DNA of 36,457 nt from Bacteriovorax sp. (lineage in GTDB: Bacteria > Bdellovibrionota > Bacteriovoracia > Bacteriovoracales > Bacteriovoracaceae), in contig JACMRM010000182.1 of assembly GCA_014376445.1 (NCBI GenBank), forward strand, positions 1 to 36,457, given 5' to 3'. Positions 1 to 36,457 of this stretch are shown piece after piece. Positions within the stretch are counted from its first letter, which is position 1, and each line of letters begins with the position of its first letter. Under the pieces are notes generated by a model. That model was not told where the DNA came from and did not search any database. It saw nothing but the letters and a program-made list of their open reading frames with translations. The translations under genes and the position numbers were made by a program.

Positions 1-836
1 GGAATGCCAAAGCCTTCAACAAGTGAAGGTATAATGAGCGCCTTTGCCTGCTGATAAGATGCAAATAAATCATCATCAGATAAATCTTCACAAATCTGGA
101 TTGAAAGGTCCGAATTTTTAATTTTTTCTTGCAGAGAAGCTTCTGCAGAATTTAACTTTGAAATACATTTTAGATAAATTTGCTTTTTTAATTTAAGCTG
201 AGCAGCTTCCAGTTCATTAATGAGAAAAGGAATATTTTTTCTTTCTTCCAATCCTCCTACATAAAGATAAAAATCTTCTTTTTTGACTGATCTATTTATC
301 TGGTGTTTCGAAACACCGTTATAAATGACTTTAAACTTCTCTCTAGGAAGGTGCATGGACTTTAAAATATCTCTTTTTGCCGCCTGACTGATGGTAATAA
401 AAACATTTGCCTGCTTCAGAAGATAGTATTCAACCAAATAATTTATTTTACCCCACAAATGGTTTGCTCCACTGCTCATTCTATGACGGTGAGTAAGATC
501 ATCATGAATCGTAACAACTTTTTTTATACTGGAAAACGGAAGACCTAAATTATTAGTTGAGTGAAATAGGTCAAGTTTGTCTTCTCTGATTTGCTTAGGA
601 AGAACCCATAGATCCCATAATAATTTTGGTGAGATCTGAGTTTCACGCCATATGACATAAGGTAGTTCTTCCTTATAAAAATTATCAACTTTACCATAAG
701 TATAAAGAAAAAATTCCATTTCCGGATTTTGATAATGCAGATTTTTAACCAGCTCTAAAGTGTGACGGGTAATCCCTCTCATTGAATTGCTGGCAAAAGG
801 CCTGGCATTCATTCCGATTTTTATTTTTTTCTGCAT
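1..836 (-). CDS. Glycosyltransferase, GT4 family (C-terminus cut by window edge)
   Basis: Reading from ATG at 834-836 the frame stays open to the window edge (278 codons), so the C-terminus is missing. The protein starts MQKKIKIGMNARPF, the usual first beta strand of a GT-B glycosyltransferase. Further on come a YVGGLEERKN segment (start of the sugar-nucleotide-binding half) and, at the window edge, PSLVEGFGI, the front part of the E-x7-E donor-binding motif of GT4 enzymes. It should transfer a sugar from an activated nucleotide donor to a growing glycan at the cytoplasmic face of the membrane. Donor and acceptor cannot be read from sequence. It diverges from another GT4 gene at 897 with about 60 bp between them, so both probably belong to one surface-polysaccharide locus. 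Confidence 0.85.
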   Translation of the reverse strand, partial: MQKKIKIGMNARPFASNSMRGITRHTLELVKNLHYQNPEMEFFLYTYGKVDNFYKEELPYVIWRETQISPKLLWDLWVLPKQIREDKLDLFHSTNNLGLPFSSIKKVVTIHDDLTHRHRMSSGANHLWGKINYLVEYYLLKQANVFITISQAAKRDILKSMHLPREKFKVIYNGVSKHQINRSVKKEDFYLYVGGLEERKNIPFLINELEAAQLKLKKQIYLKCISKLNSAEASLQEKIKNSDLSIQICEDLSDDDLFASYQQAKALIIPSLVEGFGI

Positions 837-884
837 TCTAAAACTATAGCAGATTTAAAACTATCATCAAATGTCTAAGGCAAT

Positions 885-890
885 TATAAT
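885..890 (+). promoter_or_regulatory. Perfect -10 box just before the glycosyltransferase start
   Basis: TATAAT lies six bases before the ATG at 897. Transcription from it would begin at or next to the start codon, giving a leaderless or nearly leaderless message. No Shine-Dalgarno sequence is visible before 897, which agrees. No convincing -35 box is seen, so this stays a proposal. Confidence 0.4.
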
Positions 891-896
891 GGTGTA

Positions 897-2087
897 ATGA
901 AAAAGAAGATAGTTCTTATAATGCTTGAGCCTCCCTGCCCTTTCGGTGGTGCTGCCGGTAGATGGTATTACGTACTATACAAGGAATTATTGAAGAGAAG
1001 CTATGATGTTCATGCTTTTGCAGCGTGTTCTTCAATGGAGAACTTAAAAGAAGCTCGCAAACTTTTCCCGGAGCAAACTCTTCGTCTTTATTCTTTTCCG
1101 CAAAGAAAAGGTTTGCAGAAAAAAATTCATACTTTAATCAGACCATTTAGTTATATGTTTGATGACCAAATGATTTTCGATATTCATCAAGAGCTGGAAA
1201 AAGGATGTGACATTATTCATTTGGAACAAATGTGGTCAGCCTGGACTATAATTGATGATGAAAAATTTAAAAAGAAGGCCTTGCTCAATGTTCATTATCT
1301 TTCGTCAATCGATTTGGAATTTACTGCGAAAGAGGAGTTGAAAGAAAAGATAACTGTATGGCTCATGAAGCGAACAGAAAAAATGCTGGCTGCTGAATTT
1401 CCATTCGTTCGCGCTATTACTCCAAGATTAAAAAACAAACTGCATGAATGGAATCCACAATCGCAGCACTTTTTTTCTCCATTTGGGATTGATCCCTCTC
1501 TATATGAATATATTAATGACTCACAAAGAGAAATTAATTGCGGCGGCAGTAAAACGATTTCTTTAATAGCCTCAATGAACTGGTACCCTGGTCTATCGGC
1601 AGCAAAACGCTTACTTGAAAAATTATGGCCGGAATTAAAAAAGATGAACCCCGATGCGAAACTGCAAATCGTCGGCTGGGGAGCAAGAACCGCTTTAAAA
1701 AATTATCTCAATCTGCCTGATATAGAAATTCTTGAAAACGTGCCTTCTATCCAAGAGTATTTCGAAAAAAGCTCACTTATTCTTTATGCTCCGGAGAGAG
1801 GATCTGGTGTAAAGATCAAGATTCTGGAAGCGATGCTATTTGGTATTCCTGTCGTGACAACTTCTGAAGGCGTTGAAGGAATCGATTACAAAAATGGAAT
1901 TCATGCACTGGTAGGAGAAACTGATCAGGAGCTTATTACATTGGCACATCAACTTTTAAATAATAAAGGACAGCAGAAAAATATCCGTGTGGCAGCGAGA
2001 AAATTAATTGAAAATAATTTTTCGCCTGAAAGCACAGTCAATGCGTTGGAACAAATTTACGATAAAATACTTTCACGAGGTCTTTAA
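897..2087 (+). CDS. Glycosyltransferase, GT4 family
   Basis: A 396-residue protein of normal GT-B length. The N-terminal half has a glycine-rich loop (PFGGAAGRWYYVL) near residues 16-28, as in GT4 enzymes that bind the acceptor there. The C-terminal half carries ERGSGVKIKILEAM at about residues 300-313, the donor-binding E-x7-E region, followed by GIPVVTT. It probably adds a sugar during surface-glycan assembly in the cytoplasm; the sugar is unknown. Its stop codon overlaps the ATG of the following epimerase gene by one base (TAATG), so the two are translationally coupled. There is no visible ribosome-binding site, but a TATAAT ends six bases before the start. Confidence 0.87.
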   Translation: MKKKIVLIMLEPPCPFGGAAGRWYYVLYKELLKRSYDVHAFAACSSMENLKEARKLFPEQTLRLYSFPQRKGLQKKIHTLIRPFSYMFDDQMIFDIHQELEKGCDIIHLEQMWSAWTIIDDEKFKKKALLNVHYLSSIDLEFTAKEELKEKITVWLMKRTEKMLAAEFPFVRAITPRLKNKLHEWNPQSQHFFSPFGIDPSLYEYINDSQREINCGGSKTISLIASMNWYPGLSAAKRLLEKLWPELKKMNPDAKLQIVGWGARTALKNYLNLPDIEILENVPSIQEYFEKSSLILYAPERGSGVKIKILEAMLFGIPVVTTSEGVEGIDYKNGIHALVGETDQELITLAHQLLNNKGQQKNIRVAARKLIENNFSPESTVNALEQIYDKILSRGL

Positions 2088-3040
2088 TGGAAAAATGGTT
2101 AGTCACTGGAGCAGCAGGTTTTCTAGGAAGTCATGTTACTGAAAAACTTCTCAGTGAAGGAAAAAAGGTTATTGCTGTTGATAATCTAAGCTGGGGCCAT
2201 AAATCCTTTATCGAAGAAAGGACAAAAGAAATGGATTTTTATCAGGTTGATATCCGTGACAAAAGTGAGCTGGATAAAATTTTTGAACAGCATAAGCCTA
2301 CACATGTTATTCATCTCGCTGCTTTGCACTTTATTCCGGCAGCTATTAAAGACCCGTCGCTTGCTATCGATATTAATGTAAGAGGAACTCAAAACCTGCT
2401 TCAATCGATGAGAGAAAAAGCAAACGTAAAAGCTTTCTGGTTTGCCAGTACTGGCGATGTCTACGCACCTGATGAAAAGGCCCATCATGAAACGGAAAGT
2501 GTCATCTCACCCTTTAACATTTATGGACTTTCAAAGTTTATCTGCGAGCAGCTGATCAATCTTGAATCAAAGAATGCACCTGAGACAAAATTTGTTATCG
2601 GCAGACTTTTTAATCTTTATGGTTCAAGAGAAACAAATCCTCATATCATTCCGGAAATTTTAAACCAGATTAAGAAGCAGACTGGAGATGTGCAATTAAG
2701 CCTAGGGAGCATCTGGCCGAAACGCGACATGGTTCCGGTTGATCAGACAGCGGCCTGTGTAATCGATACACTGACCAAAGTAATCACTTTTGAACAGAAT
2801 ATTTTCTGCATGAACTATGCAACAGGAAATGTAACTTCAGTTGAAGAAATGATTAAGACAATTGCAAAAATTTTAGACCGTAAAATTCAAATCAATATTG
2901 ATCCGACGAAAGTACGCTCAGTTGAAAGATCGCATCTCCAGGCAGATGTGAGAGCCTTAAAAGCATTTTTAGGAAGAACACCAGACCCTGATTTAACGAT
3001 TGGATTAACGAAAATTTTAAAAGATGAACAATTTATCTAA
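2087..3040 (+). CDS. NAD-dependent sugar-nucleotide epimerase/dehydratase
   Basis: A 317-residue extended short-chain dehydrogenase. The N-terminus has the NAD-binding motif GAAGFLG (residues 8-14), then D-N-L-S-W-G after the second strand, the usual nucleotide-sugar class pattern. The catalytic ST pair is in FASTGDVYAP, and the Tyr/Lys pair is Y146-x3-K150. RLFNLYG follows, as in UDP-glucose 4-epimerases and GDP-mannose 4,6-dehydratases. It makes an activated sugar for the glycosyltransferases next to it. Sequence alone does not decide between 4-epimerase, 4,6-dehydratase and reductase. It is coupled to the upstream glycosyltransferase by a one-base overlap and is closed by the terminator at 3045-3075. 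Confidence 0.85.
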   Translation: MEKWLVTGAAGFLGSHVTEKLLSEGKKVIAVDNLSWGHKSFIEERTKEMDFYQVDIRDKSELDKIFEQHKPTHVIHLAALHFIPAAIKDPSLAIDINVRGTQNLLQSMREKANVKAFWFASTGDVYAPDEKAHHETESVISPFNIYGLSKFICEQLINLESKNAPETKFVIGRLFNLYGSRETNPHIIPEILNQIKKQTGDVQLSLGSIWPKRDMVPVDQTAACVIDTLTKVITFEQNIFCMNYATGNVTSVEEMIKTIAKILDRKIQINIDPTKVRSVERSHLQADVRALKAFLGRTPDPDLTIGLTKILKDEQFI

Positions 3041-3044
3041 TTAA

Positions 3045-3075
3045 AAACTTGAGTCCGTAAACCGGACTCAAGTTT
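3045..3075. terminator. Bidirectional terminator between convergent genes
   Basis: A perfect 13-bp stem (AAACTTGAGTCCG with its complement) closes a five-base loop between the stop of the epimerase (3040) and the end of the small protein gene on the other strand (3085). Its A-rich and T-rich ends suit termination in both directions. Confidence 0.75.
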
Positions 3076-3084
3076 ACATAAAAA

Positions 3085-3357
3085 CTATTTTTTAGTTTTT
3101 GCTGCTTTTTTATCTTCCTTAGCTTCAATTGTTTTCGCTGTCATAACATATTCAATTGTTACTTTTGCTCCAACTTTTAATTCACCAGTAACTTTTGAAG
3201 AAGCATCCTTTGAGATCTCCCACTTTTCTTTACCTTTTTGAACAGTGATTGTGGTGTCATTCATATCCATAATTGGGCCTGTGACTTGATAAGTTTTTGG
3301 GGCCGCGAATGCTGACAATGATCCAAGTAGAAGCGCTGTAGCGATTAATGATTTCAT
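3085..3357 (-). CDS. Small periplasmic protein, unknown function
   Basis: A 90-residue protein with a clear signal peptide (MKSLIATALLLGSLSAFAA, cleavage after AFA). The mature part (TYQVTGPIMDMNDTTITVQK) alternates polar and hydrophobic residues like a small beta barrel, and the gene ends in a lysine-rich tail (KKAAKTKK). The layout recalls short OB-fold or DUF5666-like periplasmic proteins, but I do not claim membership. A good ribosome site (GGAGG) precedes the ATG. It stands alone, converging on the epimerase gene. Confidence 0.75.
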   Translation of the reverse strand: MKSLIATALLLGSLSAFAAPKTYQVTGPIMDMNDTTITVQKGKEKWEISKDASSKVTGELKVGAKVTIEYVMTAKTIEAKEDKKAAKTKK

Positions 3358-3443
3358 AAGTAATCCTCCGTATATTGACTGAAAATAATTAAATCAAGTT
3401 TTTAATTGGGAGTCCAGCATTTTGAATGCTTTAAAAACCTCGA

Positions 3444-3746
3444 ATGTCTGTAAAAAATTACAATCCATTTTCCAATGTAAAGGTGAAATATTATGAAGGC
3501 CCAGAATGCGCAAATTCAGTTGAAGGCTTAAAAACTAAAATCGAAGCAATCGAAGATGATGCTAAATTAGTTGATCCAAATTCAAAAGCATCAAGATGTA
3601 TGGACGTTCCATCTAATTCAATTGTTGTTAATAAAGGTGGAAAAGATATTACAATTTATTTAAGAGCCTCATGCCATACTTCGAAAGTGGAAAACTATAA
3701 TGCTGAAGATATTGCATATCTGGTTCAAGGTCTTGCTAAACTTTAA
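3444..3746 (+). CDS. Conserved-looking small protein, unknown function
   Basis: A 100-residue protein without signal peptide or membrane segment. The in-frame stop at 3432-3434 leaves the ATG at 3444 as the only reasonable start. No clear Shine-Dalgarno sequence is seen. It has three cysteines (in PECANS, SRCMD and ASCHTS) and a mixed charged composition typical of a small soluble domain. I recognise no family. It is a single gene between a divergent secreted-protein gene and the convergent signal peptidase gene, with its own hairpin downstream. Confidence 0.6.
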   Translation: MSVKNYNPFSNVKVKYYEGPECANSVEGLKTKIEAIEDDAKLVDPNSKASRCMDVPSNSIVVNKGGKDITIYLRASCHTSKVENYNAEDIAYLVQGLAKL

Positions 3747-3756
3747 GACATACTAA

Positions 3757-3781
3757 TTGCGGTCGTTAAAAACGATCGCAA
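3757..3781. terminator. Hairpin between convergent genes
   Basis: An 11-bp stem (TTGCGGTCGTT paired with AACGATCGCAA, one G-U pair) with a three-base loop sits 10 bases after the stop at 3746. The T-rich tail is weak, so this is a moderate terminator call for either strand. Confidence 0.5.
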
Positions 3782-3810
3782 CTCTTTACTAATTAAGACA
3801 AAGAGATTTT

Positions 3811-4527
3811 CTAAAAAATACGTTTACCAATTCGTGATGGAGAAAAACTTAAATTCTGATCAATACCTGGCAGAGTTAGAGACATCCAGACAATGAGCGC
3901 CTTCCCTTTAATATTTTCTTTAGGCACAAATCCCCAGTATCTCGAGTCTGCCGAAAAATCACGATTATCACCCATCACAAAAAAATTTCCTTCCGGTACT
4001 GTAAATTTTGGCACCGTATCTTTTTGCGTTTCACGGTCAGTCATTTGAATATCAAATTCTTTTCCACTTTCTGCGACTTTAAAAAAATTAACTTTGACTC
4101 CATCGAAGCTATTGGCAAAGGCCTTGGTAACTGGAGAAGAATCAGATATCCCGGAAACCATTTTGCCATTTACAAATACCTGTTTATTAATCAGTTCAAC
4201 TTCATCTCCGGGAACACCAATCACTCTCTTGATAAAATTCTGTGACGTATCAACGGGATATTTAAAAACGATAACATCATCTCTTTTTGGTGCCTCAAAT
4301 TTTGACATGTAAATCGGATCTGAAAACATGTCTGAAAAAGGTACTTTGATTCCATAAGTAAACTTGTTCACTAAAATAAAATCACCAATATTTAATGTCG
4401 GAATCATTGACCCGCTGGGAATACGGAACGGCTCAAAAAGCATTGAGCGAAAAGCAAAAATAGTGACGATCATGATAACAAATGATCTCGTTTCTTTCAT
4501 ATTAATTTTTTTAAACATCTCTTTCAT
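3811..4527 (-). CDS. lepB: Signal peptidase I
   Basis: A 238-residue type I signal peptidase. One N-terminal membrane segment (about residues 15-31) is followed by PSGSMIPTL with the catalytic Ser40, then KRVIGVPGDEVE with the general-base Lys100. The C-terminal box MGDNRDFSADSRYWG is typical of the family. It cuts signal peptides from exported pre-proteins on the outer face of the inner membrane, which suits a genome with this many secreted proteins. The start is set by AAGGAT six bases before ATG. The gene lies 13 bp after the ECF sigma factor gene and is probably co-transcribed with it, so it may be controlled by envelope signals. Confidence 0.95.
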   Translation of the reverse strand: MKEMFKKINMKETRSFVIMIVTIFAFRSMLFEPFRIPSGSMIPTLNIGDFILVNKFTYGIKVPFSDMFSDPIYMSKFEAPKRDDVIVFKYPVDTSQNFIKRVIGVPGDEVELINKQVFVNGKMVSGISDSSPVTKAFANSFDGVKVNFFKVAESGKEFDIQMTDRETQKDTVPKFTVPEGNFFVMGDNRDFSADSRYWGFVPKENIKGKALIVWMSLTLPGIDQNLSFSPSRIGKRIF

Positions 4528-4540
4528 TTTATATCCTTAC

Positions 4541-5347
4541 TTAGTGTGCTGAAAATGCGATTAAAAAACCTACGCCTCCAATTCCCCATCTGAAAAGTGA
4601 GTTATCAAAAAGCTCCACCCAAAAATCCTGTAGCGATTGTGTTTTATTGGATTTTTCGCTGTCAATAATCTTCTTCATAACATTGTCATCGAAATTCTCC
4701 GGAAGATCAATCTGCTCTTCCAGAATTAATGAATCCAGCTGCTCCATCTGGAAAGCAACTTTGCTGCACTTTTGACAGTTTAAAACATGTTCTTTATCTG
4801 ATGGAGAAATAGTCTCTTTAATCAATAAATCTCTCAAAAGTAACTTTCCTCTAAATATCCGCGACTTCACAGTTCCAACAGAGCATTTTTCAATAACTGC
4901 AATTTCATCAAGAGACAATTCTTGTATGTAAGAAAGGATAACTGGTATTTTAAATGGATTTGGAATTCTTGGAAGCATTTTATGAACAGCTTCCCGCGAA
5001 GTCTTCAATTCAATAATTTTTTCCATTTCTTCATTTTTACTTACACTCAAACCTTCCAATGTTTTTTCAGTTACAAATACTTCACTTTTTTTCTTAAACT
5101 CATTCATCGCCATATTTTTGGCAATTGAAAAAATCCAGGAAGAGAACGTCCCCTTGATAAAATCAAATGAAGATAGATACTGAAATGATTTCAGAAAAAC
5201 TTCCTGAGTCAGCTCTTCATTTTTCTGCGAACTGAATCCGAACTTTCTAAAAAAAGAAAATAGCGGTCTCTGATAGTGGATAACCAGCATTTTAAATGCA
5301 TTCTTATTGCCCTTTAAAACCTGTTCTATTAAAAATTGATCTTCCAA
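4541..5347 (-). CDS. ECF-type sigma factor with C-terminal zinc-finger and membrane tail
   Basis: 268 residues, well above the roughly 170-200 of a plain ECF sigma. Residues 1-90 form region 2 (ELTQEVFLKSFQYL, TFSSWIFSIAKNMAMNEF) and about 115-175 form region 4 (LSLDEIAVIEKCSVGTVKSR), the -10 and -35 recognition domains. A tail follows: EHVLNCQKCSKVAF, an H-x4-C-x2-C pattern like the zinc anti-sigma (ZAS) domain, then an acidic linker, and finally a short hydrophobic segment (FRWGIGGVGFLIAFSAH) at the extreme C-terminus. This looks like a sigma and its anti-sigma fused in one chain and possibly tethered to the membrane. It sits 13 bp upstream of lepB. A GGGAACC box on its own strand 51 bases before the start suggests autoregulation. 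Confidence 0.82.
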   Translation of the reverse strand: MEDQFLIEQVLKGNKNAFKMLVIHYQRPLFSFFRKFGFSSQKNEELTQEVFLKSFQYLSSFDFIKGTFSSWIFSIAKNMAMNEFKKKSEVFVTEKTLEGLSVSKNEEMEKIIELKTSREAVHKMLPRIPNPFKIPVILSYIQELSLDEIAVIEKCSVGTVKSRIFRGKLLLRDLLIKETISPSDKEHVLNCQKCSKVAFQMEQLDSLILEEQIDLPENFDDNVMKKIIDSEKSNKTQSLQDFWVELFDNSLFRWGIGGVGFLIAFSAH

Positions 5348-5375
5348 AATAACCCTTTAATGTGTTCTCTGATAG

Positions 5376-5404
5376 TAATACAACTGAGATCAAAAAAGGT
5401 TCCC
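5376..5404 (-). promoter_or_regulatory. Candidate ECF-sigma promoter of the sigma factor gene
   Basis: On the minus strand GGGAACC followed by six T (from 5404 downward) matches the GGAAC-type -35 box with T-run used by many ECF sigma factors, and GTATTA lies 16 bases further on. It ends about 30 bases before the sigma factor start. ECF sigma genes are commonly autoregulated; the assignment to this sigma is inference. Confidence 0.35.
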
Positions 5405-5561
5405 GAAATAAGATATTAAATTTAAACCACAGGTAAATTCAAAGACTTAAGGATTTTTTTCCTGATTCGCTCAAGCATGAATATCCTAAAAAATAAATCT
5501 ACTCTTCACATCTCTAGCATCATTACTTAATCTTAGAAAATTCACTGCATAGATATTTTTA

Positions 5562-6452
5562 CTAAAAATTTTGTTCTGTCTGCTTCTGGTGATCCTGATC
5601 AAAAACTTCTTCTGCTATATTAAAATACTTAAATATTCTTCCAGTTGTTGAATCCCATGTAACATCGACTGACTTCCATTCATTGTTAATGAAAATTTCA
5701 TTCCATGCATGATCACCTGTCTGAGTTTTTGTTATGTAACCTATTCCATAGATAATTTTTGTTCTGATTCCAATTGAGCGCAATAGAGCTGCATAAAGAT
5801 TGGAGTATCCTGAGCAGACACCGGTTAAATTTTTTAACGTCGTTACTGCATCGAAAGCTTTTGCTTTATAAGACTCATCTTTATAAGAAGCAAAATCATA
5901 CTTAACATTCGTCGCGACGTACTTGTGAATTTTTTTAGCAGCATCAAGTTCGTCAACAGAATCTGCAGTGATGGTTCTTGCCAGTAACATAATTTGAGCA
6001 TTGTCTGACTGAACCAGATCAGAAGGAAGTAAAAAACTGACATCGCGCTTATCAGTGTTTTCAAGTTTGATGGCCTGACCTACATAATATCCACCATCAT
6101 ATTTACCGGCCAGTTTGCTTTCTGAAACTGCGATGTCATAAACACCTGGTCCATATCTTAAATATATATCCGCTGACACGCGCCCGTCTTTTACAGGAAG
6201 AAGTATCTGTTCTTTGCGGTTTTCTTTTGAAACATTTAGCATCACCCACTTTGAATCAGCAGCCGTATCTTTTGAAAAAAAGTATTTGCTGTCTCTGACT
6301 TTTGGAATAGTTGGAACATTGCCGGCAATTGCAGAAGCTGCATTTTCGTTAGCCTTATCAATTATTTTTCCAAAATCAAAAGCGTGAGCGAAGCCACTCA
6401 GTGCCATGGATAAATTCAATGCCAGAAACAGCGATAAAAAAGATCTTTTCAT
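5562..6452 (-). CDS. Secreted transglutaminase-like (papain-fold) protein
   Basis: From ATG at 6452 the protein is 296 residues with a signal peptide (MKRSFLSLFLALNLSMALSG, cleavage near FAHA). An upstream in-frame ATG at 6485 is less likely because it would bury the signal peptide. The C-terminal half is a transglutaminase-core domain: GVCSGYSNLYAALL holds the candidate nucleophile Cys213, TGDHAWNEIFI the histidine, and WKSVDVTWD the aspartate. Such domains act as peptidases or protein cross-linkers. The N-terminal part (about residues 40-150) is a beta-rich region I cannot name. It diverges from another secreted papain-fold gene at 6694. The substrate is unknown; peptidoglycan or prey protein would fit the inferred lifestyle, but that is speculation. 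Confidence 0.8.
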   Translation of the reverse strand: MKRSFLSLFLALNLSMALSGFAHAFDFGKIIDKANENAASAIAGNVPTIPKVRDSKYFFSKDTAADSKWVMLNVSKENRKEQILLPVKDGRVSADIYLRYGPGVYDIAVSESKLAGKYDGGYYVGQAIKLENTDKRDVSFLLPSDLVQSDNAQIMLLARTITADSVDELDAAKKIHKYVATNVKYDFASYKDESYKAKAFDAVTTLKNLTGVCSGYSNLYAALLRSIGIRTKIIYGIGYITKTQTGDHAWNEIFINNEWKSVDVTWDSTTGRIFKYFNIAEEVFDQDHQKQTEQNF

Positions 6453-6513
6453 TATGAGCTTCTTTGTAAGGGGGATTAGCGGCATTATCTCAGACTCACA
6501 GAAAAAGTCCCTA

Positions 6514-6624
6514 TGCCTGGTAGAATCTTCATAGTATTTAAGGGAACGACTAATTTCCAGGCACTATATGAGAGGCTAACTAGGCTAAAACCGGTGTGGA
6601 AAACCGGCCAGTCTCTTATATAAT
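6514..6624. promoter_or_regulatory. Structured intergenic region between divergent secreted-enzyme genes
   Basis: Two dyads follow one another. TGCCTGG (6514-6520) pairs with CCAGGCA (6557-6563) across 36 bases. ATATGAGAG (6566-6574) pairs with CTCTTATAT (6613-6621), one G-U pair included, and encloses an inner CCGGT/ACCGG hairpin. TATAAT (6619-6624) overlaps the right arm and could be the -10 box of the gene at 6694. The dyads may be operators or, if transcribed, an RNA leader. I could not match them to a known riboswitch. Confidence 0.4.
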
Positions 6625-6693
6625 ATAACATCTCTACAGGGGTCTATGATTCCACAGGCGCTCATGTTAATTTCTGCGCCCTAAGGAGATCTT

Positions 6694-7617
6694 ATGTATA
6701 ATCGTCAAAAATCTATTGGATTCATTGCTGCTCTTATTCTTTTAATTTCAGTTCAGGCACGCGCCAGTGATGTTTCATCAACTGTTGTTAATGCGATTGA
6801 AACAGGAAATTTTGCTATTGGAATTGGTTCAACTGTAAACCTGAAATCAAATGATCCGAACATTAGTGGCCCTGCCGTTTTCATCGGAAGCACAGTAAAA
6901 CCTGATGGTACAAACTCTTATCAAATGTATTTAAATACTAAATCTAAAACTGTTTATTATATCCAGCCTGAAAACTTCACGCGTTTAAATCCCGTGAAAC
7001 AGCAGAAAGTTCTGGACTCATACGAGCAAGCTGGCGGGACGTGCTCAGCATATGCTATCAATAATTTTTTACAGCAGACAAACCTGACTGGATTTGAAGG
7101 ATCGGGAGAACTGCAGAAAGCAGTTTCAACTGAAGAAGGAAGAACAAATCTTCTGGCAGATGCTATCAATGAATACTATCTTACGACTTCTCACCAATAC
7201 TCATTAAAAGGTATCATGAACAAGTACGGAAAGAAATTTGGATTCTCATGCAATAAACTTCAGACAGATTCATTTGAGAAAGCTTCAGCACTTATTTTAT
7301 CCCACGTTAAATTGGGACTGCCTGTTATCGTTTCTTTCAGTATTGGTCCTGCGATGGCGAAGTCTCCATTTGCACTTGAAATTTACGATCAGCCGAACGG
7401 AGAGCTTGATAATCGTTTATGGATTCCAAGAAAAACTGGAGAGAGAAACAGTGGCGGCCACAGCATCACAGCAGTAGGATCTTTTGAAGCAAACAAAAAA
7501 ACTTATCTTGTGATGATTGACTCTGACTGGTCAGAGCCGAGAGTATGGGATATGGAAGCGTTTCTTCACGATCCCAAAACTGCTTTGAATGAAATGGAAT
7601 TTATTACCTGCGAATAA
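6694..7617 (+). CDS. Secreted papain-fold cysteine peptidase-like protein
   Basis: 307 residues with a signal peptide (hydrophobic core FIAALILLISVQ, cleavage after ARA). GGTCSAYAINNFLQQ places a candidate nucleophile Cys117 at the start of a helix. GGHSITAVG places His256, and LVMIDSDW gives an Asp three strands on. That Cys...His...Asp order with a Gly-Gly before the His is the pattern of C39/C1-like papain-fold peptidases. It should act in the periplasm or outside the cell. A very strong ribosome site (AAGGAGAT) precedes the ATG, suggesting high expression. It diverges from the transglutaminase-like gene. Its last 14 bases overlap a decayed histidine-kinase relic on the other strand. The exact family is uncertain. 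Confidence 0.7.
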   Translation: MYNRQKSIGFIAALILLISVQARASDVSSTVVNAIETGNFAIGIGSTVNLKSNDPNISGPAVFIGSTVKPDGTNSYQMYLNTKSKTVYYIQPENFTRLNPVKQQKVLDSYEQAGGTCSAYAINNFLQQTNLTGFEGSGELQKAVSTEEGRTNLLADAINEYYLTTSHQYSLKGIMNKYGKKFGFSCNKLQTDSFEKASALILSHVKLGLPVIVSFSIGPAMAKSPFALEIYDQPNGELDNRLWIPRKTGERNSGGHSITAVGSFEANKKTYLVMIDSDWSEPRVWDMEAFLHDPKTALNEMEFITCE

Positions 7618-7923
7618 TTCTAGAAAGTGGAAATTTTGCTGTGAATCTTGTACCCGTCTGTGGACTGCTGTTGATTTCGATAATTTTATCATGGTATTGA
7701 ATTGTGACTTCTCTCAGCTGAATCATAAGCTGCTCACCTCAGTCCATGCACCAACGGCATTTGTGATATAACTCACCCAGTAAAATCTTCTTAAAAGATT
7801 AACGACAGATTCAATGTCATCTGTAGCAAATCGCACAGTAAGCAGCTCAATGATAACCAGCATCGCCATCGTGACTAAGACAGCATAAAGTTTGGTTGAA
7901 ATTGAAAATATTCTTCCAGAAAC
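7604..7923 (-). pseudogene. Histidine kinase remnant (N-terminal membrane piece plus HATPase tail)
   Basis: Two minus-strand reading frames overlap at TTATGA (7723-7728). The upstream one (7923 down to 7723) reads SISTKLYAVLVTMAMLVIIE, a membrane anchor like those of sensor proteins, and stops after AWTEVSSL. The downstream one (7726 down to 7604, 40 residues) reads IIEINSSPQTGTRFTAKFPL, which matches the end of a histidine-kinase ATPase domain (compare the IEVESELGVGSTFKVCLP ending of the intact kinase at 8101-10125). Everything between, including the phosphoacceptor His and the N and G boxes, is gone. This is best read as a kinase gene reduced by internal deletion. The 7924-8049 stretch holds no gene, only the palindrome CGAAATTTCG at 7995-8004. 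Confidence 0.5.
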
Positions 7924-8049
7924 TTAGTAGTGTTTTAATAAATGGAACCGAATTATTTTTCTGAATATTTACTCACATTCAACAAAATGTGTTTCGAAAT
8001 TTCGTCTTATTAATTTCATCCCTACGCTTCGGGTCATCTCCTTCTTTAG

Positions 8050-8079
8050 TTGTCAATAAAGCTTGATACAAGTTATACT
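8050..8079 (+). promoter_or_regulatory. Candidate sigma-70 promoter of the histidine kinase gene
   Basis: TTGTCA (8050-8055) and TATACT (8074-8079) are 18 bases apart. Transcription would start near 8086. This argues against the in-frame TTG at 8050 as a start codon, because it is itself the -35 box. Confidence 0.45.
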
Positions 8080-8100
8080 TATTGTGAAGTTTTAACAGTG

Positions 8101-10125
8101 ATGATAATGAAGAATTTACTTACTAAAAAAATAATAAACGGATCTGTTCTCGCCTTAAGCTCATCGCTCATTGCGCTCTTTTTTCAAATCATTCTTCAAA
8201 CAATGACAACAAGTCATGAATGGCTTTTTTTTTATTTCGCTATATTTATCTCTGCATGGTTCAGCGGCCCACTCTACGGCTACATTGCAACGGTCACAAG
8301 TTGTCTTCTTGCACTTTATTTTCTGGTTAATCCGGCCCACAGTTTAAGCTTCATGAGTTCTGTCTCTATTTTTGAAATCGGAATCCTTGCGTTCATGGGC
8401 TTCACCACCAGCTATATGATGGGAAAAGTTTATGAAAGATACATAGAGGCTCATATACATTCTAAAGAGATGGGAAAATTCACTGAATATCTGGATCTTT
8501 TGATTGAAAACATGCCTTTAATGGTTTTTGTCAAGGATGCCAAAGATCTAAAATTTCTTCGCTTCAATAAAGCTGGTGAAGATTTATTGGGAATCACAAA
8601 AAAAGATCTTCTTGGAAAAAGCGATTACGATTTTTTTCCCAAACATCAGGCGGACAGCTTCATCATCAAAGATCGTGAAGTTATATCGGGCAAAGTTGTC
8701 GTCGATATTAAAGAAGAGATTATTCAAAGCCGGACTAATGGCACGCGAATTCTTCATACAAAAAAAATTCCTCTCTTTGGAAAAGACGGCAATCCTTTGT
8801 ACCTCCTGGGAGTTTCAGAGGACATTACAGAAAAGAAAATAAACGAAGATGAAATCATGAGAATGGTTAAGGAAGAAGTTGCTTTAAAGGAGCGCGAGTT
8901 GATCGCTGCCCGTGAAGCTTTTCTGGCAAAAGTCAGTACAATGCTCTCTGCATCGCTTGATTATCACGAAACACTTTCTATACTTGCAAATCTTTCCGTT
9001 ACGGCCCTAGGCGACTGGTGCACAATCTCAATTGTAAACGAGGCCGGTATTTTTGAGCGTGCAGCGGGTGCACATATTGATAATAAGAAAACTGTCCTAG
9101 TTCAGGAATATATTTTAAATTTCCCGCCGGATCAGAAAGTGTTTACAGTTTTAAATGACCACTCATACTTTGATCCTAAAATTAATCAGGATGAGCTCAG
9201 AAAGAAGACATCTGATCCCAGAAGATGGGAACTCCTTGAAGAACTGGGTACTTATTCATGCATGATTGTTCCTATCAGAGCAAGAGGTAAAATTAGAGGG
9301 TCTCTAGCTTTTATGGCCGGTAAATCAAAACCAAGTTTTAATCAACAGGATCTCGAGCTTGCCGAAGACCTTGGTCGGCGTGCAGGTATCGCAATTGAAA
9401 ATGCACTTCTCTACAGCTCTGCTCAATCTGCAATTCGCGCACGCGATGAATTCGTTTCAATTGCATCCCATGAATTAAAAACACCCATTACGTCTCTGAA
9501 AATGCAGCTGCAGATGATGATCCGAGGTGTTGATACAGAAAGTGGAACAACTCCTTCTCCTGAAAAATTAATGAAGTCACTTACCAGCTCGAACAATCAG
9601 GTTGACCGCTTGACAGCTCTTATTGAAGACCTGCTTGATGTCACTCGCATCGAAACCGGCAAGCTTACCTATAAATTTGAAGAAGTGGATCTAAGCAGCT
9701 TAGTTAGAGAAGTTGATGAACGTTTTACTGAAGAAATAAAAAAGACAAAATGTAGTTTATTGGAAGATATCGAAGACAATGTCATAATTTTTTGTGACCG
9801 CTATAGAATTGAGCAAGTGCTGGCAAATTTGATTTCCAATGCGATAAAGTACGGCGCTAATGGAACTGTTACCATGACAGTCAGAAAAGCCGATGGAAGA
9901 GCAGAAATTTTTGTTAAAGACTCAGGTATGGGAATCGCTAAAGAAATGCAGGCAAAAATTTTTGAACGTTTTGAGCGAGCTATTTCCAGCACCAATATTA
10001 GCGGACTAGGGCTAGGACTTTACATTGCAAAACAGATTATTGGTGCCCACCAGGGTTTTATTGAAGTGGAAAGCGAACTAGGAGTGGGTTCTACTTTTAA
10101 AGTTTGTCTTCCCACTGGCATCTAA
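8101..10125 (+). CDS. Membrane sensor histidine kinase (DUF4118-PAS-GAF-HisKA-HATPase)
   Basis: From ATG at 8101 the protein is 674 residues (ATG at 8107 is equally possible; the open frame reaches TTG at 8050, which falls in a promoter). Residues about 15-110 hold several membrane segments with SGPLYGYIATVTS, as in the KdpD-type DUF4118 domain. A PAS domain follows (about 130-246, ending EDITEKK), then a GAF domain (about 285-433), then HisKA with SHELKTPIT carrying the phosphoacceptor His457. The ATPase domain (about 560-674) has NLISNAIKYG, DSGMGIAKE and GLGLGLYIAK. All key motifs are intact. No response regulator gene is adjacent, so it is an orphan kinase. It follows the remnant of another kinase on the opposite strand. 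Confidence 0.92.
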   Translation: MIMKNLLTKKIINGSVLALSSSLIALFFQIILQTMTTSHEWLFFYFAIFISAWFSGPLYGYIATVTSCLLALYFLVNPAHSLSFMSSVSIFEIGILAFMGFTTSYMMGKVYERYIEAHIHSKEMGKFTEYLDLLIENMPLMVFVKDAKDLKFLRFNKAGEDLLGITKKDLLGKSDYDFFPKHQADSFIIKDREVISGKVVVDIKEEIIQSRTNGTRILHTKKIPLFGKDGNPLYLLGVSEDITEKKINEDEIMRMVKEEVALKERELIAAREAFLAKVSTMLSASLDYHETLSILANLSVTALGDWCTISIVNEAGIFERAAGAHIDNKKTVLVQEYILNFPPDQKVFTVLNDHSYFDPKINQDELRKKTSDPRRWELLEELGTYSCMIVPIRARGKIRGSLAFMAGKSKPSFNQQDLELAEDLGRRAGIAIENALLYSSAQSAIRARDEFVSIASHELKTPITSLKMQLQMMIRGVDTESGTTPSPEKLMKSLTSSNNQVDRLTALIEDLLDVTRIETGKLTYKFEEVDLSSLVREVDERFTEEIKKTKCSLLEDIEDNVIIFCDRYRIEQVLANLISNAIKYGANGTVTMTVRKADGRAEIFVKDSGMGIAKEMQAKIFERFERAISSTNISGLGLGLYIAKQIIGAHQGFIEVESELGVGSTFKVCLPTGI

Positions 10126-10130
10126 AAAAC

Positions 10131-10598
10131 TTATTCTTGAGTACAGACAATACGTTTACTAAGCGGTTTTCCTAAATAACTTCCATCCAGATTGGAATAA
10201 AGAGTATTTTTCTCATCTTTATAAATTTTAGTTGTAAAAGTTCCTACCTTTTTCCCCAGGAAATAAACATCTGCATCAGAAACAACTGAATCTGTATTGC
10301 ATCTCGATTTAGAATCGATTCTTACTTTTATACCTACGCGAGGAAGTTTTTCTTTTCTCGATTCCATCACTCCATCAGTACGGATAGCATCTGTTCTATC
10401 GTCATTGGAATCATCATCAGTGTAATGAATCTGGTAAAATGTCGTCTCATCTTTCATATATTGTTCGATGTTGTACTCACCTTTAATATCCCTGATTTCA
10501 GAATGACATTTTGGGTAGTGACCTTCTAGATTGGGGCATGTTGCAGACATTGCAGAAAATGCGAGTGTTGCAGCACAAACGGCCAGTAAGTATTTCAT
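10131..10598 (-). CDS. Small secreted protein, unknown function
   Basis: 155 residues with a signal peptide (MKYLLAVCAATLAFSAMSA) and a mature N-terminus TCPNLEGHYPKC whose cysteines probably form a disulfide. Four mature cysteines in all. The central part has acidic runs (DDDSNDDR) and several predicted strands. I know the general type, short Cys-bearing exported proteins, but recognise no named family. AAAGGA precedes the ATG. It converges on the histidine kinase gene with only 5 bp between stops. Confidence 0.7.
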   Translation of the reverse strand: MKYLLAVCAATLAFSAMSATCPNLEGHYPKCHSEIRDIKGEYNIEQYMKDETTFYQIHYTDDDSNDDRTDAIRTDGVMESRKEKLPRVGIKVRIDSKSRCNTDSVVSDADVYFLGKKVGTFTTKIYKDEKNTLYSNLDGSYLGKPLSKRIVCTQE

Positions 10599-10823
10599 AG
10601 ATCGTCCTTTGATTTATGGTTTCTGAGTCTAAGTCTGAAACAGATTAATCAAGTTGCCTATAGAATAATTACTGACATTCTTTTACAAAGCTTTTTAAAA
10701 AAGATTGTCAATGTTAAAAACCCGTAAGCTCAATCATAAAATTCTCTGTTATTAAGGGTTTTACTTTTAATTTTTAATTCAAACAACTAAACTTGTATTA
10801 ATTTCATATTTAAAAGGAAGAAT

Positions 10824-11171
10824 ATGGGTTCAAAAATCGTTACTGTTAAAAACATCAATGAAATCCTTGATAATAACCAGATTGTTATTCTAGATTTCTG
10901 GGCCAGTTGGTGTGAACCATGCAAAATTTTCGGGCCAATTTTTGAATCAGTCGCCAGAAAGCACCCTGATATATTTTTTGGAAAAGTTGATACTGAAGTC
11001 GAACTGGACCTCGGAGAAGACTTCCAGATTCGTTCAATCCCCACTCTCGTAATCTTAAAAGAAAGAACTATAGTTTTGGATCAGCCAGGAAGTATTCCGG
11101 AGTATCTGCTGACTAAAATCGTAGGTGAAGCCCGCGCTCTGGATGTGTCTAAGCTCAAATCAGACGAATAA
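10824..11171 (+). CDS. Thioredoxin-like protein with WCEPC active site
   Basis: 115 residues, a single thioredoxin fold and no signal peptide, so cytoplasmic. FWASWCEPCK places the redox cysteines at 30 and 33, and RSIPTL supplies the cis-proline. The usual WCGPC has Glu in place of Gly; such changes alter redox potential within the family. It would reduce disulfides in proteins or sit with a peroxidase/reductase partner. Ribosome site GGAAG precedes ATG. The upstream region of about 225 bp (10599-10823) contains a 7-bp AAAACCC/GGGTTTT inverted repeat around 10726-10768 but no gene. The next gene on the strand (11253) is 80 bp away and may be separate. Confidence 0.88.
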   Translation: MGSKIVTVKNINEILDNNQIVILDFWASWCEPCKIFGPIFESVARKHPDIFFGKVDTEVELDLGEDFQIRSIPTLVILKERTIVLDQPGSIPEYLLTKIVGEARALDVSKLKSDE

Positions 11172-11252
11172 ACATGTAGATTTTACCGCCTTCGTTGACG
11201 TTGTTTTCTCAATTTGAGACTTCAAGTTAACTATCAAATACAGGGGCAACAA

Positions 11253-12473
11253 ATGAGAATTTTATCGATTCTTGCTATGACTTTCGTCGCGGCCACAACC
11301 GCACAGGCATACCAGGGTGAAACACGCATTGGTCTTTATAAAGAATCTGTTTTAGACACTAATAAAGTCACTCATATTATTATTATTGGTTCAGCTGTGA
11401 AAGAAGACTCTAACCAGTTTTTCCAGTCAGGTATTGCTCGTGCTGAAAAGTACAAACAGCATAACCCAGAAGAGCAAGTTGTTATCATGTCGAGTCCTGA
11501 AGTTAGAGGCACAGATGATGATAAAGTTTTTGCTGATTTCAACATTCCAGTTGTAGAAGTCATTAAATCGTCATTTACTGCAGAAGTACTTCTTCCTCAG
11601 TTAAAAAAATACACACAAATTGCCAGTTTGGATTTCTACGGACACTCTTCTCCATGGGCAATTAAACTTGGTAAATCAAATGCTGCTTTAACTCCAGACG
11701 TTTACGAAAAAAAAATCAGAGCGCTTAAAGGAAACTTTTTAAGATCAGCTTACATTACAATCAATAGCTGTTCTTCTGGATACTCAATCGCACCGGATCT
11801 TTCTAAATATCTTGAAATACCGGTTTCTGGATCTTTAACAAGTTCACTATTTGAAAGAGTTGAATCAGACGCTCACTTTTACAAAGAAGAAGACTGGTCA
11901 CAATCAAATTATGTTGAAATCAACTCAGTAAGCTTTAACGAAGATATGTCATGTGCTCTTGGTTTTTGCTATAGAATGAAACCGTCTCAATTTAGCTATT
12001 CTTCTTATTGGGGTCAATTTAAAGAAGGTGGATTAAACTTCTATAAATTTTTCTGTAACTACGAAAATAATAATGACGGACGTTGTGAAGCAGCCATGGC
12101 GAAATCACTTTTAAACTTCCCATCTATAAAAAATATTACTGAAGCATCAACGGTAGAAGATTATAAAGCAGTTGTTTTTGACTACATCTGTGCAACTTAC
12201 AAGAACAAAACAAAGTTCACTGAATGTGTTAACGGAATCAACGCTGCTATCGCTAAAGGTGACAACATTTACCAGACAATGCCTGGCCCAGAGTTAAACT
12301 GTGACTTCAATTCATGTCACGCAACAGTTACCTGTAAAGAAAAAGGATTATTTGGAAATGGACCAAAGGGTGGGACCTGTCATTTGATCGTAAATATCCA
12401 GCCAAATCCTACGAATGCAGCCAACGAATTTCAGTCATACGTAAAAGGTTTTAAAGCACTACAAAAAAGATAA
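11253..12473 (+). CDS. Secreted protein with caspase-like (clan CD) His/Cys pattern
   Basis: Start set at 11253, where AGGGG lies eight bases upstream and a signal peptide begins (MRILSILAMTFVAATTAQA). The frame is open to 11214 but that start would bury the signal. 406 residues. Two hydrophobic strands end in key residues: IASLDFYGHSSP with His131 and AYITINSCSSGY with Cys173. This GH...xC arrangement after beta strands is the layout of clan CD peptidases (caspase, gingipain, clostripain). Cysteines in the C-terminal third (FFCNYENNNDGRCE, CDFNSCHATVTCK) suggest a disulfide-bonded extra domain. Peptidase activity is inferred, not shown. A bidirectional terminator follows at 12478. Confidence 0.6.
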   Translation: MRILSILAMTFVAATTAQAYQGETRIGLYKESVLDTNKVTHIIIIGSAVKEDSNQFFQSGIARAEKYKQHNPEEQVVIMSSPEVRGTDDDKVFADFNIPVVEVIKSSFTAEVLLPQLKKYTQIASLDFYGHSSPWAIKLGKSNAALTPDVYEKKIRALKGNFLRSAYITINSCSSGYSIAPDLSKYLEIPVSGSLTSSLFERVESDAHFYKEEDWSQSNYVEINSVSFNEDMSCALGFCYRMKPSQFSYSSYWGQFKEGGLNFYKFFCNYENNNDGRCEAAMAKSLLNFPSIKNITEASTVEDYKAVVFDYICATYKNKTKFTECVNGINAAIAKGDNIYQTMPGPELNCDFNSCHATVTCKEKGLFGNGPKGGTCHLIVNIQPNPTNAANEFQSYVKGFKALQKR

Positions 12474-12477
12474 AAAT

Positions 12478-12500
12478 AAGGGCCTTTTTTAAAGGCCCTT
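12478..12500. terminator. Bidirectional terminator
   Basis: A 10-bp perfect stem (AAGGGCCTTT with AAAGGCCCTT) and a TTT loop between convergent genes ending at 12473 and 12509. T-rich sequence follows on both strands. Confidence 0.8.
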
Positions 12501-12508
12501 TGTTTATG

Positions 12509-13399
12509 CTACGGATTCCACCAATTATTATCTTTCTTCAAACATCTCGAGGCATCTTTAACCTGAGATTTATTCGGATGTTTCCAGCTGAGAATTTTTG
12601 AAGCTCCCAATGCTGTTGTATCACCTAAAAATACCTGAGCACCCGAACCTGCCCAATAATCAGAGCAAAGAACAAAATTCCCCAAAGTCACACAATAATC
12701 TTTTTTAACATCGAGAGCGTCCTCTACAGTGTCTTTACGAACACCTTTAAGATCTTCTAACGTATAAAATTTCTTTTCGTATAAAGCTGTCACAAGCCTT
12801 TTTAAATCATAGTCTTTGTGGATAACTGAACAGATGTAATTATCAATCTTCTTCACTTGCGGGTCACCTGAAGCAGAAGGGCCTTCTGCATCTGAATCCG
12901 GAAGTGGAGCAACAACAGGAGCGGGTTTGTCATCTTTAGGGCAATTGATGTTATCAGCTGCCTCCTGGGAAATAGCAGAAGCTGCGACTTCATCACATGC
13001 ACCGACGCCTGCACCGTTATGATCATAAAGAGTACAGTCTAGTTTGAATTTCGTTCCATTCACTTCATATGAACCAAGAATAATATATGATCCTCCTGAA
13101 AGCCTTGTCACTCTCGAAATTTCAGTCTGATCAGCATCAATATTAACTGCTCGTGATGCAAGTGAAGTTTTCACTCCTATTCTTGCAAGGGCAGAACTGA
13201 TTTTTGTATTCACACCTTTATTGGGTGCACATGTATCTGTGATCTTTGAACTTTTAAAAGTTCCTAAAACCACTTTGCCTTTTTTTCCTTCAAGAAGTTT
13301 TGCCAGAGGTTTTACTGAATCATTAATATGAGACTCAAGAGATTCTGCTCCAACTGCCGATAACGAAATAAAAAGAGAAAATATTAATAATTTTTTCAT
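12509..13399 (-). CDS. Periplasmic protein with FlgO/CsgG-like domain
   Basis: Start set at 13399, where AGGA is well placed and a signal peptide begins (MKKLLIFSLFISLSAVGA). 296 residues. About residues 30-140 read like the FlgO/TolB-N/CsgG fold: KGKVVLGTF, then SSALARIGVK, then GGSYIILGSYEVNGTKFKLD, with the small-residue GSYIILG strand typical of that family. A proline- and acid-rich linker (about 150-175) leads to a C-terminal region with five cysteines and no recognised domain. It starts 4 bp after the stop of the LPP20-like gene (13404) and is in the same operon. It probably works with the lipoproteins of this region at the outer membrane. Confidence 0.6.
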   Translation of the reverse strand: MKKLLIFSLFISLSAVGAESLESHINDSVKPLAKLLEGKKGKVVLGTFKSSKITDTCAPNKGVNTKISSALARIGVKTSLASRAVNIDADQTEISRVTRLSGGSYIILGSYEVNGTKFKLDCTLYDHNGAGVGACDEVAASAISQEAADNINCPKDDKPAPVVAPLPDSDAEGPSASGDPQVKKIDNYICSVIHKDYDLKRLVTALYEKKFYTLEDLKGVRKDTVEDALDVKKDYCVTLGNFVLCSDYWAGSGAQVFLGDTTALGASKILSWKHPNKSQVKDASRCLKKDNNWWNP

Positions 13400-13403
13400 A
13401 TGA

Positions 13404-14423
13404 TTAATCCTGAATAATACCAGGTACAGCTGTTTTAACTGCATCCAGAACGTTTAAGCTCATTTGTTTAGAAGCTGATGCCAATGCATCGTCTTCGCTT
13501 TCGTCAGTTGAAAATCCCTGAACAGTAGCTCCTTTATTTGTTCCAAGAACTCTTCCAGTCGAGATATCTTTTACAATAACTCCGAATTTATAAACGATTG
13601 TGTATCCCAGAGCAGACTTTGTTTTTCTTGGAATTCCCGCTTCTTTAAAAATGATTTCAATACCCGATTTTGGTTTTGTTCCACCGACCTGAGCAGTAAA
13701 ACCTTTTCCGCCCAACATTGTTTCAGCATCAAGTGCTACTTCGTCATATTTTGGAAATTCATCAAGGAAAAACACAATGCTCTTTTTTGCTTCATCATAA
13801 GTTTTATCCAGATCAACTTCAGCTGTCTTGAATTTTTCCCAGAAAGACTGCCCTTCCTTTTTTAGATAAGTTTTGTACATATCTGCACGAAGAATATTCG
13901 AATCATTAGTTTCCAGATCTTTTTTAGCAATGTCATAGCGCCTTACCACCTCAACAAAGTTTTTTTTCTTTTTAGCTGTCATTACGTCTTCAAGTTTTTT
14001 ATCAAGAACTTTCATGAAGCCCTGAGCTTCAGTGTAAGCAGCCGCTACGTCAAAAGTGTAGGCCATACAAGTTGTGTTGTTTGAATCTTTTGCTTCTTTA
14101 AAGAATTTGATACCATTGATTTTATCAACGTTTGTTGTTACATTCACGATGCCTTTATAAGCAGTCGACTTATCTGTTTCATCCAGGCTCATTGAAGATT
14201 CAACATTTGCTCGCAACTGAGAGACAATATCCTGATACGCACGTTGCTTGGCTTCGTCTTTTCCTTTTAATTTATCTTTATCAGTTGAAAGACCAATACC
14301 GAAAATAGTTGTTGATGTCGGCGTATATCCTTTCATCAATTCATCGCGGTCACAGTCACCTGCATGAGCAAAACCCGTAATCATCATAAGAACTAAAGCA
14401 GCTAATCCCTTAAGTTGTTTCAT
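13404..14423 (-). CDS. Exported LPP20-like protein
   Basis: GAGGG five bases before ATG at 14423 and a signal peptide (MKQLKGLAALVLMMITGFAHA) set the start; the frame is open to 14501 without support. 339 residues. GIGLSTDKDKLKGKDEAKQR followed by AYQDIVSQLRANVES is the LPP20-type pattern: a strand, then a helix of repeated Ala residues that begins each domain. A middle helical, charged region (about 125-225) and a C-terminal domain ending NVLDAVKTAVPGII follow. No lipobox Cys: the residue after cleavage is Gly-Asp-Cys. First gene of an operon with the FlgO-like gene. It faces the LPP20-like lipoprotein gene at 14628 across a divergent promoter region. Confidence 0.6.
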   Translation of the reverse strand: MKQLKGLAALVLMMITGFAHAGDCDRDELMKGYTPTSTTIFGIGLSTDKDKLKGKDEAKQRAYQDIVSQLRANVESSMSLDETDKSTAYKGIVNVTTNVDKINGIKFFKEAKDSNNTTCMAYTFDVAAAYTEAQGFMKVLDKKLEDVMTAKKKKNFVEVVRRYDIAKKDLETNDSNILRADMYKTYLKKEGQSFWEKFKTAEVDLDKTYDEAKKSIVFFLDEFPKYDEVALDAETMLGGKGFTAQVGGTKPKSGIEIIFKEAGIPRKTKSALGYTIVYKFGVIVKDISTGRVLGTNKGATVQGFSTDESEDDALASASKQMSLNVLDAVKTAVPGIIQD

Positions 14424-14627
14424 AAATTCCCTCATCATTAATCGATCCCATAAAGAATAGTTTCCTTTATTAAATACTTCAATACTGATGCTAGATGGCA
14501 TTGAAGATACTTGAGTTCTGAGCTTTTAAGTTCCGGGTAGATGCAATATGTATAAAATTGAGTTTATTTTTCTAAGCTTTCATAGTTGAATATCTTAAGC
14601 ACAAGTTATTTAAACAGGAGAATCGTT

Positions 14628-15239
14628 ATGAACTCAAAAGCACTATTGTTAGTGGCACTTGCTGTACTGGCATCTTGCTCATCAGCTCAAAAAAAATATG
14701 ATGGAAAAGATTTAGCTTTAACATCTTCAGGTGAAAGTACTCGCCCATTCTGGACAATGGACGGCGGATATAAAATCGAAAAACTAAGAGACCTTTATAA
14801 AGATGATGAAGATAAGCCAAGAAACGCTTATTTCGTTACTCAGGCATCTGTGATGAAAGCGGACTTAGTTCCTAACTGCTACAATATGGCACGCACTCGT
14901 GCTTCTGCTGAAGTTTCAGAGCAGGTATCAGATGTTGTAAAACAAGCTGGCGCAATGGCGATTACGAACACAAATACTGAGTTTAATAAAATGATTGAAA
15001 CTCAAAGCAGAAACATGATTGTTGGTGCAGAAATGATCGACAAGACATGGTTCAAGGTTGACGGAGAAAACGAAGTGAACGCATATAAATGTTTTATCGT
15101 TTTATCAGTTCCAAGAAAAAACCTTGATAAACTTCAGGCAAACATGATGACTATGCTCGAAAAAGAAATGAATGGTGATGCTGGGATGATTAAAACGGTT
15201 AAGGACAGTGTAGAAAAAAGAATGCAAGAGTCTTTCTAG
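14628..15239 (+). CDS. LPP20-like lipoprotein
   Basis: Start set at 14628 with AGGAG upstream. The signal peptide ends in a lipobox, LASC, with Cys17 as the lipidation site, so this is a membrane lipoprotein of 203 residues. RPFWTMDGGYKI and a long helix beginning ARTRASAEVSEQVSDVVKQ resemble the LPP20 domain found in lipoproteins that accompany CsgG/LpoB-type proteins. VNAYKCFIVLSVPRKNL is a typical closing strand of that fold. It converges on the COG3014-like gene (15302), sharing the terminator between them. Family assignment is by pattern and moderately certain. Confidence 0.65.
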   Translation: MNSKALLLVALAVLASCSSAQKKYDGKDLALTSSGESTRPFWTMDGGYKIEKLRDLYKDDEDKPRNAYFVTQASVMKADLVPNCYNMARTRASAEVSEQVSDVVKQAGAMAITNTNTEFNKMIETQSRNMIVGAEMIDKTWFKVDGENEVNAYKCFIVLSVPRKNLDKLQANMMTMLEKEMNGDAGMIKTVKDSVEKRMQESF

Positions 15240-15264
15240 TCTCTTTGATACAATAATGATGAAA

Positions 15265-15291
15265 AAAAGGCCTTCTCTTGGAAGGCCTTTT
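15265..15291. terminator. Bidirectional terminator
   Basis: An 11-bp perfect stem (AAAAGGCCTTC with GAAGGCCTTTT) with a five-base loop, between convergent genes ending at 15239 and 15302. On the minus strand it is followed by a run of seven T. Confidence 0.85.
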
Positions 15292-15301
15292 AATTTCCAT
15301 T

Positions 15302-16876
15302 CTAAAAGAATGTTTTCATAATTACTTTTTCACCGCTCGTCACACTGAATCTCCCCACTAAATTCTCTACTTTCAAAGAAGGATTCATTGAGTACAATTC
15401 ATAGTCACCGGCAGCAAGCTTAAACGAGTTCATACGTACCTGATTAGGCAGAGTAATCCATGAACGAAGATCTGCTTTTTCTGTTTCCGCAATCCCGCGA
15501 GCTGCAAGGTTGTAAGCTCCTGTACCGGAGATAAGTGCAATACCTTCACCCATTTTATCTTTAAGCTGCTTATACGTTAGGTACGAAGCTCCTAAAGCAA
15601 TCAAATGTTTTGCTGCAACTCTTGTCCCGACTTTCACAAGATCAGAAGTTGCTTTTGAGTCCATTGTGTAAAAGGCCATCTCAGAAAGTGGATCCATTTG
15701 AAGTGCAGGTTTGTCGATAACAACAGCTCCAGCTTTTTTCACCACTAAATGGTAATCCTCATTATTTGCTCTATAAGGAATTGTCGGCATTTCAAATGAA
15801 ATTTTTGGAATCACCTGATCGACAATTACCAGTGCATGCTTTGAAAACCCCATGAAGTCCGCAGTTGTTCCCACAGTAACTTTCGCTGCTGAAAGACCAA
15901 TCGGAAATTCATATTTTTTAATTTCTTTGCTTGAAATCAGACCTTCATGCCAGACCAGATAAACGTTATCAACATCACCTTTATTCAGACTTTTGATCTG
16001 AGCTTCAGAGTAAGCATTTACCGCCAAACTTAATAGTGTTGACCCGACATAATTCTTCTCAACCAATTGCATATTCATGCTAGGAAGTTTTGAGTACTCC
16101 TTGTTGAAGTCTGTGTATTTGGTGTTGAAGCTCTGGTAGCTGTTGTAATACCTGAACACAGTATTTTTAGATTCCTTATAAAGGCCTAAGGCAATCTGCT
16201 TGTCAGATGAAGTGTCTGCTTTCTGGTGTAAAACTGCGCCAACAAACTTCGCCAAAAGATCATCTTTGTAAGTTACTTCACCGGCAGATGTTTTTTTGTA
16301 ATCATCTAAAATTGAATTCCACTCAAGCAGAACAGCTTTCGCTGCTGATAAGTGAAATCTTCTTTTCGATTCATCAAGAGTAACTCCTGCCACTGGTGTA
16401 CTCGAAATCACTTTACCTTTGTCGTCGTGAACGACATCAGTATAGGCTTCGTACGCACCTTTATCATAAAGATTGTAGTGAGCGAGAATCTGGTAATAAC
16501 GAATCAGAGATCTTTCGTATCTTTCGCCATAGTAGTTGTCAGAAGAAGAGTTGCCAATTGCTCCTGCCACACTTTTAGAAATTGATACAGTGAAGAGCTT
16601 ATCTGAAAGGTCATGTGCTTTATCAAAATTCGTTATAGCTTGAAAGTACTCTCCATTATACAAATAAAGAGTTCCCAATTCTAAAAATTTTAACAGACGA
16701 GATTCTTCATCTTTATAAATCTTGTCACCATCCATAAGTTCAAGCGCTGATTTATAGTCCTTCTTCTGGACAAGCTCACGGTACCTAATAATTTCTTTCT
16801 GGTTACCTGCGCAGCCAGCGAGAGTTACCAAGGCCATGAGTAGAAATGAGATCAAGAGAGTATTAGATTTCGTCAT
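15302..16876 (-). CDS. COG3014-like lipoprotein with TPR-type N-terminus
   Basis: 524 residues with a lipobox LAGC (Cys22). The N-terminal half has repeated helical hairpins: RELVQKKDYKSALELM, FLELGTLYLYNGEYFQAI and YERSLIRYYQILAHYNL, like tetratricopeptide repeats. The C-terminal half is beta-rich (NEDYHLVVKKAGAVVID, RSWITLPNQVRMNSF). This matches the uncharacterised COG3014 lipoproteins that are encoded next to LpoB-type proteins in gamma-proteobacteria. Here too the LpoB-like gene is directly upstream with 11 bp between. Likely located at the outer membrane, facing the periplasm, as scaffold or partner of LpoB. Precise function unknown. Confidence 0.7.
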   Translation of the reverse strand: MTKSNTLLISFLLMALVTLAGCAGNQKEIIRYRELVQKKDYKSALELMDGDKIYKDEESRLLKFLELGTLYLYNGEYFQAITNFDKAHDLSDKLFTVSISKSVAGAIGNSSSDNYYGERYERSLIRYYQILAHYNLYDKGAYEAYTDVVHDDKGKVISSTPVAGVTLDESKRRFHLSAAKAVLLEWNSILDDYKKTSAGEVTYKDDLLAKFVGAVLHQKADTSSDKQIALGLYKESKNTVFRYYNSYQSFNTKYTDFNKEYSKLPSMNMQLVEKNYVGSTLLSLAVNAYSEAQIKSLNKGDVDNVYLVWHEGLISSKEIKKYEFPIGLSAAKVTVGTTADFMGFSKHALVIVDQVIPKISFEMPTIPYRANNEDYHLVVKKAGAVVIDKPALQMDPLSEMAFYTMDSKATSDLVKVGTRVAAKHLIALGASYLTYKQLKDKMGEGIALISGTGAYNLAARGIAETEKADLRSWITLPNQVRMNSFKLAAGDYELYSMNPSLKVENLVGRFSVTSGEKVIMKTFF

Positions 16877-16887
16877 GTTTAAGTTCC

Positions 16888-17502
16888 TTACCAGCCGTGC
16901 TTAGACTGCTCAGAGTATTTCTGTGCTTTTGCACGTACACGAAGAACTTCTTCTGAAGTTTTAAGGTTCGTCATTCTAAGGTTAACTGTGTATTGCTTAA
17001 TTGTTTTTCCATCTCTAGTTTCCGGCGCCATGCGAACAGCTCCTAGAATGATTAAATCAGCACCAGTTTGTTTTCCGATTTGAACCATTTGAGATGGATC
17101 AACCATACCTTCTGATTGGTACTTAACTTCTTTTAAAATCTTATCGCGGCCTTGGTTATCGATAATTGTGTATTCACCTGAAGCAGAAAACTCGTTAAGT
17201 AATTCGTCGTTCATGTCAGAGATTGGGAAATATGGTTCAGAAGTTTCGTTTTGAACTTCCATGATGAAAATTTTCGGCTTTCTCTTTGTTTCACCAAGAT
17301 ATCTTTGAAAACCTTTGTGCTTTTGGATTTGTTCAAGAATATCTTTTACTGCAGTTTCTGTATCTTTCATCACCCATTTGTCAGTGATAGTTAATGCTTT
17401 TTCATCACCTTTAGCACCGTCAACTCTTTCAGCTTTAAAACTTGAACAGCTAGTTAATAAGAACGTCATTGCAATAGCGACAAGTGTAAGACTTGCTTTC
17501 AT
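16888..17502 (-). CDS. LpoB-like lipoprotein (penicillin-binding protein activator family)
   Basis: 204 residues with lipobox LTSC (Cys19). The body matches LpoB: KPKIFIMEVQNETSEP (first strand), ISDMNDELLNEFSASGEYTI (helix and strand), then KQTGADLIILGAV and YTVNLRMTNLKTSEEV. In E. coli LpoB is an outer-membrane lipoprotein that reaches through the peptidoglycan to stimulate PBP1b. The operon partner here is a COG3014-like lipoprotein rather than a penicillin-binding protein, so the role may be in another outer-membrane assembly. First gene of its operon. The upstream 17503-17606 region holds no gene. Confidence 0.8.
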   Translation of the reverse strand: MKASLTLVAIAMTFLLTSCSSFKAERVDGAKGDEKALTITDKWVMKDTETAVKDILEQIQKHKGFQRYLGETKRKPKIFIMEVQNETSEPYFPISDMNDELLNEFSASGEYTIIDNQGRDKILKEVKYQSEGMVDPSQMVQIGKQTGADLIILGAVRMAPETRDGKTIKQYTVNLRMTNLKTSEEVLRVRAKAQKYSEQSKHGW

Positions 17503-17606
17503 GAGAACTCCTTTTGGGGTTTTAAATAATGATAAGATTCTATGAGTGCTTTAGCGGAGCTACAAGATGAATTATAAGAATTTTTATGACGGGAAGAGTA
17601 AAAAAA

Positions 17607-17644
17607 GCGCATGTCTCACAAATTGTTAATAAGTGAGACTGCGC
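17607..17644 (-). terminator. Rho-independent terminator of the small secreted protein gene
   Basis: GTCTCAC pairs with GTGAGAC and the outer GCGC arms pair too, with one bulged base, and a 14-base loop. On the minus strand the hairpin is followed by seven T. It lies 16 bases after the stop of the gene ending at 17660. Confidence 0.75.
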
Positions 17645-17659
17645 CAGAGATATTCTGGA

Positions 17660-17893
17660 TTAGTAGTGCTCAACGTTTCCAGTTAAAATATCAGGAAGGC
17701 TGTATTCAACAATCATTTTATCGCCGTTGATTGTTTTTTCTAAATCAACAAGTTCAAAAAAAGCATACTCTTTTAATTCTTCTGAAACTGGAACTTCATA
17801 ATGAGCTGGAGTTGCATCTAGAGATTTATAATCGTGTGCGAACAAGTTGTTTGAGCAAACTGTCACAAAACCTAAAATCAAAATTGCTTTCAT
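17660..17893 (-). CDS. Small periplasmic protein, unknown function
   Basis: 77 residues, with signal peptide MKAILILGFVTVCSNNLFAH (cleavage after LFA). The mature part is only about 58 residues, acidic, without Cys, and ends GNVEHY. AAAGGAA precedes the ATG at good spacing and a clear terminator follows, which supports a real, independently transcribed gene despite its size. No family recognised. Confidence 0.65.
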   Translation of the reverse strand: MKAILILGFVTVCSNNLFAHDYKSLDATPAHYEVPVSEELKEYAFFELVDLEKTINGDKMIVEYSLPDILTGNVEHY

Positions 17894-17954
17894 AAAAATT
17901 CCTTTATTATTTTATAGCCATCAAATATTTAATTGCTCGAGCCTTAGACTTTTT

Positions 17955-18191
17955 CATTTCAGTAAAATCGGCTACGAGATTGTGAAAGGTTTTCATCTGA
18001 TTGGCATTGATGAATACAATAAGAGTGATTTAAAAAATGATAAGACCTTACTGAATGCACATGGACTGGGAGCTCAATGGTATCCGCGTCCACACTTTGA
18101 TATTGAAGCTATCTGGAACAAAAGAAGAGTGGCACAACAGTCGAGTGATTATACTGATTATGCTTATCTGATGATGCATTATTATTTTTAG
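17955..18191 (+). pseudogene. 3' end of a lost outer-membrane beta-barrel protein gene
   Basis: The frame ending at TAG 18189-18191 encodes alternating strands: GYEIVKGFHLIGIDEYNKS, GLGAQWYPRPHFDIEAIWN, then DYAYLMMHYYF with a terminal Phe, the classical end of an outer-membrane barrel. Upstream (before about 17950) the reading frame continues but turns into low-complexity sequence that overlaps the promoter side of the gene at 17893. There is no start codon with a ribosome site and no signal peptide. I read it as the last two to four barrel strands of a deleted gene. Confidence 0.55.
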
Positions 18192-18193
18192 GT

Positions 18194-18216
18194 AAAAAAA
18201 GACCCTCTGAAGAGGG
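18194..18216 (-). terminator. Terminator of the secreted-protein gene ending at 18230
   Basis: CCCTC pairs with GAGGG around a short TGAA loop, and on the minus strand it is followed by TC and seven T. It lies 13 bases after the stop at 18230. Confidence 0.7.
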
Positions 18217-18229
18217 CCCTACTTAATTT

Positions 18230-19012
18230 TTATTTTGCTATACCTTGAGTAGGTACTTGCGTAGCCCAATCTGGTCTCTTGTAACCATTGGTTGTCTTAC
18301 CGTCTTCAGCTGGCTTTCTAGGACCATCGTTTTGAGCAGCACTTTTATCATCACTCTTTGGAGCATTAAAAGTTTCATTTAGAACAATAAGGTCTTCAGC
18401 AACTTTAGAAAGCTCATCTTCAGTTCCTGCGACTTCTTTTGATTTTACTTTCGCACATGTTACTTCAACATACTTTCGAACTGTATACTTTTCGTCTTTA
18501 TCTACATACAGCTCAGGCTCTTTGCTGACGACACCAAGAAAACTTGTATCAACAATCAGACCGTTCTTGTTGGCATCTCCTGGCATAATTTCTGCGGACA
18601 CAATACTCTTTAGAGCTTTATCGAAGCCAAGATATTTACAAAGAGCGTCTCCTTCGGTAATTCTTTTTTCTTTTGGTTTTCTCATATTGCTATAATCAAC
18701 TCTCATTGCGAAGAATGATTTTCCAAATCCTGCATCATCTAATTCAGATGAACTGAATTTTTTTGATACGATGTTAGCCTTTTTAGCTGCAGTCTCCGCT
18801 GATTTAGCTGAGTCTGCATCCGCCTGCCATTTTTTCTTCTGTAGGTTTTCTTTATAAGTGTCAGACTCACCCATTTTTGCTAGACACTTTTTAATTTGAT
18901 TATCAGTTGATTTACCGCTTGCAATCATGTCATCACAAAGATTTTTTACAGCTGCCTGAGCCTCAATCGCTGCAATTAAAGTGAAAGAAAAAAGTAAAGT
19001 TTTGAAAGTCAT
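18230..19012 (-). CDS. Secreted protein, unknown function
   Basis: 260 residues with signal peptide (MTFKTLLFSFTLIAAIEAQA). Three parts: a helical, lysine/alanine-rich stretch (about 45-85, KKKWQADADSAKSAETAAKK) that may form a coiled coil; a central folded region with MRVDYSNMRKPKEKRITEG and two cysteines; and a proline/acid-rich, probably disordered tail ending GYKRPDWATQVP. GAGGT stands before the ATG. Single gene with its own terminator. No family recognised. Confidence 0.7.
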   Translation of the reverse strand: MTFKTLLFSFTLIAAIEAQAAVKNLCDDMIASGKSTDNQIKKCLAKMGESDTYKENLQKKKWQADADSAKSAETAAKKANIVSKKFSSSELDDAGFGKSFFAMRVDYSNMRKPKEKRITEGDALCKYLGFDKALKSIVSAEIMPGDANKNGLIVDTSFLGVVSKEPELYVDKDEKYTVRKYVEVTCAKVKSKEVAGTEDELSKVAEDLIVLNETFNAPKSDDKSAAQNDGPRKPAEDGKTTNGYKRPDWATQVPTQGIAK

Positions 19013-19098
19013 ATAAATACCTCGCTAACAATATCTTAATTCGAAACCGTCAATTTAATAACCAAGCAATTTAGTACGGAAAAAAGTGCAATCAGCTA

Positions 19099-19719
19099 CT
19101 ATGAAAGTGCTGGGCATTCATAAGGATGGGGATCAGCAATAAACTTCTTTTCGGTACCGTCATAGACGAGCTTATAAAGAACACAATTAGGTATCACTAT
19201 CATAGGATGTCCTTCAGGGAGAAAGGTATGGATAGCATTTCTAAGAGCTCCACCATGAGTGCTAATCCCAATAGTTTTATGATCGGTCGTCTCGATTAAA
19301 TGATCGAGCACGGCCAGAAATCTTTCGCGCGATATTTTTCTGGTTTCTCCACCTGGAAAACCAACATCATCATGCTCAACTTTATAAGACATTAGCTTCT
19401 GCCAAAGTTCAGGGCCAAAGCATGTAATCGCATCGTCAAACAGCATTCCTTCTGCTTCACCATAACTCATTTCACGAAGGCGTGAATCAATGATGATAGG
19501 TACAGCTTTTTTTGTAGCAACAGTTGTCCCCGTAACCAGGGCACGTTCAAGGTCACTACTCACAATGATATCCAGAGGGATTCCCAGCATGCGCTCAGCT
19601 AAATTCATAGCTTGGGCCAGACCATTTTCGTTCAAAGGAACATTGGTATGCCCCTGACAACGACGCTCCTTGTTCCAGTCTGTTTCTCCATGGCGAAATA
19701 TATAAAACACTCTATTCAT
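19099..19719 (-). CDS. Histidine phosphatase (phosphoglycerate mutase-like)
   Basis: 206 residues from ATG at 19719. The branch-1 motif FRHGETDWNKERRCQGHTN carries the phospho-accepting His10, IIVSSDLERALVTG the second Arg, and ISTHGGALRN the second catalytic His. This is the layout of the cofactor-dependent phosphoglycerate mutase superfamily, which includes broad phosphatases such as those acting on alpha-ribazole phosphate or sugar phosphates. Substrate not decided. A TTG at 19728 has AGGA four bases upstream and is an alternative start. It diverges from the hemJ-like gene with about 30 bp between, so their promoters must overlap. Confidence 0.87.
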   Translation of the reverse strand: MNRVFYIFRHGETDWNKERRCQGHTNVPLNENGLAQAMNLAERMLGIPLDIIVSSDLERALVTGTTVATKKAVPIIIDSRLREMSYGEAEGMLFDDAITCFGPELWQKLMSYKVEHDDVGFPGGETRKISRERFLAVLDHLIETTDHKTIGISTHGGALRNAIHTFLPEGHPMIVIPNCVLYKLVYDGTEKKFIADPHPYECPALS

Positions 19720-19750
19720 AATCAGCAATCTATCCTAGAATTCATTGGGA

Positions 19751-20284
19751 ATGAACTATTTAATTTTTAAATCACTTCACGTTATTTCTGTCGTAACTTT
19801 TTTTGCAGGTCTATTTTATATGCCTCGCCTTTTTATTTATTTTGCAGAAGCCGGCACAAAAAGCGAACACGAAAAAAGCATTCTGCAAAACCAATTTAAA
19901 ATCATGCAGCGTCGTCTGTGGAATGGAATTACAATTCCTTCTTCAATTGCTGTTTTAATTTTTGGCGGATTACTTCTTCATAATTTCATGCCCATCACAG
20001 ATCATCCATGGCTGGTGTTAAAGCTCGTATTTGTAGCAGGGCTTTATGGATATTTCTTTTTCTTGCACACCATTTTCAAACAGCAGCAAAAAAACATTAT
20101 CGCATACTCTCCAATGAAGCTTAGAGTTATTAACGAAATTTCCACACTTTTTTTGTTCGCAATAGTTTTTTTAGTGATTATGAAAAATGTCATGAATATG
20201 ATCTATGGATTATCCGCTTTAGTTGGTCTGATATTAATCCTGATGATTGCGATCAAAATTTATAAAAATATTAGAGAGAAATAA
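19751..20284 (+). CDS. hemJ: HemJ-type protoporphyrinogen IX oxidase
   Basis: 177 residues with four membrane helices. SLHVISVVTFFAGLFYMPRL contains the conserved His near the N-terminus, FKIMQRRLWNGI the conserved RRLW box, and HPWLVLKLVF the conserved Lys. This matches HemJ, the membrane enzyme that oxidises protoporphyrinogen IX to protoporphyrin IX in haem synthesis in many Gram-negatives lacking HemG/HemY. An in-frame TTG at 19745 is an alternative start. The msrB start follows immediately after its stop codon, so the two form an operon. Confidence 0.88.
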   Translation: MNYLIFKSLHVISVVTFFAGLFYMPRLFIYFAEAGTKSEHEKSILQNQFKIMQRRLWNGITIPSSIAVLIFGGLLLHNFMPITDHPWLVLKLVFVAGLYGYFFFLHTIFKQQQKNIIAYSPMKLRVINEISTLFLFAIVFLVIMKNVMNMIYGLSALVGLILILMIAIKIYKNIREK

Positions 20285-20683
20285 ATGAGCGATAAAAAAC
20301 CTGAAAATAATGAAGCATGGAAAGAGAAATTATCAACAGATGAATTTCAAATTTTACGTATGTGCGGTACAGAAAGACCCTTCTCTGGAAAATATAATTC
20401 ATTTTATGAACCTGGTGAATACTTCTGTGCTGCCTGTGGTGCTGAGCTCTTTGATTCAAAAACTAAATTTGATTCGGGAAGTGGATGGCCTTCATTTTAC
20501 GATGTTTTAAAAACTTCCAACGTGAAACTGATTGAAGACAATGCCCACGATATGAAAAGAATCGAAGTCAGATGCGCTAAATGCGAATCCCACCTAGGCC
20601 ATGTTTTTAATGATGGGCCGCCTCCAACTGGTCTTCGTTACTGTATTAACTCGATAGCCTTAAAGCATTCTAACGTAAAGTAA
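20285..20683 (+). CDS. msrB: Peptide-methionine (R)-S-oxide reductase
   Basis: 132 residues. [12 protein letters not shown] and [17 protein letters not shown] supply the two CxxC zinc pairs, [11 protein letters not shown] the substrate-binding Trp region, and [10 protein letters not shown] the catalytic Cys. It reduces methionine-R-sulfoxide in proteins, using thioredoxin; the thioredoxin-like gene at 10824 may or may not be its partner. No signal peptide, so cytoplasmic. It begins at the base after the hemJ stop, with a GAGAGA ribosome site inside the end of hemJ. Confidence 0.95.
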
Positions 20684-20710
20684 TTATTAACTTTATAATT
20701 TAATTTAAAA

Positions 20711-20762
20711 CATTCGTTTCAATTTTTTAAACGATCGTGTTATAACTTCAAACAATCGTTTG
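20711..20762. promoter_or_regulatory. Tandem operator sites before the TetR gene
   Basis: AAACGATCGTGTT (from 20729) and AAACAATCGTTTG (from 20750) are copies of one sequence, both dyad-symmetric, with start points 21 bp apart, two helical turns. A third, inverted half copy (ATTCGTTT, 20712-20719) lies upstream. TATAAC, a likely -10 box, sits between the two copies. This is the expected layout for autorepression by the TetR protein encoded at 20803, which would also control the efflux genes. Confidence 0.55.
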
Positions 20763-20802
20763 TCAATGCGTTAAAAATAAACTTCAGTTCAAAGGCCATT
20801 AT

Positions 20803-21441
20803 ATGTTTTGCAAGAAACCTATTCCCTCAGAAAAAACCAAAGATTTGATTCTTGAAGAAGCAAAAAAACAGTTTTGTGAAAAAGGATTTGAAGGTGCATC
20901 GGTTAGAGATATCTGTGTCGCCGCTCATGCTAACGTCTCTGCAATTAAATACCACTTTGGTGGTAAAGAAGGTCTTTACCGTGAGTGCTTTAGAAACTAC
21001 GGTGAAGAGCGCCTCGCTACTACTACAAAACTTTTAACTCAAGCAAACTCAGTTGAAGAACTAAAACTTCGCCTCCAGTTATTTTGTGAAGACTTTATTA
21101 AAGAAGGGATGGCAAATGCACACATCACGAAAATGATTTGTCGCGAGATTGAAATTGAAAACCCATTAATACAGGATATTTTCGAATCAACGTTCTTAAA
21201 AGTTTATACATTGTTTACTGATTTTTTCATCGATGCTCAAAATAAAGGACTCATCAGAAAAGATCTCGATCACCATATTATTACATCGCTTTTTTTTCAC
21301 TCTCTAACAACTTCCATAAGAGTCGATCATGTTGGAGAAAAATATTACAATCGTACATTTAAAGACCCAAAATATGCCGAACAATTTATAAAAAGTTTAA
21401 TAACCATTATGTTTAATGGAATCAAAATTCAGGAGCAATAA
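20803..21441 (+). CDS. TetR-family transcriptional regulator
   Basis: 212 residues. The N-terminal helix-turn-helix domain reads EEAKKQFCEKGFEGASVRDI and NVSAIKYHFGGKEGLY, the standard TetR pattern with the KYHFGGKEGLY recognition helix end. The C-terminal ligand-binding half resembles the CerR/YbiH type (FCEDFIKEGM, MICREIEIENPLI). It probably represses the following tolC-RND genes and itself, and is released by a toxic ligand. AAAGG precedes the ATG. The stop is 3 bp before the tolC-like start, whose ribosome site lies inside the end of this gene. Confidence 0.92.
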   Translation: MFCKKPIPSEKTKDLILEEAKKQFCEKGFEGASVRDICVAAHANVSAIKYHFGGKEGLYRECFRNYGEERLATTTKLLTQANSVEELKLRLQLFCEDFIKEGMANAHITKMICREIEIENPLIQDIFESTFLKVYTLFTDFFIDAQNKGLIRKDLDHHIITSLFFHSLTTSIRVDHVGEKYYNRTFKDPKYAEQFIKSLITIMFNGIKIQEQ

Positions 21442-21444
21442 TTT

Positions 21445-22872
21445 ATGCAAGCCAGAAGTTCAAGGGCCCTGCTCGCACTGTGTGCACTTATCCCGAGTAT
21501 TGGTTTTTCTACGCAACTCGCACTAACTGATTACCTCGCTCAGGTTCAGGAAAAAAACCAGGGTATCGTTGCTAATAAATTAGTGGCGGAGGGAACATCA
21601 GAACGTGAAAACGAAGGAAGACTTATTTTCCGTCCCAGTATTTTTGCCAATGGCCAGATTACGGTCGACAAAAAACCCGTAGCAAACCCTGCTGTTCAGG
21701 GTGACCGTGCGGACTCTCAGTATTTAACTGCAGGCCTGATGGAAAACTTTAACTTCGGTTTAAAAGCTCAAGTTGGCTACACTATTTTCCATACTAAAAT
21801 TTATAATGCCGGTCAGACGTTTGTTCCGATTTCAGATTACAATGATGGTATTGCGAAAATCGAACTATCGCAGTCACTTTGGAGAAACATCTGGGGTAGA
21901 GAAAATAAAGCACAAGCTGATTTAATCGATACTCAAACAAAAACAGCAAAGCATATTGCAAACTTTACTGTACTAACAACTTTAGCAACTGCTGAGTCTA
22001 TTTACTGGTCACTTTCACAATCAAGAAAAGTCATCAAAGTTCAGCAGGACAACCTGACACGAGCTCAACAAATCAGATCGTGGAACCAGCGGCGTATTAC
22101 CAGCGGTCTTGCAGAGAAATCGGATTTTTTACAAGCTGATTCAAATTTAAGGCTGAGTGAATACCAACTTCAAAATGCTCTTCAGCAACAAAATATCCTG
22201 CAAAGAAATTTTAACTCGATGAGAGGAATTGACGGCAATGCAGTCACTGAAGAACTTCAGCCGGTTGCAGTCAATGAATTAAAATCGCTCACTCCTCCAT
22301 CAAAGACCGAGCTTCGTGAAGATACCAAGGCTGCTTTTGAGCAGCAAAACTTTGCAAAAGCAAACGCTGCTCTTGCAATTGAAAGAAATAAACCGACGTT
22401 CGAAGTTTTTGGTTCATATGCATTTAATGGTAGAAACCCTGAGCGCGGCGAAGCGATCAGCAACTCTTTTGGTTCTGACCATACAACGACTGCACTTGGT
22501 TTAAGATTTGTGGCTCCGCTTGATTTCGGAACTGTAAGTGACACCATCAATGGTTACAAAAAAGAAAAAATCGCAGCTGAGTACAATTATCAGAGAAAAG
22601 TTTTTGATCAGGACCGTGAATGGAATGATCTTTTAACAAAATTCCATGACGCGAAAGTAAGACTCGATTTAGTTGAAAAAATTGATGAGGCCCAAAGATC
22701 TAAAACACTGAACGAACGCACTCGTTTGAATAACGGTCGTACGACAACTTTCCAGGTTTTGAATTTCGAACTTGATTTAGCGGCAGCGGACGTACAAAGA
22801 ATTCAAACAGAAACAGATCTTCTTAATATTTATGCTCAATTGAAAATTTTTAGTGCTGAAGGTGCCAAATGA
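21445..22872 (+). CDS. TolC-family outer-membrane efflux protein
   Basis: 475 residues with a signal peptide (hydrophobic ALLALCALIPSIGFS). Two repeats of long helices separated by barrel strands are visible: LATAESIYWSLSQSRKVIKV and SGLAEKSDFLQADSNLRLSE in the first, and the matching RTTTFQVLNFELDLAAADVQ in the second. This is the outer-membrane factor fold that forms a trimeric channel. It overlaps the RND pump gene by 4 bp (ATGA), so both are made together as an export system. Substrates unknown. Confidence 0.87.
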   Translation: MQARSSRALLALCALIPSIGFSTQLALTDYLAQVQEKNQGIVANKLVAEGTSERENEGRLIFRPSIFANGQITVDKKPVANPAVQGDRADSQYLTAGLMENFNFGLKAQVGYTIFHTKIYNAGQTFVPISDYNDGIAKIELSQSLWRNIWGRENKAQADLIDTQTKTAKHIANFTVLTTLATAESIYWSLSQSRKVIKVQQDNLTRAQQIRSWNQRRITSGLAEKSDFLQADSNLRLSEYQLQNALQQQNILQRNFNSMRGIDGNAVTEELQPVAVNELKSLTPPSKTELREDTKAAFEQQNFAKANAALAIERNKPTFEVFGSYAFNGRNPERGEAISNSFGSDHTTTALGLRFVAPLDFGTVSDTINGYKKEKIAAEYNYQRKVFDQDREWNDLLTKFHDAKVRLDLVEKIDEAQRSKTLNERTRLNNGRTTTFQVLNFELDLAAADVQRIQTETDLLNIYAQLKIFSAEGAK

Positions 22873-25800
22873 ATTTGGCTTCGTTATCAATCAAAAGACC
22901 CGTCTTTATTACGTGTATCGTAACGATGATTCTGGTTGTCGGGTATCTTTCTCTTAGAAAGCTTCCAGTCGATCTTTTTCCTAATGTTACTTTCCCTATT
23001 GTTACTGTCACAACAACTTATCCTGGAGCTGGTCCGGAAGAAGTTGAAACACTTGTCTCTAAAGTTTATGAAGAGGAACTTTCAAACGTTCCAGGCTTAA
23101 AAAAACTTTCTTCACAAAACCTTGAAGCTGTTTCAGTTATCATCGCCGAGTTCAACCTTGATGTAGACATCAAGTATGCTGAGCAGCAAGTAAGAGATAA
23201 AGTTGCGGCCGCTAGAAAAAAACTTCCAAATGATATTGATGAGCCGGTCATTAGAAAGATTGACCCTGCTGATCAGCCGATCATTACGATTTCAGTTGAA
23301 TCTGATCTTCCAGATGGAGAGCTTTACCAATACGTAGACAAAAAAATCAAGCCGATGATCGAGCAGGTCAACCAGGTTGGTCTTGTTGATATTTACGGTG
23401 GTAGAAAAAGAGAAATCAAAGTTGAGCTCGATAGAAACAAACTAAAGGCGAGAGAAATTTCTGCTAACCAAGTTTCTGAACGCTTAAAAATTTCCGGACA
23501 AAATATTCCTGCCGGGAAAATTTCTGGAAGTGCTAAAGATACAGTCTTCAGAACTCTTGGTGAGTATAAAACTATTAATGAAATTCAATCGACAATTATT
23601 AACTTTATTGGAAATGATATTCCAATAACTGTCAACGATGTTGGTACTGTAAAAGACTCGCTTCAAGAAAGAAAAACTTATGCTTACTACAATGGAAAAG
23701 GATCGATCCTTCTTTCTGTTTATAAGCAATCAGGTTCCAATACTATTGGCGTTGCTAAAGCGATTAAAAAACAAGTTGAGAAAATCAACAAAGGCTTTAA
23801 AGAACAAAACTCAAAAATGTCTATTAAAGTTGTTCGTGATGGATCAAAACCAATTGATGCCAACGTTTATGACGTCTATGAAACAATCATTATCGGGATG
23901 ATCTTAACGATCATCGTAGTCTTTTTCTTCCTTGGTTCGTTACGTTCGACGATCATTACAGGTTTGGCACTTCCGAACTCGCTTCTGGGTGCATTCATTC
24001 TTTTAGCAGCAGCAGGATTCACGGTTAACATCATGACTCTTCTTGCGCTCTCTCTGGCCGTTGGTCTCTTGATCGATGATGCTATTGTTGTACGTGAAAA
24101 CATTTTCCGTCACATTGAAATGGGAGCTGATCCGGTTAAAGCGGCGATTGAAGGAACGTCTGAAGTAACACTCGCAGTTGTCGCGACAACTCTAACAGTT
24201 ATAGCTGTATTCGCACCGATTTCATTCCTTGATGGTGTTGTTGGCCAGTTCTTCAAAGAATTCGGTCTTACTGTTTGTTTTGCCATGGTTATTTCTCTTT
24301 TCGATGCCCTTACAATGGCACCGATGTTATCAGCTTATTTCGCTGGTAAAGTTGAACACCATGATCCAACGAAACCAAGAGTGAGAAAAGGAATTTACGA
24401 CAATACAGTTCAAGTTGTTCTCGACAAGTTCGGCGACTTCCAGAACTGGTTAGAAAATATTTACGTAAGTGTTTTAAAATTTACTTTAAAGCGCCCATTC
24501 ATCGTTCTTTTTGTTTCTTTCCTGATTTTTATCGCAAGTTTCGCGGCCCTTAAATACGTTCCAAAAACTTTCCTTCCAGCTCAAGATGCCGGGGAATTTA
24601 TGGTTTCAATCGATCAGAAACCAGGAACAAGTTTAGATGGTATGAACGATCTTGCTAAAAAAGTTGATACTCTCATCAGATCTAACAAAGAAGTAGATTT
24701 CACAGTTATGCAGGTTGGAGATCAAAATGGTCAGCCAGAAAAAGCAAGTATCTTTGTAACTCTTGTAGACTCTAAAAAAAGACCTGGATTGAACACGACA
24801 GCTGTTAAAGCACGCGTTCGTGAACTGTTAAAAGTATACAAAGATGCTAACCCAGCTGTTAAAGATATCGACAGTGTTGGTGGTGGGCAGCGTCCGTTCA
24901 ACGTCAACATTGTTGGTGACGATATGAAAGAAATCGAAAAGTACTCTGGACTTCTACTGGAAAAAATCAGACATCATCCTGCACTTCTTGACGTTGATAC
25001 TTCAAGCCGTCCAGGTAAACCTGAATTCCAGGTTATACCAGATAGAAATAAAGCAGAACGCCTTGGTGTTTCAACTACTCTTATGGGTGCGGAACTAAGA
25101 ACGATGGTTGAAGGAACAACCCCAGCAGTCTTCCGTGAACTAGGTGAAGAGTATAACATTCGTGTTCGTATGAAAGAAGATCAACGCGATTTGAGAGCTG
25201 ACTACGATTCAATCTACGTTCCAAACATCAACAACTCACTTATTAGATTAAATGCAGTTGCAAAACCTTTTGATACAACGGGACCAGCAAATATCAACCG
25301 TCAGGACCGTGGACGTTACATTCAGATTTCAGCTGACGTAAATCCAGGCGGCCCGGGTATGGGTGGAGCAATCACTGACATTAATAGAATTCTGAAAGAT
25401 GAAATTAAACTTCCATCAAACATGAAATATCAGTTCGTAGGACAGGCAGAAAATTTTCAGGAATTAATGGTTAACATGGTTGTAGCAGCAGGCCTTGGGA
25501 TCATGTTCATCTACTTCGTACTCGCTTCATTATATGAATCGTTTGTTACACCGTTTACGATCATGCTCGTTCTTCCGCTTGCAATGTGTGGAGCTTTCTA
25601 CGCATTAGCAATCACAGGCGCATCACTGGATTTATTCTCGATGATCGGTTGTATCATGCTTCTTGGGGTTGCTACGAAGAACTCTATTCTTCTTGTAGAC
25701 TACGCTAACCAACAGGTTCAAGGTGGCATGACTTTAAATGAAGCGATCATCGCCTCAGGTAAAGCAAGACTACGTCCGATCCTAATGACATCGTTTGCTT

Positions 25801-26006
25801 TAATCGGAGGTATGTTACCTTTGGCGATCGGATTAAACGAAGCTTCAAAACAAAGAACATCAATGGGTATCGCAGTCATCGGGGGATTAATTTCTTCGAC
25901 ACTTCTGACGTTGGTAGTTATTCCTGCTTCTTACTCTTATATCGAAAGATTCAGAGTATGGTCTGGAAACTTAATGAAGCGCATTTTCATGACTCACGAA
26001 GATTAA
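22869..26006 (+). CDS. RND efflux pump, AcrB/HAE1-type
   Basis: 1045 residues, normal length for the family, with 12 membrane helices and two large periplasmic loops. It begins NLASLSIKRPVFITCIVTMI. LALSLAVGLLIDDAIVV holds the proton-relay pair Asp403-Asp404 (AcrB Asp407/Asp408), and GVATKNSILLVDYANQ in helix 10 carries the matching Lys. GPEEVETLVSKVYEEEL and SPN-like segments of the pore domain follow the family. It exports hydrophobic compounds with proton drive. No membrane-fusion (adaptor) gene lies in this operon. A strong UUCG-loop terminator follows. Confidence 0.95.
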   Translation: MNLASLSIKRPVFITCIVTMILVVGYLSLRKLPVDLFPNVTFPIVTVTTTYPGAGPEEVETLVSKVYEEELSNVPGLKKLSSQNLEAVSVIIAEFNLDVDIKYAEQQVRDKVAAARKKLPNDIDEPVIRKIDPADQPIITISVESDLPDGELYQYVDKKIKPMIEQVNQVGLVDIYGGRKREIKVELDRNKLKAREISANQVSERLKISGQNIPAGKISGSAKDTVFRTLGEYKTINEIQSTIINFIGNDIPITVNDVGTVKDSLQERKTYAYYNGKGSILLSVYKQSGSNTIGVAKAIKKQVEKINKGFKEQNSKMSIKVVRDGSKPIDANVYDVYETIIIGMILTIIVVFFFLGSLRSTIITGLALPNSLLGAFILLAAAGFTVNIMTLLALSLAVGLLIDDAIVVRENIFRHIEMGADPVKAAIEGTSEVTLAVVATTLTVIAVFAPISFLDGVVGQFFKEFGLTVCFAMVISLFDALTMAPMLSAYFAGKVEHHDPTKPRVRKGIYDNTVQVVLDKFGDFQNWLENIYVSVLKFTLKRPFIVLFVSFLIFIASFAALKYVPKTFLPAQDAGEFMVSIDQKPGTSLDGMNDLAKKVDTLIRSNKEVDFTVMQVGDQNGQPEKASIFVTLVDSKKRPGLNTTAVKARVRELLKVYKDANPAVKDIDSVGGGQRPFNVNIVGDDMKEIEKYSGLLLEKIRHHPALLDVDTSSRPGKPEFQVIPDRNKAERLGVSTTLMGAELRTMVEGTTPAVFRELGEEYNIRVRMKEDQRDLRADYDSIYVPNINNSLIRLNAVAKPFDTTGPANINRQDRGRYIQISADVNPGGPGMGGAITDINRILKDEIKLPSNMKYQFVGQAENFQELMVNMVVAAGLGIMFIYFVLASLYESFVTPFTIMLVLPLAMCGAFYALAITGASLDLFSMIGCIMLLGVATKNSILLVDYANQQVQGGMTLNEAIIASGKARLRPILMTSFALIGGMLPLAIGLNEASKQRTSMGIAVIGGLISSTLLTLVVIPASYSYIERFRVWSGNLMKRIFMTHED

Positions 26007-26016
26007 TTATTTCAAG

Positions 26017-26039
26017 GCCCTCTTCGGAGGGCTTTTTTT
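26017..26039 (+). terminator. Rho-independent terminator after the RND operon
   Basis: GCCCTC pairs with GAGGGC around a TTCG tetraloop, followed by seven T. It starts 10 bases after the RND stop codon. Confidence 0.92.
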
Positions 26040-26047
26040 ACATAATC

Positions 26048-26077
26048 TTTACACATTTCCACCACCCCATTTATTTT
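26048..26077 (+). promoter_or_regulatory. Possible promoter in front of the orphan terminator
   Basis: TTTACA (26048-26053) and TATTTT (26072-26077) are 18 bases apart. The -10 box is imperfect. Transcription would start near 26084, between the two terminators. Confidence 0.25.
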
Positions 26078-26083
26078 TAGTGT

Positions 26084-26163
26084 AACTTCCACGCATCTAA
26101 AGTAATTAAGTACTTTTCCTTGCTTTTCTATGGGGTGGCCTTCTGAATAGAAGGCCTTTTTTT
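26084..26163 (+). ncRNA. Candidate small RNA ending in an orphan terminator
   Basis: No open reading frame of note lies between the RND terminator and the strong terminator at 26137-26156, yet that terminator needs a transcript. An RNA of about 80 bases from the weak promoter just upstream would end there. It has a single-stranded T- and A-rich middle and a terminal stem, like many small regulatory RNAs. Start point and strand are inference. Confidence 0.3.
26137..26163 (+). terminator. Orphan rho-independent terminator
   Basis: GGCCTTCT pairs perfectly with AGAAGGCC around GAAT, followed by seven T. It lies about 100 bases beyond the RND terminator and 77 bases before the next gene. The preceding ATGGGGTGG (26130-26138) is complementary to CCACCCCAT at 26062-26070 and shares two bases with this stem. 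Confidence 0.85.
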
Positions 26164-26239
26164 AGAGAAATGATGAAATAATTTCACAATCCCACACCTA
26201 TTTTTTGAGCATGTTATATTTCTTTCTACAGGAGATTTT

Positions 26240-26533
26240 ATGAAAGTATTGATTGGTTTAAGTCTTGTTCTTTTGAGTTTCGGCGGCACTGTCATGGCCT
26301 CTGAATTTCAATCGCTATCAGGCGATGAAGCTTATCAGATCTATAAAACTCTTCCTGGCAAAGCCTGTCAGGAATATAGATTAGTTAATTATGTAGTGTT
26401 CACGAAATACCAAACAAAATCTTGTGAAGAAAATCAAACTGATGCTTCTAAATGGTCGTGTACGGTTCAATTCTCTGTGAAGAATGGTAAAACTTCTGAA
26501 GTCATCAGTGCTGATTGCTCAAGACAAATTTAA
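26240..26533 (+). CDS. Small secreted Cys-rich protein, unknown function
   Basis: 97 residues with a signal peptide (MKVLIGLSLVLLSFGGTVMA). The mature part has four cysteines (GKACQE, TKSCEE, KWSCTV, SADCSR), probably two disulfides, in a small alpha/beta fold. AGGAG precedes the ATG, and an extended -10 (TGTTATATT, 26213-26221) is a likely promoter. Its end overlaps the convergent aminotransferase gene by 4 bases. No family recognised. Confidence 0.7.
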   Translation: MKVLIGLSLVLLSFGGTVMASEFQSLSGDEAYQIYKTLPGKACQEYRLVNYVVFTKYQTKSCEENQTDASKWSCTVQFSVKNGKTSEVISADCSRQI

Positions 26534-27666
26534 TGCAAATTTTTTAAAGCGCTTTTTAATGTCTCATCTTCTTTGGCAAAACAAAAACGAATCATGCGTG
26601 TACCTTCATCTGACTTAATATAAAAAGCTGAAGTTGGAATTGTCGCGACTTTTTTATCAGTGATTAATTTTTTACAGTAATCAACATCCTTTTCACCAGC
26701 AGGCAGCATCGCCATGACGAAGTATGTACCTTTCGGCTCAATAATATTGAAGCCGCATTCCTTGAGCCCATTCACTAAAATATTTTTTTTCCTTAAGTAG
26801 TCTGCTTTAAACTCAACCAGATAATCATCCATTTTTACTAAGGCTTCTGCCATCGCCCATTGAAGAGGCTGAGCTACACAAAATGTAGAGAACTGGTGAA
26901 CATTATGAATAGCTTTAATTAAATTTGCAGGACCAACTGCCCATCCAATTTTCCATCCAGTTAACCCAAACGTTTTTCCTGTTGATGAAATAGTAATTGT
27001 TCGGTCTTTTAAATCGCAGTACGTCGCAGTCGGTTTATGAGCAACACCGAAAGTTAGAAATTCATAAACTTCATCAGACAATAAGTAGAAATCATGCTTT
27101 TTTGCCAGCTCACCAATCACAGTGATTTCTTCAGCAGTAAAAACTTTTCCAGTTGGGTTGTGAGGATTATTTACAATTAAAAGTTTTGTTTTATTTGTAA
27201 CAGCGGCCTTAAGTTCTTCTATATCGAAATGAAAGTCAGGTGCCTTCAAAGTGACAGGAACAACTTTTGCTCCCGTTAATTGAATTGAAGCTAAATAAGA
27301 ATCGTAAAATGGCTCTAGCACAACAACTTCATCACCTGGATTTAAAAGCGCAAAACAAGTGCAGAAGATTGCTTCGGTCGCTCCATTAGTAACAACAACC
27401 TCACAGGTTGCATCGACTTTCATATTATAGAAACGCTCATAATTGTTTGCAATCGCCTGTCGAAGAGGAAGAATTCCCATCGAAGGAGCATATTGGTTTT
27501 TTGCTTCGTTTAATGCTTTCGCTGCTAAATCAATTACCCAACGAGGTCCGTCGAAGTCAGGAAACCCTTGAGATAGGTTAATTGCCTTATTTTCCATTGC
27601 CATTTTAGTCATGGTTGAAAATATGGATTCAGTGAATTGCTCGACAGTGTTGCTAAGTGGCTTCAT
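26530..27666 (-). CDS. PLP-dependent aminotransferase, methionine-salvage type
   Basis: 378 residues, fold-type I aminotransferase. INLSQGFPDFDGP near the N-terminus, NPHNPTGKVF, YLLSDEVYEFLTF and SSTGKTFGLTGWKIGW (with the PLP-binding Lys) are the standard motifs, closest to the YbdL/kynurenine-aminotransferase group. Proteins of this group use methionine/glutamine and 2-oxo acids. Because it diverges from mtnB-mtnD-mtnC, I infer that it does the last salvage step, 2-oxo-4-methylthiobutanoate to methionine. The aminotransferase family alone does not prove the substrate. Confidence 0.85.
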   Translation of the reverse strand: MKPLSNTVEQFTESIFSTMTKMAMENKAINLSQGFPDFDGPRWVIDLAAKALNEAKNQYAPSMGILPLRQAIANNYERFYNMKVDATCEVVVTNGATEAIFCTCFALLNPGDEVVVLEPFYDSYLASIQLTGAKVVPVTLKAPDFHFDIEELKAAVTNKTKLLIVNNPHNPTGKVFTAEEITVIGELAKKHDFYLLSDEVYEFLTFGVAHKPTATYCDLKDRTITISSTGKTFGLTGWKIGWAVGPANLIKAIHNVHQFSTFCVAQPLQWAMAEALVKMDDYLVEFKADYLRKKNILVNGLKECGFNIIEPKGTYFVMAMLPAGEKDVDYCKKLITDKKVATIPTSAFYIKSDEGTRMIRFCFAKEDETLKSALKNLH

Positions 27667-27733
27667 AAAGGGGTCCTCTGTGTAGAATGAACTCTAATAA
27701 ATAATTTACCCTTTTACAATTTTCAAAAGCTGT

Positions 27734-27759
27734 AAAAATACTCCTTTGAGGGTATTTTT
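27734..27759. promoter_or_regulatory. Dyad in the divergent methionine-salvage promoter region
   Basis: AAAAATACTC pairs with GGGTATTTTT (one G-U pair) around a six-base loop. It lies midway between the aminotransferase start (27666) and the mtnB start (27825). It could be an operator shared by both directions or a small attenuator. I did not find a known SAM riboswitch core here. Confidence 0.35.
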
Positions 27760-27824
27760 TCATTCTACTGGCCAAAAAAAGAGGGATTTTATATATAGAA
27801 CAAATAATCAACCAAGAGAAAGCC

Positions 27825-28472
27825 GTGTCATTCATTATCAGTGCCCAAGATTACGAAGAAATGAAAAAATTAGCGAGCTTAGTTCGCGTTATGAATAGCT
27901 TAGGACATAACCCTGCGACTAGCGGTAACTATTCATTAAGATCAAAAACTACACCAGAAATCGCACTTGTTTCTGAATCAGGAATCGATAAAAGCAAGTT
28001 CACTGAAGACAACTTTCTTCCGCTTTATATATCAAGCCGTGAAATGCACGAAGACTACAAACCATACGGAAGAAAATCTTCTGATGAGACTGATATCCAT
28101 TTAACAATCTATCAAATTACAAAAGCAAATTGTGTACTTCACAGTCATATGCTCGATTCATTATTATTTTCAGATTTATTTCCTGGAAAACAATTCGCAA
28201 CAATTAAAGACCTCGAACTTTTAAAAGGTTTCAAAGATGTTAAAACTCACGAACTGGAAATAAACATTCCTGTTTTTGACAACACTCAAGATATCAAATC
28301 TCTAGCAGAAACAATTAAGCCTTCAATCCTATCGCAGCCGACTAGTTATGGTCTTCTTCTTCGCGGCCACGGCGTGTATGTATGGGGTGAAAGTGTTGAA
28401 GAAGCTAAACGTCACCTGGAAGTTTTTGAATATATTTTTAAATACTACTTAAACTCAAATAGAAGATTCTAA
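27825..28472 (+). CDS. mtnB: Methylthioribulose-1-phosphate dehydratase
   Basis: 215 residues, class II aldolase fold. NPATSGNYSLR is the N-terminal substrate loop; VLHSHMLDSLLFS supplies the two zinc-binding His and LLLRGHGVYVWG the third. MtnB dehydrates methylthioribulose-1-phosphate to the diketo compound used by MtnC. It starts with GTG at 27825, with an AAGAGAAA ribosome region; the in-frame ATG at 27861 would remove the first helix and is less likely. The mtnD start is 2 bp after its stop. Confidence 0.9.
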   Translation: MSFIISAQDYEEMKKLASLVRVMNSLGHNPATSGNYSLRSKTTPEIALVSESGIDKSKFTEDNFLPLYISSREMHEDYKPYGRKSSDETDIHLTIYQITKANCVLHSHMLDSLLFSDLFPGKQFATIKDLELLKGFKDVKTHELEINIPVFDNTQDIKSLAETIKPSILSQPTSYGLLLRGHGVYVWGESVEEAKRHLEVFEYIFKYYLNSNRRF

Positions 28473-28474
28473 TC

Positions 28475-28996
28475 ATGGCAAAGTTATTTATTCCTTCATC
28501 AAATGAAACAGTCACTGATTTTAATAAAATCCAGTCGATACTAAAAAGTCATGGCATCATGATCGACAAATGGGAAGCCAATACCAAACTTGCCGATGAT
28601 GCTGATCAGGCGACAGTTCTAAAGGCCTACGAGCATGAATTAATGCCATTCATGACAAAATACGGATTTGAAACAGCTGACGTCATCAACGTCACGCCAA
28701 AAACTGAAAACTTAAAAGCTATCAGAGAAAAATTCATGAAAGAACACCGACACAGCGATGACGAGATTCGCTTCTTCGTTGATGGTGAAGGTATCTTCTG
28801 GTTCCACTTAGACAATAATGAAGTTCTGGCAGTGACATGTCAGGCAGGCGACTTTATGACTGTTCCGAAAAATTTCCGTCATTGGTTTGATCTTCACCCG
28901 AATTATTTCGTAAAAGCTATCCGCATTTTTTCAAACATTGAAGGATGGGTTCCTCATTATACTGATTCAGGTGTAGACCAAAAATATAACCCTTAA
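28475..28996 (+). CDS. mtnD: Acireductone dioxygenase
   Basis: 173 residues, cupin fold. KEHRHSDDEIRFFVDGEG carries the two metal His and the Glu, and VPKNFRHWFDL the third His, matching the 3-His-1-Glu centre of the family. It splits acireductone with oxygen to 2-oxo-4-methylthiobutanoate (Fe form). Upstream N-terminal residues (SSNETVTDFNKIQSIL) follow family pattern. It lies between mtnB (2 bp) and mtnC (9 bp) in a tight operon. Confidence 0.93.
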   Translation: MAKLFIPSSNETVTDFNKIQSILKSHGIMIDKWEANTKLADDADQATVLKAYEHELMPFMTKYGFETADVINVTPKTENLKAIREKFMKEHRHSDDEIRFFVDGEGIFWFHLDNNEVLAVTCQAGDFMTVPKNFRHWFDLHPNYFVKAIRIFSNIEGWVPHYTDSGVDQKYNP

Positions 28997-29005
28997 GAGA
29001 ATCTC

Positions 29006-29686
29006 ATGAAATATATTTTAACTGACGTTGAAGGAACGACAACTTCAATCAGCTTTGTTCACAATACACTTTTTCCTTTCGCCAAAGAAAGGCTGAAGGC
29101 TTATGTTGCTAAAAAATTAAATGATACTGAAGTTAAAAATATTCTCATGCAAACTAAAAAAACTGCCCTTGATGAAAATCATAAAACTCTGACTGATATT
29201 GAAGCAGCTGATTTGCTCATTCACTGGATTGATACTGACCGTAAACATCCTGCTCTTAAAGCGCTTCAAGGCATGATTTGGGAAGAGGGTTACAAATCAG
29301 GGGAAATCAAAGGTCATGTCTATGAAGACGTCCCAAAAGTTTTAGAAGCATGGAAAAAGCAAGGCTTGATTATGGGAGTCTATTCATCTGGTTCAGTGCA
29401 AGCGCAAAAATTAATTTTTGAATTTTCAACAGAAGGTAATTTGAAGTCTTTTTTTAAAGATAATTTTGATACAGAAATTGGAAATAAAAAAGAAGTTTCG
29501 TCTTATAAAAACATTGTTGAACAATTAAAAATTCCGGTGGAAGAAATTCTGTTTCTTTCAGATATTAAGGAAGAACTGGATGCTGCAAGAACTGTAGGAA
29601 TGAAAACCATTCAATTAGTACGCCAACATAATGTTGTGACTGGAGATCATGCAACGGCAAAAGATTTCAGCGAAATTAAAATCTAA
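29006..29686 (+). CDS. mtnC: Enolase-phosphatase E1
   Basis: 226 residues, HAD superfamily. TDVEGTTTSISFVH holds the catalytic Asp and the Glu-Gly-Thr-Thr signature of MtnC; VYSSGSVQAQKLIF is motif II and LSDIKEELDAARTVG motif III. It enolises and dephosphorylates the MtnB product to acireductone. With mtnB and mtnD this gives three consecutive steps. Missing here are the nucleosidase/kinase or phosphorylase and the isomerase MtnA. Its last 4 bases overlap the convergent outer-membrane protein gene. Confidence 0.93.
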   Translation: MKYILTDVEGTTTSISFVHNTLFPFAKERLKAYVAKKLNDTEVKNILMQTKKTALDENHKTLTDIEAADLLIHWIDTDRKHPALKALQGMIWEEGYKSGEIKGHVYEDVPKVLEAWKKQGLIMGVYSSGSVQAQKLIFEFSTEGNLKSFFKDNFDTEIGNKKEVSSYKNIVEQLKIPVEEILFLSDIKEELDAARTVGMKTIQLVRQHNVVTGDHATAKDFSEIKI

Positions 29687-30669
29687 AAGCGCCACCAAAA
29701 ATCAAGATTGAGAAGATAGCCTTGTTTTCCGATTTTAAATTCAGAAAAATCATTCGAAGACACACCGATCATCGTATGGAATTCTTTATCAATGATATAA
29801 TATCCAACGACTCCTCCGATTTTTTTCTTGTTAACGTCGATTTTAGGCCCGAATAAAAGTCTGTTCCAGTTATTAAACAGGTAGCCGTATGAAAGGGTTA
29901 ATTCTAGGTTCAAATTATTTAGGTACTCTTCAGAGTTATATAAATATTCATCCTGAGGTTTCTGAGTAAAGACTCTTAGTTTAATATAAGAATTAAAATT
30001 AGAATTCGATACCATATCAAGGTAGCCAGTGAACTGATAGGAGCCTTTGGTTTTCTCATTGTAATATTGAAACCCGTTTTCAACGGCTATTTCGTAATCA
30101 TCATTGCTAAAAATTGTATTTTTAATAGAAACGTTGAATATCTTAAACATCGTTGAAATTAAATTTGTATTCACCTGCCAACGGTTGTTAATCCCATAGC
30201 CCAGAATTGAAGGCCCTGCTAACCACTCTTTCTTCATAAGATTTGAAGCTGTAAACCCCTGCGCTAGCCCAGTGTAAACTAGAGGCTTATATTTTGAAGC
30301 GGCTTTACGATTTTCTTTATAAATTAAATCAAAACGCGCAGGCATTTCATCATTTTTTGTTTTAGTAAGGTCAACTTTCTTCAAATAATTTTCAGGTCTG
30401 ATTAATCCACTTTTATTGTGCGTTTGAACTGTTGCTGTAAAAAAATCCGGCTCGATATTCATCACTTGAACACGGGCATAACCAAGAATACTTTTACTGG
30501 CATGTGAATAAATTAAAAGAAGGTCACCCGGCTCCACTTCAATGCTAGGATCGAGCCTTTCAACTTTAATAACATCGTCATTTAAAATTTCTGTGATCAC
30601 AAATTCTTTTTCGTAAGAAAAGACTGTGGGGCTCATAAACAAAAAAGATAATGCCAAAATGAATTTCAT
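29683..30669 (-). CDS. Probable outer-membrane beta-barrel protein, unknown function
   Basis: 328 residues with signal peptide (MKFILALSFLFMSPTVFS). The N-terminal part (about 20-95, EKEFVITEILNDDVIKVERL) forms a small soluble domain. From about residue 120 on, alternating hydrophobic/polar strands repeat (NNRWQVNTNLISTMF, GYLFNNWNRLLFGPKID, KQGYLLNLDFWWRF) and end in an aromatic residue, as in outer-membrane barrels. No family recognised. GAGGT precedes the ATG. It diverges from the MaoC-like gene, with only 40 bp between starts. Confidence 0.7.
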   Translation of the reverse strand: MKFILALSFLFMSPTVFSYEKEFVITEILNDDVIKVERLDPSIEVEPGDLLLIYSHASKSILGYARVQVMNIEPDFFTATVQTHNKSGLIRPENYLKKVDLTKTKNDEMPARFDLIYKENRKAASKYKPLVYTGLAQGFTASNLMKKEWLAGPSILGYGINNRWQVNTNLISTMFKIFNVSIKNTIFSNDDYEIAVENGFQYYNEKTKGSYQFTGYLDMVSNSNFNSYIKLRVFTQKPQDEYLYNSEEYLNNLNLELTLSYGYLFNNWNRLLFGPKIDVNKKKIGGVVGYYIIDKEFHTMIGVSSNDFSEFKIGKQGYLLNLDFWWRF

Positions 30670-30696
30670 TAACTAAAATACCTCTAGAACGTTAAA

Positions 30697-30712
30697 AAGG
30701 AGATCCTTTATC
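30697..30712 (+). promoter_or_regulatory. Ribosome site AAGGAG before an AUC start codon
   Basis: AAGGAG (30697-30702) stands seven bases before ATC (30710-30712), in the frame of the MaoC-like protein. No ATG, GTG or TTG occurs in that frame between the stop at 30674-30676 and codon 51 (30860). Confidence 0.6.
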
Positions 30713-31117
30713 AAAACTGGTGACATTTATACTGAAAAACTTACCATAACTGCGTCTCATATTCAAAAATTTGCTGAATTTTCAGGTGACTTTAATCCTG
30801 TTCACTTCGATGATGAAGCCGCTCGCGTTCAGGGATTTAAGGGAAGAATTGCTCATGGAATGGTGGCAGCGTCTCACTTCTCAAAAATATTTGCCAATGA
30901 ATTTCCAGGTGCAGGAACAATATATCTAAACCAAACTTTCACATTTTTAGCGCCTGTGTATGTCGATGATATTTTGACTTACAAACTGGAAGTTGTTTCT
31001 CAAAAAGAAGACAAGCCAATCTTCAATGTTAACACTGAAGCTTTCGGCGAAGATGGAAAATTAAAAATTTCAGGTATTGCCATTATCAGGGCAAGAATCC
31101 AGGCTTACCAGGAATAG
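30710..31117 (+). CDS. MaoC-like (hotdog-fold) dehydratase, apparently AUC-started
   Basis: 135 residues if read from ATC at 30710. The first ATG of the frame (30860) would remove the active site. FAEFSGDFNPVHFDD carries the D-x-N-P-x-H catalytic pair (Asp27 and His32) of (R)-specific enoyl-CoA hydratases, followed by GRIAHGMVAASHFSK and the closing FTFLAPVYVDD. Length and motif order are those of a complete single-domain enzyme, which hydrates enoyl-CoA in lipid or polyhydroxyalkanoate metabolism. The ribosome site is ideally placed for ATC. A single base change (ATG to ATC) or a sequencing error are alternatives. Its 3' end overlaps the convergent YkgJ-like gene by 48 bases. Confidence 0.8.
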   Translation: MKTGDIYTEKLTITASHIQKFAEFSGDFNPVHFDDEAARVQGFKGRIAHGMVAASHFSKIFANEFPGAGTIYLNQTFTFLAPVYVDDILTYKLEVVSQKEDKPIFNVNTEAFGEDGKLKISGIAIIRARIQAYQE

Positions 31118-31711
31118 AATTTTTTCCAGCATTATGAAAAGTGCCACATTAATAGGATACTCCTGCTCTAAAAAAGCAGGGTCAAGATTAGAAAGTCTGC
31201 TTTTCGAATCATCGATAAACATGACTTCATCATCGACCAGCGTTGAACTTATTAGCTGATTATACTTTCCTTCATGAGCTTCTTTCAAAGTCGTGCAGAC
31301 TGAATAGTTAATATTATTATTTTTATCGTGCCTTCCGGCCACACCAAAGGTTCTACATACCAGCGGCCTGAATTGATATTCAGAGCACTGCCCTTTACCG
31401 GTGTTAAAATCTGAAATCTCCATGAACATGCAATGATCTGCCGAAAATTCTCCGCACTTTTCATAAATGCTCAGCGCTTCTCCTCTTTCAAGCATATCGA
31501 GCACCATAGGAAGAAGCTCAATCGGTGCACAATAAATATCGGATTTGAAACAGCACTTCCCACATCCTGATGGACATGGAAGTTCCACTTTTTTCTGAAA
31601 AGCAGAAAACTGCTCAAATACATTATTGAGTTCTACTAAAATCCTGGAGCCCAGAATTTTATGGCGTATTAGGTTTGAAGAGCTCGTAAACATAAATACT
31701 AAACATCCCAA
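31070..31711 (-). CDS. YkgJ-type cysteine-cluster protein
   Basis: 213 residues. CPSGCGKCCFKSDIYC near the N-terminus and, further on, GQCSEYQFRPLVCRTFG are the Cys patterns of the zinc/iron-chelating YkgJ (UPF0153) family, whose biological role is not established. Other Cys (YEKCGEF, ADHCMF, YSVCTT) fit metal binding. No signal peptide. It starts inside the end of the Wzz-like gene (overlap 53 bases) with AGG upstream of ATG 31711, so it is translationally linked to it. An ATG at 31693 is an alternative start. Confidence 0.8.
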   Translation of the reverse strand: MGCLVFMFTSSSNLIRHKILGSRILVELNNVFEQFSAFQKKVELPCPSGCGKCCFKSDIYCAPIELLPMVLDMLERGEALSIYEKCGEFSADHCMFMEISDFNTGKGQCSEYQFRPLVCRTFGVAGRHDKNNNINYSVCTTLKEAHEGKYNQLISSTLVDDEVMFIDDSKSRLSNLDPAFLEQEYPINVALFIMLEKILFLVSLDSCPDNGNT

Positions 31712-32879
31712 TGACCTGTGAAAGCATCAGAGAAATAAGTATCATGATAATAAGCGATGGACTAGAGCGAACTTTTGACAAGCGCTCTCTTTCTAAAACA
31801 TCAACTTTGTTTCTTGCATAAGTCTTCTGTAAACCAATACGCGCCAAACTGTCGTTGAATGAAGCAAACATTTTATATTCAAAATCGTGGTTCACGTTCA
31901 TTTTTTCGAGTTCGTACTGCATAGGAACGAGACCCGTTTTCTGGTTCTCATAAGTCTTTAAGTAAGTCTGATAAGTCACAAGCTCCTGCTGAAGATCTTT
32001 ATTTTGCTCTTCAAGAAGTTTCACTTGTGAAGTTTCATTGAACTTGCTCAGAACACCAAGGTCTTTGGCTCCGCCAGTACTTTTGATTTTCTCTTTCATT
32101 GATGCAATTCTGCTTTCATTATTAGAAATCGAAATTTTTGTATCATTTATATTCTTTTTTAATTCGCTGATATATTTTGAACTATCACCTTTTTCTGTAT
32201 CAACTGAAAGGATCTGATTTTTCTGCAGTTTTTTTACTGTAGAGTTTTCAATTCTATCTAGACGCCCTTTAACACTGTCGATTTCCACCTGAATGTAGCT
32301 TTCGGCCCTGTTCAAATCTTCTAGCTCTCTATCAATGATATTTTTCTGAGCTTCTTCAAGCGCCTCATTCACAACTAAAACAGAAAGTTCGCGGTTGTAA
32401 CTTTTTACGCTTATAATGAGCACGCCGCCTTTTGCTGAACTGAAAGTAATCATGCCGGATAAAATGTTTGCTACATCATGCGGATACTCTGTGTCGGCCG
32501 GATCGCTATGAATTTTTTTGAAAAAACTATTCAATGCCTGATTTTTTTGATCTTTTTGCAGCTGAAGCAAGCGATTTGCCAACCCTAGATAGTATTCATG
32601 CGTATCAAGAATTGTTTCTGCGCGTTCAACAACGTCATCACCTTTGCTGTCGAGAGTAGATTCATTGGCAGCACCTGCAACTGAACTTAGAACCAACTGT
32701 AGTTGACTGTTTCGAACGTCTTTAATGATAAGTTTACCCGTTCCCGGGTACATTGGAAAATATTTGTGCTTCACAAGTGCCGCGAGCGTAAACACCAGAG
32801 CGAGAAGCAATAAGTACTTCCATCGCTTGGTAAAAATCTGCAAAACTTGATGTAACGTAATTTCTTCGTTTGAATTCAT
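31659..32879 (-). CDS. Polysaccharide chain-length/co-polymerase protein (Wzz/GumC-like)
   Basis: 406 residues: membrane helix 1 at about 22-38 (YLLLLALVFTLAALV), a periplasmic domain with long coiled-coil stretches (about 165-315; SYIQVEIDSVKGRLDRIE and similar), and a second helix near the C-terminus (LIIMILISLMLSQVIG). MYPGTGKLIIKD is the conserved N-terminal strand of the family. No BY-kinase domain, unlike full Wzc. It should control the length of an exported polysaccharide together with the genes at 33011 and 33534. It diverges from these across an AT-rich 131-bp promoter region with the ATATATTTAAAAATAT palindrome. Confidence 0.87.
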   Translation of the reverse strand: MNSNEEITLHQVLQIFTKRWKYLLLLALVFTLAALVKHKYFPMYPGTGKLIIKDVRNSQLQLVLSSVAGAANESTLDSKGDDVVERAETILDTHEYYLGLANRLLQLQKDQKNQALNSFFKKIHSDPADTEYPHDVANILSGMITFSSAKGGVLIISVKSYNRELSVLVVNEALEEAQKNIIDRELEDLNRAESYIQVEIDSVKGRLDRIENSTVKKLQKNQILSVDTEKGDSSKYISELKKNINDTKISISNNESRIASMKEKIKSTGGAKDLGVLSKFNETSQVKLLEEQNKDLQQELVTYQTYLKTYENQKTGLVPMQYELEKMNVNHDFEYKMFASFNDSLARIGLQKTYARNKVDVLERERLSKVRSSPSLIIMILISLMLSQVIGMFSIYVYELFKPNTP

Positions 32880-33010
32880 ATTTTTCCTGTATTTAATATC
32901 TTATCGTCTAATCATAAAATCACTAAAGATAGATATTTATATATTTAAAAATATTTCTGCTATTATTAATTAAACCCATTTTCACGAGTTTTGAGAGGAG
33001 AAATATAAAG

Positions 33011-33541
33011 ATGAGACGCCTTATTATCTGTCTTTTTACGTACAGTATTTTAGTCAATCAAGCCTTTCCGGCGACCATGACTGAAACTGGTAAGGTTACT
33101 AAATATAATCTGAGCTCACCATCTGAATTTGTTTTTGAATCTTATCCAAACCAGGACCTGATTCCTATTCGTCTTTTGGGTGCAGTAAAAAATGCAGGCC
33201 TCTATCATGTTCCGGCCAACATGAAACTCACGACACTTCTTTCGCTTGCAGGCGGAACTAATAATGAAGCTGACCTCGAGAATATTCTTGTTGGTAATGA
33301 CCAGCAAGATGTTATCTCGTCTAAAGGTGAAGCGAAAAAAAGTTTAAATATTAATCTTGAAGAAGTTTTAAAAGAAGGCGCTAAGACAGACTACACATTA
33401 AACTCAAACGACATCGTTCTAATTAAAAACAAAAGTCCGCTTGTCAGCAATGACACGTTCAGAATTATTTCAATCGTATCTGTTCTTTTAACAGCTGCAC
33501 TAAGTGCAGTTATCATCAGAGACAGATTACACCGTGATTGA
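33011..33541 (+). CDS. SLBB-domain polysaccharide-export-type protein
   Basis: 176 residues: signal peptide (MRRLIICLFTYSILVNQAFP), a single SLBB domain (PIRLLGAVKNAGLYHVPA, TTLLSLAGGTNNEADLENIL), and one C-terminal membrane helix (IISIVSVLLTAALSAVIIRD). The Poly_export domain that normally precedes SLBB in Wza-type exporters is missing, so it is not itself the outer-membrane channel. It may bind glycan or join the Wzz-like protein to the exporter. AGAGGAG precedes ATG. Its last 8 bases overlap the next gene's GTG start. Confidence 0.8.
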   Translation: MRRLIICLFTYSILVNQAFPATMTETGKVTKYNLSSPSEFVFESYPNQDLIPIRLLGAVKNAGLYHVPANMKLTTLLSLAGGTNNEADLENILVGNDQQDVISSKGEAKKSLNINLEEVLKEGAKTDYTLNSNDIVLIKNKSPLVSNDTFRIISIVSVLLTAALSAVIIRDRLHRD

Positions 33542-34874
33542 GCCTAAACTCTCAATCCAGAGAATTATCGATACTTGCTGTATCATACTGATCATTTTGA
33601 TCTTCGTATGTAAGTTATCTTTTAAGTGGATGCAAATTGTCCCTTCTTCTGCACCACCATTTATTTTTCAATACGGACTTCACCCATTCATCAATTTTGG
33701 AATCCAATTTGTCATCTCACTCATTCTTATCTACTACTGGTTGAAAACTAAAAGCCTCTATCCGCTCTCAAAAATTTATCAAATTTTTGTCTATACATTA
33801 CTTGCGACTTTATCCATACAGACTTTTTTTCAAATCACTCTCGTAAATGTTACTCAATCAGTAATCATTCAGCTTGCAGGTCTCGGAATGGCCGTCATGC
33901 TCATTCTCATTTACGGTATAATAATTCCTTCTATTTTTCCGCTGCAAAAAATGATTTACTGGGTGAATAAAGTCAGTACAACGATTGTTATCCTCAGCTT
34001 TTTAGCATTACCCGTTCTCTGGCCTTACATGTTTAAAGGCGGACGATACATTGGATTTTTCAAGCACATTCCACACATGGTGACAGCATCAACAGCTTCA
34101 TTCATTTTTTTCTTCCCGAAAATTTTTCAGGAAAAGCCCTGGACACTAAAAAATAATACTTTATTAAAAATTATCGGACTCTTTATCATCGCCCTCAGCG
34201 TTTTACTGACTTCAACAAAAGCTGCTTTCGGAACAATGGTTGTTGCAGGTTTCGTTGGAATTTTAATTTACGGATCTAAAAAAAGGAAAATAAGACTTTT
34301 CAAATTCACTTTCCTTGCGTGCCTGCTCGTTTCTGTTTTACTCGTAGGTGCTCCCGTTTCAAAATTCATGTACGAGGTCACAACAGGGAAAACCGGATTT
34401 GGTATGCGTAAGGCACAAGATGGTGTGGCGACGAGAATGGATGAGGTGTTTCGCGGATGGGAAATATTTGAGCAAAGCCCGTGGTTCGGATCAGGATTAC
34501 TCTATAAATTTTTCAGCGGATCAAAAGAAGGGATCGAAGTTGAGAGTTACAACTCTTTCAAAGACCCACACAATATGTTCGTCTCGTGCGGCGTAATAGG
34601 CGGCTATCCGCTCATGATTCTCTCGATCCTGGGCTACCTGCTCATGATCCTGGCCGTAATGAAAGGGCTTAAGGAAACTGACCCCTATCGGCAAACGATG
34701 GGACTATTTCTCCTCGCCCATTTGCCGGTATTCGTCATTTATCATGCTAGTTTTTCGCTGGGCGGAGTAAGTGACAGATTATACTGGCTAGTTTACGGCT
34801 ACTTAGGACAAGAATGGTATTCTCTAGGTAAAAATCCCGAAAAAATTACACAGGCCATTGGCAATTCTCAATAA
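33534..34874 (+). CDS. O-antigen ligase/polymerase-like membrane protein (WzyC family)
   Basis: 446 residues, about ten to twelve membrane helices. The WzyC/ligase signature region lies in the second half: TSTKAAFGTMVVAGFVGIL, FGMRKAQDGVATRMDE, and WFGSGL...DPHNMFVSCGVIGG with the His-bearing large periplasmic loop. It should polymerise repeat units or ligate glycan to its acceptor at the outer face of the inner membrane. Start chosen at GTG 33534, inside the end of the SLBB gene, with AGAGACAG upstream; a GTG at 33504 is also in frame. Forms an operon with the SLBB gene. Confidence 0.85.
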   Translation: MIEPKLSIQRIIDTCCIILIILIFVCKLSFKWMQIVPSSAPPFIFQYGLHPFINFGIQFVISLILIYYWLKTKSLYPLSKIYQIFVYTLLATLSIQTFFQITLVNVTQSVIIQLAGLGMAVMLILIYGIIIPSIFPLQKMIYWVNKVSTTIVILSFLALPVLWPYMFKGGRYIGFFKHIPHMVTASTASFIFFFPKIFQEKPWTLKNNTLLKIIGLFIIALSVLLTSTKAAFGTMVVAGFVGILIYGSKKRKIRLFKFTFLACLLVSVLLVGAPVSKFMYEVTTGKTGFGMRKAQDGVATRMDEVFRGWEIFEQSPWFGSGLLYKFFSGSKEGIEVESYNSFKDPHNMFVSCGVIGGYPLMILSILGYLLMILAVMKGLKETDPYRQTMGLFLLAHLPVFVIYHASFSLGGVSDRLYWLVYGYLGQEWYSLGKNPEKITQAIGNSQ

Positions 34875-34884
34875 AAAATATAAT
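34858..34884 (+). promoter_or_regulatory. Possible promoter of the membrane microprotein gene
   Basis: TTGGCA (34858-34863) and TATAAT (34879-34884) are 15 bases apart, shorter than ideal. The -10 box is perfect and lies just after the end of the ligase-like gene, so the small gene at 34924 may have its own transcript. Confidence 0.35.
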
Positions 34885-34923
34885 AAGACCCATCCAATTT
34901 TAAATCAAATAAGTGAGGGTTTT

Positions 34924-35013
34924 ATGATCTGGAACAAAATTAGCAAGCTCGACATGATTATCTTATTCCTAGTAGTCCTAGTAATCGCAGTTGGTGTAAG
35001 CCCACAATTATAA
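34924..35013 (+). CDS. 29-residue single-pass membrane microprotein
   Basis: ATG at 34924 to TAA at 35011-35013. It has a polar/basic N-terminus (MIWNKISKLD) and then one hydrophobic helix (MIILFLVVLVIAVGV) with a short tail SPQL. The ribosome site GAGGG lies five bases before ATG, and a perfect TATAAT lies further upstream. A random ORF this short would rarely combine all three. It probably inserts in the inner membrane with its C-terminus in the periplasm. No family recognised; a partner in the adjacent polysaccharide ligase or a regulatory peptide are both possible. Confidence 0.6.
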   Translation: MIWNKISKLDMIILFLVVLVIAVGVSPQL

Positions 35014-35027
35014 TTTAAAAATTCTTC

Positions 35028-36137
35028 CTAGATGATCTTTTTAATACGAAGGTACTCTTCGAAGACGATTAAAAAAGCTTCGATATCGGCGGGGTAAATC
35101 TCGCCGATGTTAGAAAGTCTAAACGTGTTAATACTCCCTACCTTTCCCGGATAAATTGTAAAGCCTCTCTCAATCAAATAATCGTGCATTTCATTAAAAG
35201 AATAATTCAGACTCTTCGGATCTAAGATCGCCGTTAAAAGTTTTGCATGATATTTTTCTTCAACGAGAAATTCAAATCCTAATTCCTTCACTCGCTTCTT
35301 CATAATTTCATACATTGATGAATAACGTTTAAAACGATTTTCTGCACCTTCATCGAAGTACTCAGTGACTGCTTGTCTTAAAGCATACAGTGTTTGAACA
35401 GGAGGTGTGAAAAGAAATTGTTTGTTCTTATTTAAGTATTCGTAGTTCGCAAGCAAGTTGAAATAAAAATTCCTTTTAATCGGCGCTGTCATTTTTAAAT
35501 TCACGAGACGAGCAATAACGAAACTGATTCCCGCAATCCCTTGAATACATTTATTTGAAGATGAAACTAAATAATCAACTTGATCCCGTTCAACATTAAT
35601 ATCCATTCCTGCAAATGATGACATAGCATCGACGATATTTTCCAGATTGTACTTATGAGACATATGACAAATTTCTTTTAATGGATTTAAAATCCCGACA
35701 GTTGTTTCGTGGTGAATGAAAGCAACATGAGAAAGTACTGTTTTGTGAACTTGAATCAATTTTTCCAGTGCATCCAGATCAACTGGAAGTCCCGCTGAAA
35801 TATTCATATCAACATGCTTAATTCCGTAAGCATCACAGATCGCCTGCATACGCTCGCCGTAAGCTCCGTTGTTAATGATTAAAACTTTTTTATCCATCGG
35901 TACAACTGAAGTTAAACAAGCTTCAACTCCACCCGTTCCCGAAGAAGTAATCATGACACAGGTATGGTTTTTTTCACCATGAGCGATTTTAATCAGGTCG
36001 TCACGAACAGACAGAGTCAGCTCACCAAATTCTAATTCTCTAGGGCAAATATCCGGAACAACCATTGCATTTTTTACTGTATCGGTTGTTGTGGCCGGCC
36101 CTGGATTTAAAAGAACATTGCGTTTTACTGTTTTCAT
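35028..36137 (-). CDS. phnW: 2-aminoethylphosphonate--pyruvate transaminase
   Basis: 369 residues, class V aminotransferase. RNVLLNPGPATTTDTVKNAM is the family N-terminus, MITSSGTGGVEACL the PLP-phosphate loop, and YLVSSSNKCIQGIAGISFV holds the PLP-binding Lys. MSSFAGMDINV and the C-terminal YPGKVG complete the PhnW pattern. The enzyme interconverts 2-aminoethylphosphonate and phosphonoacetaldehyde. No phnX (degradation) lies beside it. In the context of surface-polysaccharide genes the synthetic direction, for phosphonate-bearing lipid or glycan, is more likely; this is inference. Single gene with a poorly matching ribosome site (TATGGGT). Confidence 0.85.
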   Translation of the reverse strand: MKTVKRNVLLNPGPATTTDTVKNAMVVPDICPRELEFGELTLSVRDDLIKIAHGEKNHTCVMITSSGTGGVEACLTSVVPMDKKVLIINNGAYGERMQAICDAYGIKHVDMNISAGLPVDLDALEKLIQVHKTVLSHVAFIHHETTVGILNPLKEICHMSHKYNLENIVDAMSSFAGMDINVERDQVDYLVSSSNKCIQGIAGISFVIARLVNLKMTAPIKRNFYFNLLANYEYLNKNKQFLFTPPVQTLYALRQAVTEYFDEGAENRFKRYSSMYEIMKKRVKELGFEFLVEEKYHAKLLTAILDPKSLNYSFNEMHDYLIERGFTIYPGKVGSINTFRLSNIGEIYPADIEAFLIVFEEYLRIKKII

Positions 36138-36247
36138 ATTGACCCATAGTTAAAAAGGAACTTTTGCATCGTGTCCATTACGAAGTTACCGTCACAATGA
36201 TTATAAATTGTTCTATAAATGACCAGTAAGTTTTACTGGAGGTATTC

Positions 36248-36457
36248 ATGCGGCCGCTTATTTTATCTCTATTATTTCTTAATTTAAATACCAAAGCCTT
36301 TGCGTGTGAACAAGGTGAAATTTCTTATACATAAAATAAAGTCTGCGTTTCAACGAAATGGATTACAGGTCCTTCAGTAAAAAAATTCCCACAGATGGAG
36401 ATCTACTGAGGTCATCGATATTTCTTCGACAGTTTAATGGAGTTACCTGGCAAAAAA
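36248..36457 (+). pseudogene. Broken secreted-protein gene (two in-frame stops, runs off the window)
   Basis: GGAGG five bases before ATG 36248 and a signal peptide (MRPLILSLLFLNLNTKAFAC) look fully functional, but the frame ends after 28 residues at TAA 36332-36334. The same frame then continues sensibly (NKVCVSTKWITGPS, KKFPQMEIY) up to TGA 36407-36409 and beyond to the window edge (FFDSLMELPGK). The continuation matches what such a small exported protein would be expected to read, so I call it a decayed gene. Sequencing error or stop readthrough are less likely alternatives. Confidence 0.55.

Follow-up and report, generated by a model that had tools for sequence, protein, structure and literature searches.

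The gene of initiation factor IF3, infC, starts at ATT in E. coli and at ATC in Streptomyces, and the sigR gene of Streptomyces, which is repressed by IF3, starts at GTC, a codon reported to be conserved and tested by mutation (PMC5472188). In Bacillus, an rny-lacZ fusion with its start altered to AUC is still expressed, at a far lower level (PMC10303841). Here we describe a gene of Bacteriovorax sp., called maoC below, that carries ATC at the position of its start codon. This gene resembles infC in having an AUH codon behind a Shine-Dalgarno sequence, which the initiator tRNA would read with a third-position mismatch, but the infC codon is conserved and autoregulatory, whereas the ATC of maoC is confined to a single genome, and relatives of this metabolic enzyme gene have ATG. 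Like sigR, maoC is a gene other than infC whose non-canonical start is put in the wrong place by annotation software; the sigR codon, however, is reported to be conserved and its effect has been tested by mutation, neither of which is true of the maoC ATC. Both maoC as an enzyme and AUC as a kind of start are already known.

The gene lies in a window (the whole stretch of DNA that was analysed, 36,457 nucleotides) that makes up contig 97 in a draft metagenome-assembled genome of 3.41 Mb, which consists of 284 contigs and is 87.8% complete.

The maoC frame and its product

The features of the locus are as follows.

30697..30702, + strand: Shine-Dalgarno AAGGAG, read in the sequence; duplex with CACCUCCUUA of -8.7 kcal/mol
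30710..30712, + strand: ATC at the start-codon position, 7 nt (ATCCTTT) after AAGGAG; pairs with ATG in congeners
30710..31117, + strand: gene for a PhaJ/MaoC-like (R)-enoyl-CoA hydratase, 135 codons plus stop, assigned from PF01575, 1IQ6, congener identity and dN/dS
30860..31117, + strand: sole ORF opening at a canonical codon (ATG, codon 51), 85 aa, from the ORF list; without GDFNPVH and without Shine-Dalgarno
29683..30669, - strand: divergent neighbour gene, 328 aa, from the ORF list

Reading of the sequence gives an open frame of 135 codons at 30710-31117 that ends in the stop TAG at 31115-31117. The nearest in-frame stop upstream is TAA at 30674-30676, and between it and codon 51 the frame contains no ATG, GTG or TTG; an in-frame ATG at 30662 was discarded as a start because it stands before this closing stop. 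With table-11 starts, the ORF from ATG 30860 is the only one listed at the locus.

The translation from ATC matches the Pfam family MaoC_dehydratas (PF01575) with an E-value of 2.6e-21 and 75.9 bits, against a curated cut-off of 27, and it matches the (R)-specific enoyl-CoA hydratase of PDB entry 1IQ6 over query residues 14-127 (E 4.9e-25). The active-site motif D-x-N-P-x-H is present with its Asp and His, GDFNPVH (residues 26-32) being aligned with SEDFNPLH of 1IQ6. We take these Asp and His residues to be the catalytic ones. Judged from sequence alone, the product is like PhaJ, of the MaoC family, in length, hot-dog domain and D-F-N-P-x-H motif, and the start codon is the only unusual trait of the gene. 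The region 30710-31117 is thus read, from these matches, as coding for a MaoC/PhaJ-type (R)-enoyl-CoA hydratase of an ordinary, conserved kind, and its own genome holds no second maoC copy.

The first canonical codon, codon 51, lies beyond the active site, and no ATG, GTG or TTG would be expected to yield a functional product. Since GDFNPVH precedes codon 51, the ORF from 30860 cannot encode this enzyme; it lacks the active site and has no Shine-Dalgarno sequence, it was rejected as the source of the enzyme, and it is unlikely to give an active product. On all these points the first-pass annotation was borne out: it had placed AAGGAG seven bases ahead of ATC, with coordinates that proved exact, had seen no canonical start before codon 51 in a frame that we find closed upstream by TAA 30674-30676, had found the whole active-site motif in the frame, and had described a complete 135-residue enzyme from ATC with an N-terminus like that of related proteins. 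The closest homologues indeed begin M-K-T-G-D-(I/V)-Y-T-E-K-L, with Met at the ATC.

The start codon and the frame in related genomes

We found maoC in 10 of 14 genomes of the genus; it was not found in the other four congeners, two of which (G003 and G005) are about 99% complete. Protein identity to the congeners ranges from 67 to 94%. The 5' end could be read in eight of them (G007, G009, G002, G012, G013, G006, G010 and G001), and the alignment puts ATG at the exact position of the ATC in all eight. This is the comparison with close homologues that the first-pass annotation had called for, with ATG at that codon in the sister species G007 as in the rest, and it upholds the claim that ATC marks the start-codon position. 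It also makes the ATC private to this metagenome-assembled genome. Conservation, by which functional non-canonical starts are recognised, is consequently absent among the congeners with a readable 5' end.

The nearest relative is G007, with 83% identity in DNA around maoC and 94% in protein over the first 64 residues. The leaders of G007 and of this genome align base by base (...CTAGAACGTTTTAACTGGAGATCAATATGAAG against ...CTAGAACG-TTAAAAAGGAGATCCTTTATCAAA), and the spacer ahead of the start codon differs as well, being GGAGATCCTTTATC here and GGAGATCAATATG in the sister. With ATG in the sister, the alignment indicates that the start codon changed on the branch of this genome, along with several spacer bases. 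Neither the 14 genomes of the genus nor the genome contigs, from which records of this genome itself were possibly excluded, yielded another genome of the species, and the maoC leader had no match among viral contigs.

We also asked how often such a site occurs in this genome. The pattern was AAGGAG followed at 5-9 nt by ATH (ATC, ATT or ATA) and at least 100 open codons, the frame having no canonical start either upstream or within its first 40 codons; it was searched on both strands of the window and 75 more stretches of the same genome, 0.81 Mb altogether. The maoC site was the single match, which places the arrangement of AAGGAG and ATC beyond chance. In a survey of orthologues, with about 120 comparisons with G007 and 24 with G009, maoC was the only gene clearly start-less without another start nearby; when the listed sequence was inspected, the other start losses flagged there looked like ORFs that are misplaced or spurious.

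These results bear on the possibility that the organism has ATG at 30710 and that the C at 30712 is an error of consensus or assembly. We consider this doubtful, but to be reckoned with. The genome is a draft metagenome assembly, every readable relative has ATG, the frame bears no sign of decay, and one wrong base among some 3,000 start codons would need no high error rate; on the other hand, the adjoining spacer also differs from that of the sister, so that this is a diverged stretch and not a lone odd base, and the roughly 120 orthologue comparisons gave no other clear start loss, so such errors are infrequent, which argues against a consensus of very high error rate.

The coding sequence itself is under purifying selection. 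Against G007, dN is 0.039 and dS 1.13, a ratio of 0.034; 50 of the 60 differences fall at third codon positions, and the 130 aligned codons contain no stop or indel. With G009 as outgroup, 18 synonymous and 7 nonsynonymous changes are assigned to the branch of this genome, and 15 and 4 to that of G007. The low dN/dS, the third-position bias and the similar counts on both branches indicate selection on the frame over almost the whole period since the two lineages separated, and a gene without expression over much of this branch would be expected to carry many more nonsynonymous changes. The small number of these means that the loss of ATG is recent, that it is not real, or that initiation at AUC may be good enough for the loss to be tolerated.

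The stop codon lies five codons later than in G007 (window positions 31094-31117), the protein ending in RIQAYQE here and in RARV there. With the stop shifted and the start changed, both ends of maoC have been altered on this branch or on that of the sister. The shift is small, and is compatible alike with a recent, an unreal or a tolerated loss of ATG.

A real and very recent start loss, with maoC becoming a pseudogene that gives no useful enzyme, would agree with this moved stop and with the absence of maoC from the four congeners, including the nearly complete G003 and G005, which makes the gene dispensable. We nevertheless regard it as unlikely, since the frame shows no stop, no frameshift and no nonsynonymous rise, the strong Shine-Dalgarno sequence has been kept, and the loss would have to be very recent.

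AUC initiation and its possible role

Within the genus, infC offers a case of near-cognate initiation. The locus in this genome is listed here.

G000:C210:594-1100 (L063), - strand: infC; further loci are L054-L062 and L064-L066

The infC genes of the genus have no canonical start ahead of the conserved coding part. In this genome and most congeners the frame reads ATT ATT AAA or ATT ATC AAA directly after TAA. The better-spaced codon is the one preceding AAA/AGA; seven genomes, this one among them, have ATT there and six have ATC. This codon, next to the conserved K/R-(D/E)-N, stands at constant spacing behind GAGGT or GGGGT. Spacing and alignment point to the second codon as the probable start. 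This looks like the known near-cognate start of infC, which the genus has conserved as AUU in some sister species and AUC in others. Together with Streptomyces infC and the Bacillus reporter, this makes initiation at AUC plausible in these bacteria, though weak, by analogy with a gene whose start of this kind is known already from other phyla.

The Shine-Dalgarno sequence of maoC is the strongest of nine congeneric copies, with a duplex energy with CACCUCCUUA of -8.7 kcal/mol, while the others range from -5.1 to -6.9. The leader showed no regulatory structure, its fold having a z-score of 0.06 against shuffled sequences. A hairpin AAAGG-AGAT-CCTTT, which would mask the Shine-Dalgarno sequence, was considered as a regulator and set aside, the fold being no better than that of the shuffles.

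A recent private change of the start codon that leaves weak initiation at AUC is the reading that we tentatively put first, as the likeliest. ATG would have become ATC by a recent G-to-C change in this genome, or by a small local change of the spacer ending in ATC, and the strong Shine-Dalgarno sequence would have stayed in place at the right spacing. The 30S subunits would most likely still begin with fMet at AUC, only a small fraction as often as at ATG, and the full 135-residue enzyme would be made at a low level. The AUC of maoC would then be a weak start private to the lineage, and not an evolved switch. Two points of this reading are inferred, namely a genuine C at 30712 and initiation of maoC at AUC. 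We counted for this weak AUC start the ATG in eight of eight relatives, the selection on the frame, the strongest Shine-Dalgarno sequence, the unique match in 0.81 Mb, the infC precedents and the Bacillus reporter. Counted against it were a base known from a single draft metagenome assembly of 284 contigs, 87.8% complete, the four of 14 congeners in which maoC was not found, so that a silent copy would be tolerable, and a C-terminus that has also drifted, with its stop five codons beyond that of G007.

The first-pass annotation is supported in its account of the gene, the lack of a canonical start, the ribosome site and ATC as the start-codon position; its further proposal, that AUC is an IF3-sensitive device keeping the enzyme low, is not supported. 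Such an evolved weak start, holding the enzyme at a chosen low level, would have parallels in the IF3 control known for infC and for sigR with its GTC (PMC5472188), and the infC of this genus is also on a non-canonical codon. However, the maoC codon is ATC in one genome against ATG in the sister and all other readable relatives, whereas the sigR codon is described as conserved across Streptomyces; the leader structure is no better than chance (z 0.06); and the gene, missing from four of 14 congeners, is dispensable in the genus. Apart from the codon, nothing speaks positively for the proposal, and we judge it highly improbable. Hardly more credit can be given to a natural AUC-initiated metabolic enzyme gene outside infC, fixed in one Bacteriovorax-like species, in which the stronger Shine-Dalgarno sequence compensates and the level of IF3 sets expression. 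From the sequence comparisons, the ATC is a change confined to one genome, be it a weak start, a knock-out that arose very recently or an error in the sequence, and does not represent a regulatory device kept by conservation.

If real, the maoC start would offer one of the rare examples in nature of a plain enzyme gene beginning at AUC, and would remind us that genes with such starts are dropped or truncated by gene callers; if it is an error or a fresh start loss, it is relevant only to the annotation of this genome. For near-cognate initiation in these bacteria, the conserved AUU/AUC start of infC is the sounder example.

Neighbouring genes

The 328-residue neighbour at 29683..30669 is divergent from maoC, which therefore opens its own transcript; as maoC is also convergent with the next gene, it is probably transcribed as a single gene. 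A second non-canonical start had been flagged in the window at CTG 27768, and was dismissed since that gene, homologous to the one in G007, has an ordinary GTG start at 27825. This gene (27825-28472) begins a run that extends to 29686, in which it is followed by an acireductone dioxygenase gene (28475-28996) and by one for an enolase-phosphatase-type HAD hydrolase (29006-29686). By its position we take it to be probably mtnB, and the run at 27825-29686 looks like methionine salvage.
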